The notes beneath the pieces are model-generated. The model had not been told where the DNA came from and did not search any database. It saw only the letters and a program-made list of their open reading frames with translations. The position numbers were made by a program, and so were the translations under genes. Shown here piece after piece: positions 1 to 64,000 of a stretch of 64,000 nucleotides of DNA. The DNA is from Allonocardiopsis opalescens (GTDB lineage Bacteria > Actinomycetota > Actinomycetes > Streptosporangiales > Streptosporangiaceae): assembly GCF_003002095.1 (NCBI RefSeq), contig NZ_PVZC01000004.1, forward strand, positions 1 through 64,000, in the 5' to 3' direction. The number at the start of each line of letters is the position of its first letter. Positions within the stretch are counted from its first letter, which is position 1.

Positions 1-389
1 GATTGGTCGTCCTTGTGTGTGTCGGGGTCGGATCGGTCGGGGTCGGTTTGCTGGTTGAGGAGTGCGCGGACGTCGTGGGCGGTGTAGCGGCGGTGTCCGC
101 CGAGGGTGCGGATGTAGGTGAGGCGTCCTTGGCGGGCCCAGCTGGAGACGGTCTTGGGGTGCACCCGGAAGAGGTGGGCGACTTCTTGGGCGGTCATGAG
201 TTCGGGCAGTTCGCCTTGGAGTTCTTCGGGGAGGGGTGGGCGTTCGGGTAGGCGGTTGGGGTCGAACCAGTAGTGGCCGCTGATGAAGGCGGCGAAGATT
301 TCGTTGTTTTCGGCCATCGCTTTGAGTGCCTGCGGGGTGCGGCCGGAGAGGCGTGCGGCTTCTCCGAGCGGGACGTAGGCGGCGGGCAT
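1..389 (-). CDS. BldC/MerR-like helix-turn-helix protein (3' end off window)
   Basis: At least 129 residues are readable and no stop is reached before the window edge. The second half carries a MerR/BldC-type winged helix-turn-helix (MTAQEVAHLFRVHPKTVSSW, then WARQGRLTYIRTLGGHRRY), the usual DNA-binding signature of small actinobacterial developmental regulators. The first 45 residues (PLGEAARLSGRTPQALKAM) look like a second, divergent helix-turn-helix, so the protein may carry two DNA-contacting modules. The start is the ATG at 389-387, with AAGGA about 11 bases upstream. It is the last readable gene of a minus-strand set with the ATPase and XRE genes. The target is unknown. Confidence 0.8.
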   Translation of the reverse strand, partial: MPAAYVPLGEAARLSGRTPQALKAMAENNEIFAAFISGHYWFDPNRLPERPPLPEELQGELPELMTAQEVAHLFRVHPKTVSSWARQGRLTYIRTLGGHRRYTAHDVRALLNQQTDPDRSDPDTHKDDQ

Positions 390-1072
390 GGTGGTTGGGG
401 TCCTTGAGGGCGGGGCGCGCATGGGCGCGCCGGAGACGGATCAGGGTGGTGTGGTGGGTCCCGGCCGCGGGGGGAGTGTCCCCCTGAGGGCCGCGCCGCC
501 CCTGTTTGGGGCAGGTCGGGGGCGGGTGGCCGCTCGACCCCCGCGACCGGGACGATCAGGGCCGGTCGGCGCGCGGGTCCGGCACGGACCATCTCGGTCC
601 GGGCGCGGCGCTGGGCGGCGCTAGGGGGACCGCCGGACGGCTCGGGCCAGTGCAGCTCGAAGTGGACGGTGCGCCCGGTGGCATCGGCCCGGTCCCCGTA
701 CGCGTCGGCCAGCGCGGCGACCAGCGCCAGGCCCCGTCCGCCGAGGGCGTCGGGGCCGCTCATCGCGTAGCGGGGGTGGGTTCGGGTGCGGTTGCCCGCG
801 TCGTCGCACTCCACCCGCACCCAGCCGGAACCGCTGTGCACCCGCAAGCCGAACCGGCCACCCGGGGCGCCAGAAGCGGTATGGGTGAGCGCGTTGGTGG
901 CCAGCTCCGACACCAGCAGCAGCGCGGTATCCGCCACCTCGTCCGGCACCCGGTTGTCGTCGAGTACCCGCCGCACCCACCGCCGCGCCTGGGCCACCGA
1001 CGCGGCCACACCCGCAAACCGCCGATCCACCGTCCCCGGCATCACGATCACGGCACCGCCCAAAGCGATCAC
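194..1072 (-). CDS. RsbW-like ATP-binding protein (HATPase_c_2, anti-sigma/regulatory kinase type)
   Basis: Residues about 12-145 form a GHKL ATPase fold: N-box SELATNALTH, a G1-like region with CDDAG, and G2 GGRGLALVAAL. This is the anti-sigma-factor/serine kinase family of actinobacteria, which bind ATP and usually a sigma factor or anti-anti-sigma partner. The frame stays open for about 150 further Pro/Arg/Ser-rich residues and runs 196 bases into the downstream HTH gene in another frame. That tail may be real but disordered, or only an open high-GC frame. The ATG overlaps the stop of the upstream gene (ATGA at 1069-1072), implying translational coupling. The sigma partner is not visible here. 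Confidence 0.8.
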   Translation of the reverse strand: MIALGGAVIVMPGTVDRRFAGVAASVAQARRWVRRVLDDNRVPDEVADTALLLVSELATNALTHTASGAPGGRFGLRVHSGSGWVRVECDDAGNRTRTHPRYAMSGPDALGGRGLALVAALADAYGDRADATGRTVHFELHWPEPSGGPPSAAQRRARTEMVRAGPARRPALIVPVAGVERPPAPDLPQTGAARPSGGHSPRGRDPPHHPDPSPARPCAPRPQGPQPPCPPPTSRSEKPHASPAAPRRHSKRWPKTTKSSPPSSAATTGSTPTAYPNAHPSPKNSKANCPNS

Positions 1073-1500
1073 CGCACAGCCGCCTCGACCAAGGCATCCG
1101 AACCCTCACACCGCCCCCGCGCCGACGCGCGCTCATGCGCGACCAGGTAGGGACGGACCAGGGCGGGGAACGCGCCGGTGGGCATGTCCTCGACGGCCCA
1201 CGTCTCCGTACGCTCTGACACCGATTCCGAATGCGACCGCAGCGGCGGCAACCGGCGCCCGACCACCCCACTCCCACCGCGACACTCCGCGATCGGCACG
1301 AAATGGCCTGCGTGCCGAAAGAGACGAAGGACAAGGCTACGCACGCCGCCGTACCGGGACGTGGAGCCGCCTTCGGCGTCCAGAATTCTCCGGACGCGAC
1401 CGACGCGCCGGAGCTCAGTGTGGGTCGTCAGGCCGGGACCGGTGTCCTCGCCGATAAGAGACGTGGATGTGCTCATGTCGGGACGGTAAGGCGTCCCCAT
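1069..1500 (-). CDS. Conserved-looking hypothetical protein, 143 aa
   Basis: No domain is recognised. It sits 39 bases after the XRE regulator and overlaps the ATPase start by ATGA, so it is probably co-transcribed with both. The sequence is basic and soluble-looking, with no membrane segment; the core LRLFRHAGHFVPIAECR is the most protein-like stretch. The ATG at 1500 has GAAGG about 8 bases upstream. An internal ATG at 1476 (MSTSTSLIGEDTG) would shorten it by eight residues but lacks a good ribosome site. It may be a small partner of the regulator-ATPase pair. Confidence 0.6.
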   Translation of the reverse strand: MGTPYRPDMSTSTSLIGEDTGPGLTTHTELRRVGRVRRILDAEGGSTSRYGGVRSLVLRLFRHAGHFVPIAECRGGSGVVGRRLPPLRSHSESVSERTETWAVEDMPTGAFPALVRPYLVAHERASARGRCEGSDALVEAAVR

Positions 1501-1539
1501 GCGCGTGGCCTTCAGGAAATTGAAGGCTCTTCGAGGCGG

Positions 1540-2739
1540 TCAGATCACGCCCATTCGCCACGCGATGCCGCGAAGCTCCCGGCCCACGGCGGTTGTCAGT
1601 GATTGTTCGAGCAGAGAGGCGACCAGTTCCCGCATCAGGGGCTCGTTGCGCAGCTGCGCCGAGGACAGCCGCTCGGCGCGACGCAGTTCCGCGACCGCCT
1701 GCGGAGCACGGCTGAGCATGGAGAACGCGCGTGCCTTCTCCATCGCCAGGGCCGCCCGCCGATTGTTTGAGGCCAAGGAGCGCAGATCGACTTCCGCCGC
1801 GTACTCCAGAGCCTTTCCCGGGTCCTCGGCTTCCACCGCGAGCGAGGTGCGCCATACGCCGACGTTGGACCGGCCGAACAGTTCCCACGCGTCGGGGTCG
1901 TCGCCGAGCGGCGCGGCGAGCCGGGCCGCTTCTTCCGCATGGTCCTTGGCACTGTCATGGTCCCGGTCGACCTGGCAGGCCAAGGCGGCCGACAGGCGGA
2001 GCATCCCGTACACCTGGTGCGCGAAAACGTCATCGCCGATGTGCGGCTCCAGCTCATCCGCGATCTTCGGAGTGGCCATGAGCGCTCGGGACTTGTTGGT
2101 GGAGCTGCGGGCGTGCGCGCTGGTGAACGCCGCGGCCGCCTTCCACGTCGGATCGCCCAGCCGGGCCGCCGCCTGTCGGCCGCGGTCGGCGCTGATCCAG
2201 GCCAGGTCGGTCTGACTGAAGTGCCGCAGCATGATCACAGTCAGTGCGCACGTCCTGATCAGCAGCCGCAGCGCTTCACCGCGGTCGGGCTCGGGCGCGG
2301 TCACCGAGGACACGTGCACTTCGTTCAGCACCCCGGGCAGCGTGCCCATCATCGCCTCATAACGGGCGTCCCGCAGTGCCGAGTCCAGCGAACGCACCTC
2401 GTCGGCCAGTACGGCCACCGGACGCGTGGACACGTCGGGCGGATCGTCCAGCGAGGACTCGTGCAAGATCTGGCGCAGCCGCTCCAGATTCAGCGGCCGC
2501 ATGCGGGCCTGGATTCCCGGTGCGGGCTCGCCGAGGATGTCGTCGGCAGCGACTTCCAGCGCTTCGGCGATCGCCGCGATATCGGACCGCTTCTCGAGAT
2601 GGAGCCGGCCGTTCTCGACCATGGACACCCACCCGGTCGAGCGCCCGATCAGCCCGGCGAGCACAGCCTGGCTCACACCCCGAAACCGTCGTGCCGCACG
2701 CACGTTCTGGCCGATGGTCGGCGTGCCGTCCTCGCTCAT
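1540..2739 (-). CDS. XRE-family transcriptional regulator with helical (TPR-like) C-terminal region
   Basis: Residues about 8-68 form a Cro/C1 helix-turn-helix (IGQNVRAARRFRGVSQAVLA, then STGWVSMVENGR). The remaining 330 residues are almost entirely amphipathic helices rich in Ala and Leu, as in actinobacterial XRE regulators with a TPR-like sensory region. It would bind DNA and probably sense a peptide, protein or small ligand. The ATG at 2739 has GGGGG about 7 bases upstream. It heads the minus-strand set leading to the small unknown protein and the RsbW-like ATPase. The frame is complete, unlike the next upstream paralogue. Confidence 0.85.
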   Translation of the reverse strand: MSEDGTPTIGQNVRAARRFRGVSQAVLAGLIGRSTGWVSMVENGRLHLEKRSDIAAIAEALEVAADDILGEPAPGIQARMRPLNLERLRQILHESSLDDPPDVSTRPVAVLADEVRSLDSALRDARYEAMMGTLPGVLNEVHVSSVTAPEPDRGEALRLLIRTCALTVIMLRHFSQTDLAWISADRGRQAAARLGDPTWKAAAAFTSAHARSSTNKSRALMATPKIADELEPHIGDDVFAHQVYGMLRLSAALACQVDRDHDSAKDHAEEAARLAAPLGDDPDAWELFGRSNVGVWRTSLAVEAEDPGKALEYAAEVDLRSLASNNRRAALAMEKARAFSMLSRAPQAVAELRRAERLSSAQLRNEPLMRELVASLLEQSLTTAVGRELRGIAWRMGVI

Positions 2740-2819
2740 GCCGTGCCCCCGCGCCTGTCGTCCTGCCCCGACCGAACACCGTCAGGGTATGGTCCGGGCA
2801 CGGCCATTGTCAGAGGCTC

Positions 2820-4069
2820 CTACCGACTGAGTGTGCTTCGGCTCGTCCGGCCGATCTCGTCGGCGAGGACGTCGGCCCGCCGCCGCAACTCGGGCGGGCC
2901 CTCGGTCAGCTCCAGCACGATCCGCTTGGCGTATCCGTTGTAGCGGGTCGTCTCCGGTGCTTCCCGGTGTGCCTGTTCGAGCGTGCCGAGAGCGGTGACG
3001 GCGTCATTGGCGAGGTGGTGGGCGCGGGCGACCTCGATGAGGTGGCGGCCGCGCCGGGGGCGGGAGGGGATGAGGCCGGCCTTGGTGCGCCGGGCCGCCC
3101 GCACGCTGTCGGTGCCACGGCGCAGCTCCACGTCCAGGGTGACGGCGTGCGGGCCCATGATGACGCGCGAGAAGCTGGTCATCCGGTCGTAGTAGTCGGC
3201 GGGCAGGCGGGCCGCCACCTCGTCGGCCCTGGCCCAGTGCCCCCATGCGGTGCCGTGCGCGTCGCGCCGCGCCGCCGTGTGGCCCGCCTCGAACTGGAGC
3301 GCTCCCCAGATCGCCCGGACCTCGTCTTCGGCGTCGGCGAGCAGCGGCTCCAGGTACTCCAGCACGTCGCGGTTGACCGCCTCGGCCGCGTCCCACTCGC
3401 CCGCGTCGCGGTGCGCCTGGGTGAGCAGCCACGCGGCGCCGCCGATGGCGCGAGGGTCGGCCGACTCCTGCGCCGCGGCCATCGACCGTTCGGCGACCCG
3501 CCACAGCAGCGCGGCGTCCGGCTGGTAGGCGAGGTAGAACTGGCACAGGTTGAGGACTTCGGCCAGCGCCGCCTGGGCGTGGCGCCGGGCGTCCCCCTCG
3601 CTCATACGCACGGCCGCCTGCGCGTCGCGGATCAGGCCGGGTAGCAGGCCGCCAAGCACGGTCCGGTGGTCCGGCGCGGAATGGCGGGCGGCCCACGCGC
3701 GTGCGATACGGGCACGCAGATGCCGCAGCCGGGGCGGCGCGCCGACGGGGCGAGCGGATAGGCATTGAGCGCGGCCCGCACCTCGGGCAGCGCGGCGTGT
3801 CCCGGTCCACTGAACATGTGGGTGGGCATCGACTGGTCGCCGGTCAACTCGGCGAGGTCGCGCACGCGCAGGGCTTCGGCGAGCCGAACCAGCATCGGCA
3901 AGCGGGGCGGCTGGAGCCGACCGACCTCGACGGCCTTCACCCACGAGCCCGACTTGCCGACGAGCCCGCCCAGCACCTCCCGGGTCATGCCGCGACGCGT
4001 CCGCAGCAGCTTCAGCCGCTGGCCCAGCGTCAGATCAGGACCATCGTCGTGCGCACTCGTCCCGGCCAT
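2820..4069 (-). pseudogene. XRE-family regulator broken by a single frameshift
   Basis: Two frames together make one normal-length XRE regulator. The 5' part (from ATG 4069, MAGTSAHDDGPDLTLGQRLK) encodes the helix-turn-helix and reads to ALNAYPLAP. Homologous sense then continues in the -1 frame (GAPPRLRHLRARIARAW) to a stop at 2820. The switch falls at a G run at 3747-3750 (C run in coding sense); adding one base there restores a continuous protein of about 415 residues. Either the gene is inactivated, is phase-variable, or the base is a sequencing error. An alternative start at 4084 has GGGA upstream. The helical C-terminal half resembles that of the neighbouring intact XRE gene. Confidence 0.75.
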
Positions 4070-4168
4070 GATGAGACCCCGCATCCGTGGTCCCGTCAGC
4101 ATCGTCACGTTCAGAGTACGGCGCGGAGTCGATCGGTGTCATTGGGGCCTTCGTCCCGTCCCAGCCGG

Positions 4169-4624
4169 TCAGTCGGGAGGCTCCGACTCCGCCCCGCCCC
4201 CATGGCGCCGCGCCAGGAGTCGGGCCAGCATCCGGTGCAGGGTGCGGACGTCCTCGGGGGGCCAGCCTGCGGTGAGGTCGGTGAAGACGGCCTCCTGCCA
4301 GGTGTGGGCGTCGCGCAGGAGTTCGGTGCCCTTGTCGGTGACTAAGACGGCGCGGCGGCGGGCGTCGTCGGCGGAGACGGCTTTGCGCAGGTAGCCGCGG
4401 TCGACGGCGCGGGCGATGAGGCGGCTGGCGCCGGACTGGTCGATGCCGAGTTCGTCGGCGACCTCGTTGACGGTCGCGCCGCCGGAGTGCCGGCAGGCGG
4501 CCACCGCCTCGGTGACCTGGACGTCGCGGCCGGTGTCGGTGGAGCCGTCGAAGGCGTTCCAGCGGCGGGCCCAGTAGCGCACGACGTGGAACAGGGTCTG
4601 GCCCGGGCCTTCGCCGCCGTCCAT
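4169..4624 (-). CDS. MarR-family transcriptional regulator
   Basis: The 151-residue protein has the MarR winged-helix core: helix-turn-helix VNEVADELGIDQSGASRLIA, then the wing RGYLRKAVSADDARRRAVLV with the DxRxR signature. MarR dimers bind palindromes and are released by small phenolic or oxidant ligands. The ATG at 4624 is preceded by GGGAGG; a GTG at 4645 gives seven more residues but has no ribosome site. It is divergent from the SnoaL-like gene at 4754, and two palindromes in the gap overlap its own promoter, so it very likely represses itself and its neighbour. Confidence 0.88.
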   Translation of the reverse strand: MDGGEGPGQTLFHVVRYWARRWNAFDGSTDTGRDVQVTEAVAACRHSGGATVNEVADELGIDQSGASRLIARAVDRGYLRKAVSADDARRRAVLVTDKGTELLRDAHTWQEAVFTDLTAGWPPEDVRTLHRMLARLLARRHGGGAESEPPD

Positions 4625-4677
4625 CCGCCCTCCCGCGAGCGACACCGACCGACAAGGATCCGGCCCTGCGACCGGAA

Positions 4678-4705
4678 AGTGTATGCGAATCGCATACTAT
4701 TTCAA
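4678..4705 (-). promoter_or_regulatory. Promoter of the MarR gene
   Basis: On the minus strand TTGAAA (4705-4700) and TACACT (4683-4678) are separated by 16 bases, a good housekeeping-type promoter for this genome. Operator 1 fills the spacer and -10, and operator 2 lies just upstream over the -35, so bound repressor would block polymerase directly. Confidence 0.6.
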
Positions 4706-4717
4706 TGCGGATCGCAT
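4681..4717. promoter_or_regulatory. Two MarR operator palindromes
   Basis: Operator 1 is GTATGCG-AAT-CGCATAC at 4681-4697 (7-base arms, perfect). Operator 2 is ATGCG-GAT-CGCAT at 4705-4717 (5-base perfect core with the right flank TAC shared with operator 1). Their centres are 22 bases apart, about two helical turns, so two dimers could sit on the same face. They lie between the divergent marR (start 4624) and SnoaL-like gene (start 4754). Confidence 0.8.
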
Positions 4718-4753
4718 ACGAAATCGGTCTATAGCGTACGGAGGGGTGCGGGG

Positions 4754-5131
4754 ATGAGTGACGACTGGGGTCCCGTGCACGGGTGGCACCGCGCCGTGAA
4801 CGAGCGCGACACCGACGAGGCGCGCCGCGTCGCCGCGCCCGGCATCGTGCTCGGGGGACCGAAGGGCACCGCCGCCGGGGTGGACGTCTTCGTCGAGTGG
4901 ATCACCCGCTCCGGGATCCGGCTGGTGCCGGTGGCCTGGCATCCCGTGGACGGCCGCCGCGTGGTGGTGGAGCAGGACGCCACCTGGCCGGGCAACCCGG
5001 CCGTCCCGCCGGACGCGCCGCCGGTCCGTACCGCCACCCTCTTCACCGTCGACGGCGGCCGCGTCGCGGCCGCGCTCCGCTACGACGAGGGCGCCGAAGC
5101 CGCCCTCCGCGCCGCCCGCGACCAGCCGTGA
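4754..5131 (+). CDS. SnoaL-like / NTF2-fold protein
   Basis: The 125-residue protein has the pattern of the SnoaL/NTF2-like superfamily: an N-terminal helix with WHRAVNERDTDEARRVAAPG, then beta strands with conserved hydrophobic spacing to the C-terminus. Members are small cone-shaped proteins acting as isomerases, hydrolases or ligand carriers; no catalytic residue is clear enough to name a reaction. The start ATG has GAGGGGTGCGGGG upstream. A TAGCGT -10-like hexamer (4732-4737) follows the two MarR operators, so the gene is probably derepressed when the MarR ligand is present. It may handle or detoxify that ligand, which is inference. Confidence 0.75.
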   Translation: MSDDWGPVHGWHRAVNERDTDEARRVAAPGIVLGGPKGTAAGVDVFVEWITRSGIRLVPVAWHPVDGRRVVVEQDATWPGNPAVPPDAPPVRTATLFTVDGGRVAAALRYDEGAEAALRAARDQP

Positions 5132-5318
5132 GGGCGCACCCTCCGCCAAGGCCCAGACCGACGCACCGCCCGGTCGGCGGGTGTACCGAACCGCTCGGGG
5201 ACGAACGATTCGGGTGAACGGCGGCCGCCCTTCGCAAAGAAAAGGCGATCCGCGCTGGGCCTTCGCACGTATCCGTATCGCTACCTATCGTCATCGCCCG
5301 CGGCACTACGCTGTCGGG

Positions 5319-6863
5319 GTGACTGGGCGCGATGAACAGGTGGACCTGGACCCCGATCTGGTGGCGATCATGCGCCACGAAGGGGTCGACGTGACCGATC
5401 CGGTGGCCGTGCAGAACTGGCTCGAACAGACGCTGTCCGACGGCCCGGCCTGCGACTCTCCGCTGGCCGGAGACTTCGGCTTCCTGGACGAGATGCTGGA
5501 CGAGGCGGGCGCCGCCGACTCCCAGCTGCCCGCTCTCTCGCCGGTGCGGCTGCCCTCCGAGGAGCAGCTGGCGCGCGCCGCCGCCGGATCGCGCATCCAC
5601 ACGATGATCGACCGCTTCGCGGTCTGGCTGGAGACGGCCGACCCCGACTACACCGAGGACGGGGTGCTCGGCCCCGAGCACGCCCGCGCCGCCGCCCGCG
5701 CCCTGGGCATCGGCGCCAGCACCGAGGCGCCCGAGCGCGCCGCCGTGCCGCCGCAGACCGGCCCCGGCCAGCCGCTGGGCTCCGCGCCCGTCGACGGCGC
5801 CCACCCCGACCTGCTGCGCGTCATGCGGCTCGCGCTCGCCTCCGGCGTCGGCGCCGAGACCGCACGCGGCCTGCGGGTCGCCCCTGAGCGGCCCCGGCTG
5901 GCCCCGCTGGGCGATGGCGAGCTGCTTGAGGCCTGGCTGGAGTGCTTCGCCACCCTGACCGACCAGAGCGAGTACTGCCTGCTGCCCGAGCACGACGGCT
6001 TCCACCTGGCCGAGCGCGTGGTGGGCCTGCTCATCTACGGGCTGTACGTCGGCGGGCGCCTGCGCCCGCTCACCGAGGAGCTGGCCCAGCTCATCGAGGA
6101 CGTCCTCGCCGACGAGCGGATCGACGGCGAGCGCGCCGAGCGGCTGCGCGGTACCGCGCTGGCCGCCTCGGTGGCCGCGGTCGAGCGGCTGGCCGCGCAC
6201 GGCGCGCTGGACGTCGACCCGGCCGGCCGCGTCACCCTCACCCCGCTCGGCCTGTGGGGCGCGCACGAGCTGTTCGACGCCGCCGGGCTGGCCGCGCCGG
6301 TCCTCGGCGGCTACGCGCGGGCGTCGGCCGCCGAACTCGTCGAGGCGCTGGCCGGGTACGACGACGCCGAGACGGCCGAGGAGTTCGAGGGCTGGGCCGC
6401 GCAGCGGCCCGCCACCGAGGCCGCCCGCGAACTGGTGGAGGTGGCGCGCGACGGCGACAGCCGCAGCCGCGCGCTCGCGATGGAGCTGATCGGGCGGCTC
6501 GGCCCCGACACCGAGCCCGCCGTGCGCGCCGCGCTGCGCGAGCCGGTGGTGCGGCCCTACGCCTGGCGGCTGCTCACCGACTGGAAGCGCGACCCCGGCG
6601 GCGAGCTGACCGCCGCCGAGCGCGCCTGGCTCGCGGTCGACTCCGTCGCCGCCCTCGCCGAGGCCAGCGACCCGCAGGGCTTCGCCGACGCGCTCCTCGA
6701 CGTGGTCCCCGTCGACCGCCCCGAACTGGTGGACGAGCTGTGGCAGGCCGACCACCCCCAGACCGGCACCGCGCTGGACCTCCTCGGCCAGCTCCACCCC
6801 GACGCCCGCGTCGCCGAGCGGGCCCGCCGCGCCGCCGCCAAGGTCAAGGCCAAGACGCTCTAG
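5319..6863 (+). CDS. Hypothetical protein, about 514 aa, helical
   Basis: No family is recognised. The protein is acidic and strongly helical. It begins VTGRDEQVDLDPDLVAIMRH, has a middle section rich in Ala/Leu/Glu (repeat-like AEFVE and ARDGDSRSRALAMELIGRLG stretches reminiscent of HEAT/ARM helices) and ends in a basic AAAKVKAKTL tail. It has no signal peptide or membrane segment. GTG at 5319 is chosen because TACGCT (5307-5312) lies six bases before it, suggesting a leaderless message, and because the upstream in-frame sequence is low-quality coding. It is followed by a short unknown gene in the same direction. Confidence 0.8.
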   Translation: MTGRDEQVDLDPDLVAIMRHEGVDVTDPVAVQNWLEQTLSDGPACDSPLAGDFGFLDEMLDEAGAADSQLPALSPVRLPSEEQLARAAAGSRIHTMIDRFAVWLETADPDYTEDGVLGPEHARAAARALGIGASTEAPERAAVPPQTGPGQPLGSAPVDGAHPDLLRVMRLALASGVGAETARGLRVAPERPRLAPLGDGELLEAWLECFATLTDQSEYCLLPEHDGFHLAERVVGLLIYGLYVGGRLRPLTEELAQLIEDVLADERIDGERAERLRGTALAASVAAVERLAAHGALDVDPAGRVTLTPLGLWGAHELFDAAGLAAPVLGGYARASAAELVEALAGYDDAETAEEFEGWAAQRPATEAARELVEVARDGDSRSRALAMELIGRLGPDTEPAVRAALREPVVRPYAWRLLTDWKRDPGGELTAAERAWLAVDSVAALAEASDPQGFADALLDVVPVDRPELVDELWQADHPQTGTALDLLGQLHPDARVAERARRAAAKVKAKTL

Positions 6864-6958
6864 CCGGGCGCCGTCCCCGTCCTCCGGCTGTGGCGGACCC
6901 GGCGCGCTCGGGTACTGGTGCCCCCGTGGCAAGGTACGGCGAGCCGAGGAGCGGACCC

Positions 6959-7303
6959 ATGGCCCAGACCGCGGCGGACGACTGGCGGGTCGATCCGTGG
7001 ATGCCCTACCGCGAACTGCTGCACGTGGTGGAGTGGTTCTACAACCCCGACGTGGCCCGGCCCGACGGGCCCGCGGCGCTGCGGCGCCTGGTGTACGCCG
7101 TCGAGCACCGCGGCGCCGTCAGCTCCCGGCACGACATCCCGCGCTTCCTCGCCGAACTCCGCTCCGCCCTGCACGACCCGGGCCGGGTGCGGCCGGGGGC
7201 GCTCAAGGACGCGGCCGCCTACACCGACGAGGACGACGCCGCCTTCCTGGTCCGGGTCTGGTGCGACATCTACCCGGACCGACCCTGCCCGCTGGGCGGC
7301 TGA
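6959..7303 (+). CDS. Hypothetical protein, 114 aa
   Basis: This small acidic protein begins MAQTAADDWRVDPWMPYREL, with aromatic-rich motifs ELLHVVEWFYNP and VRVWCDIYPD. No domain is recognised and there are no membrane segments. The ATG has a strong AGGAG nine bases upstream. It lies 95 bases after the 514-residue unknown gene and ahead of def; whether it shares a transcript with either is unclear. Confidence 0.75.
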   Translation: MAQTAADDWRVDPWMPYRELLHVVEWFYNPDVARPDGPAALRRLVYAVEHRGAVSSRHDIPRFLAELRSALHDPGRVRPGALKDAAAYTDEDDAAFLVRVWCDIYPDRPCPLGG

Positions 7304-7452
7304 GCCGGGCGGTCGGCCGCGCCCCCGTGTCGGCGGGGAATGGGAACGGGGCGGTGAACGTAGACTTGATCGGCGGGTGAACGCCCCGGCCGCGCCCCGT
7401 CCGCCGGTGCCGCCGCCCGCGGCCCACGACCGCCGCCCCTCGAGGAGCCCCC

Positions 7453-7998
7453 GTGCCGATCCAGCCCATCCGCCTGTTCGGAGACCCCGTGCTGCGCACG
7501 CCGGCCGAGCCGGTCAGGGACTTCGACAAGGAGTTGCAGCGGCTGGTCTCCGACCTCACCGACACCATGCTGGACGCGAACGGCGCCGGGCTGGCCGCGC
7601 CGCAGATCGGCGTCTCGCTGCGCGTGTTCACCTACAACGTCGACGAGGTCGTCGGCCACCTGGTGAACCCGGTGCTCGACCTCGGCGAGGAGTGCGAGAC
7701 GGGCGATGAGGGCTGCCTGTCCATCCCCGACCTCAGCTTCCCCACCTCCCGCGCGCTGAGAGCCGTGGCCAAGGGCTTCGACATGCACGGCGAGCCCGTC
7801 ACCATCGAGGGCACCGACCTGCTGGCCCGCTGCATCCAGCACGAGACCGACCACCTCGACGGGATCCTGTTCGTCGACCGCCTCGACCCCGAGCAGCGGA
7901 AGCTGGCCATGAAGGCCATCCGCGAGGCCGAGTGGTCCGGGCTCACCCCGCCCACCGTCAAGGTCTCGCCGCACCCCACCTTCGGAAAAGGAATCTAG
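7453..7998 (+). CDS. def: Peptide deformylase
   Basis: Removes the N-formyl group from nascent proteins at the ribosome exit. All three family motifs are present: [10 protein letters not shown] (residues 44-53), EGCLSIP (86-92, metal ligand Cys88) and QHETDHLDG (129-137, metal ligands His130 and His134, catalytic Glu131). The 181-residue length is normal. GTG at 7453 follows GAGGAGCCCCC. It is directly followed by fmt, which adds the formyl group to initiator tRNA, so the two halves of the formylation cycle form one operon. A weak stress-promoter-like GGAAT-N18-GTA lies upstream at 7337-7362. Confidence 0.97.
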
Positions 7999-7999
7999 C

Positions 8000-8926
8000 T
8001 TGCGACTCGTCTTCGCGGGCACGCCCGAGGTGGCCCTGCCCGCCCTGGACGCCCTGCTCAAGTCCGACCACGAGGTGGCGGCCGTCGTCACCCGCCCCGA
8101 CGCGCCGGTGGGCCGGGGCCGCCACCTGGCCGCCAGCCCGGTCGCCGAACGCGCCGAGCAGGCCGGACTGGAGATCCTGAAGCCCGCTAAGGCCCGCGAC
8201 CCCGGGTTCCTGGACCGGCTGCGCGCGATCGCCCCCGACTGCTGCCCGGTGGTCGCCTACGGCGCGCTGCTGCCCCGCGCCGCCCTCGACATCCCCCGGC
8301 ACGGCTGGGTGAACCTGCACTTCTCGGTGCTGCCCGCCTGGCGCGGCGCCGCCCCGGTGCAGCACGCCGTGCTGCACGGCGACGACGTGACCGGCGCCTC
8401 CACCTTCGAGATCGAGGAGTCGCTGGACTCCGGCCCGGTCTACGGCGTCCTCACCGAGCCGGTGCGCCCGCGCGACACCAGCGGCGACCTCTTCGAGCGG
8501 CTGGCCCGCTCCGGCGCCGAACTGCTGGTCTCCACCCTCGACGGCATCGCCGCGGGCACACTGGAGCCGCGCCCGCAGCCCGCCGAGGGCGTCAGCCTCG
8601 CCCCCAAGCTCACCGTCGACGACGCCCGCGTCGACTGGACGGCCCCCGCCGTGCGCGTCGACCGCCTGGTGCGCGCCTGCACCCCGGCCCCCGGTGCCTG
8701 GACCACCTTCCGCGACACCCGCGTCAAGCTCGGCCCGGTGCTGCCGGTGCCTGACGCCGAGCCGCTGCCGCCGGGCGCGCTGCGCACCGCCGGCGGCCGC
8801 GCCCTGGTCGGCACCGGCACCCACCCGGTCGAACTGGGTGAGGTGCGGCCGCAGGGCAAGCGGCCGATGCCCGCCGCCGACTGGCTGCGCGGCGCCCGCC
8901 CGGCCGACGACGAGCGGATGGGGTGA
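8000..8926 (+). CDS. fmt: Methionyl-tRNA formyltransferase
   Basis: Transfers formyl from 10-formyl-THF to Met-tRNA(fMet) for translation initiation. The N-terminal Rossmann-like catalytic domain starts [19 protein letters not shown]. The signature [20 protein letters not shown] contains the catalytic Asn-His region, and [15 protein letters not shown] follows. The C-terminal tRNA-binding domain covers about residues 205-308. TTG at 8000 is the only start compatible with the domain and has AAAAGGAA about 9 bases upstream; it begins one base after the def stop. It overlaps rsmB by GTGA. Confidence 0.97.
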
Positions 8927-10383
8927 GCATGCCCTCCTCCCAGCGCCCCCGCCGCCCCGCCGGAGCGGGCCGGCCCACCGGCCGAGGCCGCACCGGCGGC
9001 CAGCCGCCGCGCGACCCCGCCCGCCGGGTCGCCTTCGACGTACTGCGCGCCGTCGACGACCGCGACGCCTACGCCAACCTGCTGCTGCCAGCCATGCTGA
9101 CCGACCGCCGCGTCTCCGGCCGCGACGCCGCCCTGGCCACCGAGCTGACCTACGGCACCCTGCGCGGCTCGGGCAGCTACGACGCCGTCCTCGACGCCTG
9201 CACCGACCGGCCGATCGGCTCCGTCGACGCGCCCGTGCGCGACGTGCTGCGCCTGGGCACCCACCAGCTGCTGGCCACCCGCATCCCGCCGCACGCCGCC
9301 GTCAGCGCCAGCGTCGACCTCGCCCGGCGCGTCGCCGGGGCGGGCCCGGCCCGCTTCGTCAACGCGGTGCTGCGCAAGGTCGCCGCCCGCGACCTCGCCG
9401 CCTGGCTGCGGATCGTCGCCCCCGACCCCGCCGCCGACCCCGTCGGCCACCTCGCGGTCACCCGCAGCCACCCCCGCTGGATCGTCACGGCGCTCGCCGA
9501 GGCGCTCGGCGACGACCTCGCCGCCCCCGACCCCGCGCACTCCGAGACGGCCAGGCTGCTGGCCGCCCACAACGAGCGGCCCGCCGTCACCCTGGTGGCC
9601 AAGCCGGGCCGCGCGCCGCAGGCCGAGCTGATCCAGTCCGGCGCGGTCGCCGCCCGCTACTCGCCGATCGGCGGCTACCTGCCCGAGGGCGACCCCCACG
9701 CCATCCCGGCGGTGCGCCAAGGCCGCGTCGCCGTGCAGGACGAGGCCAGCCAGCTGGTCGCGCTCACCCTCGCCGCCGCGCCGCTCGACGGCCCCGACCG
9801 GCGCTGGCTCGACCTGTGCGCCGGCCCCGGCGGCAAGGCGTCGGTGCTGGCCGGGCTGGCCGGGCAGCGCGACGCCCGGCTGCTGGCCGCCGAGATCCAG
9901 CCGCACCGCGCCGCGCTGGTGGCCGCGGCGGTGGCCCGCAGCGTCCGCGGCGCCGGACGCGCCCTGGTCGCCGACGGAACCCGCCCCGCCTGGGCCGACG
10001 CCGCCTTCGACCGCGTGCTGGTGGACGCCCCGTGCACCGGCCTTGGCGCGCTGCGCCGCCGCCCCGAGGCGCGCTGGCGCCGCACACCCGACGACCTCGC
10101 CACCCTCGTCCCGCTCCAGCGCCGGCTGCTGGCCCGCGCCCTGGACGCCGTGCGGCCCGGCGGCGTGGTCGCCTACGCCACCTGCTCGCCGCACCTGGAC
10201 GAGGGCCCGGGCGCGGTCGACGCGGTGCTCGCCGAGCGCTCCGACGCCACCGTGCTGGACGCCCGCGCGGCCCTCGCCGAGGTCGCGGCCGTCCCCGAGC
10301 TGCCGCCAGGCCCCCACGTGCAGTTCTGGCCGCACCGGCACGGCACGGACGCCCTGTTCCTGGCCCTGCTGCGCAGGAGCTGA
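8923..10383 (+). CDS. rsmB: RsmB-type 16S rRNA (cytosine-5) methyltransferase
   Basis: Methylates a cytosine of 16S rRNA (C967 in E. coli). The N-terminal NusB-like RNA-binding domain (residues about 25-170, [20 protein letters not shown]) is followed by the NOL1/NOP2/Sun methyltransferase domain with SAM loop [10 protein letters not shown], motif IV DAPCTG (release cysteine) and motif VI ATCS (catalytic cysteine). The basic first 20 residues are probably disordered. GTG 8923 overlaps the fmt stop; ATG 8929 is an equally likely start. def-fmt-rsmB order is widely conserved. Confidence 0.93.
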
Positions 10384-10414
10384 CCATCGGCGGCCCCGAC
10401 GGCCCCGGCGGGCC

Positions 10415-11296
10415 GTGCTGACCGCCCTGGTGGTGCGCGGGCTCGCCACCGGACCGTTCGCCGTCGCCCTGCGGCCGCTGACCGCGCTCGGCCCCGGCGA
10501 CGGCACGCCGTGGGCGCTCGCCCTGCTGCGCCGCGCCGCGCTCACCCGGCCGGGCCGCCCGGTGCCGCTGCCGGGCCGCACCGGCCACGGCCGGGCCCGC
10601 GCCGCCGAGGTCCTGGACGGCCTGGCCGTCGACATCGAGCTGGAGCACGCCCACGGCCGCTCGCGCACCCGCCTGCGCGCCGACGGGCCCGACGCCACCG
10701 AGGTGCGCGTCGTCCCCGGCTCCGACGCGCCGCCCGCCGCGCTGGCCGAGCGCGGCTGGAGCTTCGTGCGGGTGGCCGACGGCCGCATCGGCACAAGCGC
10801 CGCCCCCGACGAGCGGACCAAGACCTGCGCCCAGGTGCTCGCCGACCACGAGCGCGCCCCCGTGCGGCCGGTGCTGCGCTTCCCGCCGCCGCGCGACGAC
10901 CGGCCCGGCCGGCTGCGCGCCCAGGCGGAACTGTGGGCCGGCTACGTCGCCCGCCCCGACCCCGGCCGCCAGCCCGCGCTGCCCGGGATGCCCGCCGCGC
11001 CGCCGCCCGCCGCGCGCTTCCGCGGCCCCGGCCTGAACCGGCGCGTCCTGCTGCCCGCCAGCCTCGACCGCGGGTTCCGCCAGGCCCTCCCCGTGACGGT
11101 GGCGGGCCTGCTGGTCGCGCCGGGCGGGCTGCTGGTGGTGGGGCCCGACGCCGACGGCTCGGCCGGGCCCGAGGGCCCGGCGGCGCTGCGCCTGGGCGCC
11201 TTCCTGGCCCGGGTGGGAGCCGCCCGCGTGCAGGTGGTGCTGGCCACCGCCGAGCCGCACCTGGTGGCCGGCCTGCGCATCCCGCCGCCCCGCTAG
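10415..11296 (+). CDS. Hypothetical protein, 293 aa
   Basis: No domain is recognised. The predicted protein has an N-terminal region of strands and helices (LTALVVRGLATGPFAVALRP), a charged middle with VADGRIGTSAAPDERTK, and a C-terminal hydrophobic-strand region ending LVAGLRIPPPR. There is no signal peptide. GTG at 10415 follows GGCGGGCC, 31 bases after the rsmB stop, so it is probably in the def-fmt-rsmB transcript. A GGGTGCG/CGCACCC inverted repeat (11300-11328) after its stop could be a weak terminator. A translation-related role is suggested only by position. Confidence 0.75.
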   Translation: MLTALVVRGLATGPFAVALRPLTALGPGDGTPWALALLRRAALTRPGRPVPLPGRTGHGRARAAEVLDGLAVDIELEHAHGRSRTRLRADGPDATEVRVVPGSDAPPAALAERGWSFVRVADGRIGTSAAPDERTKTCAQVLADHERAPVRPVLRFPPPRDDRPGRLRAQAELWAGYVARPDPGRQPALPGMPAAPPPAARFRGPGLNRRVLLPASLDRGFRQALPVTVAGLLVAPGGLLVVGPDADGSAGPEGPAALRLGAFLARVGAARVQVVLATAEPHLVAGLRIPPPR

Positions 11297-11351
11297 CGCG
11301 GGTGCGTCCGGGGCGGTGCGGCGCACCCGGTGGCCGTAGACTCGCCTCGAC

Positions 11352-12023
11352 ATGGCTGCTCAGATCTCACCCAGCATCCTCTCCGCCGACTTCGCGCGCC
11401 TCGCCGACGAGGCGGCCGCCGTGGCCGACTCCGCCGACTGGCTGCACGTCGACGTGATGGACAACCACTTCGTCCCCAACCTCACCCTCGGCCTGCCGGT
11501 GGTGGAGAGCCTGCGCCGCGCCGCCGCGCTGCCGCTCGACTGCCACCTGATGATCGCCGAGCCCGACCGCTTCGCGCCCGACTACGCCGAGGCGGGCGCC
11601 GGGAGCGTGACCATCCACGCCGAGGCCAGCCGCGCGCCGGTGCGCACCCTGCGCGCCATCCGCGCCGCCGGGGCGCGCGCCGGCCTGGCGCTGAACCCCG
11701 GCACCCCGGTCGACGGCGTCGCCGACCTGCTCGGCGAGGTCGACATGCTGCTGCTGATGACCGTCGAGCCCGGCTTCGGCGGCCAGAGCTTCCTGGACAT
11801 GGTGCTGCCCAAGATCCGCCGCGCCCGCGAGCTGGTGCGCAAGAGCGGTCTTGACGTCTGGCTCCAGGTCGACGGCGGTGTGGCGGAGTCCACCATCGAG
11901 CGCTGCGCCGAGGCGGGCGCCGACGTGTTCGTCGCCGGATCGGCCGTGTACGGCGCCGACGACCCCGGCGCGGCAGTGCGGCACCTGCGCGAACTGGCCG
12001 AGGGCGCCGCACGCGGGGAATAG
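11352..12023 (+). CDS. rpe: Ribulose-phosphate 3-epimerase
   Basis: Interconverts ribulose-5-phosphate and xylulose-5-phosphate in the pentose phosphate pathway; ribulose-5-phosphate is also a riboflavin precursor, which fits its place ahead of the rib operon. TIM-barrel motifs are complete: [22 protein letters not shown] (metal/catalytic Asp), [19 protein letters not shown] and LQVDGGV with a second catalytic Asp, plus phosphate-binding VAGSAVY. The 223-residue length is normal. A TAGACT hexamer (11337-11342) nine bases upstream of the ATG suggests a very short leader. Confidence 0.97.
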
Positions 12024-12114
12024 CCCGCGTGGCACACTGGGTTGCCAGAAGCGGGAGGCGCGCCATGCCCGGCGCACCGCCCGAGAACCGACCAGACCCC
12101 CGCACGGCGGGGGA

Positions 12115-12280
12115 GTACCTGTGCTCCGTGACTCGGTGCAAGTCCGAACCGGCGGTACGCGCGGCGCCCGGCCTGCGGGCGGCGCGCACAGTCCGCGACC
12201 CGGCCGAAGCCATCGGCCGGTGAATCCGGCGAAATTCCGGAACCGACGGTGAAAGTCCGGATGGGAGGCGGCACGGGAGT
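12115..12280 (+). promoter_or_regulatory. FMN riboswitch (RFN element)
   Basis: The conserved RFN core is readable in order: AACCGGCGGT (12147-12156), AGTCCGCGACC (12190-12200), GAAATTCCGGAACCGACGGT (12231-12250) and GAAAGTCCGGATGGGAG (12251-12267). A closing P1 pairs GTGCTCC near 12121 with GGAG...GCAC near 12264-12274. It senses FMN and controls the ribE-ribM-ribBA-ribH operon. The variable P3 stem here is long and GC-rich. Confidence 0.95.
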
Positions 12281-12285
12281 GTGGC

Positions 12286-12327
12286 CGGCCGCCTTCGCGC
12301 GGCCGCTCGACGCCATGCTTTTCTTCT
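12286..12327 (+). terminator. Terminator-like hairpin, likely riboswitch expression platform
   Basis: CGGCCGC (12286-12292) pairs perfectly with GCGGCCG (12299-12305) around a six-base loop, and the T-rich tract CTTTTCTTCT follows at 12318-12327. A T-rich stretch is rare in this sequence, and the position just after the aptamer fits FMN-dependent transcription termination. Confidence 0.6.
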
Positions 12328-12330
12328 CGC

Positions 12331-12368
12331 CACCCCGGAGCCGAGCCCAGTAACGGGAGCCCGGGGTG
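12331..12368 (+). repeat. Second stem-loop in the rib leader
   Basis: CACCCCGG (12331-12338) is exactly complementary to CCGGGGTG (12361-12368), with a possible inner pairing GAGCCC/GGGAGC. It lies between the terminator-like hairpin and ribE, about 87 bases before the start, and could be an additional regulatory or processing structure. Confidence 0.5.
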
Positions 12369-12454
12369 TCCCTCACCGCCACCGCGTCCGTCGCGGTCCG
12401 CCCCCGCGCGCTCCCGGCCCGGCCCACCCGCCGACCCAGCCGAGGAGAGCACTG

Positions 12455-13066
12455 ATGTTCACCGGAATCGTCGAAGAACTGGGCACCCTCACCTCCATCG
12501 TCCCGGCCGGCGACGGCGGCGAGTCGGCGCTACTGGCCATCGAGGGCCCGCTGGTGGCCCAGGACGCCGTGCACGGCGCCTCCATCGCGGTGAACGGCGT
12601 CTGCCTCACCGTCGTCACCGCCGACGCCGCCGGCTTCACCGCCGACGCGATGGCCGAGACGATGCGCCGCTCCAACCTGGGCGCGCTCGAACCGGGGGCG
12701 CCGGTGAACCTGGAACGGCCGCTGCGCATGGGCGACCGTCTCGGCGGCCACCTGGTGCAGGGCCACGTCGACGGCGTCGGCACCATCCTGCGCCGCGAGA
12801 GCGCCGACCGCTGGGACGCCGTCGAGATCGGCCTGCCGCCCGACCTTGCCAGGTACGTGGTGGAGAAGGGCTCCATCGCCGTCGACGGCGTCAGCCTCAC
12901 CGTCACCGCCGTCGGCGACGACCGCTTCGGGGTCGGGCTCATCCCGACCACGCTCGAACTCACCACCCTGGGCCGCAAGGGCGCCGGCGACACCGTCAAC
13001 CTGGAGGTCGACGTGATGGGCAAGTACGTCGAGCGGCTGGCCGCGCACACGGCGGCCCCGCGATGA
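12455..13066 (+). CDS. ribE: Riboflavin synthase (alpha subunit)
   Basis: Dismutates two 6,7-dimethyl-8-ribityllumazines to riboflavin. Two tandem lumazine-binding barrels are visible: [12 protein letters not shown] with VNGVCLTVV and [12 protein letters not shown] in the first, and [14 protein letters not shown] with [11 protein letters not shown] in the second. The 203-residue length is typical. The ATG has GAGGAGAG eight bases upstream. It is the first gene after the FMN riboswitch and overlaps ribM by ATGA. In Streptomyces literature the same position is called ribB (ribBMAH). Confidence 0.97.
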
Positions 13067-13748
13067 CCGGCTGGCTGGACTGGGCGCAGGCGGGCTTCGA
13101 CCTCTTCGGCGAGCGGGTCCGCTGGGCCGACCTCCTCGGCAACGCCGGCGCGCTCGGCGCCGTGTGGCTGGCGAGCCGGCGCACCGTGTGGACCTGGCCG
13201 GTGCAGCTGGTCGGCGCGGTGCTGCTGCTCGCGGTCTCCATCGACGTCGGCTTCGTCGGCAACGCGCTGAAGAACGCCATGGTCGCGGTGCTGGTCTGCT
13301 ACGGCTGGTGGAAGTGGACCCGGGGCATCCGCGACGAGGGCGAGGTGCGGGTGCGGCCCGGCACCGCGCGCGAGCGGCTGGCGCTGGGCGCGCTCGCCCT
13401 CGTAGGCACCCTCGCCGTCGCGGCGCTGCTGCACTACACCGGCCAGTCCTGGGCGCCGCTGTTCGACGCCTTCATCTTCGTCGGCAGCGTCGCGGCCACC
13501 ATCGCGCTCAGCCGGGGCCTGATGGAGTTCTGGCTGGTCTGGATCGCCGTCGACCTCGTCGGCGTGCCGATGGCGGTGCACTCCGGCCTGTGGGTAACGG
13601 CCGCGGTGTACAGCCTCTTCCTCGTACTGTGCCTGTCCGGGCTGCGCACCTGGACGCGCCGGTACCGCGACGACCAGGCCGCGCGGGCGACCACGCCGGG
13701 CGCCGCGACAGGGACAACGGCCGCCCACGGGGCCGAAGGGGGAACCGC

Positions 13749-13752
<4 letters not shown>
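13063..13752 (+). CDS. ribM: RibM/PnuX-type riboflavin transporter (PnuC family)
   Basis: This 229-residue membrane protein has about six to seven hydrophobic segments between residues 25 and 205 (for example [20 protein letters not shown] and [20 protein letters not shown]) and a hydrophilic C-terminal tail. The [11 protein letters not shown] and ALKNAM...YGWWKW elements match the PnuC fold. In actinobacteria PnuC-like proteins inside FMN-riboswitch operons are energy-independent riboflavin uptake facilitators. It overlaps ribE and ribBA by ATGA at both ends, so all are translated from one message. Confidence 0.9.
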
Positions 13753-15604
<1,852 letters not shown>

Positions 15605-15648
15605 CCCGTCCCGCCGGCCGGCGCCCGAACGGACCAGGGAGAACCCGC

Positions 15649-16110
15649 GTGACCGCGCCGATCCAGCCCCCGACGCTCCCGGTCGTCTGGCGCCCCCGCC
15701 GCGCCAGGACCGTGCCGCGCGCCATGGCCGTGGTGGTCAACATCGCCACCATCGGCCTCGCCGCCGCGCTGCCCGGCAGCTGGATGCTCTCGGACCGGCT
15801 TATGATGATCGCCCTCGGCGTCCTGATCGGCGCCGGCCTGCTCTTCCTCACCCGCCCCAAGATCGTCGGCGAGGAGCACCGCCTCATCGTGGTGAACATC
15901 GTCCGCACCCGCGTGCTTGACTGGGCCGAGATCGTGCACATCTCCATGCGCGAAGGCGAGCCCTGGCCCACCCTGGACCTCGCCGACGGCAGCACCCTGG
16001 CCGCCATGGGCATCCAGAGCAGCGACGGCGACCACGCCCTGCGCCAGCTCACCGAGCTCCGCGCCGCCGTCACCGCCAAGGGCGAGGCCGGCGAACCGGA
16101 CGGGGCGTGA
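15649..16110 (+). CDS. PH domain-containing membrane protein
   Basis: The 153-residue protein has two adjacent hydrophobic segments (about residues 25-65, AMAVVVNIATIGLAAALPGS and MIALGVLIGAGLLFL) and then a bacterial PH-like strand-rich domain with VVNIVRTRVLDWAEIVHISM. Such proteins follow ribH in many actinobacteria, often separated by hisE-hisG; those two are absent here. GTG at 15649 has CAGGGAGAA about 7 bases upstream, and the 44-base gap from ribH suggests co-transcription. The function is unknown. Confidence 0.8.
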   Translation: MTAPIQPPTLPVVWRPRRARTVPRAMAVVVNIATIGLAAALPGSWMLSDRLMMIALGVLIGAGLLFLTRPKIVGEEHRLIVVNIVRTRVLDWAEIVHISMREGEPWPTLDLADGSTLAAMGIQSSDGDHALRQLTELRAAVTAKGEAGEPDGA

Positions 16111-16175
16111 GCGGGGACCGCGTCGGGAGATCCGAACCCATCGCGGCGCGGTCTCCGAGCTCGTATCCAGAGGGC

Positions 16176-16409
16176 ATGGCACAGACCGTCATCCGACTCA
16201 CGGCCAGAATCTGGCGTGAGGACGACAGCTTCGTCTCCTTCTGCCCAGAACTCGGGGTCGCCAGCTGTGGTGACAGCTATGACCACGCTCGCGAGATGTT
16301 GCAGGAAGCGGTCGAGCTGTATCTGGAGGACATGGACGTCGAGGAGATCCTCAACCAGGTCCATCCTGAAGCAGCGGCCTTCCCGCTCGATGTGAAGATT
16401 CCAGCGTGA
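16176..16409 (+). CDS. hicB: HicB-like antitoxin
   Basis: This 77-residue protein starts MAQTVIRLTARIWREDDSFV and carries the HicB fold: FCPELGVASCGDSYDHAREM followed by the helix LQEAVELYLEDMD. It should neutralise the adjacent HicA ribonuclease by blocking its active site; no C-terminal DNA-binding domain is visible, so autoregulation may be through the complex. ATG 16176 is preferred over an upstream GTG at 16107 because the fold begins there and AGAGGG lies just upstream. Base composition is visibly less GC-rich than the neighbours, consistent with acquisition. It overlaps hicA by GTGA. Confidence 0.9.
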   Translation: MAQTVIRLTARIWREDDSFVSFCPELGVASCGDSYDHAREMLQEAVELYLEDMDVEEILNQVHPEAAAFPLDVKIPA

Positions 16410-16627
16410 ATCCGAGCCGATATCCACGGATCTCCGGACCGAAGCTGGTGAAGATACTGGAGCACCTCGGATTCGAGCGGCGTGGTGGCAAGGGCAGCCA
16501 CACCAAGATGCGCAAGGGCACGCTGGTCGTCGTCGTACCGCACGCACGCGAGCTTCCTGTCGGGACGCCCGCGGCAACCCTCAAGCAGGCGGATCTCACC
16601 CCCGAACGACTGCGGGAACTCGACTGA
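16406..16627 (+). CDS. hicA: HicA-like mRNA interferase toxin
   Basis: The 73-residue double-stranded RNA-binding-like fold has the family motif GGKGSHTKMRKG with the catalytic histidine, followed by the strand TLVVVVPHARELPVGT and the helix that packs against HicB. It would cleave mRNA in a ribosome-independent way when free. The gene follows hicB with a GTGA overlap; antitoxin-first order is the reverse of E. coli hicAB but common elsewhere. The active site is intact, so the pair is probably functional. Confidence 0.92.
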   Translation: MNPSRYPRISGPKLVKILEHLGFERRGGKGSHTKMRKGTLVVVVPHARELPVGTPAATLKQADLTPERLRELD

Positions 16628-16653
16628 CTTCCAGCCTTACGTAATCTGAAGCC

Positions 16654-17583
16654 ATGCGCGAGCGGTCGGCGGAGACGGCGTCCCCCGAGGGATTGGCGCG
16701 GGCGTTGGAAGCGCGCGGCTACCTCGCGGACGAAGGGCTCGCCACGGCCGCCTTCCTCGGGTTGGAGATGGCCCGGCCGCTGTTCCTGGAGGGCGACGCC
16801 GGGGTCGGCAAGACGGCCCTGGCGGCGGCGCTGGCCGAGGTGCTGGGCTCGGAGCTGATCCGGCTCCAGTGCTACGAGGGCATCGACGCCGCGCAGGCGC
16901 TCTACGACTGGGACTACCCCCGCCAGCTGCTGCACCTGCGGGCGGCCGAGGCGGGCGGCGCGGCCGATCCGGCGCGGCTGGAGGCCGAGCTGTACGACCG
17001 CAGGTTCCTCACCGCGCGGCCGCTGCTGCGCGCGCTGGAGGCGGGCACCGACCCGGCCGCCCCGCCGGTGCTGCTCATCGACGAGGTCGACCGCGCCGAC
17101 GACGAGTTCGACGCCTTCCTGCTCGAAGTGCTCTCCGACTTCAGCATCTCCGTGCCGGAGCTGGGCACGATCCGAGCCGCGGTGCCGCCGCTGGTCGTGC
17201 TCACCTCCAACCGCACCCGCGAGGTGCACGACGCGCTGAAGCGCCGCTGCCTCTACCACTGGCTGCCGCACCCGGGCTTCGAGCGCGAACTCGCGATCAT
17301 CCGCCGCCGCCTGCCCGGCGCCGCCGAGCGGCTGGCACGCGAGGTGGCCCGCGCCGCGCAGCGGCTGCGCGACCCCGACGCCCTCGGCGGCGAGCTGATC
17401 AAGCCGCCCGGCGTCGCCGAGAGCCTGGACTGGACCGAGGCGCTGCACCGGCTAGGGGCCCGGCACCTCGACGCCGACCGCGCCGCCCGCACCCTGGGCG
17501 CCGTCGCGAAGTATCGCGAGGACCACGAACTGCTGCGCGCCCGCCTCAGCGAGCTGATCGGCGCCGCCGGGACGGCGCCGTGA
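16654..17583 (+). CDS. MoxR/CoxD-type AAA+ ATPase
   Basis: The 309-residue AAA+ protein has Walker A GDAGVGKTAL (about residues 48-57), Walker B VLLIDEVDRAD and sensor 1 VLTSNRTREVHDALKRRCL, matching the CoxD subgroup that works with a VWA-domain CoxE partner in maturing molybdenum hydroxylases such as CO or xanthine dehydrogenase. A TAATCT hexamer (16642-16647) lies six bases before the ATG, suggesting a leaderless promoter overlapping the palindrome TTACGTAA. It overlaps the next gene by GTGA. Confidence 0.9.
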   Translation: MRERSAETASPEGLARALEARGYLADEGLATAAFLGLEMARPLFLEGDAGVGKTALAAALAEVLGSELIRLQCYEGIDAAQALYDWDYPRQLLHLRAAEAGGAADPARLEAELYDRRFLTARPLLRALEAGTDPAAPPVLLIDEVDRADDEFDAFLLEVLSDFSISVPELGTIRAAVPPLVVLTSNRTREVHDALKRRCLYHWLPHPGFERELAIIRRRLPGAAERLAREVARAAQRLRDPDALGGELIKPPGVAESLDWTEALHRLGARHLDADRAARTLGAVAKYREDHELLRARLSELIGAAGTAP

Positions 17584-18743
17584 CCCTCCGGCCCGGCCCC
17601 GCCGCCGACGCGGCGAACCGTCCCGACGCCCCCGACGTGGTGGCCGCGGTGGCGGGCTTCGCGCGGGTGCTGCGGGCGGCCGGGGTGGCGGCCGACGCAG
17701 GGCGGGTGCAGGCGCTGGTGGCGGCGCTGGACCGGCTCGGGGCGGGCGACGCGCGGCGGGTGTACTGGGCCGGGCGGCTCACCCTGTGCGCCGGGCCCGG
17801 CGACCTCGACCGCTACGACCGCTGCTTCGCCGCCTACTTCGGCGGCCGGGCGCTCCGCGTCCCGCCGTCCCCGCCGCGCCCGGCCGCGCGCCGCGCGGCC
17901 GCCGCGCTCGCCTTCGCCCTGCCGCCGGACGGCGCCGGCGGCAGGGCGGGCGGCGCCACCGCGCGCAGCGCGGTCAGCGAGGCCGAGGTGCTGCGCACCG
18001 CCGACATCCGCCGCCTCGGCCCCGAGCAGCGCGCCCAGCTGTACCGGCTGCTCGCCGCGATGGCCGCCGGGCGCCCCACCCGGCCCTCGCGCCGCCGCGC
18101 CCCGTCCCGGCGCGGCGCCGTGGACCCCGGCCGCACCCTGCGGGCCGCGCTGCGCAACGGCGGCGAGACGATCCGGCTGCGGCGCCGCAGCCGCACCGAG
18201 CGGCCGCGCCGGGTGGTGCTGCTGCTCGACGTCAGCGGCTCCATGGCGCCCTACGCGGGCGCCCTGCTCCGGTTCGGCTACGCCCTCGCGCGGTCCCACC
18301 CCGGCCACACCGAGGTCTTCAGCGTCGGCACCCGGCTGACCCGGCTCACCCGCGCCCTCGGCGGCCGCGAGCCCGACGCCGCGATGGCGGCGGTGTCGGC
18401 CGCGATCCCCGACTGGAGCGGCGGCACCCGGCTGGGCGGCGAGCTGAAGGAGTTCCTGGACCGCTACGGCCGGCGCGGCATGGCCAGGGGCGCCACCGTG
18501 GTGGTCTGCTCCGACGGCTGGGAGCGCGGCGACGCAGCACCGCTCGGTGTCCAGATGGCCCGGCTGTCGCGGCTCGCGCACCGGGTGGTGTGGTGCAATC
18601 CGCACCGCGGCCAGGCCGGCTACCGGCCGCTGGCGGCCGGGATGCGCGCCGCGCTGCCGTATGTGGACACCTTCGTCGCCGGGCACAGCCTGGCGGCGCT
18701 GCAAGAGCTGGCAACAGTGATCATCGGAGGCCGCCGTGCGTGA
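17580..18743 (+). CDS. CoxE-like von Willebrand factor A domain protein
   Basis: The 387-residue protein has a helical N-terminal region, an Arg-rich linker (about 160-185) and a C-terminal VWA domain with the MIDAS start LLLDVSGSM. VWA proteins of the CoxE family partner MoxR ATPases to remodel or load metal cofactors into molybdenum hydroxylases. GTG at 17580 overlaps the ATPase stop, and the 3' end overlaps the XdhC start by eight bases, so the three genes form a tight operon. Confidence 0.9.
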   Translation: MTLRPGPAADAANRPDAPDVVAAVAGFARVLRAAGVAADAGRVQALVAALDRLGAGDARRVYWAGRLTLCAGPGDLDRYDRCFAAYFGGRALRVPPSPPRPAARRAAAALAFALPPDGAGGRAGGATARSAVSEAEVLRTADIRRLGPEQRAQLYRLLAAMAAGRPTRPSRRRAPSRRGAVDPGRTLRAALRNGGETIRLRRRSRTERPRRVVLLLDVSGSMAPYAGALLRFGYALARSHPGHTEVFSVGTRLTRLTRALGGREPDAAMAAVSAAIPDWSGGTRLGGELKEFLDRYGRRGMARGATVVVCSDGWERGDAAPLGVQMARLSRLAHRVVWCNPHRGQAGYRPLAAGMRAALPYVDTFVAGHSLAALQELATVIIGGRRA

Positions 18744-19872
18744 CATCCTGCCCTCGATCTCCGGCCTGCTGGCCGACGGCGAGCGCTTCGCCCTCGCCAC
18801 GGTGGTGCGGACCTTCCGCAGCGCCCCGCGCGAACCCGGCGCGGCCATGGCGGTGGCCGCGGGCGGCGAAGTCAGCGGCAGCGTCTCGGGCGGCTGCGTC
18901 GAGGGCGCCGTCTACGAGCTGGCCCAGCAGGTCATCGCCGACGGCCGTCCGGCGCTGGCCCGCTACGGCGTGAGCGACGACGACGCCTTCGCGGTCGGCC
19001 TCACCTGCGGCGGCACCATCGAGGTCTGGGTGGAGCCGGTCGACCCCGGCGCGCGGCCGCCGCTGCCGGAGCTGGTCGCCTCGGTGCGCGAGCACCGGCC
19101 GGTCGCGCTGGCCACCGTGATCGACGGCCCCGGCCGGATCGGCGCCCGCCGCATCGTCTGGCCCGACCGGGCCGAGGGCGACCTGGGTCCGGCCCGGCTG
19201 GAGGACGCCGTCGACGACGACGTGCGCGGCATGCTGGCCCAGGGCCGCACCGGCGAGCTGCACTACGGCGCGTCGGGGGAGCGGCGGCTGGACGAGCTGA
19301 CCGTGTTCGTCCGCTCCTTCGCGCCGCCGCCCCGGATGCTGGTCTTCGGCGCCATCGACTTCGCGGCGGCCGTCTCCCGGGTCGGTGCCTTCCTCGGCTA
19401 CCGCGTCACCGTCTGCGACGCCCGCCCGGTCTTCGCCACCCCGCGCCGCTTCCCCGACGCCGACGAGGTCGTGGTGAAGTGGCCGCACGTCTACCTGGCC
19501 GAGATCGCCGACGAGGTCGACGAGCGCACCGCCATCTGCGTCCTCACCCACGACCCCAAGTTCGACGTGCCCGTCCTGGAGATCGCGCTGCGCACGCGCG
19601 CCGGGTACGTCGGCGCGATGGGCAGCCGCCGCACCCACGACGACCGGATGGCGCGGCTGCGCGAGGCCGGCCTGACAGAGGCCGAACTGGCCCGGCTGCG
19701 CTCGCCGATCGGCCTCGACCTGGGCGCTCGCACCCCCGAGGAGACGGCCGTGTCGGTCGCCGCCGAACTGGTGCAGAACCGCTGGGGCGGCTCCGGGCGG
19801 CCGCTCACCACCACCGGCGGGCGCATCCACCGCGAGCCGGCCGCCGCGCCCGGAGGGGCCGCGGGCGGCTGA
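18736..19872 (+). CDS. XdhC/CoxI-family molybdenum-hydroxylase maturation protein
   Basis: The 378-residue protein has an N-terminal XdhC domain (TVVRTFRSAPREPGAAMAVA, VSGSVSGGCVEGAVYE with the conserved cysteine, and FAVGLTCGGTIEVWVEP with a second cysteine) and a C-terminal Rossmann-like domain with CVLTHDPKFDVPVL and GYVGAMGSRRTHDDR. XdhC proteins bind molybdenum cofactor, help sulfurate it and insert it into xanthine or CO dehydrogenases. The usual glycine loop is altered to VFGAIDFAAAVSR. GTG 18736 lies inside the end of the CoxE-like gene. A strong hairpin follows at the stop. Confidence 0.93.
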   Translation: MRDILPSISGLLADGERFALATVVRTFRSAPREPGAAMAVAAGGEVSGSVSGGCVEGAVYELAQQVIADGRPALARYGVSDDDAFAVGLTCGGTIEVWVEPVDPGARPPLPELVASVREHRPVALATVIDGPGRIGARRIVWPDRAEGDLGPARLEDAVDDDVRGMLAQGRTGELHYGASGERRLDELTVFVRSFAPPPRMLVFGAIDFAAAVSRVGAFLGYRVTVCDARPVFATPRRFPDADEVVVKWPHVYLAEIADEVDERTAICVLTHDPKFDVPVLEIALRTRAGYVGAMGSRRTHDDRMARLREAGLTEAELARLRSPIGLDLGARTPEETAVSVAAELVQNRWGGSGRPLTTTGGRIHREPAAAPGGAAGG

Positions 19873-19894
19873 CCTCAACCGGTCAGCCGCCCGC
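19861..19894 (+). terminator. Strong hairpin terminator after xdhC
   Basis: GCGGGCGGCTGACC (19861-19874) pairs perfectly with GGTCAGCCGCCCGC (19881-19894) around a six-base loop and includes the xdhC stop codon. There is no T tract, as is usual for actinobacterial terminators. Confidence 0.75.
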
Positions 19895-19962
19895 GCCGTG
19901 CGGGCGGTGGTAAGGGGGAAGAATCCCAGGGACCGCCCCAGCCGGCCCCACGGAGGTCGTCG

Positions 19963-20154
19963 ATGTCCCCCGGCACGATCGTGCTGATCACCTTCGCCCT
20001 GGTCGTCGTCGCCGCCCTCATCCTGCTGTTCGCCATGCACCAGGTGCGCGTCATCAACCGGCCCGACGAGCGCACCCGCGAACGGGCCCGCGCCCGCGAG
20101 GCGGAGCGCCGCGAGGCCGAGGAGCGCGAGGCGCGCGGCGAAGGTGAGCGGTGA
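19963..20154 (+). CDS. Small single-pass membrane protein, 63 aa
   Basis: Residues about 4-26 form one hydrophobic segment (IVLITFALVVVAALILLFAM). The rest is a highly charged Arg/Glu helix (ERARAREAERREAEEREARG) that would lie in the cytoplasm. It is coupled by GTGA to the first DUF2207 gene, so it is probably an accessory subunit of that membrane system. The ATG has CGGAGGTCG upstream. No family is recognised. Confidence 0.75.
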   Translation: MSPGTIVLITFALVVVAALILLFAMHQVRVINRPDERTRERARAREAERREAEEREARGEGER

Positions 20155-21197
20155 ACCGGTCTCTGCGGACGACCGCCCCGGCGGCGGTGCTGATCGGAGT
20201 GGCGATCGCCGCCCTGCTGTTCTTCGGCTTCCGCGCCGTCCAGTCGACCGACGACGTCATCCGCTCCTACGAGGTCGAGGTGGTCGGCGACGGCGGCGCC
20301 CTGACGGTCATCGAGACCATCACCTACGACTACGGCGCGATTCCCGGGTGGGGGCCGGTCCGCACCCTGCCCCGCGCTCTCGACCAACCGGGAGGCGAGT
20401 CGGGCGACACCGGTCTGAGGGTGCTGGGCACGTCCTCGCGGGAGTCCGGCCCTGCCGAGGTGGTCGAGCACGACGACAGCGTTGAGGTGCGGTTCGGCCC
20501 TTCGACGCCGCTCCTCACCGGCGAACACACTTTCGAGCTGCGCTACCGTTACGGTCGCGCCGCCACCGAGGGCCGGTTCGTGTTCAACGCGGTCGGGCAG
20601 CCCTGGATCGCGCCGGTCGAGCGCGTCCGGGTCGACTATGAGGGTCTGATGCTCGCCGCCGTCGGCTGCGGCCGCGATCCGGCGACGGTCGGACCCCGCG
20701 GTGTCGGCGCCACCGACGTGGCACCGGCGCGCAGCGGGTGTGCGATGAGCGTGGAGCGCGACTCCGGAAGGCTCCAGAGTAGCCGCCTGGAGCCGGGCGA
20801 GGTGTTCGTCGTCGAGATGTCCGCGCCGCCCAGCCACTACGGGGGGCACCCCGGCACCCTGCCCGAGGCCGCGGACGGGAGCTTGGCCTCCTTCACCGGC
20901 CTGCTGTGGTCCATGATGAGCCCCATGGTGGCGGTGGCCGCGATCCTGGCCGTGGCGTACGCCGTGTTCGCTGAGGACGGGCCGCTGTCCCGGCTCCTCC
21001 TCGGCAGGCGGCGCCGCACCGCGCTGAAGGAGGTCTACATGTTCGATCGACCGGCCGGCGGACCGCCCGCTGGAGACGCGCCGGAGAGCGCGGCCGTGCC
21101 GGGTACCGGCGGGGGCCGGAACCGGGCCGAGCCGTACGGCGCCGACGCCGGCGGTGCTGCGGGCAGCGGGAACGGAGCCGCCGATGGCTCCGCGTAG
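20151..21197 (+). CDS. DUF2207-like membrane protein
   Basis: The 348-residue protein starts with a signal-anchor segment (about residues 10-28, PAAVLIGVAIAALLFFGF). The extracellular region has the DUF2207 pattern: EVEVVGDGGALTVIETITYDYG, the GWGPVRTLPRAL element and FELRYRYGRAATEGRFVFNA. A second membrane segment lies near 255-275 (MMSPMVAVAAILAVAYAVFA), and the cytoplasmic tail is Gly/Ala-rich. DUF2207 proteins are predicted surface or membrane proteins of unknown role. It overlaps the next paralogue by 14 bases. Confidence 0.8.
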   Translation: MNRSLRTTAPAAVLIGVAIAALLFFGFRAVQSTDDVIRSYEVEVVGDGGALTVIETITYDYGAIPGWGPVRTLPRALDQPGGESGDTGLRVLGTSSRESGPAEVVEHDDSVEVRFGPSTPLLTGEHTFELRYRYGRAATEGRFVFNAVGQPWIAPVERVRVDYEGLMLAAVGCGRDPATVGPRGVGATDVAPARSGCAMSVERDSGRLQSSRLEPGEVFVVEMSAPPSHYGGHPGTLPEAADGSLASFTGLLWSMMSPMVAVAAILAVAYAVFAEDGPLSRLLLGRRRRTALKEVYMFDRPAGGPPAGDAPESAAVPGTGGGRNRAEPYGADAGGAAGSGNGAADGSA

Positions 21198-22143
21198 CCC
21201 GGCCCGGCGGCTCGGACCGCTCGCCGCCCTGCTCGCGCTCGCCGTCGCCGCGCCGCTCACCGGCGCCGCCGCCGATGCCGAGGACCGCCGGATCACCTCC
21301 TTCACCGCCGACCTGGACGTCTCCGCCGACGGGGTGGTCGAGGTCCGGGAGGAGATCGTCTACGACTTCGGCACCGAGCCCGACCCCGGCTTCTTCCGGA
21401 CGGTGCCCGAGACCTCCGAATTCGCCGGGTACGGCCTGCTCGACCTCGGCCTCACCGGGGTGGAGGCATACGAGGAGGGCGGCGGCGCCCCCGTCGAGAT
21501 CGCCCGGGAGTCCGGCGAGACGGTGGTGCGGATCGGCGACTTCGCGGGCGAGCCGGCCATGACCGGCGTGCACACCTTCGTCGTCTCCTACCGGCTGGAG
21601 TCCGCCCTCCTCCCCGCCGACGGCGGTGCCCGCGCCTACCTGAACATCATCGGCACCGGCTGGGAGATCCCGATCGACGCCGCCGATGCGCGGATCTCCG
21701 CACCGGAGCCGCCGGCGGACGCCATCTGCTACGCCGGGGAGCACCTGTCGACCGACCCGTGCGATTCCGTGTCCGAGGACGGCGCGATGACCACTTTCAC
21801 CCAGGGCGGCCTCGCACCGGGGGAGGCTTTCAGCGTGGACCTGCGGCTGCCGGGTGTGAGCGCGCCCGAGATGCGCGTGGTGGAGCCGGCCGGCGAAGCA
21901 GTCGAGTGGAGCGACTTCCAGCCGTTGATGCCCTTCGCCGTGGGCGTCGTCATGCTGCTGATTCTTGTCGGCACCCTCGTATCCTCCGAGCGCGAGGGCC
22001 GCGCCGGCGGCCGACGCTCCGGCTCCCGCGGATTCTATGGCGGCGGAGGTGGAGGCGGCGGAGGCGGCGGAGGCGGTGGCGGGGGAGGAGGAGGCGGTGG
22101 CGGCGGCGCCGGTGGGGGCGGCGGAGGTGGGGGCGGCGGCTAG
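21184..22143 (+). CDS. DUF2207-like secreted/membrane protein with poly-glycine tail
   Basis: The 319-residue paralogue of the preceding protein has an N-terminal signal sequence (LAALLALAVAAPLTGAAADA, likely cleaved near residue 33), the extracellular DUF2207 core ADLDVSADGVVEVREEIVYD, FRTVPETSEFAGYG and FVVSYRLESALLP, one membrane segment near 245-267 (LMPFAVGVVMLLILVGTLVS) and a terminal run of 33 glycines and one alanine. Poly-glycine ends are known in DUF2207 proteins. ATG 21184 sits inside the previous gene. The role is unknown. Confidence 0.8.
   Translation: MAPRSPARRLGPLAALLALAVAAPLTGAAADAEDRRITSFTADLDVSADGVVEVREEIVYDFGTEPDPGFFRTVPETSEFAGYGLLDLGLTGVEAYEEGGGAPVEIARESGETVVRIGDFAGEPAMTGVHTFVVSYRLESALLPADGGARAYLNIIGTGWEIPIDAADARISAPEPPADAICYAGEHLSTDPCDSVSEDGAMTTFTQGGLAPGEAFSVDLRLPGVSAPEMRVVEPAGEAVEWSDFQPLMPFAVGVVMLLILVGTLVSSEREGRAGGRRSGSRGFYGGGGGGGGGGGGGGGGGGGGGGGAGGGGGGGGGG
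22039..22140 (+). repeat. GGN codon repeat encoding the poly-glycine tail
   Basis: Thirty-four consecutive codons are GGC, GGA, GGT or GGG apart from one GCC. The codon mix is irregular rather than a perfect trinucleotide repeat, which argues for selection on the glycine run rather than recent slippage. The tract is hard to assemble, so its exact length is uncertain. Confidence 0.8.
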
Positions 22144-22152
22144 GCTGCCGCC

Positions 22153-22761
22153 ATGACGGCCTCCGCCCGCGTCGCCGGGCTGCTGCTCGCCGCCGGGGCC
22201 GGCCGCCGGCTCGGCCGGCCCAAGGCCCTGGTGGAGTTCTGCGGCGCCACCCTGCTCGACCGGGGCGTCCGGCTGCTGCGCACCGGCGGCTGCGGCCCCG
22301 TGGTCGTCGTCTCCGGCGCAGCCCCGCTCGACCCGCCCGAACTGCCGCAGGTCACCGTCCGGCACAACCCGGACTGGGCCGAGGGCATGGCGTCCTCGCT
22401 GCGCACCGGCCTGGCCGCGCTCGCCGAGGTGGCGGAGGGCGGTGCGGAGTCGGGCGCCGCGGTGGTCGCCCTGGTCGACCAGCCGCTGATCGGTCCCGAG
22501 GCGGTCGCCCGGCTGATCCGCGCGCACGCCGCCGGCGCCGGGATCGCCGTCGCCGGCTACGGCGGCCGTCCGCGCAACCCGGTGCTGCTCGCGCGGGAGC
22601 ACTGGGCGGCGGTGGCGGCCGGGGCCCGCGGCGACGCCGGGGCGCGGCCCTTCCTGCGCGCCCGTCCCGAACTGGTCACCCTGGTGCCCTGCGACGGGAC
22701 CGGCAGCCCCGACGACATCGACACCCCCGAGGACCTGGCCCGGCTCAGCGCCGCCGGGTGA
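22153..22761 (+). CDS. MocA/MobA-like nucleotidyltransferase
   Basis: The 202-residue NTP-transferase begins with the nucleotide-binding motif LLLAAGAGRRLGRPKALV and continues with VRHNPDWAEGMASSLRTGL, VVALVDQPLIGPEAV (metal-binding Asp), and GRPRNPVLL. This is the MocA pattern of molybdenum cofactor cytidylyl- or guanylyltransferases, which fits the upstream MoxR-CoxE-XdhC set. A TAGGCT hexamer formed by the preceding stop codon (22141-22146) lies six bases before the ATG. Its 3' end overlaps the convergent epimerase gene by 17 bases. Confidence 0.88.
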   Translation: MTASARVAGLLLAAGAGRRLGRPKALVEFCGATLLDRGVRLLRTGGCGPVVVVSGAAPLDPPELPQVTVRHNPDWAEGMASSLRTGLAALAEVAEGGAESGAAVVALVDQPLIGPEAVARLIRAHAAGAGIAVAGYGGRPRNPVLLAREHWAAVAAGARGDAGARPFLRARPELVTLVPCDGTGSPDDIDTPEDLARLSAAG

Positions 22762-23665
22762 TCCCCCAGGTGTGGGTGACCTCCTGGCCCGGGTCGAGCA
22801 CGATCAGCTGGCGGCCGGTGGCCAGCGCGTTGGGCGGGCACGACATCGGCTCGGCCGCCACCCCGGTGCGGGCGCCGTCGGGGCCGGGGTCGACACCGGT
22901 GAAGATCTGCAGCCAGGGCTGGGTGTCGTCCATCCACAGGCCGACCTCGTCCTCGGCGTCCGACAGCAGCACCCACGCCCGACCCTCGGCGTCGCGCTCC
23001 AGGTCGGTGTAGGCGTTGTCGATCAGCTCGCCGGTGACCGGCGCGGGGGAGCGGAAGTCGTAGCGGGTGCCCTCGACCGGGCGCGGCGGCTCGCGCGGGA
23101 TCAGCCGCTCGTCGACGGGCTGCCAGGACGCCGCCGTGACGGTGAGCCGGCACTCGGTGATGGGGCGCCCCAGCGTCAGGTAGGGGTGGGCGCCGCTGCC
23201 GTAGGGCGCCGGCGCCGAGCCGCAGTTCATCGCGGTCAGCCGCACCGTCAGCCCGCCGGAGGCGTCCAGCTCGTAGCAGACCGACAGGTCGAGGTCGAAG
23301 GGGTAGCCGGTCTCGCCGCTCAGCCGGTGGCCGAGCCGCAGGTGCCGGTCGGTGACCTCCACGGGGGTCCACACCGCCCAGCGCGACAGGCCGTGGATGG
23401 CGTTGTCGCGCTCGGGCTCGTTGACGACGAGCCGGTGCTCGGCCCCGCCGAAGGTGTAGCGGCCGCGGTCGACCCGGTTGGGCCACGGAGCCAGCAGCTG
23501 CCCCCGGCACTGCGGCGGCCGGGCGCCCGCCGGGTAGTCGAGCACCAGGTCGCGGCCGTCGTGCCGGAGCAGGCGCAGCCCCGCCCCGGTGGCGTCGACG
23601 GTGGCGAGGTACGGGCCCGAGGTGATCGTGTACTCGGTCGCGGGGTTCGCGGCAGGGGACGTCAT
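22745..23665 (-). CDS. Aldose 1-epimerase family protein
   Basis: The 306-residue beta-sandwich mutarotase-like protein has motifs CRGQLLAPWPNRVDRGRY, DNAIHGLSRW (substrate-binding His), PYGSGAHPYLTLG (second His) and the C-terminal Glu region near VAAEPMSCPPNALATGRQLI. It interconverts alpha and beta anomers of hexoses or a related sugar. It stands alone on the minus strand between a convergent nucleotidyltransferase gene and the upstream kinase, and may be transcribed with the kinase (70-base gap). Confidence 0.92.
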   Translation of the reverse strand: MTSPAANPATEYTITSGPYLATVDATGAGLRLLRHDGRDLVLDYPAGARPPQCRGQLLAPWPNRVDRGRYTFGGAEHRLVVNEPERDNAIHGLSRWAVWTPVEVTDRHLRLGHRLSGETGYPFDLDLSVCYELDASGGLTVRLTAMNCGSAPAPYGSGAHPYLTLGRPITECRLTVTAASWQPVDERLIPREPPRPVEGTRYDFRSPAPVTGELIDNAYTDLERDAEGRAWVLLSDAEDEVGLWMDDTQPWLQIFTGVDPGPDGARTGVAAEPMSCPPNALATGRQLIVLDPGQEVTHTWGITRRR

Positions 23666-23735
23666 GTCACCATGATGGCGCCTGCACCGGCCGTCCCGGC
23701 GCAGTATCGCCCCGGCCGGTCGCGCCGGACCGGGC

Positions 23736-26291
23736 TCAGAGCACCCCCACGAGCAGGGCCAGCGGCAGCAGCACCCCCGACACCACCAGGCCGAGGCCGC
23801 TGTAGAGGATCCGCACCGCCACCACGGCCACCACCACGTAGGCCAGCCGGGCCGCGATCAGCCGGTGCAGGGCCTTGCGCTTGTCGTCGCCGGCCACCCG
23901 CCCGATGACCATCAGCGCGATGACCAGCACGAACGGGAACCACCAGTTCAGCGCGAACGGGATCAGCTCCAGCACGCCGGTGGCCAGGGCGGTGAGCGGC
24001 GCGATGGCCGCCCCGATGGTGTCCATGACGTCGTTCGCGGTGTTCAGCCAGCCCACGTCGGTGGGCGCCGCCCCGGACGCCGCGAGCATGCCGCCCAGGC
24101 CGTCCAGGAAGGCCAGCAGGGTGGCCGGGCGGGTGATCCGGCGGCACCGCCCCGCCGTCATCGCCTTCTCCACCCGCCGCATCCGGCGGCGCACCCGGGC
24201 GCGCTCGCGCTCGGCCCGCTTCCTGGCCGCCTCGGCCGGGTCGCCGGCCGCCCCGCCCGCGGCGTCGTCGGGGCGGTTCAGCCGCTCGCGGGCGTCGCGG
24301 ACGCGGTCCTCGATGGCGCTGCGGGTGCCGGCCAGCGCGGCGCGGCGCCGCCGCAGCGCGGCGTCCCTGCGCTCCTTGGCGGTTCGGGCGCCGTCCTCGA
24401 CGGCCGAGGGGAGGGTCAGCACCGCCGCCACCAGGGCGGCGCGGGCCGGCACCTCGGACTCGTCGCCGCGCACGGCGGTACGGCGCAGCTCCCGCCACCA
24501 CGGCGCGTGCGGGGCGGCGCTGCGGTGCGCGGGGTGCCAGCTCTGCGCGCGCAGCAGCGCTCGGGCGCGCCCGAGCGCCTGCGGGTCCAGGGTGGCCTCG
24601 GCGGCCAGCCCCCAGGCGCGGTTCCACTCGTGCTCGGTGAACCGCAGCGGGCTCTCGGGGCCGTCGGGGGCGGCGGCCAGCCGCTCGATGTCGGCGCGCG
24701 CCTGGGAGACCACCAGCGGCACCTCGTGCTGCACGCGTTCGAGCAGGGCGCACCGGTTGGTGTTGGCCGCCCGGCACGACGGGTGCTCGCACCAGTGCCG
24801 CGCGGCCAGGCTCAGCACGTTCGCGCCGATCGCCTCGCGCAGCAGGGCCTGCCCGGCGGAGTCGCTGCCGGCCAGCGCCAGCACGCCCTCGGCGCTGATG
24901 TCGTGGCCCCGGTAGCGCGGCGGCATGCCCGGCACGAAGGTGGCGGCCAGCGCGCTGATCGCCACCTGCGCCTGGTCGGGGTCGTGCTGGAGCCGGTTGA
25001 GGTACTCGCGGTCGAAGGTGTGGTCGCCGACCTCGCGGTCCAGCCAGGTGCGCAGCAGCGACCAGTGGCTGCGCAGCCAGACCGCGCCCGCGTCGGAGCG
25101 GTCCAGCAGGTCGAAGGCGAGGCTGGCGGGGTCGTCGTGCTTGATGTCGGCGAAGGTGATCGGCTGGTACCTGCGGGCGGCGACCACCTCGGGGGTGCCG
25201 CCGTCCAGCCACTCGCGCACCTGGCCGTAGCCCCAGCGGGTCTCGGGGGTGGGGGTGAGCAGGCCGCGGGCCAGCAGCCGCCAGCGCGGGTCGGCGATGG
25301 CCGAGAGGTCGAGTTCGCTGTTGCGGGCGGCCAGCCAGTTCTCCCGGCGCTGCGGGCGGCGGCCGGTGGCGAGCTCGTGCGCGATGACGCCCAGCGACCA
25401 CCAGGCGGCGGACTTCTCCCGGCGCCCCTCGATGATCTCCGGCGCGGCGTAGTCCTCGGTGATGGCGAACTGGCCGCCGTAGACGCGGCTCTTGGTGGCC
25501 CGCACCGCGCCGCCGAAGTCGGTGAGCGCGAACACCGGCGGCTCGGCCGTGCGCACCAACAGGTTGGCGGGCTTGACGTCGGTGTGGTTGTGCTGCAGCC
25601 GCTCCTGCCAGAAGTGCAGGCACTCGGCGACGGCGGCGACGATCGCGGTCCTGCGCTCCTCGGGCAGCGGCCCGTCGTCCATCAGCTGGCGCAGCGAGCC
25701 GTTGGGGAAGTACTCCTGCGCCTCCCACGACACCAGCGCGCCCCAGGCGTCGCGCACCTGGCCGTAGCCGCGGATCACCGGGGTGTGGGGGTCGGCGGCG
25801 GTGCGGGCGCGCAGCCGGTCCAGCAGTTCGCGGTTGATGTCGTTGCCCGGCCGGTAGACCTTGAGGGCGACCAGCTGCCCGCTCCCCTCGGGGGCGTCGG
25901 CCGGCTCGGCCAGGTACACCACGGCCTCGCCGCCCTCGCCGACCCGGTCCAGGACGCGGTAGCGGCGGCGGAGGTCGGCGGGAACGGCGTAGTTCAGCTC
26001 GCCCGAGGGACCGCCCGACACCCGCGAGTACAGCCGGCCGGCCAGCTCCCTGGTGCGCGCCAGCCAGCGGGGGCGCTCGGCGGCGGGCGGGTCGAGGCGG
26101 CCCAGCGGCGCGGTGCGGGGCGCGGCCGCGCCCGGCTCCACCAGGGTGCGGGGCGCGGCGGGCTCCACCAGGGTCCGCCGCTCGGGCTCCCTGACGGTGC
26201 GCCGGGTGAACCAGCGGGTGGGCGCCGCATTGGACAGCACCCGGGTGCGCGGGGTGCTGAACTCCTGGGTGGGTTCGCCATCGGGCGACAT
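23736..26291 (-). CDS. Unusual membrane-anchored Ser/Thr protein kinase, 851 aa
   Basis: The kinase domain covers about residues 111-365: Gly loop DRVGEGGEAVVYLA, Lys144 in VALKVY, HTDVKPAN (Asp238, Asn243; HRD changed to HTD), DFG at 258-260, APE at 283-285 and a TRWG arginine. Essential catalytic residues are present, so it is probably active. Before it are about 100 Thr/Arg/Pro-rich residues with RTLVEP repeated, possible autophosphorylation sites. After it comes an unrecognised helical region with C501-x4-C506-x7-C514 (zinc-like), two charged helices (about 635-670 and 685-715), then about three hydrophobic segments at 765-850. Unlike PknB there is no extracellular sensor. GGAGG precedes the ATG. 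Confidence 0.85.
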   Translation of the reverse strand: MSPDGEPTQEFSTPRTRVLSNAAPTRWFTRRTVREPERRTLVEPAAPRTLVEPGAAAPRTAPLGRLDPPAAERPRWLARTRELAGRLYSRVSGGPSGELNYAVPADLRRRYRVLDRVGEGGEAVVYLAEPADAPEGSGQLVALKVYRPGNDINRELLDRLRARTAADPHTPVIRGYGQVRDAWGALVSWEAQEYFPNGSLRQLMDDGPLPEERRTAIVAAVAECLHFWQERLQHNHTDVKPANLLVRTAEPPVFALTDFGGAVRATKSRVYGGQFAITEDYAAPEIIEGRREKSAAWWSLGVIAHELATGRRPQRRENWLAARNSELDLSAIADPRWRLLARGLLTPTPETRWGYGQVREWLDGGTPEVVAARRYQPITFADIKHDDPASLAFDLLDRSDAGAVWLRSHWSLLRTWLDREVGDHTFDREYLNRLQHDPDQAQVAISALAATFVPGMPPRYRGHDISAEGVLALAGSDSAGQALLREAIGANVLSLAARHWCEHPSCRAANTNRCALLERVQHEVPLVVSQARADIERLAAAPDGPESPLRFTEHEWNRAWGLAAEATLDPQALGRARALLRAQSWHPAHRSAAPHAPWWRELRRTAVRGDESEVPARAALVAAVLTLPSAVEDGARTAKERRDAALRRRRAALAGTRSAIEDRVRDARERLNRPDDAAGGAAGDPAEAARKRAERERARVRRRMRRVEKAMTAGRCRRITRPATLLAFLDGLGGMLAASGAAPTDVGWLNTANDVMDTIGAAIAPLTALATGVLELIPFALNWWFPFVLVIALMVIGRVAGDDKRKALHRLIAARLAYVVVAVVAVRILYSGLGLVVSGVLLPLALLVGVL

Positions 26292-26506
26292 CGACCGTTG
26301 CGCCTCCGATCGTCGACGGGCCGGACTCGGGGGGCTGCTCCCACCCGTTCCAACGCGCGACCGCGCGGCCGAGTTGCGACGTCCGGACTTGCGGCCGCGC
26401 CGCCGCTCGGCGGTCCGGCACCGATGAGACGCGCGGACGCGGCCGATGGACTCACCTTACGGCCGCCGCGTCCGCCGCGGAGGGCCGGCGAACCCCGAAA
26501 AACTCC

Positions 26507-26881
26507 CTAGTTGACGCCCATGAGGTCGACCACGAAGATCAGGGTCTCGTTCGGCTTGATGGCGCCGCCCGCGCCGCGCGAGCCGTAGGCCAGTGCGGGC
26601 GGGATGACCAGCCGACGGCGGCCGCCGACCCGCATGCCGGCCACGCCGCGGTCCCAGCCCTCGATGACCTGGCCGGCGCCCAGGGTGAACTCCAGCGGGG
26701 CGCCCCGGTTCCAGGAGGCGTCGAACTCCTCGCCGGTGGAGAAGGCGACCCCGACGTAGTGCACGCTCACCGGGCGGCCGGGCACGGCCTCGGGGCCGTC
26801 GCCGGGGGCGAGGTCGGTGATCTCCAGGTCGGCGGGGGGCGGGCCGTCGATGAAGTCGATCTCCGGGCGCTGCAGGCTCAC
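26507..26881 (-). CDS. FKBP-type peptidyl-prolyl isomerase
   Basis: The 124-residue single-domain FKBP has motifs VSVHYVGVAFSTGEEFDASW, GAGQVIEGWDRGVAGMRVGG, RRRLVIPPALAYGSRGAGG and TLIFVVDLMGV. Active-site aromatic and Asp residues match the family, so it should catalyse prolyl cis-trans isomerisation. There is no signal peptide, so it is cytoplasmic. GTG 26881 has GAGGAGAG upstream. It lies 215 bases upstream of the kinase start in the same direction; the intervening sequence shows no gene. Confidence 0.95.
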   Translation of the reverse strand: MSLQRPEIDFIDGPPPADLEITDLAPGDGPEAVPGRPVSVHYVGVAFSTGEEFDASWNRGAPLEFTLGAGQVIEGWDRGVAGMRVGGRRRLVIPPALAYGSRGAGGAIKPNETLIFVVDLMGVN

Positions 26882-26996
26882 GGGCTCTCCTCGGGGGGTG
26901 GTGCCGCCGGCGTGCGGGCGGCTCGGATGCGTCCCGTCGAGCGTAGTGGACCTGCCGCGGCGGCCGGTCCGGTCGGGCCCGGCGCACGCCGTCGGC

Positions 26997-27323
26997 TCAG
27001 TGCTCGCCTTCGCCGCGTGGCGGCACGCCGAGCCGCTCGCACGCCTCCCGGTACATCCGCACCACCTCGCGGCGGATCTGCGGGCGCTCGGTGACGGGGC
27101 CCGACCACGGCACCCGCACCTGGTGGCCCCCGTCGGGGCCGACAGCCTCGAACACCGCCGCCTGCGCGTCCAGCCCGGTCATCCGGGCCGCGCTCGCGTC
27201 CGGGCGCCCGCCGAGCGCGCGCACGATCAGCAGCGTGTCGTCCGCGTGGTCGTCGTTCATGTGCCGGCACACCGCCGCCACCACCTCGGGGCCGAACGGG
27301 CTCGCGGCCGCCTGACCGGTCAC
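26997..27323 (-). CDS. DUF2470 domain protein
   Basis: The 108-residue protein has the DUF2470 start PFGPEVVAAVCRHMNDDHAD followed by LLIVRALGG and the substrate-side strand VFEAVGPDGGHQVRVPW. DUF2470 forms the C-terminal part of HugZ-like haem-associated and FMN-binding split-barrel proteins, where the His of MNDDHAD lies near the ligand. A stand-alone copy like this may bind haem or a flavin-related ligand; this is inference. GTG 27323 has a near-perfect AGGAGGAG upstream. Confidence 0.85.
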   Translation of the reverse strand: MTGQAAASPFGPEVVAAVCRHMNDDHADDTLLIVRALGGRPDASAARMTGLDAQAAVFEAVGPDGGHQVRVPWSGPVTERPQIRREVVRMYREACERLGVPPRGEGEH

Positions 27324-27439
27324 GTCTCCTCCTGGTCCGCCGTCGACGTGCGGGGAGTGCCAGCCTACGCGCCCGCCCGGCGGCCCTGCGGGGCGCCCGG
27401 CCGCCGGCCGGACGCCCCAGGGGAGCGGTGCGGGGGCGG

Positions 27440-27994
27440 TCAGTCGCCCTGGCGGGTGAACTCGGCGTCGATCTCCAGCTTGACCTTGTCGCCGACCACG
27501 ACGCCGCCGCCGTCCATCGGCATCTCGATGGTGATGCCGAAGTCCCTGCGGTTGATCTCGCCCTCCAGCGAGAAGCCGACCCGGTCGTTGCCGTAGGGGT
27601 CCTTGCGGCCGCCGTTGTACTCCAGCTCCAGCTCGACCGTGCGGGTGACGCCGTGCAGGGTCAGCTCGCCCACCAGCACGTAGTCGTCGCCGTCGGGCCG
27701 CACGGCGGTGGACCGGAAGCTGAACCGCGGGTGGTTCTCGGCGTCGAAGAAGTCGGCCGAGCGGATGTGGTCGTCGCGCTGCTGGTTGCCGGTGTCCAGG
27801 GAGGACGCCTCGATGGTCGCCTCGGCGGTGGACTGGGTCGGGTCCTCGGCCACGACCAGGGTCGCGTCGAACTCCCGGAAGCGGCCGCGCACCTTGCTCA
27901 CCATCATGTGCCGCACGGTGAAGCCGATCTCGCTGTGCGTCGGGTCGATCTTCCAGGTGCCGGCGATCAGGCCGGGCAGGGTCGTGGTGGTCAT
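27440..27994 (-). CDS. YceI-family lipocalin-like protein
   Basis: The 184-residue protein shows the YceI pattern: GTWKIDPTHSEIGFTVRHMM, VRGRFREFDATL, SADFFDAENHPRFSF, LTLHGVTRTVELELEY and DFGITIEMPMDGGGVVVGDK. YceI proteins form a lipocalin-like barrel that binds polyisoprenoid or quinone-like lipids and often respond to stress. There is no signal peptide, so it is cytoplasmic as in many actinobacteria. The ATG has AAGGAGA upstream. It is divergent from a MarR regulator across a TTGAA-CC-TTCAA palindrome and is probably its target. Confidence 0.93.
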   Translation of the reverse strand: MTTTTLPGLIAGTWKIDPTHSEIGFTVRHMMVSKVRGRFREFDATLVVAEDPTQSTAEATIEASSLDTGNQQRDDHIRSADFFDAENHPRFSFRSTAVRPDGDDYVLVGELTLHGVTRTVELELEYNGGRKDPYGNDRVGFSLEGEINRRDFGITIEMPMDGGGVVVGDKVKLEIDAEFTRQGD

Positions 27995-28190
27995 GTCGTG
28001 TCTCCTTCGAGCGTGGGGCTTCCTGGTGCGGCCGGAGGTGTCCGGCGCGCCGGTACCGCCGGCGGCGGCCGGGACGCTCCCGCCGCACGGGGGGCGGCGG
28101 GCGGGCGTCCGCACGGGCGCGCGGGCCGGCGGACCGGTCCGGGCTCCGCGCGGCTCGGGGCCGTCGGTGAGAACCGTAGCGAGTTAACAC

Positions 28191-28202
28191 TTGAACCTTC
28201 AA
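28191..28202. promoter_or_regulatory. Candidate MarR operator between yceI and marR
   Basis: TTGAA (28191-28195) and TTCAA (28198-28202) form an inverted repeat with a two-base spacer, embedded in an AT-rich stretch that stands out in this GC-rich gap (AGTTAACACTTGAACCTTCA at 28182-28201). The position between divergent yceI and marR genes fits an operator for the MarR protein. Confidence 0.6.
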
Positions 28203-28218
28203 CTATCTTCCCCGGTGC

Positions 28219-28224
28219 GTATGA
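28219..28224 (+). promoter_or_regulatory. -10 element of marR, likely leaderless
   Basis: TATGAT is a near-consensus -10 hexamer ending eight bases before the ATG at 28233, so transcription would begin at or next to the start codon. The operator palindrome covers the -35 region. Confidence 0.55.
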
Positions 28225-28232
28225 TGGCGGGT

Positions 28233-28739
28233 ATGACCGGTACCCGATGGCTCGACACGTCTGAGCAGTGCATCTGGCGGTCCTACCTGGCGGCCACCTC
28301 GCTGCTCGAGGACCGCCTCGACCGCGAGATCAGCGCGGCCTCCGGGCTCTCGGTGATCGAGTACGGCATCCTCGCCCACCTGTCGGAGGCGGAAGGGCGC
28401 CGGATGCGGATGAGCGCCCTCGCCGACACCGTCCTTGTCTCCAAGAGCCGGCTGTCCCACCAGGTCGCGCGGTTGGAGCGCGACGGCCACGTCCGCCGCG
28501 AGGTCTGCCCCGACGACCGCAGGGGGGCCTTCGCGGTCCTCACCGACGAGGGCTACGAACTGCTGGTCTCCATCGCCCCCGTCCACGTCGACGGCGTCCG
28601 CACCCACCTGTTCGACCAGCTCGAACCCGAGCAGGTCCAGCAGCTCGCCGAGATCACCCGCCGGCTCGTCGCGCACCTGCGCGAGCTGCCCGAGGTGGTG
28701 CGCTGCCCGTCCGCGCGCTCCGGCGCCGGCGCGAAGTAG
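28233..28739 (+). CDS. MarR-family transcriptional regulator
   Basis: The 168-residue protein has a MarR winged helix: RMSALADTVLVSKSRLSHQV, then VARLERDGHVRREVCPDDRR and the wing GAFAVLTDEGYELL. It is expected to bind the palindrome in the yceI-marR gap and repress both. ATG 28233 is chosen because a TATGAT -10 element lies eight bases upstream; an in-frame TTG at 28191 falls inside the operator and is unlikely. A CxD pair (REVCPDD) might sense oxidation, but this is speculative. Confidence 0.9.
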   Translation: MTGTRWLDTSEQCIWRSYLAATSLLEDRLDREISAASGLSVIEYGILAHLSEAEGRRMRMSALADTVLVSKSRLSHQVARLERDGHVRREVCPDDRRGAFAVLTDEGYELLVSIAPVHVDGVRTHLFDQLEPEQVQQLAEITRRLVAHLRELPEVVRCPSARSGAGAK

Positions 28740-28749
28740 CGGCGCCGAC

Positions 28750-29448
28750 GTGCCCGGCCCCACCGTCATCGGCGGCGACGAGCGCTTCCGCGGCGACGAC
28801 GGCTCCGCCGACCCCGTGCTCACCGCCGCGCTGCGCGGCTACGCCGCCGACCCCGCGCGCTCCCGCCCCGTCGCCGCCGCCCTCGCCGGCCGGCGGCTGC
28901 TGGTGACGATGGTCACCGTCAAGGTCCCCGGCGGCACCGAGGTGCGCCAGCCGCTGCTCACCGGCGCGGGCGGCCGCCAGGCCGTCCCCGCCTTCGGCTC
29001 GGCCGAGGCCGTGCGCCGCTGGCGCGCCGACGCCCGGCCGGTGCCCGCCGCCGCCGCCGACGTCTGCCGCTCCGCACGCGAGGCCGGCGCCGCCGTCGTC
29101 ATCGACGTCGCCGGCCCGGTCCCGTACCTGCTGGACGGCCGCGCGCTCCAGCAGCTGGCCGACTACGGCCGCCTGCTCGAACCCGGCGAGGACCCCGAGG
29201 TGCTGGCCGCCGTGCACCGCGCCACCCGCCCCGACCCCGAGGTCTCCCGCGTCCGCTTCCTGCCCGCCCCCGACGGCGGGCAGGACGCCGAGCCCGCCGC
29301 CGACCTGGCACTCCAGCTCGAGCTGTACCGCCTGGACGACGCCGTCGTGCACCGCGTCGCGCGGCGGCTGCGCACCGAGCTGGGTCCGCTGCTGCCCGGC
29401 GGCGTGGCGCTGAGCGCCGTGGCGGCCCCGCCGGGCGCCGCGCGCTAG
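28750..29448 (+). CDS. SseB-family protein
   Basis: The 232-residue protein matches the actinobacterial SseB pattern: DPVLTAALRGYAADPARSRP, LLVTMVTVKVPGGTEVRQPL, AVPAFGSAEAVRRWRADARP (the strand PAFGSAEAVRRW is characteristic) and AGAAVVIDVAGPVPYLLDGR. SseB domains are small alpha/beta modules of unclear biochemical role. It starts 11 bases after marR and may share its transcript. GTG 28750 lacks a strong ribosome site. Confidence 0.85.
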   Translation: MPGPTVIGGDERFRGDDGSADPVLTAALRGYAADPARSRPVAAALAGRRLLVTMVTVKVPGGTEVRQPLLTGAGGRQAVPAFGSAEAVRRWRADARPVPAAAADVCRSAREAGAAVVIDVAGPVPYLLDGRALQQLADYGRLLEPGEDPEVLAAVHRATRPDPEVSRVRFLPAPDGGQDAEPAADLALQLELYRLDDAVVHRVARRLRTELGPLLPGGVALSAVAAPPGAAR

Positions 29449-29499
29449 CCCGAGTCGCGGCGCACCTCGGCGCGCCGGTCAGCGGTTAGAGTGCCCCCC

Positions 29500-30279
29500 G
29501 TGATCCCCCTCTCGGCGCCGCACCTGGTCACCGGAATCCTCACGGCGCTCGTGGGCGCCGGGCTCGGTCCGGCGCTGGCCGGCCTGTACCCGCTGTTCCG
29601 CGCCACCCGGCCCGACGACGAGGAGCCGCCGCCGGGAAGCTGCCCCCGCTGCGCCGCACGCGTCGCCTGGCGCGAGCCGCGCACGGTGCTGCGCGCCATG
29701 GCCGGGCGCTGCCACTCCTGCGGCGAGCCGATCCGCCGCGACACCGTCGGGATCACCATCGCCGCCGCCGCCGTGCTCGGCCTGCTCGGCCTGCGCTTCG
29801 GCCCCGCGCCCGAACTGCCCGCCTACCTGTTCCTCGGCGCGGTCGCGGTGCTGCTGACCTTCATCGACGCCCGCGTCAAGCGGCTGCCGGACATGTTCAC
29901 CCTCCCGGCCTACCCGGTCGCGCTGCTGCTGCTGGCCGCCGCGGCGCCCTTCGCGCACGACGGCTGGGCCGCGCTGCTCAGCGCACTGGCCGGCCTGGTC
30001 GGCCTCGGCCTGTTCTACGGGCTGCTGTGGTTCATCTACCCGGCCGGCATGGGCTTCGGCGACGTCAAGCTCTCCGGCCTGCTCGGCCTCTACCTCGGCT
30101 GGCTGGGCCTGGGCGCGGTGCTGTACGGCGCCTTCGCCGGCTTCCTCTTCGGCACCGTCGTCGGCGTGGTGCTGATAGCGCTCGGCCGCGCCACCCGCAG
30201 ATCGGCCATCCCCTTCGGCCCGTACATGATCATCGGCACGCTGGCCGTGGTGCTGGCCTCGCCGCTGCTGCTCGCCTGA
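29500..30279 (+). CDS. Prepilin peptidase (A24 family)
   Basis: The 259-residue integral membrane protein has about seven hydrophobic segments. The cytoplasmic loop carries a zinc-type CPRC...CHSCGEP pair, and catalytic aspartates lie in FIDARVKRLPD and GMGFGDVKLSG (GxGD). It would cleave type IV prepilin-like leaders and may methylate the new N-terminus. No pilin genes are nearby. GTG 29500 is preferred over GTG 29491 because TAGAGT (29487-29492) sits just upstream, suggesting a leaderless start. It is convergent with dedA. Confidence 0.92.
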   Translation: MIPLSAPHLVTGILTALVGAGLGPALAGLYPLFRATRPDDEEPPPGSCPRCAARVAWREPRTVLRAMAGRCHSCGEPIRRDTVGITIAAAAVLGLLGLRFGPAPELPAYLFLGAVAVLLTFIDARVKRLPDMFTLPAYPVALLLLAAAAPFAHDGWAALLSALAGLVGLGLFYGLLWFIYPAGMGFGDVKLSGLLGLYLGWLGLGAVLYGAFAGFLFGTVVGVVLIALGRATRRSAIPFGPYMIIGTLAVVLASPLLLA

Positions 30280-30291
30280 GCCGCGGGCCCG

Positions 30292-30960
30292 TCACTCCCC
30301 GGCCGGCACCCGGGCGGCGGCCGGCGGCGCCTCCCGCGCCGCCCGCCGCCGCGCCGCCCGGCCGCGCAGCAGCACCGCGGCCACCGCCGCCACCGACACC
30401 CCGGCCAGCAGCAGGTAGCTGACCAGCCCGAGCTGCTCCCCGTAGACGCGGAAGGAGGCCCCCGCCGCGGCTCCCACGCCCGTGTACACCAGGGACCACA
30501 GCACCGAGCCGGCCGCGAGCCAGCCGATGAACCGGCGGTAGGGCATGCCGACCGCCCCCGCGACGATCGGCACCAGCGCGTGGATCACCGCCACGAAGCG
30601 CGAGCCGGCCACCGCCGCCCCGCCCCTGCGCCGCAGCAGCGCCTCGGCCTGGTCCCACCGCTCCGCGCCGATCATCCGGCCCAGCCGGGTCCGCCGCACG
30701 GCGGGACCGAAGCGGCGGCCGATCAGGTAGCCGCCGCTGGCGCCGAGGATCCCGCCCAGCGAGGCCGCCGCGGCCACCGACGCGAAGCGCAGCGGGTCCG
30801 TGGCGGTGGTGCCCGCCAGCATCACCACGATGTCGCCCGGCACCGCCAGGCCGATGAGAGCCGAAGTCTCCACCACCATGAACGCGGTGGTGATGCCCGC
30901 CACCGCGAGCAGCGGCAGGCCCGCCAGCGCGTCCAGCACACCGGAGATGAAGTCGTTCAC
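30292..30960 (-). CDS. DedA-family membrane protein
   Basis: The 222-residue protein has the DedA (SNARE-associated/VTT) pattern: an N-terminal hydrophobic segment, the re-entrant [12 protein letters not shown] and [13 protein letters not shown] motifs, [20 protein letters not shown] with the conserved Arg-neighbour region, and three further membrane helices before a basic tail. DedA proteins are lipid scramblases or carrier recyclers (for example of undecaprenyl phosphate). GTG 30960 has GGGAAC upstream. It is monocistronic and convergent with the prepilin peptidase. Confidence 0.92.
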
Positions 30961-31167
30961 GGGTTCCCATCGGTCGAGGCCGGCCGGCGGCGCCTCCGCC
31001 CCGGCGCGTGTCGGCGGAACGGCGCCTGAGCCGGTTCCCTACGCTTAGTCAACGATGTCCAGTCGAGACGGCGCCGGGCAAGTACCCCCGGGCCAACACC
31101 GGGGGACACTCCGGGGGCACCCTGACGGCCGAGTCAGGGGCGAGGCGCAGGGAGGACGGCCGAAGCC

Positions 31168-31791
31168 GTGAGCGAACGCACCGAGGGCGCACACTTCTAC
31201 CTGGCCCGGCACGGCCGCACGGTCTGGCACGAGCACAACCGCTACGCCGGCAGCAGCGACGTCGACCTGGACGGCGACGGCCGCGAGCAGGCGCTGCGGC
31301 TGGCCGACTGGGCCGCCACCGAGGTCAGCCTGGACCGCATCGCCGTCTCCCCGCTGCGCCGGGCCCGCGACACCGCGGCGCCGGTCGCCGAGCGCACCGG
31401 CCTGGTGCCCGTCGTGGACGAGCGGCTGCGCGAGCAGGACTTCGGCACCGGCGAGGGCCGCACCCTGGACGACCTCGTCCGCGAGGCGCCCGAGGTGGCG
31501 CGCGGCTTCGACACCGACCCGGTCGCGCACCCCTTCCCCGGCGCCGAGCCGCCCGAGGCGGCAGCCGAGCGGGCCGTCGCCTGCCTGGACGAGCTGGCGC
31601 GCGGCGGCGGCTCCGTGCTGGTGGTGGCGCACGGCACCCTGCTGCGGCTGGTGCTGTGCACGGTCCTCGGCCTGCCGCTGCGCGAGTACCGGCGGCTCTT
31701 CCCCGAGGTGCGCAACACCGCCGTCACCGAGCTGCGCTGGCACGACCGCCACCACGTCGGCCTGCTCGCCTTCAACGCCAAGGTCCGCTGA
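31168..31791 (+). CDS. Histidine phosphatase family protein
   Basis: The 207-residue protein has the phosphoglycerate-mutase-like RHG motif [20 protein letters not shown] (phosphohistidine), [12 protein letters not shown], the acid [12 protein letters not shown] and the second histidine in [14 protein letters not shown]. It is a broad-specificity or metabolite phosphatase; the substrate cannot be named. GTG 31168 has GAGGACGGCCGAAG upstream. A TACGCT hexamer at 31040-31045 is a possible promoter, giving a 120-base leader. aroC follows after 68 bases. Confidence 0.93.
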
Positions 31792-31859
31792 GGCGGCCCG
31801 CACCCGCAGGCGTCACCGCAGGTGCGAAGCGGTCCGCACTCCGTGGAAGGATTGGGGGC

Positions 31860-33038
31860 ATGTTGCGCTGGTTGACCGCAGGTGAGTCCCACGGCCCCGC
31901 CCTCGTCGCGATCCTGGAGGGCCTGCCGGCCGGTGTCGAGGTCACCACCGACGACATCGCCGCCGCCCTGCTGCGCCGCCGCGCCGGCTACGGCCGCGGC
32001 GCCCGGATGAAGTTCGAGCAGGACCGCGTCACGATCGTCGGCGGCGTCCGCCACGGCCGCACCCTCGGCGGGCCCGTCGCCATCGAGGTCGCCAACTCCG
32101 AGTGGCCCAAGTGGGAGCAGGTCATGGCGGCCGACCCCGTCGACCCCGCCGTGCTCGCCGACCTCGCCAGGAACGAACCCCTCACCCGGCCCCGGCCCGG
32201 CCACGCCGACCTCGCCGGCATGCAGAAGTACGGCCACACCGAGGCCCGGCCGATCCTGGAGCGCGCCAGCGCCCGCGAGACCGCCGCCCGGGTCGCCATC
32301 GGCGAGGTGGCCAGGCGCTTCGTCCACCAGCTGCTCGGCGCCCGCGTCCTCAGCCACGTCGTGTCCATGGGCGGGGTCGCCGTCCCCGACGGCCTGCTGC
32401 CCCGCCCCGACGATCTGGAGCGCATCGACGCCGACCCCGTCCGCTGCGCCGACCCCGAGACCTCCGCGCGGATGGTCGCCGAGGTCGACGACACCAAGAA
32501 GGCCGGCGACACCCTCGGCGGCGTCGTGGAGGTGCTGGCCTACGGCCTGCCCCCCGGCCTGGGCAGCCACGTCCACTGGGACCGCCGCCTGGACGCCCGG
32601 CTGGCCGGCGCGCTGATGGGCATCCAGGCCATCAAGGGCGTGGAGGTCGGCGACGGCTTCCGCACCGCCGCCCGGCGCGGCTCCGACGCCCACGACGAGA
32701 TCGCCGGCACCCCCGCCGGCGTGCGGCGCACCTCCAACCGCGCCGGGGGCGTCGAGGGCGGCATGACCACCGGCGAGCCGCTGCGGGTGCGCGCCGCCAT
32801 GAAGCCCATCGCCACCGTCCCGCGCGCCCTGGCCACCATCGACGTCGCCACCGGCGAGCCCGCCCGGGCCCACCACCAGCGCAGCGACGTCACCGCCGTC
32901 CCCGCCGCGGGCGTGGTCGCCGAGGCGATGGTCGCCCTCGTCCTGGCCGAGGCCGCCGTGGAGAAGTTCGGCGGCGACTCCGTCGAGGAGTCCGGCCGCA
33001 ACCTCGCCGGCTACCTGGCGGCGCTGCGGATCAGCTGA
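31860..33038 (+). CDS. aroC: Chorismate synthase
   Basis: Last step of the shikimate pathway, converting EPSP to chorismate with reduced FMN. Motifs: LTAGESHG at the start, [48 protein letters not shown] and [20 protein letters not shown] (FMN and substrate sites). The 392-residue length is normal. ATG 31860 lies after GGAAGGATTGGGGGC. It is followed by aroK, aroB and aroQ, so four shikimate steps are grouped here. Confidence 0.97.
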
Positions 33039-33184
33039 CCGGCGCCGCGCGGGCCACCGCGTGCGCGGACGCGTCGCGCGCCGGGCCGCCGTCCGGCCCC
33101 CGCACGCCCGCCGGACGGCGCACCGAGCGCCCGCAATACGCTGGAGAGAGGACCCGCCCGGGTCCGCTGAGGAGAGACACCACC

Positions 33185-33709
33185 ATGACACGACCGATCG
33201 CGGTCCTGGTCGGAGCGCCGGGAGCCGGCAAGTCCACCGTCGGCGCGGCCCTGGCCGAGCGGATCGGCACCGACTTCCTGGACACCGACGCCGAGATTGA
33301 GGCGCGTGCGGGCAAGTCCGTCGGCGACATCTTCATCGAGGACGGCGAGGACGCCTTCCGCGCCCTGGAGCGCTCGGCCGTCGCCGACGCCCTGGCGCGC
33401 CACCCCGGCGTGCTCGCCCTGGGCGGCGGCGCCGTCCTGGACGAGGGCACCCGCGCCCTGCTCGCCGAGCACCACGTGGTCTACCTCCAGGTCGAGTTCC
33501 GCGACGCCGCCAAGCGCGTCGGCCTCGACCAGGCCAGGCCGCTGCTGTTCGGCAACCCCCGCGCCCGCCTCCAGGCCCTCCTCAAGGAACGCCTGCCGGT
33601 CTACGAGTCCGTCGCCACCGTCACCGTCGCCACCTCGGGCTACCACCCCGAGGAGATCGTCGACGAGATCGTCACCACCCTCGGCGACCGCGCGGGCCAG
33701 CGGACGTGA
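33185..33709 (+). CDS. aroK: Shikimate kinase
   Basis: Phosphorylates shikimate at the 3-hydroxyl. The 174-residue NMP-kinase fold has Walker A GAPGAGKST, shikimate-binding DTDAEIEARAG with FRALE, and the substrate loop LGGGAV; the lid arginine is near LDQARPLLFG. ATG 33185 has GAGGAGAG eight bases upstream. A TACGCT hexamer at 33137-33142 may give it an extra promoter. It is followed four bases later by a phosphatase gene rather than directly by aroB. Confidence 0.95.
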   Translation: MTRPIAVLVGAPGAGKSTVGAALAERIGTDFLDTDAEIEARAGKSVGDIFIEDGEDAFRALERSAVADALARHPGVLALGGGAVLDEGTRALLAEHHVVYLQVEFRDAAKRVGLDQARPLLFGNPRARLQALLKERLPVYESVATVTVATSGYHPEEIVDEIVTTLGDRAGQRT

Positions 33710-33713
33710 CCCG

Positions 33714-34334
33714 GTGACAGTACGGGCCACCCGCTACCTGTACCTGTCCCGCCACGCGGAGGCGTCGCCCGAGGGCCGACTGACCGAGGCCGGCCGCCGC
33801 CAGGCCGAACTGCTCGGCGAGCGCCTGGCCGCCGCGCCGATCACCCGCCTGCGCCATGGTCCACTGGCCCGGACGGCGCAGACCGCCGAGACCGTCGCCG
33901 GCTTCCTGCCCAACGCCGTCCCCGAGGCCGACGACGCGGCCGGCGACTACCCCCCGCACTTTCCGGGGCCGACCGAACTCCCCGCCGCCTTCGCCCCCAC
34001 CGCCGAAGGCTTCCTGGCCGGCTTCGACGCCGCGGACCGCGAGCGCGGCCCCGACCTGGCCCGCTCCGCCCTGACCCGCTACACCGGCCCCGCCGAGTCC
34101 GAAGACGACCGCCACGAACTGGTCATCACCCACGCCTTCCTCATCGGCCACCTGGTGGGCCAGGCCCTGGACGCCCCGCCCTGGCGCTGGCTCACCCTCA
34201 ACCCCGCCAACGCCGCCTTGACCGTGATCCGCTACACCCCGGACCGTCCCGCCTCCGTCCTTCTCTTCAACGACATGCGGCACCTTCCCGAAGAGCTGCG
34301 CTGGACCGGTTTCCCGCCCGGCCCGAGGTTCTGA
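33714..34334 (+). CDS. Histidine phosphatase family protein (second copy)
   Basis: The 206-residue protein opens RYLYLSRHAEAS (RHG variant with the phosphate-accepting His), then RLTEAGRRQAELL, HGPLARTAQTAETV and a second histidine in LVITHAFLIGHLV. It is distinct in sequence from the phosphatase at 31168. GTG 33714 begins four bases after aroK stops, so it is likely in the same transcript, inserted between aroK and aroB. The substrate is unknown. Confidence 0.88.
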   Translation: MTVRATRYLYLSRHAEASPEGRLTEAGRRQAELLGERLAAAPITRLRHGPLARTAQTAETVAGFLPNAVPEADDAAGDYPPHFPGPTELPAAFAPTAEGFLAGFDAADRERGPDLARSALTRYTGPAESEDDRHELVITHAFLIGHLVGQALDAPPWRWLTLNPANAALTVIRYTPDRPASVLLFNDMRHLPEELRWTGFPPGPRF

Positions 34335-34379
34335 CCGCGCGGCCCACCACCCGCGATCGAGCGAGCGACACGGCGCGCG

Positions 34380-34768
34380 AAGCGCCATCATGTCGAAGCC
34401 CTGGACAGTGCTTTGGACCAGGACGGCGCGCTGATGCGCCGGTGAACCATGGTGAACCAGGTCGTCATGGCCGAGCAACTCGACCACCTGATGGCTCTGG
34501 CAGACTTGGGACGGTCAGTTTGCAGGTGCTCCCCAGCACCACGCCGGCCTCGTCGGTGCCTTTCGACTGCTCTCGTTCGGTGACCGGCTCCCGGTCGTGT
34601 ATGTGGAGCATGCGGGAGGTGGCGAGTTGCTGACCAGCGCCGCAGACGTGCGACGCTTCACGGCGGTGTACCGGAACCTGCAGCCGTGGGCGCTCACCCC
34701 GGGTGAGTCCCTGGACTTGATCAAAGCCGTACGCGAGACCTTTGGGAGAGCGCGATGGGTGAGTGGCG
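34380..34768 (+). pseudogene. Wrecked XRE/DUF5753 regulator
   Basis: Pieces of one protein remain in three frames. HHVEALDSALDQDGALMRR ends in TGA at 34443 (the end of the helix-turn-helix part). After a large internal deletion comes MAEQLDHLMALAD (from 34467, same frame), then TVSLQVLPST (from about 34508), then HAGLVGAFRLLSFGD to ESLDLIKAVRETF in a third frame (34537-34740). These are characteristic of the DUF5753 ligand-binding domain of actinobacterial XRE regulators. A stop, a deletion and two frameshifts make it dead. It immediately precedes its usual partner, a DUF397 gene. Confidence 0.8.
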
Positions 34769-34937
34769 CAAGTCGTCGTACAGCCAGGCTTCCGGTGACT
34801 GCGTGGAGGTGAGAGAGGGCGATCCGATCGCCGAGGTGCGCGACACCAAGGACCCGGACCGACGCTCGCTGGCCTTCGCGGTGGTCGAGTGGAGCCGTTT
34901 CATACGTGCGGTGCAGGCGGACGCCTTCGGTGTCTGA
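34755..34937 (+). CDS. DUF397 domain protein
   Basis: This 60-residue protein has the diagnostic pattern [19 protein letters not shown] followed by [17 protein letters not shown] and [17 protein letters not shown]397 proteins are small partners of XRE/DUF5753 regulators in actinobacteria (WhiJ-type modules). The ATG has TTTGGGAG upstream. Here the regulator partner just upstream is a pseudogene, so this copy is an orphan unless another XRE protein in the cell serves it. Confidence 0.93.
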
Positions 34938-34972
34938 AGCACTCGTCCCGAGACCACGGAACTGAAGGAACT

Positions 34973-36058
34973 ATGACCCCCACCCGGATCACCGTAGGCG
35001 GCACCGGCGCCGCGCCCTACGACGTCGTCGTCGGCCACGGAGTGAGCGGCGAGCTGGCGGGGCTGGTGGGGGAGCGGGCCCGCCAGGTGGCCGTGGTGCA
35101 CCCCGAGAGCCTGGCCGAGCTGGCGGCGCCCTTCGTCGCCGCGCTGGAGAAGGCCGGGTACCTGGTGCTCGCGCTGCCCGTTCCCGACGGCGAGGCGGCC
35201 AAGGAGCTCGCGGTCGCGGCGGGGCTGTGGGCGGAGCTGGGGAAGGCCGGGTTCACCCGGACCGACGCGGTCGTCGGGATCGGCGGTGGTGCGGCCACCG
35301 ATCTGGCTGGGTTCGTCGCGGCCTGCTGGCTGCGCGGAGTGCGGGCGGTGCTGGTGCCGACCACGCTGCTGGCCATGGTGGACGCGGCCGTGGGCGGCAA
35401 GACGGGGGTGAACACGGCCGAGGGCAAGAACCTGGTCGGCGCCTTCCACCCTCCGGCCGGGGTGCTGTGCGATCTGGACCTGCTGGCCACCCTGCCCCGG
35501 GCCGACCACGTCGCGGGGCTGGCCGAGGTGGTCAAGGCGGGCTTCATCGCCGACCCCGCCATCCTCGGGCTGATCGAGGCCGACCCCCAGGGCGCCGCCC
35601 GCGCGGACGGCACCCATCTGCGCGAGCTGGTGGAGCGGGCCGTCGCGGTCAAGGCCGAGGTGGTCTCGGCCGACCTCCGCGAGAGCGGCCGCCGCGAGAT
35701 CCTGAACTACGGCCACACCCTCGGCCATGCCGTCGAGCGGCGCGAGCGGTACCGCTTCCGGCACGGCGACGCGGTCGCCATCGGGATGGTCTTCGCCGCC
35801 GAGCTGTCCCGGCTGGACGGCCGCATCCCCGCCGAGCTGGTCGGGCGCCACCGCGAGCTGCTGACCGCCGTCGGCCTGCCCACGCGCTACCCGGCCGACG
35901 CCTGGCCCGAGCTGCGCGCGGCCATGCGGGTGGACAAGAAGGCCCGCGGCGCCACCCTGCGCTTCGTCGTGCTGGACGGCGTCGCCAGGCCCGCCATCCT
36001 GACCGCCCCCTCGGACGAGCTGCTGCACGCCGCCTATGAGGAGGTCTCCCGTGCCTGA
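34973..36058 (+). CDS. aroB: 3-dehydroquinate synthase
   Basis: Converts DAHP to 3-dehydroquinate using NAD and a divalent metal. Motifs: [62 protein letters not shown] and [14 protein letters not shown] with metal-binding histidines. The 361-residue length is normal. ATG 34973 has GAAGGA six bases upstream. It lies 35 bases after DUF397 and overlaps aroQ by eight bases. Confidence 0.97.
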
Positions 36059-36515
36059 CCCCACCGCGCCCGAGCGGCCCGGTACCGTGCTGGTGCTCAA
36101 CGGTCCCAACCTCGGCCGGCTCGGCAGCCGCGAGCCCGACGTGTACGGCTCGCTCGACTTCGCCGGGCTGGTGCGGCTCTGCGAGGAGGCGGCGGCCGCC
36201 CTGGGGCTGCGCGCCGACGTGCGCCAGACCGACGACGAGGCCGAACTCGTCGGCTGGCTGCACGAGGCGGCCGACCGGGCGCTGCCCGTGGTGCTCAATC
36301 CGGCCGCCTTCACCCACTACTCCTACGCGCTGCGCGACGCCGCCGCCCAGCGCACCGCGCCGCTGATCGAGGTGCACATCTCCAATCCCTACGCCCGCGA
36401 GAGCTTCCGGCACACCTCGGTGGTGGGCGCCGTGGCCACCGGCACGATCGCCGGATTCGGCACCGACTCCTACCTGCTCGCGCTGCGCGCCCTGGCCGGC
36501 TCGGCGCGCTCCTGA
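36051..36515 (+). CDS. aroQ: 3-dehydroquinate dehydratase, type II
   Basis: Dehydrates 3-dehydroquinate to 3-dehydroshikimate. The type II flavodoxin-like dodecamer signature is complete: [18 protein letters not shown] (catalytic Arg and Tyr), [15 protein letters not shown], and [18 protein letters not shown] (catalytic His region). GTG 36051 is chosen because AGGAGG lies exactly six bases upstream; ATG 36036 contains that ribosome site. It overlaps the end of aroB, so translation is coupled. Confidence 0.96.
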
Positions 36516-36619
36516 GCACGGCCTGGCCGCCGACGCCCCGTCGGCCGGGTAAACTCAGGCCCCGATCCCTTGAACCCGATTCGCGCTGCAAGCTGCCCGA
36601 CTGAAGAGAGACGACCGAC

Positions 36620-37183
36620 GTGGCGACGACCAACGACCTCAAGAACGGCATGACCCTGCGGCTCGACGGCGGCGACCTCTGGAACGTCGTGGAGTTCCAG
36701 CACGTCAAGCCCGGCAAGGGCGGCGCGTTCGTGCGCACCAAGCTCAAGAACGTGCTCTCCGGCAAGGTCGTCGACAAGACCTTCAACGCCGGCGTGAAGG
36801 TGGAGGTCGCCAACGTCGACAAGCGGGAGATGCAGTACCTCTACCGCGACGGCGAGGACTTCGTGTTCATGGACACCGAGACCTACGACCAGATCAACGT
36901 CCCTCCCGTCACGGTCGGCTCCGCCTCCGACTACCTGCTGGAGGGCGCCACCGCCGTCGTCGCGGTGAACGAGGGCAACCCGCTCTACATCGAGCTGCCC
37001 GCCGCCGTCGAGCTGGAGATCACCCAGACCGAGCCCGGCCTGCAGGGCGACCGCTCCACCGGCGGCACCAAGCCCGCCACCGTCGAGACCGGCGCCACCG
37101 TCCAGGTCCCGCTGTTCATCACGATCGGCGAGCGCGTCCGCGTCGACACCCGCAGCGGCGACTACCTCGGCCGCGCGAACTGA
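36620..37183 (+). CDS. efp: Elongation factor P
   Basis: Rescues ribosomes stalled on polyproline. The 187-residue protein has the KOW-like N-domain with the tip loop [12 protein letters not shown] (Lys33 at the position modified in other bacteria), then two OB domains ending [20 protein letters not shown] and YLGRAN. GTG 36620 has GAAGAGAGACGA upstream, and a TAAACT hexamer at 36550-36555 may be its own promoter. aroQ-efp-nusB order is common in actinobacteria. Confidence 0.97.
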
Positions 37184-37279
37184 CCCGCGGCCCCGGGCCG
37201 CGACCCCACGACACACGGCGTACCCCCGCCACACCGCCACGGTCCCGCCGGACACCGGCGGCACCCCTGATGAGGAGCG

Positions 37280-37690
37280 ATGGCCAAGCGCACCAAGGCA
37301 CGCAAGCGGGCGCTGGACGTGCTGTACGAAGCCGAACTGCGCGGCCTGGCGGCGAGTGACGTGCTGAAGCGGCGGGTGGCCCTGGCCGACCCGCCGATCA
37401 ACCCCTACACGGCCGACCTGGTCGACGGCATCGGCGCGCACGCCGAGCGGATCGACGAGCTGCTGACCGAGCACGCCATTGGCTGGACGCTGGACCGCAT
37501 GCCGGTGGTCGACCGCAACATCCTGCGCATCGGCCTGTTCGAGCTGCTGTGGGGCGACGACGTCCCCGAGGGCGTCGCGATCAGCGAGGCCGTGCTGCTG
37601 GCCAAGGAGATGTCCACCGACGAGTCCCCGGTCTTCATCAACGGCCTGCTGTCCCGGCTGCTCGAACTGAAGCCCTCGCTGAACTACTAG
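37280..37690 (+). CDS. nusB: Transcription antitermination protein NusB
   Basis: The 136-residue all-helical protein has motifs RTKARKRALDVLYEAELRG, NPYTADLVDGIGAHAERID, LDRMPVVDRNILRIGLFELL and ISEAVLLAKEMSTDESPVFI. It binds boxA RNA with NusE in ribosomal RNA antitermination. The ATG has GATGAGGAG upstream. Its last bases overlap the convergent VOC gene, so there is little room for a terminator between them. Confidence 0.96.
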   Translation: MAKRTKARKRALDVLYEAELRGLAASDVLKRRVALADPPINPYTADLVDGIGAHAERIDELLTEHAIGWTLDRMPVVDRNILRIGLFELLWGDDVPEGVAISEAVLLAKEMSTDESPVFINGLLSRLLELKPSLNY

Positions 37691-38028
37691 CCGGCCGGCG
37701 CGCCGCCGAAGCCGATCTCGTTGCCGTCGGGGTCGCGGTACAGCGCCTTGCGCACGCCGTTTCCGTAGGCGACCCGCTCCGCGGGCTCGACCCCGCGCGC
37801 CGACGCCGCCGCGACGAAGGCGTCGAGCTCGTCGACGAACACGGTGACCAGGGAGTGGTCGGCGTGCGCGGCGTCCTGCTCGACGGCGACCGAGCGGTGC
37901 TCGGCCAGCTCCCACACCGCCTCGGTGCCGGACACGACGTAGGGCTCGGACCCCAGCAGCCTCGTGTACCAGGGCACCGCGGCGGCCTGGTCTCGGACGT
38001 ATATCCCGGCGTACAGATCGAGCGGCAT
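37687..38028 (-). CDS. VOC (glyoxalase/bleomycin resistance-like) protein
   Basis: The 113-residue protein has the vicinal-oxygen-chelate pattern: YAGIYVRDQAAAVPWYTRLLG, VTVFVDELDAFVAAASARGV and the C-terminal ALYRDPDGNEIGFG with the metal-binding Glu. It could be a small dioxygenase, glyoxalase or drug-binding protein; the substrate is not evident. It stands alone between convergent nusB and a divergent methyltransferase gene. Confidence 0.88.
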   Translation of the reverse strand: MPLDLYAGIYVRDQAAAVPWYTRLLGSEPYVVSGTEAVWELAEHRSVAVEQDAAHADHSLVTVFVDELDAFVAAASARGVEPAERVAYGNGVRKALYRDPDGNEIGFGGAPAG

Positions 38029-38129
38029 GCGGCCATGCTAGAGGCCGCACTCCCGCCCGCCCGACCAGGCCGTTTCCCGACGGCCGCGCCCTGGTCGGCA
38101 CTGTCGGCGGCTGCGTCTAGGGTGGGGGC

Positions 38130-38903
38130 GTGACCGATCGCCCCGTTCCCACGGCCCCGCGCGCGGGCCGCACCACCGTGCTGTGGGAGGTGCTGCGCGA
38201 GGCCCTGGCCGACCTGGTCGGCGGCGCCGGCCCGGCCTCCGGCGCCCGGCGGCCGCTGGACATCGTCGACGCGGGCGGCGGCACCGGCGGCGCCGCGGTC
38301 CCGCTGGCCGAACTCGGCCACCAGGTGACCGTGGTCGAGCCCAGCCCCGACTCCCTGGCCGCGCTGGAGCGGCGCGCCGCCGAGGCGGGGGTGCGGGTGC
38401 GCGGTGTGCAGGGCGACACCGCCGACCTCGCCCACCTGGTGCCGGCCGGCTCCGCTGATCTGGTGCTGGTGCACAACGTCCTGGAGTACGTCGACGACCC
38501 CGCCGTGTCGCTGGCCGACATCGCCGGGGTGGTCCGCCCGGGCGGCGCCGTCAGCCTGCTGGTCGCCAACGCCGTCGCCGCCGTGGTGCACCGCGCCGCC
38601 ACCGGGAACCTGGCCGACGCCGCCCGGCTGCTCGCCGACCCCGACGGCACCTGGGGCGCCGGCGACCCCATGCCGCGCCGCTTCACCCTGGCCGGCTGCA
38701 CCGCGCTGCTGGAGGCGGCCGGCCTGCGCGCCGGCGCCGTCCACGGCGTGCAGGTGCTCGCCGACCTCGTCCCGGCCCGGCTGGTCGACGGCGACGCCGA
38801 GGCGCTGGCCGCCCTGCTCGACCTCGAGCGCACCGCCGCCGTCCACCCGGGGCTGCGCGAGATCGCCACCCAGCTGCACCTGCTGGCCCACCGCCCGGCA
38901 TGA
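38130..38903 (+). CDS. Class I SAM-dependent methyltransferase
   Basis: The 257-residue Rossmann methyltransferase has SAM motif I DIVDAGGGTGGAAVPLA, VEPSPDSLAALERR (acidic ribose-binding residue), GDTADL, and motif IV-like LVLVHNVLEYVDDP. The C-terminal helical half has a cap with DPMPRRFTLAGCTALLEAAG. The substrate is unknown. A TAGGGT hexamer (38118-38123) lies six bases before GTG 38130, suggesting a leaderless start. It overlaps dinB by ATGA. Confidence 0.9.
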   Translation: MTDRPVPTAPRAGRTTVLWEVLREALADLVGGAGPASGARRPLDIVDAGGGTGGAAVPLAELGHQVTVVEPSPDSLAALERRAAEAGVRVRGVQGDTADLAHLVPAGSADLVLVHNVLEYVDDPAVSLADIAGVVRPGGAVSLLVANAVAAVVHRAATGNLADAARLLADPDGTWGAGDPMPRRFTLAGCTALLEAAGLRAGAVHGVQVLADLVPARLVDGDAEALAALLDLERTAAVHPGLREIATQLHLLAHRPA

Positions 38904-40150
38904 GCCGCCGCCAGCTCGACCGCGCCGCCAACCCGCTGGGCTCCGGCCCCGGCGCCTCCGACGACACCGGCTGCCCGATCCTGCACGTCGACATGGACGC
39001 CTTCTTCGCCAGCGTCGAGGAGCGCGAGAACCCCGCCCTCCGCGGCAAGCCGGTGATCGTCGGCGGCGCGGGCCCGCGCGGGGTGGTCTCCTCCGCCAGC
39101 TACGCGGCCCGCGCCTTCGGCGTGCACTCCGCCATGCCCATGTCGCGGGCCCGCCGCCTGTGCCCGCACGCGGTCATCGTCTCCCCGGGCCACGGCCGCT
39201 ACTCCAAGGTGTCGGCCGCCGTCATGGAGATCCTGCGCTCGGTCACCCCCGAGGTCGAGCCCCTCTCGCTGGACGAGGCCTTCCTGGACGTCTCCGGCGC
39301 GCTGCGCCGGCTCGGCCGCCCGGCCGAGATCGCCGCCGAGATCCGCCGCCGGGTCAGCGACGAGCAGCAGCTGACCTGCTCCGTCGGCGTGGCCCCGAGC
39401 AAGTTCACCGCCAAGCTCGCCTCCACCCACGCCAAGCCCGACGGCCTGCTGGTGGTCCCGGCCGCCCGGGTCACCGACTTCCTGCACCCGCTGCCGGTCG
39501 GCGCGCTGTGGGGCGTCGGCGACCGCGCCGAGGAGTCGCTGCGCCGCCTTGGCCTGCGCACCATCGGCGACGTCGCGCACTACCCGCGCGACACCCTGGT
39601 CCGCGAACTGGGCGAGGCGCTGGGCACCCGGCTGGCCGAACTGGCCTGGGGCCGCGACGCCCGCGAGGTCACCGCCGCCACCCCCGACCGCAGCATCGGC
39701 GCCGAGCACACCTTCGACACCGACGTGCGCGACCCCGACGCCATCCGCCGCACCCTGCTGCGGCTGGCCGAGAAGACCGCCGCCCGGCTGCGCGCCGCCG
39801 ACCGCCTGGGCCGCACCATCACCGTCAAGCTGCGCCGGGGCGACTTCAGCACCATCACCCGCTCGCGCACGCTGCCCGAGCACACCGACACCGCCCGCGA
39901 CATCCACACCACCGCCTGCGCGCTGTACGAGGGCGCGGGCCTGTGGGGCACGCCGCTTCGACTCGTCGGCGTCAGGGTAGAGAACCTGGCATCGGGGCAG
40001 GCGACCTCACATCAGCTGGCACTGGACGAACCGGACGCCGGCTGGAGGGAGGCCGAGCGCGCGATGGACCGGGCCGCTCGCCGATTCGGTCCGGGAACCA
40101 TCCGCCCCGCCGCCCTGTTCGACAGGGAGAGTGAAGAGGAGGGCGGATGA
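38900..40150 (+). CDS. dinB: DNA polymerase IV (Y-family)
   Basis: The 416-residue translesion polymerase has catalytic acidic motifs ILHVDMDAFFASVEER and PLSLDEAFLDVSG, then CSVGVAPSKFTAKLAS, a helix-hairpin-helix thumb (LWGVGDRAEESLRRLGLRTI) and the little-finger domain to about residue 390. The active site is intact. No clear clamp-binding peptide was identified in the acidic C-terminus (RESEEEGG). ATG 38900 overlaps the methyltransferase stop, so their expression is linked. Confidence 0.96.
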   Translation: MSRRQLDRAANPLGSGPGASDDTGCPILHVDMDAFFASVEERENPALRGKPVIVGGAGPRGVVSSASYAARAFGVHSAMPMSRARRLCPHAVIVSPGHGRYSKVSAAVMEILRSVTPEVEPLSLDEAFLDVSGALRRLGRPAEIAAEIRRRVSDEQQLTCSVGVAPSKFTAKLASTHAKPDGLLVVPAARVTDFLHPLPVGALWGVGDRAEESLRRLGLRTIGDVAHYPRDTLVRELGEALGTRLAELAWGRDAREVTAATPDRSIGAEHTFDTDVRDPDAIRRTLLRLAEKTAARLRAADRLGRTITVKLRRGDFSTITRSRTLPEHTDTARDIHTTACALYEGAGLWGTPLRLVGVRVENLASGQATSHQLALDEPDAGWREAERAMDRAARRFGPGTIRPAALFDRESEEEGG

Positions 40151-40348
40151 CGGGATGGGACGCAATCCACGCCCAAGGGGGACGGTGCGTTCGCCGCTCG
40201 CCGGGTACGATGGGGGCAGCGGCGTGCACCGGTGCGAACGTCCCCTTCTCAGAAGGCCGTAACGCCTCGTATTCTGGGCATACCACTGACTATCACATCG
40301 ATGTTCAGCACCCGTTTCCCCATCCGGGGGCTGTCTTTGGGAGGCGCC

Positions 40349-40765
40349 GTGCCGCTGTCTGAGCACGAGCAGCGTCTACTCGACCAGATCGAGAGACAGC
40401 TGTATGCCGAGGACCCCAAGTTCGCGAACGCGGTGCGTTCGACGAGTCCGCAGGTCCACTACAAGCGCCGGGTCGTGAAGGCGGCGCTCGGCTTCATGGT
40501 GGGCATCTGCCTGCTCATGGGCGGGGTCATCTTCAGCCAGACCGTTCTCTGGCAGACGATCGTCGGTGTGCTCGGCTTCCTGGTCATGCTGGCCTGCACA
40601 CTGTGGGGTCTGTCCGGCCTGAAGCGGATCAGCAGCGGCGCCGGCTCCGAGGCCGAGGCCGCCGACTCCGGCGGAAAGCCCCAGGCCAAGCGCCAGCAGA
40701 AGCGGGGCATGATGGATCGCCTCGAAGAGCGCTGGCGCAAGCGCCAGGAGGGCGACGACCGATAG
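40349..40765 (+). CDS. DUF3040 domain membrane protein
   Basis: The 138-residue protein begins with the DUF3040 motif LSEHEQRLLDQIERQLYAED and PKFANAVR, followed by two membrane segments (about residues 48-68, LGFMVGICLLMGGVIF, and 72-92, IVGVLGFLVMLACTLWGL) and a Lys/Arg/Gln-rich cytoplasmic tail. It lies between dinB and mraZ in many actinobacteria; the function is unknown. GTG 40349 has TTTGGGAGG about 5 bases upstream. Possible -10 hexamers TACGAT and TATTCT lie at about 40206 and 40270. Confidence 0.9.
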   Translation: MPLSEHEQRLLDQIERQLYAEDPKFANAVRSTSPQVHYKRRVVKAALGFMVGICLLMGGVIFSQTVLWQTIVGVLGFLVMLACTLWGLSGLKRISSGAGSEAEAADSGGKPQAKRQQKRGMMDRLEERWRKRQEGDDR

Positions 40766-40791
40766 CACCGGGCCGCTGCCGGCCCGCCGTT

Positions 40792-40827
40792 GATATGGCT
40801 GCACGCCTCCGGGCGCGCAGCCATATC
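40792..40827. terminator. Long bidirectional hairpin terminator
   Basis: GATATGGCTGC (40792-40802) is exactly complementary to GCAGCCATATC (40817-40827), and an inner CGCC/GGCG pairing extends the stem with one mismatch. It sits between the DUF3040 gene and the convergent DUF2267 gene, so it probably terminates both. Confidence 0.75.
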
Positions 40828-40972
40828 GGTATGTACGGGCCGGATCCGGACAGCGGCGCCATAGGCGGACGGGTGCGCGTCGGCGCCGCTCGGCGACCGG
40901 CCGGTTTCGGACGCCGCCCACGGGAATACCGCCGCCCCGTCGCGGGCGCCGTCCGGCCGCGGCCCGCCGTTG

Positions 40973-41374
40973 TCAGTTCTCGCTGCCGGCCTGCGACAGC
41001 CGGCGCAGGTCCTCGGGCAGGGATTGGCGCACCTTGTCCATGACGCCGCCCGTCGTCGCCTCGTCCAGCACTTGGAAGACCGCGCGGGTCAGATGCGCCG
41101 CCTTCGGCTCGTCCGCGTGGGCCCGGTGGCCGACGCGGGCGACGAACTCCTTCGGGCCGAAGCGCACCGCGTGGTCGGCGTCCGGGGCGGAGGTGACCCG
41201 CCGCAGATGCTCGCCGATCTCCCTCGGCAGCTGCGCGGCCATGTCGTCGGCGAGTTGCGGCGGGATCCGCTCGGCCAGCGTCTCCAGCGTCGCCCGGGTG
41301 GCCGTCTCCGCCGAGCCCCGGCTGTCGAGGCGGGCGCGGGCCTGGACGTGTCCGATGAACATGTCGTGCTGCAT
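40973..41374 (-). CDS. DUF2267 domain protein
   Basis: The 133-residue helical protein starts MQHDMFIGHVQARARLDSRG and has the DUF2267 pattern: RATLETLAERIPPQLADDMA, AQLPREIGEHLRR, and a second repeat ending KVRQSLPEDLRRL. The family is of unknown function and often near stress or membrane genes. ATG 41374 has GGGAGGA upstream. It lies downstream of the transglutaminase gene on the same strand, separated by 195 bases in which no other gene is evident. Confidence 0.85.
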   Translation of the reverse strand: MQHDMFIGHVQARARLDSRGSAETATRATLETLAERIPPQLADDMAAQLPREIGEHLRRVTSAPDADHAVRFGPKEFVARVGHRAHADEPKAAHLTRAVFQVLDEATTGGVMDKVRQSLPEDLRRLSQAGSEN

Positions 41375-41569
41375 CGGTCCTCCCTCGGCTCGGCGGCGGA
41401 CCGGCGATGCGCACCGCCCGCCGCTTCCGGTCGCGGACCGCACCGGCCGAGCCTGGAACCGGGATCCCGCGACTGCTCCGCGAACCGCCGGCCACCGGAC
41501 CGCCGTTCCGATGCGGTACCAGCGCCTCCTATCCGCCGGTCCGGACGAGTATGCACGCGTGGGCGCGGC

Positions 41570-43972
41570 TCAGGGCGCCGGGACGCGGTCGGCCGCCCCG
41601 GCTCCGACGGCCGCCGGCGACTCGGCGTCGGGCGAAGGCGGACGCCCGGGCCGGGTGCCGCGTTCCCGCAGCGTGCGCAGGGCCCGGCCGACCGCCGCCG
41701 GCAGGGAGCGCGGCGCCAGCGCGGCGCGCAGGCGGTCGATTCGTCCGGCGCGCTCGGCGAGCGCGCGGCGCACCGCCGTGCTGTCGGCGCGCAGCCCGGC
41801 CGGGGCCGAGGGCGCGGGCGCGTAGCGCGCGGTCTCCTCGGCGAGCGCCACTCGGCGCAGGGCGTCGGCCGCCGGCGGGGGGAGCCGCAGCTCCACCGCC
41901 AATCGGCGGGCGACCGTGCGGGGGGAGTCGTCGGGGTGCCAGGCGGCGCCGTGGTCGAGGACGTCGTCGCGCAGCTCCAGCCAGGCGGCGCGCGCCCGCG
42001 CGGAGTCGTCGGCGGCCGACGCCCAGCGCCGGCGGCGCAGCCACAGCCGCAGGGTGCGCGGCAGCGCGAGCGCGAGCAGCAGCGCGGCGCCCACCGCCGC
42101 GGGACCGGCCGCCAGCTCCCAGCCGGTCGGCTCCTCCTCGACGGCCGCACCGGGGCCGGTCAGCTCCTCGCGGTCGCGCGGCGCCTCCTCGGCCTCCTGG
42201 CGCTCCTGGTCGGGGAGGGCCGGTTCGGCGCCGCCCGCGCCGTCCGGGTCGGCGGCGTCGGTCGGGGAACCGCCGGACGGGAGGCCGGCCGCGTAGTCGG
42301 GGGTGCTCGCGGTGCCCTGGCCGCCGAAGCCGCCGGGGGTCGGCTCGAAGCGCAGCCAGCCGTAGCCCTCGAAGTACAGCTCCGGCCAGGCGTGGGCGTC
42401 GCGGGTGGTCACCAGGCGCATCCCGGAGGAGGACGTGCTTCCGGCGGTGTACCCGACGGCGACCCGGGCCGGGATGCCCGACAGCCGGGCCATCACCGCC
42501 ATCGCGGAGGCGAAGTGCTGGCAGTAGCCGGAGCGCTGCGTCAGGAAGTGGGCCAGCGGGTCGACTCCGGCGGGCGCCGGGTCCGGCCGCAGGTCGTAGC
42601 TGAACAGGCCCGAGTCGGCGAAGTACTCCTGCAGGGCCTGCGCCGCCTCGTAGGGGGTGTCGGCGGCCTCGGTGACGGAGCCGGTCACCTCCCGCACCTC
42701 GGGCGCGACCTCGGGCAGCTCCAGGTAGCGGTCGAGGCCGGCGTCGTCGGTGGGCGCGGCCGCGGCGAGGGCGGCCGCGTCGACGTCGACGCGGGTGCTG
42801 GTCGACCGGTAGCTGAGCCCGCCCGCAGTGTCCTCGGTGGAGAAGACCATCAGGGTCTCGGGGTCGGCGTACCACTCGCCCTCGATCTCGACCCCGCGCG
42901 GGGGGTAGGGCAGCGGCAGGAAGCCCATCCGGGTGACATTGGCGTAGACGCTGACGTCGGTGACCACCTGCTCGCCCTCGTCGGCCGCCTCCTCGTCCAT
43001 CCCGGCCGGCGGGGGCAGCGGGTCGCCGGAGACCCGGAAGTCGCCGTGGGTGCGCACCGGCGACATGGTCCAGTCGGTGCCGTCGAAGGTGTCCAGGACG
43101 TGCATGCGCAGGTACGGCGCGTCGGGGTCGTCGGTGCGGTAGCTCAGCACCGGCGCGTTCTCGCCCATGATGAGGTTCTGCCGCAGGCTGGCCAGCGGGT
43201 GCGGGGTGGTGACGGTGCCGCCGACGGACGGGGTGCTCAACTGGGACAGGCCGAACAGGCCGTCGCCGCGCAGCGCCGGCACGCACGAGGGCAGCAGCAG
43301 CGCGCAGGCGAGCGCCACCGCGCTCAGCCGCAGCCCGCTGAGGGCCAGCGAGCCGCGCGCCGCGTCGGCGTCGGCGCGGGCGCGGGCGCGGCGCCGGGAG
43401 CGGACCGGCACGGCGCGGCCCCAGGCGGTGACGGTGTCCCAGCGCTCCAGCAGCAGCAGGGCGAGGTAGGCGGCGGCGACCAGCGCGAAGGCCGCCGCGG
43501 AGCCGCCGTCCTGGCGCAGGGTGAGCGGCGCCGAGTACAGCGCGAGCAGGAGCAGCCCGGTCAGCACGGCGCTGCGCACCGCGACGACCAGCACGTCCAC
43601 CAGCCAGGCCACCCCGGCGGCGATGCACGCGGTGAGCAGCATCATCGCGGGCGTGGTGGGCACCGGCGGCGCGTAGCGCGCGATGTCTGCGCCGATCTCC
43701 GCCAGCGGGTCGCCCGACAGCGACTGCCCGCTGAAGAGGAAGATGCACGCTTCCGCGCCGACGTAGAGCAGCAGCCCCGCGCCGACCGGCTGGACGATGA
43801 CGACGACGAACTCCGGCGCATTGAAGTAGCGGAGGATCACGTTGAAGGCCGTGGCCGCCGCGATGACCAGCAGCGCCGGGCCCAGCCAGCGGGAGTCCTG
43901 GAAGACCGGCTGCAGCAGCAGCATCCCGGCCGCGCTGGCCAGCGCGGCCGCCAGGGTCAGGGCGTACTTCAC
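41570..43972 (-). CDS. TgpA-like transmembrane transglutaminase
   Basis: The 800-residue protein has about six N-terminal membrane helices (residues 1-220), an extracellular transglutaminase-like domain with catalytic Cys in RSGYCQHFASAMAVMARLSG and His in TTRDAHAWPELYFEGYGWLR, then one more membrane segment (near 640) and a cytoplasmic DUF4129-like helical tail. It may crosslink or cleave envelope peptides. GTG 43972 overlaps the DUF58 stop by four bases. With MoxR and DUF58 it forms a conserved operon upstream of mraZ. Confidence 0.92.
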   Translation of the reverse strand: MKYALTLAAALASAAGMLLLQPVFQDSRWLGPALLVIAAATAFNVILRYFNAPEFVVVIVQPVGAGLLLYVGAEACIFLFSGQSLSGDPLAEIGADIARYAPPVPTTPAMMLLTACIAAGVAWLVDVLVVAVRSAVLTGLLLLALYSAPLTLRQDGGSAAAFALVAAAYLALLLLERWDTVTAWGRAVPVRSRRRARARADADAARGSLALSGLRLSAVALACALLLPSCVPALRGDGLFGLSQLSTPSVGGTVTTPHPLASLRQNLIMGENAPVLSYRTDDPDAPYLRMHVLDTFDGTDWTMSPVRTHGDFRVSGDPLPPPAGMDEEAADEGEQVVTDVSVYANVTRMGFLPLPYPPRGVEIEGEWYADPETLMVFSTEDTAGGLSYRSTSTRVDVDAAALAAAAPTDDAGLDRYLELPEVAPEVREVTGSVTEAADTPYEAAQALQEYFADSGLFSYDLRPDPAPAGVDPLAHFLTQRSGYCQHFASAMAVMARLSGIPARVAVGYTAGSTSSSGMRLVTTRDAHAWPELYFEGYGWLRFEPTPGGFGGQGTASTPDYAAGLPSGGSPTDAADPDGAGGAEPALPDQERQEAEEAPRDREELTGPGAAVEEEPTGWELAAGPAAVGAALLLALALPRTLRLWLRRRRWASAADDSARARAAWLELRDDVLDHGAAWHPDDSPRTVARRLAVELRLPPPAADALRRVALAEETARYAPAPSAPAGLRADSTAVRRALAERAGRIDRLRAALAPRSLPAAVGRALRTLRERGTRPGRPPSPDAESPAAVGAGAADRVPAP

Positions 43973-45195
43973 CGGGTCCTCCCGCCGGCCGGAAGCAGGG
44001 TGCGCCACGCCTGGTCGAGCGGGTCGCGGGGGCCCAGCCACAGCGGCCGCCAGCCCGCGCCGCGCAGCACGCGGTCGACCGCGTCGTCGTCGGCGAGCTG
44101 ACCGGGGCCGGTGGAGCGGCGGAGAGGGTCGGTGACCAGTACGGCGACGCGGGCGCCGCGCCCCTGCGCCCCGCCGGCCAGTACGGTCGCCTCGGCCACG
44201 GTGAGCGCGCCGAGTACCGCCACCACCAGGCCCGTCTCCTCGCCCCGCAGCATCCGGGCGCCGTGGGCCAGGCTCACCGTGAGGGTGGGCTGGATGATGG
44301 CCAGCGCGCTGAGCAGCGCCTCCTCGCCGTGGGCGGCGGTGGGCAGCTCCTGCTGCGCGGTCAGGAAGCGCAGCCCGAAGCCGCCCCTCATCAGGTGGGC
44401 CGCCACCGAGGCGGCCGCCGACACGGCCCGCTCGAAGCTGGAGCCGGGGCCCCGGGTGGTGTGGGCGTGCGCCCGGGTGTCCAGCAGGACCGCGGCGCGG
44501 TCGGTGCGCTCGTGCTCCTCGCGGCGCACCATCAGCTCGCCGTGGCGGGCGGTGGAGCGCCAGTGCACCCGGCGGATGTCGTCACCGTCGCGGTACTCGC
44601 GCGGCGCGACGTCGTCCTCGCCGACGTGGGCGATCATACGGGCACCGGTGCGGCCCTCGCCGACGCCCTGGCCGTGCAGCAGGCCGTCGGGCAGCGGGGT
44701 GAGCGCCGGGGTGACCAGCAGCGAGGTGGTCCTGGGCACCGGCTGGTCCAGCTCGGCCAGGCCGAAGGGGTCGGCGATCCGCACCGTCAGCGGACCGACC
44801 TGGTAGCGGCCCCGCGCGTAGGCGCGCAGCCGGTAGCCGAACTCCGCGGTGCCGTGCCGGGCCAGCCGCCCCACCAGGAACCGGGGCGGCTCGCCGAGCC
44901 CGGGCGGCAGGGTGTCGGAGACCATCAGCAGGCCGGTGGGGATCCAGTCGTCATTGCTCAGCCGCAGCCGCACCCGGGCCTCGGAGCCGGCCGGCGCGCG
45001 CACCGGCCGGATCTCCCGCGCGCAGCTCAGCCGCAGCCGGCTGCGCCGCACCAGCGCCAGCGCCGCCAGCGGCAGCACCAGCGCGAGCACCCCGACCGAG
45101 AGCAGGTGGTGCTCACCGAGCAGGAAGGCGCAGCCGATGACCGCGCCCCCGACCGCCAGGAAGGAGCGGCCCCGGGTGGTCAGCGCTCCGAGCAC
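43969..45195 (-). CDS. DUF58 domain protein
   Basis: The protein of about 408 residues has two N-terminal membrane segments (residues about 12-50), a strand-rich periplasmic region with RLRAYARGRYQVGPLTVRIADPFGL, and the DUF58/VWA-like cytoplasmic domain DDVAPREYRDGDDIRRVHWR. DUF58 proteins act with MoxR ATPases in assembling or activating partner complexes. GTG 45195 begins one base after the moxR stop with GGGG upstream; an alternative GTG at 45213 adds six residues but has no ribosome site. Confidence 0.92.
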   Translation of the reverse strand: MLGALTTRGRSFLAVGGAVIGCAFLLGEHHLLSVGVLALVLPLAALALVRRSRLRLSCAREIRPVRAPAGSEARVRLRLSNDDWIPTGLLMVSDTLPPGLGEPPRFLVGRLARHGTAEFGYRLRAYARGRYQVGPLTVRIADPFGLAELDQPVPRTTSLLVTPALTPLPDGLLHGQGVGEGRTGARMIAHVGEDDVAPREYRDGDDIRRVHWRSTARHGELMVRREEHERTDRAAVLLDTRAHAHTTRGPGSSFERAVSAAASVAAHLMRGGFGLRFLTAQQELPTAAHGEEALLSALAIIQPTLTVSLAHGARMLRGEETGLVVAVLGALTVAEATVLAGGAQGRGARVAVLVTDPLRRSTGPGQLADDDAVDRVLRGAGWRPLWLGPRDPLDQAWRTLLPAGGRTR

Positions 45196-45196
45196 C

Positions 45197-46234
<1,038 letters not shown>

Positions 46235-46525
46235 GTGCCCTCCTCGGCCCTCCGGCCCAGCTACTCGTATGCCATGACAGTAAGGGCTGGACGCCCGGTA
46301 CGCGACGTCACGCCGCAATACGGGCATACCGTCGCACTGCGCCGCCGGACCGGCACCCGGTGCGACGGCGGCGGCTCCTCTATCACGGAGCGGTGACGCC
46401 AGGGGAGGGCCCGGCGGCGGCCGGAGCGGCGCCCCTCGGGCGCCCCACCGCCGCCCCACTCTGCTCCACCCCTTCTGACCTGCGGTTTTGCCCTGGCGAT
46501 CTCGGCGACACGGCGTCGAAAACTG

Positions 46526-46567
46526 TTGACCGTGGGGAACAGTGGAGTAAGGTGGGGCTCCGTGGAG
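46526..46567 (+). promoter_or_regulatory. mraZ promoter with four MraZ boxes
   Basis: TTGACC (46526-46531) and TAAGGT (46548-46553) form a promoter with a 16-base spacer. Four direct repeats GTGGGG, GTGGAG, GTGGGG and GTGGAG start at 46532, 46542, 46552 and 46562, exactly 10 bases apart, matching the helically phased repeats bound by MraZ. They cover the spacer, the -10 and the start region, so MraZ should repress the dcw cluster from here. Confidence 0.85.
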
Positions 46568-46606
46568 GGCAGTTCCACTCCACATCGGCGGCGGGGGGTG
46601 GTGCCG

Positions 46607-47038
46607 GTGTTTCTCGGTACGCACTCGCCGCGCCTGGACGAGAAGGGACGGCTGTTCCTTCCGGCGAAGTACCGCGACGATCTGTCGGGAGGGCTGGTGA
46701 TCACGAAGGGCCAGGAGCGCTGCCTCTACGTTTTCCCCGTGGAGGAATTCCGGCGTATCACCGAGGCCCTGCGTACCGCACCGGTCACCGCCAAGGCCGT
46801 CCGCGACTACAGCCGGGTCTTCTTCGCCAGCGCCTCAGACGAGATCCCTGACAAGCAGGGGCGGGTCACCGTGCCCGCCAACCTGCGTCAGTACGCCGGG
46901 CTCAGCCGCGACTGCGTCGTCATCGGGGCCAACACCCGGCTGGAGATCTGGGACGCGCAGGCGTGGGCGGCCTATGAGGCCGAACAGGAGCAGGCGTTCT
47001 CGGATCTGTCCGAGGAGGTGCTGCCGGGGGTCCTGTGA
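46607..47038 (+). CDS. mraZ: Transcriptional regulator MraZ
   Basis: The 143-residue protein has two SpoVT/AbrB-like halves: [20 protein letters not shown] with YRDDL, and [20 protein letters not shown] with ANLRQY. The DEKGR/DKQGR motifs contact DNA, and the ring-shaped oligomer binds the phased repeats just upstream, repressing its own cluster. GTG 46607 is chosen because homologues start with this FLGTH segment; GTG codons at 46598 and 46601 are also in frame. It is the first gene of the dcw cluster. Confidence 0.95.
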
Positions 47039-47222
47039 TGGTGAACGGCGAAGCATTGCCGCCGGGCCTAGTCCGGCGAGGTCTCCACCCGCTCCGCATG
47101 CCAGCTGGCGTACCTTCCCCGGCGCCAGGTGGCCGTCGCGTACAGACGTGTGACGGAGGGCGGATGGGGACCTGGCCGAACCGAGTCGGGCGGCGGCGGG
47201 CGTTCAGCGGGAGGGGGCGGAC

Positions 47223-48197
47223 ATGAACGGCACGGCGGCGGCACGCCACACACCGGTGATGCTGCGGCGCATTGTCGAACTGTTCGCCCCCGCCCTGGCC
47301 GCCCCGGACGCCGTCCTGGTGGACGGCACGCTCGGCCTCGGCGGCCATGCCCACGCCCTCCTCACCGCGCACCCCCGGCTGCGTCTCATCGGCATCGACC
47401 GCGACGAGACCGCGCTGCGGCGCTCGCGCGAGCGCCTCGACGCCTTCGGCGAGCGCGTCGCCTACGTCCGCGCCACCTACGACGAACTGCCGCGGGCCCT
47501 GGCCGAGCACGGCGTGCGCCGGGTGCACGGCGTGCTGCTCGACCTCGGCGTCTCCTCGCCGCAGCTCGACGAGGCCGACCGGGGCTTCGCGTACTCCTAC
47601 GACGCCCCGCTCGACATGCGCATGGACCGCGAGCAGCCGCTCACCGCGGCCGAGGTGGTGAACACCTACTCCGAGGCCGAACTGCGGCGCATCCTGCGCG
47701 AGTACGGCGAGGAGCGCTTCGCGAACCGCATCGCAGCCGCCCTGCTGCGGGAGCGGGCCGCCGCCCCACTGTCGTCCACCACCCGCCTCGCCGAGATCGT
47801 CAGGGACGCCATCCCCGCCGCCACCCGGCGCACCGGCGGCAACCCCGCCAAACGCACCTTCCAGGCGCTGCGCATCGAGGTCAACTCCGAGCTCGGCGTG
47901 CTGGACCGCACCCTGCCCCGCGCGATCGACGCGCTCGCGGTGGGCGGACGCATCGCCGTCCTGTCCTACCACTCGCTCGAAGACCGCATGGTCAAGCGGG
48001 CGCTCGCCGCCCGCTCGACCGACACCACCCCGCCGGACCTGCCGGTTCCGCTCCCCGACCGGCAGCCAGAACTCCGCCTGCTCACCCGCGGCGCGGAGCT
48101 CCCGGCGGAACAGGAGACAGCCGACAACCCACGCGCCGCCTCCGCCCGGCTCAGAGCCGCCGAGCGGATCCGGAGCGTCGAGGCCGAGGGTGAGTGA
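47223..48197 (+). CDS. rsmH: 16S rRNA (cytosine-N4)-methyltransferase
   Basis: Methylates N4 of C1402 (E. coli numbering) in 16S rRNA. Motifs: [16 protein letters not shown] loop [54 protein letters not shown] and [16 protein letters not shown]. The 324-residue length is normal. ATG 47223 follows GGGAGGGGGCGGAC. The 184-base gap after mraZ holds no convincing gene. Its stop overlaps the ftsL start (TGATG). Confidence 0.97.
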
Positions 48198-48667
48198 TGG
48201 CAGCGAGCACGACCAGAGACGACGCCGCCCGCCAGGCCGCGAGGGCCAAGGCCGGCGCGGCGCCCGCGCGCGGACCCGCCCGCGCGCCCGCGCGGCCCAA
48301 GGCCGCCCCGGCCCGGCGCGGCACCGCCGCGCGCCCGGCCCCCCGCCAGCCGCAGCGCACCCCGCCGCGGGTCCCCTTCGTGCTGCTGGTGCTCGGCCTG
48401 ATGGCCGGGGCGCTGGTCAGCCTGCTGATGCTGCGCGCCGTACTCGCCCAGGACGCCTTCACCCTCTCGCAGCTGCGCACCGACAACCGTGAGCTCCAGC
48501 TCTACGAGGAGCGGCTGCGCCAGGAGGTCGTCTACGCCGAGTCGCCCGACGCGCTGGCCGACCGCGCCGCCGAGCTGGGCATGGAGCCCGGCGAGGAACC
48601 CCTCTTCGTCAACCTCGACACCGGCCGGGTGGAGGGCGAGCCCGGCACTGGAGGACCGCAGCAGTGA
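48197..48667 (+). CDS. ftsL: FtsL-like septum protein
   Basis: The 156-residue bitopic membrane protein has a basic Ala/Pro/Arg-rich cytoplasmic tail (1-60), one membrane segment (PFVLLVLGLMAGALVSLLML, about 61-80) and a short extracellular coiled-coil (SQLRTDNRELQLYEERLRQE). Topology and position between rsmH and ftsI identify FtsL, which links FtsQ and the FtsW-FtsI pair. ATG 48197 overlaps the rsmH stop; it overlaps ftsI by GTGA. Confidence 0.88.
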   Translation: MAASTTRDDAARQAARAKAGAAPARGPARAPARPKAAPARRGTAARPAPRQPQRTPPRVPFVLLVLGLMAGALVSLLMLRAVLAQDAFTLSQLRTDNRELQLYEERLRQEVVYAESPDALADRAAELGMEPGEEPLFVNLDTGRVEGEPGTGGPQQ

Positions 48668-50661
48668 CCGGACCACGTGACCCCCGCCGTCCCGGCGGGG
48701 GCCCCGGTGGTGCCTCGGGCGGCCGCCGCAGCAGACCGCAGCCGCGCGGCCGCGCCACCCCGGCCGCCGGGCGGCCGCGCACCGGTACGAACCGGGCGGC
48801 CGGCCGCCCGAACCCGCCGCGCACGCCGCGCGGCGACGCCGCGTCCGAGCGCGAGCGCCCCAGGCCCACACCGGGGGAGCGGGCCGTCGGCACGGCCGGA
48901 GCGGCGCTGCGCGCCGCGCTGCGCCGCCCGTTCCGGCGCGGGAACCCCAAGCGGCGGCTCAACGCCGGCATCCTGTGCATGGTCGTGGTGCTGCTGATCT
49001 TCGGCGCCCGGCTGGTGCAGATCCAGGGCTTCGAGGCGGCCGCCTACGCGCAGAAGGCCGAGGAGAGCCGGCTCCAGGACACCCAGATCCCGGCCATGCG
49101 CGGCGACATCACCGACGCCGAGGGCAACCCGCTGGCCATGACGGTCGAGACCCGCACCGTCTTCGTCGACCCCACCCGGGTGCTCCCCGAGGAGCGCGCC
49201 GCCGTCATCGAACTGCTCGCCACCGAACTCGGCCGGCCGGTCGAGGAGATCACCGAGCACGTCGACGCCGCCCCCTCGCAGTACCAGGTGGTCGCCCGCG
49301 ACGTGCCCACCGAGCAGGCCGAGCGGATTCTGGAGCACGACCTCGGCGGCATCGCCACCGAGCGCGACTTCCAGCGGCGCTACCCCAACGGCGAGGTCGC
49401 CGCCAACCTGGTCGGCTTCGTCGGCGCCGACGGCAGCGGCCTGGAAGGGCTGGAGTACAGCCTGGAGGACACTCTGGCCGGCACCCCCGGCGAGCAGCGG
49501 GTCGAGATCGCCGACGGCGTGCCGATCCCGATGGCCGGCGGCCTGGTCCGCGAACCGGTGCCCGGCGGCGACGTGCGGCTCACCCTGGACCGCGACATCC
49601 AGTGGCACGCCCAGAACGCGCTGGCCCAGCAGGTGGAGGAGCTGGGCGCCTCCAGCGGCAGCGTGGTGGTGATGGACCTGGACCAGCGGCTGCTGGCGCT
49701 GGCCAACTACCCCACCTACAACCTCGACGACGTCGAGGCCAGCACCCCCGAGCAGCGCCGCAACGGCGCCGTCGCCGACACCTTCGAACCCGGCAGCACC
49801 AACAAGGTCATCACCGCCGCCGCGGCGCTGGAAGAAGGGCTGATCACCCCCGAGACCGAGTTCACCGTGCCGTACTCGATCACCCGCCACGGCTCGACCT
49901 TCAGCGACTCCAGCTTCCACCCCACCGAGAACCTGACCGCCACCGGGATCATGGCGCACTCCTCCAACACCGGCACCGTCCAGATCGCCGAGGAGGTGGG
50001 CGCAGAGACCCTGCACTCCTACCTGACCGACTTCGGCTTCGCCCAGGAGACCGGGCTCGGCCTGCCCGGCGAGAGCCCCGGCGTGCTGCACCCCGTCGAG
50101 GACTGGTGGGGCACCTCCCTGGCCACCATCTCCTACGGCCAGGGCCTGTCGGTCAACGCGGTGCAGGCCGCCAGCGTCTACGCCACCGTCGCCAACGGCG
50201 GGGTGCGGGTGCAGCCGTCCATCGTGGCGGGCGCCACCGGCCCCGACGGCCGCTTCCGCTCCGCGCCCGCGCCCGAGGAGCGGCGGGTGATCAGCGAGGA
50301 GACAGCCGACCAGCTCGCCTACATGCTGGAGAGCGTCACCACCGACGAGGGCACCGCGCCGCAGGCGCAGATCCCGGGCTACCGGGTGGCCGGCAAGACC
50401 GGCACCGCGCAGCGCGTCAACCCCGAGACCGGCAGCTACGAGGACGGCGGCCACACCTCCACCTTCGTCGGCTTCGCCCCGGCCGACGACCCCCAGGTGG
50501 TCGTGCAGGTCGTCATCCACGACCCGCCCGCCGAGGACCCCTACGGCGGCCCGGTGGCCGGGCCGGTCTTCAACGACGTGATGTCCTTCGCCCTGCAGAC
50601 CCTCCAGGTGCCCCCGACCGAGACCGAGGCGCCCGACTTCCAGATCTACGGCGGCGAGTGA
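48664..50661 (+). CDS. ftsI: Penicillin-binding protein FtsI (class B PBP)
   Basis: Septal transpeptidase that crosslinks peptidoglycan with FtsW. The 665-residue protein has a long basic, disordered cytoplasmic tail (1-97), a membrane anchor (about 100-117), a pedestal domain (RGDITDAEGNPLAM), and the transpeptidase domain with STNK (378-381, nucleophile Ser378), SSN (433-435) and KTG (578-580). No PASTA domain is present. GTG 48664 overlaps ftsL. Its stop lies inside the first copy of a 52-base repeat, and the next gene is on the opposite strand. Confidence 0.96.
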   Translation: MTGPRDPRRPGGGPGGASGGRRSRPQPRGRATPAAGRPRTGTNRAAGRPNPPRTPRGDAASERERPRPTPGERAVGTAGAALRAALRRPFRRGNPKRRLNAGILCMVVVLLIFGARLVQIQGFEAAAYAQKAEESRLQDTQIPAMRGDITDAEGNPLAMTVETRTVFVDPTRVLPEERAAVIELLATELGRPVEEITEHVDAAPSQYQVVARDVPTEQAERILEHDLGGIATERDFQRRYPNGEVAANLVGFVGADGSGLEGLEYSLEDTLAGTPGEQRVEIADGVPIPMAGGLVREPVPGGDVRLTLDRDIQWHAQNALAQQVEELGASSGSVVVMDLDQRLLALANYPTYNLDDVEASTPEQRRNGAVADTFEPGSTNKVITAAAALEEGLITPETEFTVPYSITRHGSTFSDSSFHPTENLTATGIMAHSSNTGTVQIAEEVGAETLHSYLTDFGFAQETGLGLPGESPGVLHPVEDWWGTSLATISYGQGLSVNAVQAASVYATVANGGVRVQPSIVAGATGPDGRFRSAPAPEERRVISEETADQLAYMLESVTTDEGTAPQAQIPGYRVAGKTGTAQRVNPETGSYEDGGHTSTFVGFAPADDPQVVVQVVIHDPPAEDPYGGPVAGPVFNDVMSFALQTLQVPPTETEAPDFQIYGGE

Positions 50662-50723
50662 CCCCCGCTCTACCGCCTGCGGCGCGGGAGGCGGTATTCG
50701 GCGCGGCGAGTGACCCCCGCTCT
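50652..50723 (+). repeat. 52-base tandem duplication of the ftsI 3' end
   Basis: The 20 bases CGGCGAGTGACCCCCGCTCT occur at 50652-50671 and 50704-50723, and similarity continues as CCGCCT then CGGCGCGG with small differences. Copy 1 includes the ftsI stop codon. The next 120 bases carry further short CCGCC-loop-GGCGG style inverted repeats, for example around 50672-50682, 50752-50765 and 50823-50836. Confidence 0.8.
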
Positions 50724-50838
50724 GCCGCCTTACGGCGCGGCGAGACCTGCAGGCGCCTTCGGCGGGACCCTTGGACTGCCGCCCATGGCGGACTTCTGCT
50801 CTGGTGGCTGCGACGCGGGGGGCGTCCTTCGGCGCGGC

Positions 50839-51363
50839 TCACCAGCCTGCGGCGGCCACTACGTCGCGGGCCACCTCGACCGCGCCGCGGCCGTCCGTGA
50901 GCACCCTGACGGTGTCCGGCGGGGCATGCCGGTCCAGGTAGCGGGCCATGGCGGCGCTGCGCCGCAGGTGCGGCTCCAGTTCGGAGCCGATCTCGCGGCC
51001 GGCCAGGCGCGCGGCGGCCGTGGCGTCGCCCGCGGTCAGCAGCACAGGTACGATCCGCACCGGCCCCGGGCCCATGGCCCGCTCGAACATCGGGCCCTCC
51101 AGGATGGCCGCGGTGTTGCAGTAGACGAGCCTGCGCTGCCCGAGCGCGGCGTAGTTGGCCCAGATCGCGGCCAGGTTGCGCTCGGTGATCGCCGACCGGT
51201 GGGGATCGCCCTCGGGGGCCGGATGGATCTGGTCGAGCGTGTCGCCCTCGATCATGCAGTGCGCCACGCCGGCCGCCCGCAGCCGCGCCGACGCCTCCCA
51301 GGCCGCGGTGGACTTCCCCACGCCGGACCGTCCGGCGATCAGCAGCACCTCGCACGTGTCCAC
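50839..51363 (-). CDS. P-loop nucleotide kinase/ATPase-like protein
   Basis: The 174-residue protein opens with strand VLLIAG and Walker A GRSGVGKST, followed by CMIEGDTLDQIHP (acceptor region), QRRLVYCNTAAILEGP and the lid-like TAGDATAAARLAGREIGSEL. The fold resembles small nucleoside/nucleotide or antibiotic-type kinases; no substrate can be named. GTG 51363 has AGGA eight bases upstream; GTG 51399 would add twelve residues. It is on the opposite strand, wedged between ftsI and murE, which are normally adjacent, so it looks like an insertion. Confidence 0.82.
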   Translation of the reverse strand: MDTCEVLLIAGRSGVGKSTAAWEASARLRAAGVAHCMIEGDTLDQIHPAPEGDPHRSAITERNLAAIWANYAALGQRRLVYCNTAAILEGPMFERAMGPGPVRIVPVLLTAGDATAAARLAGREIGSELEPHLRRSAAMARYLDRHAPPDTVRVLTDGRGAVEVARDVVAAAGW

Positions 51364-51513
51364 GGGCGCATCCTGGCAGAAGCGGTCCAGGGCGCTCACT
51401 CCCTTTTCCGACGGGCCGGCGGGGCACAGCGGCCCGGCGGAGTTCGCACCGGCATCGGGGCCGCGCGGGTGTGAGCGTGGGCGCCGGGCCGCTCGGACCG
51501 GTAACCTCTCCGC

Positions 51514-53070
51514 GTGCTGTCGGTTATGCGTCCCGAGAAGAACCCGTCCCGCCTGCTGTCGGACCTGGTCGACCTGCTCGGCCCGGCCGTGCTCGCCGAG
51601 TACGGCGGTCCCGTCGACGACGCCAGGGCGGTGCGCGGCATCACCCACGACTCCCGCCGGGTGAGGCCCGGCGACGTCTACCTGGCGCTGGGCGGCAGCA
51701 GGTTCCACGGGGCGGAGTTCTGCGACGCCGCCGCCGACGCCGGCGCGGTCGCCGTGCTGACCGACCCCGACGGCCACGACCGCGCCGCCAAGACCGGCCT
51801 GCCGGTGATCGTGGTGGCCGACCCGCGCCGGCACATGGGCCGGGTCGCCTCCTGGATCTACGACGACCCCGTCTCCGAGCTGAACCTGATCGGGATCACC
51901 GGCACCAGCGGGAAGACCACCGTCGCCTACCTGGTCGAGGCCGGGCTGCGCGCCGCCGGGCTCACCACCGGGCTGGTCGGCACGGTCGAGATCCGGGTCG
52001 GCGACGAGCGGGTCGACTCCTCGCTCACCACCCCCGAGGCCACCGACCTGCACGCCCTGTTCGCGCTGATGCGCGAGCGCGGCGTGTCGGCGGCTGCGAT
52101 GGAGGTCTCCAGCCACGCGCTGGCCCTGGACCGCGTCTCCGGCGCCCGCTACGAGGTCGCGGTCTTCACCAACCTCTCCCAGGACCACCTGGACTTCCAC
52201 GCCGACCTGCGCGAGTACTTCGACACCAAGGCGCGGCTGTTCACCTCGGAGTTCAGCCGCATCGCCGTGGTCAACCTCGACGACCGCTTCGGCCGCGCGC
52301 TCGTCGACAAGGTCGCCGCCGCGGGCGAGGTGCCGCTCACCACCTTCTCCGCCGACGGCGACCCCGACGCCGACTGGCGCGCCACCGACGTGCGGCTCGG
52401 CTCCGACGGCAGCAGCTTCCGCGTGGTCGGCCCCGGCGGCATCGAGGCCGACGCCTCGGTGGCGCTGCCCGGCCCCTTCAACGTCGCCAACGCCTTGGCC
52501 GCCATCGTGGGGCTGGTCGAGGCCGGAATCGGCCTTTCCTCCGCCGTGGCGGGCGTGGCCGCCCTCACCGGCGTGCCCGGCCGGATGGAGCGGGTGGACG
52601 CCGGGCAGGACTTCACCGCCGTGGTCGACTACTCGCACAAACCCGGCGCCATCGAGGCCGTGCTGACCGCGCTGCGCCGGATCACCGCCAACCGGCTCAC
52701 CATCGTGGTGGGCTGCGGCGGCGACCGCGACCGCGCCAAACGCCCGCTGATGGGCGAGGCGGCGGCGCGGCTGGCCGACTCCGTCATCCTCACCGACGAC
52801 AACCCGCGCTCCGAGGACCCCCTGGAGATCCTGCGCGCCATGATGTCCGGTGCCGCCCAGGTGCCGCGCGAGCGGCGGGCCCGCGTCACGGTGGAGCCCG
52901 ACCGGGCCGAGGCGATCGCGCTGGCCGTGGCGCGCGCCGAGCCCGGCGACTGTATCGTCATTGCCGGGAAGGGGCACGAGGGCGGCCAGTACGTCCGCGG
53001 CGAGGTCCTGCCCTTCGACGACCGCGAGGTGCTGCGGGCCGCGTTGGAGCACCGGGCCGGCGGCGGGTGA
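51514..53070 (+). CDS. murE: UDP-MurNAc-tripeptide ligase MurE (meso-DAP-adding)
   Basis: Adds meso-diaminopimelate to UDP-MurNAc-L-Ala-D-Glu. The 518-residue protein has the N-terminal uridine-binding domain, ATP motif GTSGKTT (130-136), [13 protein letters not shown], and the DNPR motif (429-432) that selects meso-DAP over lysine. Because the kinase insertion cuts it from ftsI, it needs its own promoter; TAACCT (51502-51507) lies six bases before GTG 51514 and suggests a leaderless start (ATG 51526 is the alternative). murF does not follow it as expected. Confidence 0.97.
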
Positions 53071-53229
53071 ACCCCGCCGGGCGCCGTGGCACTGTTGTGA
53101 TCCACGGGCTCACCGGTGCCGCCGATATGCCCCGCCAGGTCGCGGTATGGTGCACTCTGCTGGCCGACGGCCCGGCTCGGACCGCCGGATACGCCGGGCC
53201 TGCTTCCAGGGCCTACCGGGGCGGCCCTC

Positions 53230-53354
53230 AAGAGCCCCACGATGTCGTCATGCTGAAGGGACCACGCGTGGCCGGTCTGCAACGGGTAGCCACTCCCCAC
53301 TTGGCGCCGAGCCGACACGATGCGGCGTCGCGGACCGGGGGGGCCGCCGCGTGA
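53230..53354 (+). pseudogene. murF: C-terminal remnant of murF
   Basis: Between murE and mraY, where actinobacteria have murF (about 1.4 kb), only 280 bases remain. The frame that ends with TGA at 53352-53354, overlapping the mraY GTG by GTGA, contains [17 protein letters not shown] (53241-53291). This closely matches the MurF C-terminal element of the type GDVVLVKGSRAxGLERV. The 160 bases before it show no recognisable MurF sequence. The conserved overlap and tail argue for deletion of an original murF; the ligase is essential, so a working copy should be elsewhere. Confidence 0.6.
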
Positions 53355-54409
53355 CCAGCATCCTGATCGCCGCGGCGGTCTCCCTGTTCGTCTCCCTGCT
53401 GGGGACACCGCTGGCCATCAAGCTGCTGCGGCGCCGTGGCTACGGCCAGCACATCCGCGAGGAGGGCCCCGAGGCGCACCTCGACAAGCGCGGCACCCCC
53501 ACCATGGGCGGCATCGTGTTCGTGGTGGGCGGCCTGGTCGGCTACGCCGTCGCGCACCTGGTCACCTGGACGCCGCCGACCGTCTCCGGCCTGCTGGTGC
53601 TCTTCCTGATGGCGGGCATGGCCGCGGTCGGCTTCCTGGACGACTTCATCAAGATCTTCAAGCAGCGCAGCCTCGGCCTGCGCAGCGGCGCCAAGATGGC
53701 CGGCCAGATCTCGGTGGGCGTGGTCTTCGCCTTCCTCGCCACCCAGTTCCCCAACGGCTACACCTACACCCCGGCCTCCACCGAGCTGTCGTTCGTGCGC
53801 GACATCGGCATCAACATCGGGCCGTGGCTGTTCATCATCTGGGCGCTGATCATGATCACCGCCACCTCCAACGCGGTGAACCTCACCGACGGCCTCGACG
53901 GCCTGGCCACCGGCGCCACCATCCTGTCGCTGGCCGCCTACGTCATCATCGGCAACTGGCAGCTGCGGCAGAGCTGCGTGGAGTTCGCGCTCGCGCCGAC
54001 CTGCTACACGGTGCGCGACCCGCTCGACCTCGCGGTGGTGGCCGCCGCCATGCTCGGCGGCTGCATCGGCTTCCTGTGGTACAACGCCCCGCCCGCCAAG
54101 ATCTTCATGGGCGACACCGGCTCCCTCGCGCTGGGCGGCGTGCTGGTCGGCCTGGCCATCACCACCCGCACCCAACTGCTGCTGCTCATCCTCGGCGGCC
54201 TGTTCATGCTGATCACCGCCTCGGTGATCATGCAGGTCGGCTCGTTCAAGCTCACCGGACGGCGGATCTTCAAGATGGCGCCGCTCCAGCACCACTTCGA
54301 GCTGATGGGCTGGGCCGAGACCACCATCGTGGTCCGCTTCTGGATCATCCAGGGCATCTTCGTGGCCATCGGCGTCGGCCTGTTCTACGTCGAATCGGTA
54401 CCCCGGTGA
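53351..54409 (+). CDS. mraY: Phospho-MurNAc-pentapeptide transferase
   Basis: Transfers phospho-MurNAc-pentapeptide to undecaprenyl phosphate to form lipid I. The 352-residue protein has ten membrane segments and catalytic motifs [41 protein letters not shown] and [15 protein letters not shown] 53351 overlaps the stop of the murF remnant and the gene overlaps murD by GTGA. Its own promoter is not obvious, so it may depend on murE transcription. Confidence 0.97.
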
Positions 54410-55815
54410 ACCAGGCGGCGGCCGACTGGTCCGGCGCCCGGGTGTGCGTGGCCGGGCTCGGCGTGTCCGGGCCGCCGGTCGCCCGCGCCCTGCTCGCCCT
54501 CGGCGCGCAGGTCACCGTGGTCGACGGCCGCGACGACGACACCAACCGCGCCCGCGCCGCCGAACTGGAGCGGCTGGGCGCGCGGGTGCTGCTCGGCTCC
54601 GCCGCCGCGTCGGCGCCGCCCGAGGGCACCGGCACCGTGGTCACCTCGCCCGGCTGGCGGCCCGACGCCCCGCTGCTGCGCGCCGCCGCCGCCGCGGGGC
54701 TGCCGGTCATCGGCGACGTCGAACTCGCCTGGCGGCTGCGCCCGTCCGGCCAGCAGTGGCTCGCCGTCACCGGCACCAACGGCAAGACGACCACCGTCAA
54801 GATGCTGGAGTCGATCCTGCTCGCCGCCGGGCGCCGCGCGCTGGCCGTCGGCAATGTCGGCACCTCGGTCGTGGAGGCCGTCACCGCCCGGCCCGGCTAC
54901 GACGTCCTCGCCGTGGAGCTGTCCAGCTTCCAGCTGCACTGGTCGAGCAGCCTGGCGCCCGACGCCGCCGCCGTCCTCAACATCGCCCCCGACCACCTCG
55001 ACTGGCACGGCGGCATGGACGCTTACGCCCAGGCCAAGGGGAAGGTCTACGCGCCCGGCACCCTCGCGGTGTACAACACCGCCGACCCCCGCACGGTCCG
55101 GCTGGCGCAGGGCGCCGAACGGCGGGTCGGCTTCGGCCTGGCGGTGCCGGCCCCCGGTGAGCTGGGCGTGGTGGAGGACCTGCTGGTGGACCGCGCCTTC
55201 GTGGCCGACCCCGCGCACGCCGCCGAACTGGCCCGGCTTGAGGACGTCCGCCCCCTCGCCCCCCACAACGTCGCCAACGCGCTGGCCGCCGCCGCGCTCG
55301 CCCGCGCCGCCGGGGTGCCGGCCGAGGCGGTCGGCGCCGGGCTGCGCGCCTTCGCGCCCGAACCGCACCGGATGGCGCCGGTCGCCACCGTCGCCGAGGT
55401 CGGCTACGTCAACGACTCCAAGGCGACCAACCCGCACGCCGCCGAGGCCGCGCTGCGCAGCTACCCCTCGGTGGTGTGGATCGCGGGCGGCCTGCTCAAG
55501 GGCGCCGATGTCGGCGAACTGGTGCGCGGCACCGCGCATCTGCTGCGCGGCGCGGTGCTGCTCGGCGCCGACCGCGCCCGCATCGCCGCCGCCCTCGCCG
55601 AGCACGCCCCCGGCGTGCCCGTGGTCGACATCGCCCGCACCGACCCCGAGGTGATGCCCGAGGTGGTGGCCGCCGCCGCCAAGCTGGCCCGGCCCGGCGA
55701 CACCGTGCTGCTGTCGCCCGCCGCCGCCTCGCTGGACATGTTCCGCGACTACCCCGCTCGCGGCGACGCCTTCGCCGCCGCCGTGCTGGCGCTGGCCGAC
55801 ACGCCGGGGGAGTAG
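54406..55815 (+). CDS. murD: UDP-MurNAc-L-alanine:D-glutamate ligase
   Basis: Adds D-glutamate to UDP-MurNAc-L-Ala. The 469-residue Mur ligase has an N-terminal Rossmann domain ([18 protein letters not shown]), ATP motif [30 protein letters not shown] with the carbamylated-Lys region nearby (AKGKVY), and the C-terminal domain with [15 protein letters not shown] and [17 protein letters not shown] 54406 overlaps the mraY stop. Confidence 0.97.
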
Positions 55816-55964
55816 CCACGGCGCGGCCGCCTCCGGCCGGTGGCCCGATCCGGCCTGCCCCCACGCCGATTTTCCGGCCAACACGCGCCGAATGTCCGAG
55901 TGCGCTGCCCCGGGCCTCGCCAGACTAGGCCGAGACGGCCCGGCCGGGGCCGGGCACGGGCGGG

Positions 55965-57335
55965 GTGAGGCTGATGGCGGTGGCGCGGGGCGACGGATAT
56001 GCCGGGTTCCCGGTGGCGCGGGGCGGCGGGCGGATCGGCCTCGCCGCACTGCCGCGCCTGCTGGACCGGCCGCTGACCTCCTACTACCTCATCCTGGGCT
56101 GCACCGCGCTGCTGGTGGCGCTCGGACTGCTGATGGTGCTGTCGGCGTCCATGATCGAGCAGCTGCGCGACACCGGCTCGCCGTACTCCCTCGTCACCAC
56201 CCAGGCCATGGCGGCCTGCATCGGGCTGCCGCTGATGCTCGTCGCCGCGCAGCTGCCGCCGCGGGCCTTCCGGCCGCTGGCCGGGCCCGCGCTGCTGGTC
56301 GCCATCCTCGCGCTGATCGCGGTGCTGTTCATCGGCGAGAGCTACAACACCGGCGCCACCCAGTGGCTGGAGATCGGCGGCATGACCGTGCAGCCGTCGG
56401 AGCCGGCCAAGTTCGCCTTCGCGCTGTGGGGCGCCAACCTGCTGGCCCGCAAGGAGGAGCTGCGGCAGCTCACCGAGTGGCGGCACCTGCTCATCCCGCT
56501 GCTGCCCGGGGCGGGCGCGGTGGTGATGCTGGTCATCCTCGGCGGCGACCTCGGCACCGCCTGCATCCTGCTGGTCATCTTCCTGGCGCTGCTGTGGGTG
56601 GTCGGCGCCCCCGCCAAGCTGTTCGTCGGCATGCTCGGCCTGGTCGGGCTGCTCGTCGGCCTGATGGTGGTGGCCGCCCCCTACCGGATGAGCCGCTTCA
56701 CCTCCTTCCTCAACCCCGAAGCCGACCCCACCGGCACCGGCTACCAGGCCGTGCGCGGCCTGTACGCGCTGGGCTCCGGCGGCCTGCTCGGCGTCGGCAT
56801 CGGCGGCAGCAGGGAGAAGTGGGGCGTCTTCCCGCACACCGAGAGCGACTTCATCTTCGCCATCATCGGCGAGGAGTTCGGCCTGCTCGGCACCCTGCTC
56901 GTCATCGGCCTGATCGGGCTGATGGGCTACGCGGGGCTGCGGGTGGCCACCCGCGCCACCGACCTGTTCACCCGGCTGGCCGCCACCGCGATCACGGCCT
57001 GGATCGTGTTCCAGGCGCTGGTCAACATCGGCGCCGTCATCAACCTGCTCCCGATCACCGGCGTCCCGCTGCCGCTCGTCTCCTACGGCGGGTCCTCGCT
57101 GGTCTCCACCATGGTGGCCGTCGGCATGCTGCTCGCCTTCGCCAAGCGCGAACCCGGTGCCCGGCAGGCATTGGCGGCTCGCGGCCCCGGACCCGCCCGG
57201 CGGGCTCTAAGCTGGCTTGGCCTGGAAGTCCGGGGAGACCGACTGGTGGTACGTCGCGAGGCCCCGGACCGGCGGCGGACGCCCGCCCCGCGCGGGCGCG
57301 CCACCCAGACTCCGAGGAGGGAACGTCGACGATGA
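55965..57335 (+). CDS. ftsW: FtsW, SEDS-family peptidoglycan polymerase
   Basis: Septal glycosyltransferase partner of FtsI. The protein of about 456 residues has roughly ten membrane segments; SEDS motifs include YNTGATQWLEIGGMTVQPSE, a large extracellular loop with DPTGTGYQAVRGLYALGSGG (catalytic Asp region), HTESDFIFAIIGEEFG and LPLVSYGGSSL. The basic C-terminal tail (about 400-456) is cytoplasmic. The start is GTG 55965 or ATG 55974; neither has a strong ribosome site. The 149-base gap after murD holds no gene. It overlaps murG by ATGA. Confidence 0.95.
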   Translation: MRLMAVARGDGYAGFPVARGGGRIGLAALPRLLDRPLTSYYLILGCTALLVALGLLMVLSASMIEQLRDTGSPYSLVTTQAMAACIGLPLMLVAAQLPPRAFRPLAGPALLVAILALIAVLFIGESYNTGATQWLEIGGMTVQPSEPAKFAFALWGANLLARKEELRQLTEWRHLLIPLLPGAGAVVMLVILGGDLGTACILLVIFLALLWVVGAPAKLFVGMLGLVGLLVGLMVVAAPYRMSRFTSFLNPEADPTGTGYQAVRGLYALGSGGLLGVGIGGSREKWGVFPHTESDFIFAIIGEEFGLLGTLLVIGLIGLMGYAGLRVATRATDLFTRLAATAITAWIVFQALVNIGAVINLLPITGVPLPLVSYGGSSLVSTMVAVGMLLAFAKREPGARQALAARGPGPARRALSWLGLEVRGDRLVVRREAPDRRRTPAPRGRATQTPRRERRR

Positions 57336-58432
57336 TGGTTGTCCTGGCCGGGGGCGGCACCGCCGGTCACATCGAGCCCGCGCTCGCCCTCGCCGACGCG
57401 CTGCGGCGGGCCGAGCCGCAGATCGGCATCACCTGCCTGGGTACCGAGCGCGGCCTTGAGACACGGCTGGTCCCGCTGCGCGGCTACGACCTCGCGATGG
57501 TGCCGGCCGTGCCGCTGCCGCGTGCGCTGACGCCCAAGCTGCTCACCGTGCCGGGCCGGCTGGCCGGCGCCATCAGCGCCGCCGCCGGGATCCTCGACCG
57601 CGTCAGGGCCGACGTCCTGGTGGGCTTCGGCGGCTACGTCGCCACCCCCGGCTACGGCGGGGCGTGGCGGCGCGGCGTGCCGATCGTGGTGCACGAGGCC
57701 AACCCCAAGGCGGGGCTGGCCAACCGGCTCGGCGCCCGGCTCACCGACCACGTCTTCACCGGCCACCCCGACGCCCAGCTGTCGGGCGGCCGCTACATCG
57801 GCATCCCCATCCGCGAGCAGATCTCGCAGCTGGACCGGCTGGCGCTCGGCGACAAGAGCCGCGCCCACTTCGGGCTCCGCGACGACCTGCCCACCCTGCT
57901 CGTCTTCGGCGGCTCGCAGGGCGCCCGCTCCATCAACCAGGCCGTCACCGACGCCCGCCCGCTGTTCCGGCAGGCGGGCGTGCAGGTGCTGCACGTGGTC
58001 GGCCCGAAGAACGCCGCCGAGCCCGAGGACCACACCGCCGACGGCGTGCCGTTCATCACCGTGCCCTACGTCGACCGCATGGACCTCGCCTACGCCGCCG
58101 CCGACATGGCGCTGTGCCGCGCGGGCGCGCTGACCTGCGCCGAGCTGGCGGCGGTGGGCCTGCCCGCCGTCTACGTGCCGCTGCCGCACGGCAACGGCGA
58201 GCAGCGCCTCAACGCCGAGCCGATCGTGTCGGCCGGCGGCGGCCTGCTGGTGGACGACTCCCAGCTGACCGCGGAGTGGATCCGCGACAACGTGCTCGGC
58301 GTGCTCACCGACACCGACCGGGTGGTCGGCATGTCCGAGGCCGCCTCCAGCACCGGCCGCCGCAACGCCGACGACGAACTCGCGCACATCGTGCTGAACG
58401 TCATCCGCGAGAAGAGGTCGGAGGGCCGGTGA
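57332..58432 (+). CDS. murG: Lipid II synthase MurG (GlcNAc transferase)
   Basis: Adds GlcNAc to lipid I to make lipid II at the inner membrane face. The 366-residue GT-B enzyme has the first glycine loop LAGGGTAGHIEPALAL, GFGGYVATPGY, VVHEANPKAGLANR, second-domain LVFGGSQGARSINQAV and the UDP-GlcNAc site CRAGALTCAELAAVGLPAVY. ATG 57332 follows GAGGAGG, coupled to the ftsW stop. Its end overlaps a small open frame that bridges to murC. Confidence 0.97.
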   Translation: MMVVLAGGGTAGHIEPALALADALRRAEPQIGITCLGTERGLETRLVPLRGYDLAMVPAVPLPRALTPKLLTVPGRLAGAISAAAGILDRVRADVLVGFGGYVATPGYGGAWRRGVPIVVHEANPKAGLANRLGARLTDHVFTGHPDAQLSGGRYIGIPIREQISQLDRLALGDKSRAHFGLRDDLPTLLVFGGSQGARSINQAVTDARPLFRQAGVQVLHVVGPKNAAEPEDHTADGVPFITVPYVDRMDLAYAAADMALCRAGALTCAELAAVGLPAVYVPLPHGNGEQRLNAEPIVSAGGGLLVDDSQLTAEWIRDNVLGVLTDTDRVVGMSEAASSTGRRNADDELAHIVLNVIREKRSEGR

Positions 58433-58632
58433 CCACCGCCACCCCATTCCCCGGTCGATCCCGCACCCGATCCCCGAGCCCATCCCCCTCCCGCCCAGGG
58501 GGGCGACCCCACATCCAGTCTCCCGCGGATCGGTGCGCCGGGGCGAGGGCCGGCGGCGGGCTGTGGACAAGCCCCGCCGTGCGGGCGGGCTTGTGGACGA
58601 ACGGGTTGACGAACGGAGGGGGACGGCGATGA
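58429..58632 (+). CDS. Possible 67-aa bridging open frame between murG and murC
   Basis: A GTG overlaps the murG stop (GTGA at 58429-58432) and the frame stops on TGA inside the murC start (ATGA at 58629-58632), exactly filling the gap. The product is Ser/Pro/Arg-rich, then has a repeated GLWTSPAVRAGLWTNGLTNG. No family is recognised. It may be a real coupling peptide or chance in high-GC DNA; the DNA also holds two DnaA-box-like 9-mers and a hairpin, so the non-coding explanation is at least as likely. Confidence 0.3.
   Translation: MTTATPFPGRSRTRSPSPSPSRPGGRPHIQSPADRCAGARAGGGLWTSPAVRAGLWTNGLTNGGGRR
58562..58600 (-). promoter_or_regulatory. Two DnaA-box-like 9-mers flanking a hairpin
   Basis: TGTGGACAA (58562-58570) is the exact complement of the actinobacterial DnaA box TTGTCCACA, and TGTGGACGA (58592-58600) differs at one position, in the same orientation 30 bases on. 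Between them CAAGCCCCGCC (58568-58578) pairs with GGCGGGCTTG (58584-58593), one base bulged. The site lies in the murG-murC gap. Confidence 0.5.
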
Positions 58633-60077
58633 GCCTGGTCGAACCGGTCGAGCCGGTGCCCGTCGAGGAGCTAGGCCGGGTCCACTTCATCGGGATCGGC
58701 GGCGCGGGCATGTCGGGCATCGCCCGGGTGCTGCTGCAGCGCGGGGTCGCGGTGTCCGGCAGCGACGCGCGCGACTCCTCCGTCCTCACCGAGCTGCGCG
58801 CGGCCGGCGCGCGGGTGCACGCCGGGCACGCCGCCGAGCAGCTGGGCGAGGCCGACACCGTGGTGGTCTCCTCGGCGGTGCGCCCGGGCAACCCCGAACT
58901 GGCCGCGGCCCGCGAGCGCGGGCTGCGGGTGCTGCCCCGCGCCGCCGCGCTGGGCGCGCTGCTGCTGGGCCGGCGCGGCATCGCGGTGGCCGGCACCCAC
59001 GGCAAGACCACCACCACCTCGATGCTCGCCACCGTGCTGCGCCACTGCGGCGCCGAGCCCGGCTACGTCATCGGCGGCAAGCTGGTCGGCGGACCCGGCG
59101 CGCCCGCCTCCGGCCTGGCCGCGGCCGCCGACGCCGGCAGCGGCGAGCTGATCGTGGTGGAGGCCGACGAGAGCGACGGCTCCTTCCTGATGCTCCGCCC
59201 CGAGATCGCCGTCGTCACCAATGTCGAGGCCGACCACCTCGACAACTACTCCGGCATCGAGCAGATCCACGAGGGCTTCGACCGCTTCACCGCGCTCACC
59301 GGCGAGCTGGTGGTGGCCGGCGTCGACGACCCCGGCGCCCAGCTGGTGGCCAAGGCCGCCGCCGAGCACGGCCGCCAGGTGCGCGGCTACGGCGAGAACC
59401 CAGGCGCCGACTACCGCATCGGCGCCATCGCCCCGGCCGGCTTCGGCTCCCGCTTCACCCTCGCCGGCCCCGCCGGGGAGCACCCCTACACGGTGCACGC
59501 GCCCGGCCGGCACAACGTCGCCAACGCCGCCGCCGCCATCGCCGTCGCCCTCGAACTCGGCTTCGCCCCCGGCGCCGCCGCCGCCGGGCTGGCCGCCTAC
59601 CGCGGCACCGCCCGCCGCTTCGAGCCCAAGGGCGAGGCGCGCGGCGTGCGCGTCTACGACAGCTACGCCCACCACCCCACCGAACTCGCCGCCGACCTGC
59701 GCGCCGCCCGCGCCGCCCTGGACTCCGAGCCGCCGCGCGGCGAGGGCGCCGCGCCCGGCCGGGTGATCGCGCTGTTCCAGCCGCACCTCTACAGCCGCAC
59801 CCGGATCTTCGCGGCCGAGTTCGGCCAGGCGCTCGGCCTCGCCGACGAGGTCGTGGTCATGTCGATCTACGCCGCCCGCGAGGATCCCGAACCCGGCGTC
59901 GGCTCCGAGCTGGTCACCTCCGCCGTCCCGCACGGCCGCGTCCACCTCCAGCCCGAGCGCGAGCGGATCCCCGCGCAGATCGCGGCGCTGGCCCGCCCCG
60001 GCGACATCGTCCTCACCATGGGCGCGGGCGACGTCACCGAGCTGGGCCCGCGCATCGTCGACGCCCTGGGATCCTGA
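58629..60077 (+). CDS. murC: UDP-MurNAc:L-alanine ligase
   Basis: First amino-acid addition of peptidoglycan precursor synthesis. The 482-residue protein has the N-terminal motif VHFIGIGGAGMSGIARVLLQ, ATP motif AGTHGKTTTTSML, EADESDGSFL, NVEADHLDNYSG, and C-terminal YDSYAHHPTELAADLRA. ATG 58629 has ACGGAGGGGGACGG upstream. Its stop overlaps the ftsQ ATG by one base. Confidence 0.97.
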   Translation: MSLVEPVEPVPVEELGRVHFIGIGGAGMSGIARVLLQRGVAVSGSDARDSSVLTELRAAGARVHAGHAAEQLGEADTVVVSSAVRPGNPELAAARERGLRVLPRAAALGALLLGRRGIAVAGTHGKTTTTSMLATVLRHCGAEPGYVIGGKLVGGPGAPASGLAAAADAGSGELIVVEADESDGSFLMLRPEIAVVTNVEADHLDNYSGIEQIHEGFDRFTALTGELVVAGVDDPGAQLVAKAAAEHGRQVRGYGENPGADYRIGAIAPAGFGSRFTLAGPAGEHPYTVHAPGRHNVANAAAAIAVALELGFAPGAAAAGLAAYRGTARRFEPKGEARGVRVYDSYAHHPTELAADLRAARAALDSEPPRGEGAAPGRVIALFQPHLYSRTRIFAAEFGQALGLADEVVVMSIYAAREDPEPGVGSELVTSAVPHGRVHLQPERERIPAQIAALARPGDIVLTMGAGDVTELGPRIVDALGS

Positions 60078-60835
60078 TGGCCGACACGCAGGCCGCGGCC
60101 CCGGCGCAGACCCCCCGGCGGGCGGACCCGTGGAAGGTCGCCTTCGTCGTCCTCCTCATCGTCGGCCTGCTCACGGTGGTCACCTGGCTGCTGCTGGGCT
60201 CCCGGCTGCTGGTGGTGCGCGAGGTGCAGGTCGAGGGCCTGAACCGGCTCGGCACCGAGGAGGTCGTGGTCGCCGCCGACGTCCCGCCGGGAACTCCGCT
60301 GGTCCGGGTCGACCTCGACGCGGTCGCCGAGCGGGTCGAGGAGCTGCGGCTGGTCGAGGAGGCCACCGTCTCGCGCAACTGGCCGGCCGCGGTCGGCATC
60401 GCGGTGATGGAGCGCACCCCGGTGCTCGCCGTGCCCGCCGACGGGCAATTCATGCTGATCGACCGCTTCGGCGTGACGGTGGAGACGGTGCCCGAGCGGC
60501 CCGCCGCCCTCCCCGAACTCGCGCTGGAGGGGGAGCCCGAGGGCCATCCGGCCGTGGCGGCGGCCGCCGCCATCGTCCGCGAACTGCCCGCGGAGGTGTC
60601 CGGACTGGTGGAGCGGATCGAGGCGGCCGACGGCGACACCGTGGTGCTGCGGCTGCGCGACGGCGCGGAGGTGGTCTGGGGCGACGCGCGCGGCGGGGCG
60701 GAGAAGGCGCGGGTGCTGATGATCCTGCTGGCGGAGCACCCACCCGCCGCGGGCCTCAGCTACGACGTGAGCGCCCCTGACGTGGCGGTCGTCGGCGGTC
60801 TCGACGGCGCCGCCACCGCGGGGCCGGCCGCCTGA
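60077..60835 (+). CDS. ftsQ: Cell division protein FtsQ
   Basis: The 252-residue bitopic protein has a short cytoplasmic tail, one membrane segment (about 20-41, VAFVVLLIVGLLTVVTWLLL), a POTRA domain starting LVVREVQVEGLNRLGTEEVV and the beta domain RNWPAAVGIAVMERTPVLAV. It bridges early and late divisome proteins (FtsL, FtsI, FtsW). It is coupled to murC (TGATG). A strong hairpin follows, separating it from ftsZ. Confidence 0.95.
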   Translation: MADTQAAAPAQTPRRADPWKVAFVVLLIVGLLTVVTWLLLGSRLLVVREVQVEGLNRLGTEEVVVAADVPPGTPLVRVDLDAVAERVEELRLVEEATVSRNWPAAVGIAVMERTPVLAVPADGQFMLIDRFGVTVETVPERPAALPELALEGEPEGHPAVAAAAAIVRELPAEVSGLVERIEAADGDTVVLRLRDGAEVVWGDARGGAEKARVLMILLAEHPPAAGLSYDVSAPDVAVVGGLDGAATAGPAA

Positions 60836-60845
60836 CCGCCCAGGT

Positions 60846-60868
60846 CGGTCCGGCGACACGCCGGACCG
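60846..60868 (+). terminator. Hairpin after ftsQ
   Basis: CGGTCCGGCG (60846-60855) pairs perfectly with CGCCGGACCG (60859-60868) around a three-base loop, ten bases after the ftsQ stop. It has no T tract. It probably attenuates or ends the upstream dcw transcript before the separate ftsZ promoter. Confidence 0.7.
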
Positions 60869-60884
60869 ATTCGAGGCCGGTTAG

Positions 60885-60914
60885 TTGCTCGCGGGTAGCG
60901 GCCAAGCCTACTGT
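60885..60914 (+). promoter_or_regulatory. Candidate ftsZ promoter
   Basis: TTGCTC (60885-60890) and TACTGT (60909-60914) are 18 bases apart, placed just after the ftsQ hairpin and about 220 bases before the ftsZ start. This would give a long untranslated leader. Other promoters in the 305-base gap are possible but not clear. Confidence 0.55.
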
Positions 60915-60951
60915 CTAGAAAACCAATGGCGGTGCTGTCAGCAGGAAATCA

Positions 60952-60997
60952 ACCTCCGGGTCGCCGCCGAGCAGCATCCGCGCCCGCACCCGGAGGT
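60952..60997 (+). repeat. Inverted repeat in the ftsZ leader
   Basis: ACCTCCGGGT (60952-60961) is exactly complementary to ACCCGGAGGT (60988-60997) with a 26-base loop. It lies between the candidate ftsZ promoter and the gene, so it would form in the leader RNA, or could be a protein-binding palindrome. The rest of the 60836-61140 gap shows no gene. Confidence 0.55.
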
Positions 60998-61140
60998 GGT
61001 CCGAAGCCGATGAGTCACACTAGCTGTCAGCGCGGCATCGGCACGACCGATACCGGGTAGCCGGTCGAGGCGGACCCGCCGGCCGGGTCGGCCGGATCCG
61101 ATGGACGAACCGAACGAGTGAAGAGGAAAGGCCCCTCGTC

Positions 61141-62604
61141 GTGGCAGCACCGCAGAACTACCTCGCGGTCATCAAAGTCGTCGGCATCGGCGGCGGTGGC
61201 GTCAACGCCGTCAACCGAATGATCGAGGAGGGCCTCAAGGGCGTCGAGTTCATCGCCATCAACACGGACGCCCAGGCGCTCCTGATGAGCGACGCCGACG
61301 TCAAGCTCGACGTGGGCCGGGAACTCACCCGCGGCCTGGGCGCCGGTGCCAATCCCGACGTGGGCCGCAAGGCCGCCGAGGACCACCGCGAGGAGATCGA
61401 GGAGGTGCTCAAGGGCGCCGACATGGTCTTCGTCACCGCCGGTGAGGGCGGCGGCACCGGTACCGGCGGCGCCCCCGTGGTGGCCAGCATCGCCCGCTCG
61501 CTCGGCGCGCTCACCATCGGCGTCGTCACCCGCCCGTTCAGCTTCGAGGGCAAACGCCGCGCCACCCAGGCCGAAGTCGGCATCGAGATGCTGCGCGACG
61601 AGGTCGACACCCTCATTGTCATCCCCAACGACCGCCTGCTGTCCATCTCCGACCGCCAGGTCAGCGTGCTCGACGCCTTCAAGGCGGCCGACCAGGTGCT
61701 GCTCTCCGGTGTCCAGGGCATCACCGACCTGATCACCACCCCGGGCCTGATCAACCTCGACTTCGCCGACGTCAAGTCCGTCATGTCCGGCGCAGGGTCG
61801 GCGCTGATGGGCATCGGCTCCGCGCGCGGCGACGACCGCGCGGTCGCGGCGGCCGAGATGGCGATCTCCTCGCCGCTGCTGGAGGCGAGCATCGACGGCG
61901 CCCACGGTGTGCTGCTGTCCATCCAGGGCGGCTCCGACCTCGGCCTGTTCGAGATCAACGAGGCGGCCCAGTTGGTGGCCAACTCCGCCGCGCCCGACGC
62001 CAACATCATCTTCGGCGCCGTCATCGACGACGCCCTCGGCGACGAGGTGCGCGTCACCGTGATCGCGGCCGGCTTCGACGAGGCGCGGTCCACCGTGCTG
62101 CCGCCTGAACCGCCGTCGCACCGCGCGGCCGAGCCGCCGCACCGCGCGCCCGAGCCGGTCCGCGAGCGCCCGGCTCCCGCGCCGATCCACGCGGCGCCCG
62201 TCCACCACCAGCCCGTCCACCACCACCAGCCGGTGCAGCCGCCGCCTCCGCCGGTGCGGCCGCAGCCGCCGGTCAGCGCCGCGCCGCCGCCGGCGCCCGA
62301 GCCCGAACCGGAGCCCGAGCCGGTCGTGCACGAGCGGGCCGAGTACATCGAGCCGGAGCCCGAGCCGGAGCCGCCCGCCGAGCCCGAGACCACCGTCACC
62401 CGGCTGGACCCCGCGCCCGAGCACCGGCCCGCCGACGACGATGACGACGATTCGTCCGGCCGCGACGCCGCGGTGCGGCCGCTGCACCCGCGCGGCGGCG
62501 AGCACCACCGCGGCGCCTTCAGCCGCACCGCCGACATGCCGCGGCGCCCTGTCGTGTTCGACGAGGACGACGATCTGGACGTACCGGACTTTCTGAAAGA
62601 CTAG
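61141..62604 (+). CDS. ftsZ: Cell division GTPase FtsZ
   Basis: Tubulin homologue that forms the Z ring. The 487-residue protein has [18 protein letters not shown], tubulin signature GGGTGTG (103-109), [19 protein letters not shown] (T7 loop, NLDFAD) and a GTPase core to about residue 320. The linker is long, rich in Pro/Glu/His with an Asp run, about 150 residues versus far shorter ones in E. coli. The conserved C-terminal peptide [11 protein letters not shown] is intact. GTG 61141 has GAAGAGGAAAGG about 9 bases upstream. It appears to have its own promoter. Confidence 0.98.
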
Positions 62605-62608
62605 AGCG

Positions 62609-63373
62609 GTGACGCGCATCTTCGAGCTCGGCGGCGGTGTGAGAGCGGCGTTCCCCGGTCGTTTCGACGGCGGGGTGAGCGCCGCTCCCTATGACCGCCT
62701 CAACCTCGGCGAACTGGTCGGCGACGATCCCGCGGCGGTGACCGCCAACCGGCGCGAGGCCGCCCGCGCCCTGGGCCTGGACCCGGGCAGGGTGGTGTGG
62801 ATGCGCCAGGTGCACGGCGCCGAGGTGGCCGACGCGGCGGCCGCGCTGCCCATCGACGAACACGCCTCGGGCCTGGACGCCGGCCAGGCCGACGCCGTGG
62901 TCGGCGCCGGTCCCGGCCTCGCGCTGGCCGTCAAGGTCGCCGACTGCGTGCCGGTGCTACTGGCCCACCCGGCCGCCGGGGTCATCGGCGCCGTCCACTC
63001 CGGCCGCAAGGGCACCGAGTCCGACGTGGTCGGCGCGGCGGTCGCCCGGATGGCCGCCCTGGGCGCCGACCCGGCCGGCTGCGCCGCCCTGATCGGCCCC
63101 GCCGTCTGCGGCAAGTGCTACGAGGTCCCGGCCGAGCTGCGCGAGCAGGTCGGCGCCGCCGTGCCCGCCGCCCCGTGCACCACCCGGCAGGGCACCCCCG
63201 GCCTGGACCTGCGCGCGGGCGTGCGCGCCCAGCTGCACCGCGCGGGCGTCGGCACGATCACCGAGGACGACCGCTGCACGGTGGAGAGCCCCGAGCTGTT
63301 CTCCCACCGCAGGGACGGCCGCACCGGCCGCTTCGCGGGCTTCGTCTGGCGGCCGGCCGGGAACGGACGATGA
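62609..63373 (+). CDS. pgeF: PgeF-like laccase-domain protein (YfiH family)
   Basis: The 254-residue protein has the multicopper-like YfiH domain: RLNLGELVGDDPAAVTANRR, WMRQVHGAEVADA (His), LAVKVADCVPVLLAHPAAGV (Cys), GAVHSGRKGT (His; the usual AGWRG is varied) and the C-terminal SHRRDGRTGRFAGFVW. Family members edit peptidoglycan precursors or deaminate nucleosides. GTG 62609 starts five bases after ftsZ stops, so it is co-transcribed with it. It overlaps the YggS gene by ATGA. Confidence 0.93.
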   Translation: MTRIFELGGGVRAAFPGRFDGGVSAAPYDRLNLGELVGDDPAAVTANRREAARALGLDPGRVVWMRQVHGAEVADAAAALPIDEHASGLDAGQADAVVGAGPGLALAVKVADCVPVLLAHPAAGVIGAVHSGRKGTESDVVGAAVARMAALGADPAGCAALIGPAVCGKCYEVPAELREQVGAAVPAAPCTTRQGTPGLDLRAGVRAQLHRAGVGTITEDDRCTVESPELFSHRRDGRTGRFAGFVWRPAGNGR

Positions 63374-64000
63374 CCCGTGAGCAGGAGCTGCGGGAGAGGC
63401 TGACCGCGCTGCGCGAGCGGATCGACGCGGCGGCCCGGGCCGCCGGGCGCGACCCCGCCGGCGTCCACCTGATCGCGGTGACCAAGAACCACCCCGCCTC
63501 CGACGTGCGGCTGCTGTCGCGGCTCGGGCTCGCCGACGTCGGCGAGAACCGCGACCAGGAGGCGGCGGCCAAGGCGCGCGAGTGCGCGGACCTGCCGCTG
63601 CGCTGGCACTTCGTCGGCCAGCTCCAGTCCAACAAGGCCCGCTCCGTCGCCCGCTACGCCCATATGGTGCACTCCGTCGACCGGCCCCGGATCGCGCGGG
63701 CGCTGGCCGCGGCCGCCGCGGCGCAGGACCGCGTCCTCGACTGCCTGGTGCAGGTGAACCTCGAACCCGCGCAGGAGGGGGAGCTGGGGCCGCGCGGCGG
63801 CGCCGACCCGGACGCGGTGCCGGATCTGGCCAAAATGATCGCGGCCGAGTCCTCGCTGCGGCTGGCCGGGCTGATGGCCGTCGCGCCGCGCGGCGGCGCG
63901 CCCGACCCCGCCTTCGCCCGGCTGCGGGCGCTGGCGGCCGAGGTCACGGCCGTGTATCCGGACGCCGGAGTGATCTCCGCGGGCATGAGCGCGGACCTCG
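63370..64000 (+). CDS. YggS-type PLP homeostasis protein (3' end off window)
   Basis: At least 210 residues are readable before the right edge. The PLP-binding barrel starts LRERLTALRERIDAAARAAG, has VHLIAVTKNHPASDVRLL with the PLP lysine, DVGENRDQEAAAKA, LRWHFVGQLQSNKARSVARY and LMAVAPRGGAP, then GVISAGMSADL near the phosphate-binding end. It maintains pyridoxal phosphate balance. It overlaps pgeF by ATGA; ftsZ-pgeF-yggS is a conserved actinobacterial order, often followed by sepF. Confidence 0.93.
   Translation, partial: MTREQELRERLTALRERIDAAARAAGRDPAGVHLIAVTKNHPASDVRLLSRLGLADVGENRDQEAAAKARECADLPLRWHFVGQLQSNKARSVARYAHMVHSVDRPRIARALAAAAAAQDRVLDCLVQVNLEPAQEGELGPRGGADPDAVPDLAKMIAAESSLRLAGLMAVAPRGGAPDPAFARLRALAAEVTAVYPDAGVISAGMSADL

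Follow-up and report, generated by a model that had tools for sequence, protein, structure and literature searches.

A murF relic between murE and mraY in Allonocardiopsis opalescens, and two complete MurF genes of other descent elsewhere in the genome

Results

A 280-base interval with a murF relic separates murE from mraY

The window, by which we mean the whole 64,000-nucleotide stretch of Allonocardiopsis opalescens DNA that was analysed, contains a dcw cluster in which murE and mraY lie 280 bases apart. This figure, already given in the earlier note, was confirmed from the coordinates, and murE and mraY both score above their NCBIfam cut-offs. The features of the interval and of the cluster genes around it are as follows.

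51514-53070, plus strand: murE, UDP-MurNAc-tripeptide synthetase (NF001124, 621.9 bits; TIGR01085, 509.1 bits; both above cut-off), adjoining the scar upstream
53071-53233, no strand assigned: part of the gap without detectable similarity to murF or to the relatives' conserved murE-murF spacer
53241-53291, plus strand: relic of the native murF 3' end, 17 codons, recognised by profile score and DNA alignment (the DNA match spans 53234-53291)
53254-53272, plus strand: TGAAGGGACCACGCGTGGC, corresponding to TGAAGGGATCNCGNGTGGC, which is synonymously conserved in the murFs of relatives
53292-53350, plus strand: tail of the relic frame, with a run of G instead of GGAGG before mraY (by sequence comparison)
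53351-53354, plus strand: GTGA, containing the mraY start and the relic frame stop
53351-54409, plus strand: mraY, phospho-MurNAc-pentapeptide transferase (TIGR00445, 319.7 bits, cut-off 192.05)
54406-55815, plus strand: murD
55965-57335: ftsW, followed by murG
58533-60077: murC
60077-60835: ftsQ-like gene (match below cut-off)

The other cluster genes that were tested (rsmH, ftsL, a penicillin-binding transpeptidase, murD, ftsW, murG, murC and the ftsQ-like gene) were all in place, with the transpeptidase and ftsQ-like matches below the cut-offs of the models matched. An 846-residue frame at 55892-58432 was considered as a MurG fusion and discarded because the beginning of that frame runs across ftsW in a different reading frame.

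The frame 53073-53351 runs into a TGA at 53352-53354 and thereby shares a 4-base GTGA with the GTG start of mraY at 53351. It scored 18.0 bits over 22 residues against a profile of 13 dcw MurFs, compared with maxima of 7.4 bits among 9,000 Markov-shuffled frames and 6.9 bits among 3,000 residue shuffles. A broader MurF profile gave 12.4 bits against null maxima of 4.9 and 5.4. When the gap was aligned to the murE-mraY intervals of relatives, the murF end of 10 named relatives matched window DNA 53234-53291 or part of it, and this alignment exceeded all 200 shuffles in eight of them (the exceptions being L047, p = 0.05, and L048, p = 0.065). The similarity is thus significant and lies at the right place and in the right frame beside mraY, which confirms a relic of the native dcw murF. 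Profile and DNA alignment therefore uphold the claim of the earlier note that murF is missing from this cluster and has left a C-terminal scar overlapping mraY. The recognisable remnant amounts to about 19 codons, and a Pfam search of the relic frame 53073-53351 returned no family at E ≤ 1, the Mur ligase N-terminal, middle and C-terminal domains all being absent.

The flanks of the relic were also compared with those of intact murFs. The first ~150-163 bases of the gap, set against murF and the murE-murF spacer of 10 loci, gave p = 0.035 in one locus and 0.18-0.95 in the others; an origin from the spacer is not supported, since 93 of 100 shuffles matched the spacers of 29 relatives equally well. 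Downstream, 59 bases separate the end of the relic from mraY, compared with 30 in the five relatives with an alignment extending to the same base, and the GGAGG that precedes mraY in seven of nine relatives compared is absent here. The 4-base overlap of the aligned mraY start with the murF stop occurs in all 10 relatives, and in all 39 loci compared, 32 of which are distinct, murF terminates in GTGA or ATGA.

Loss of murF from this position is rare in the genomes sampled

The high conservation of the murE-murF-mraY order, which the earlier note had cited, was borne out in two samples. Among 74 named loci with both murE and mraY (80 murE loci less six without an mraY match), murF lies between the two in 71 and is missing in three (L081, L090 and L106). 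The family sample comprised 150 genomes, of which 138 had the pair on one contig, nine had matches but no such pair and three had neither match at the set limit. Within those 138, a short gap was found in the window genome only (283 bases between matches); the murE-mraY distance in the other 137 is 1,366-2,626 bases, leaving room for murF. A literature search, judged by title and start of abstract and mostly outside subscription papers, yielded no account of this murF loss.

A conserved element upstream of murF in relatives is absent from the scar

The loci of 29 relatives have a murE-murF spacer of 222-816 bases, and every one of these spacers matches one or more of the others better than 20 shuffles do (the 29 being the distinct spacers of 50-900 bases retained from up to 39 loci). 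Eleven aligned spacers share a conserved noncoding core near CCAAACATGTTCTAAGGTAGGTCCGGCAATTGCAGCCCGGC upstream of murF in Nocardiopsaceae-type genomes, a label made in this analysis that covers Nocardiopsis, Streptomonospora, Murinocardiopsis and others. The core is written ACATGTTCTAAGGTAGGTCCGGCA, for example at L203 331-348 and L041 6370-6387, and 23 of 227 loci contain an exact copy of an 18-base piece of it. The element was found neither in the scar nor, at up to three mismatches, in the window, and an 83-base composite of it gave nothing convincing in the window genome (best E 0.14). An Rfam scan of five of the relatives' loci gave no family at gathering score. The element may be a promoter for murF and the genes that follow, in which case mraY would be reached here by read-through from upstream.

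Two complete MurF genes lie elsewhere in the genome

The genome (6.97 Mb in 22 contigs, 98.1% complete) was searched for MurF, as the earlier note had proposed, and two complete copies scored above the TIGR01143 cut-off of 288.6 bits: one on contig 2 (C2:678224-679621, 465 codons plus stop, 395.9 bits) and one on contig 4 (C4:574875-576263, 402.8 bits), hereafter C2 and C4. For the D-Ala-D-Ala ligase, which the same note had named as a partner to look for, one match in the genome clears the cut-off of 245.65 (350.5 bits), and two others score less (241 and 215.9 bits). The near-invariant columns of 39 dcw MurFs are kept by C2 at 113 and by C4 at 109 of 116 positions, and each copy aligns over nearly its whole length with the solved MurF structure 1gg4, which we take to be that of Escherichia coli. 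Both copies are still members of the MurF family, so that the displacement would have been by a same-family paralogue or xenologue and not by an unrelated ligase; the earlier note had named a non-orthologous ligase among its options.

The third-position GC content (GC3) of C2 is 0.963 and that of C4 0.875, compared with 0.97-0.98 in murE, mraY and murD. Given its nearly full conservation, native-like codon usage and the GGAGG before its GTG start, C2 is the likeliest working MurF, as far as sequence features can indicate. Beside C4 lie genes for a Tn3-family transposase, a threonylcarbamoyladenylate synthase and a TerC/Alx protein, all with matches above cut-off. Just downstream of the C2 gene (L039 8758-8965), a few 24-30-base repeats with 61-base spacing resemble a small CRISPR array.

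The same search bears on whether murF might in fact be present between murE and mraY and have been lost in assembly. The assembly is a draft, which would allow for such a collapse; nevertheless, the junction is not flush, as the relatives' spacer is absent from it, and the longer distance from relic to mraY and the missing GGAGG are also at odds with a simple collapse. Beyond C2 and C4, the next four matches to the MurF profile in the genome are the window's murC (85.9 bits), murE, murD and again murE, followed by one further weak match on contig 8 (30.9 bits); short fragments could escape this search. The upstream element, too, has no convincing match in the genome. Taken together, these points argue indirectly against an assembly collapse, which we consider very improbable.

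C2 and C4 fall outside the native dcw murF clade

We inferred a maximum-likelihood tree for 46 MurFs chosen by hand, consisting of 39 dcw and seven non-dcw sequences, C2 and C4 included. The 13 Nocardiopsaceae-type dcw murFs formed one clade (100/99), and a split separated the seven non-dcw from the 39 dcw MurFs (99/98). In approximately unbiased (AU) tests, run after the tree was seen, forcing C2 into the native dcw clade was rejected (p = 4.93e-5), as was forcing in C4 together with its twin from genome G007 (p = 0.0015). Pairwise identities point the same way: between C2 and the 13 Nocardiopsaceae-type dcw MurFs they are 52-57%, while 12 of these share 67-78% identity with the thirteenth, L061. 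These results weigh against the idea that the native murF simply moved to contig 2 or contig 4. Both loci do encode a complete MurF, as a relocation would demand, but the low identity of C2 to the native type and the AU rejections for both copies leave it with almost no credibility. Consequently, of the earlier proposal that murF was deleted after a functional copy arose or moved elsewhere, the first part agrees with the two full MurFs found, whereas the move is disfavoured by the position of both outside the native clade.

Within the seven non-dcw MurFs the internal order is weak (68/66), two branches are long, and C4 and its twin are unusual in composition; in view of these features, C2 may be either a xenologue or an old paralogue. 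A quick tree was built from the 119 of 168 loci with a usable MurF (at least 400 residues, no stops) plus C2 and C4, giving 117 distinct rows. There, C2 and C4 grouped with L031, L123 and L127 (SH-aLRT 97), adjoining the dcw MurFs of Actinospicaceae and Streptomycetaceae (84, 94), a neighbourhood that the 46-row tree leaves without resolution. The best matches of C2 among 296 genomes of the class were MurFs of genus g85 (60-64%), and those g85 MurFs placed in the quick tree are dcw MurFs sitting with named Streptomyces.

With a MurF of G007, a genome of another genus (inferred to be Murinocardiopsis flavida) that retains a MurF between its own murE and mraY, C4 shares 94.8% identity. Two long stretches of the C4 region (L038 8215-11276 and 11562-18310) share 92-93% DNA identity with G007, and C4 looks like a later arrival. 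The region as a whole (L038 8215-18310; L198) is an island-like stretch of about 10 kb, largely common to the two genera, with the MurF, threonylcarbamoyladenylate synthase, TerC/Alx and other genes and an adjoining Tn3-family transposase. Close plasmid kin were sought for both copies and rejected: all 95 records matching C4 were below 60% identity, and three of the 109 records for C2 fell in the 60-80% band, with 61.2% among the matches listed.

The relic coincides with a synonymously conserved stretch of murF

In 32 distinct murFs of relatives, the stretch corresponding to the relic reads near TGAAGGGATCNCGNGTGGC. All 32 rows encode its glycine by GGA, although GGA makes up 14% of glycine codons. 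Across 25 thinned rows in 11-column windows, synonymous conservation of the stretch was 0.329, the next internal value being 0.303, and none of the 346 other internal windows was as high. These observations, together with the relic frame's termination, which still forms the mraY overlap, would fit a cis-element or leader frame for mraY expression in the murF 3' end, with the remnant selectively kept through the deletion. Put more specifically, the murF 3' end of this group would carry a DNA or RNA element (TGAAGGGATCNCGNGTGGC) serving mraY and later genes, and the deletion would have spared that element alone. If so, a control sequence of a cell-wall and division operon would have been hidden inside the preceding gene and would have outlived it.

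Several findings run counter to this proposal. The lead in conservation is small, and it is exceeded at the start of murF, whose first codons reach 0.345; the window reads GACC where relatives read GATC; GGC is commoner elsewhere in the sample, where GGA occurs too; and the distance from the conserved stretch to mraY is not constant (62-104 bases in 30 rows, 95 here). Neither a sigma-70 promoter nor a terminator was found in 52900-53500. Moreover, a recent deletion alone would give the same picture. A comparison by eye of the relic with L019 shows 6 differences in 51 bases, little above those among intact copies, and recent loss and retained function fit this equally well. GC3 of the relic (0.65) is below that of each of 1288 windows in murE, mraY and murD. 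We dropped this as a sign of decay, since GC3 at these codons is 0.65-0.94 in 10 intact relatives; with intact copies sharing the low value, it cannot separate a control element from a recent deletion. Two readings of the remnant thus stand side by side, a control element and the leftover end of a recent deletion; the latter is simpler, and we regard selective retention as unlikely. The nucleoid protein Gbn, which is reported to bind GATC with a consensus of GATC followed by (A/T)T (PMC9239103), was considered as a reader of the TGAAGGGATCNCGNGTGGC motif and dismissed: its consensus is unlike GATCNCG, and the window lacks GATC at the motif.

Discussion

We consider it most probable (roughly 0.85) that a deletion removed the native dcw murF except for its last ~19 codons and the overlap with mraY, and that the loss was tolerated because the genome already had a complete stand-alone MurF of other descent. 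A plausible course of events starts with at least one complete MurF of different descent already in the genome. Deletion of the native gene from the dcw site would then have left the remnant seen today, and the contig-2 MurF would have taken over the function. The C4 copy may have arrived later, in DNA common to another genus. The conserved element before murF in relatives was presumably lost along with the gene, and mraY would now be expressed via read-through from upstream.

In xenologous or non-orthologous gene displacement, a resident gene is lost and an equivalent of other descent is present. The present case resembles this in that the resident murF is gone while such an equivalent exists; it differs in that the replacement comes from the same family and that two candidates are present. 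It is thus most simply read as the displacement of one gene by another of its family, with a scar that can still be recognised, and not as a novel type of system. Departures from the dcw cluster have been described, with murA having left it in some ancestors and murC, murB and ddlB often lying outside (PMC8871954). Like the cases described there, a cell-wall gene exits the cluster and persists elsewhere; unlike them, the gene is murF, a single lineage is affected, a MurF of another lineage would provide the function, and the site still bears a relic. This natural loss shows that murF need not keep its place in the cluster if the genome has another MurF. Stand-alone copies, of which one lies in DNA common to two genera, may assume an essential step of cell-wall synthesis. 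It also provides material for testing whether the cluster position or the coupling to mraY matters.

The three named loci without murF offer parallels. As in the window genome, the two Frankiales metagenome-assembled genomes RYN_161 (L081) and RYN_139 (L106) and Nocardioides sp. SR21 (L090) have murE beside mraY, no full murF between them and a MurF or MurF-like ligase elsewhere, which suggests that the route of murF displacement is repeatable. The content of the gap differs. In SR21 only ~104 bases separate murE from mraY, unlike the 280 bases with a relic in the window genome; one MurF above cut-off lies at another site, with a Ddl-like frame (by eye) after it. The Frankiales genomes carry, in place of murF and in contrast to the 17-codon relic, a small Mur ligase C-domain frame of 126 residues in L081 (5955-6335) and 123 residues in L106 (1273-1644). 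The two frames are 75% identical to each other and overlap murE and mraY by four bases each. Their matches to Pfam Mur_ligase_C are weak, at 22.6 and 24.1 bits against a cut-off of 28.4. A 19.0-bit MurF match at G423:C8:28371-28616, on a contig with murE and murD matches, is probably the L081 frame. The other MurF-like gene of these genomes adjoins a Ddl-like frame (by eye; L180, L181) and, at 179-183 bits, does not reach the MurF cut-off. As a separate observation, the Frankiales frames are stand-alone open reading frames for the third Mur ligase domain without the other two, and may have a function of their own.
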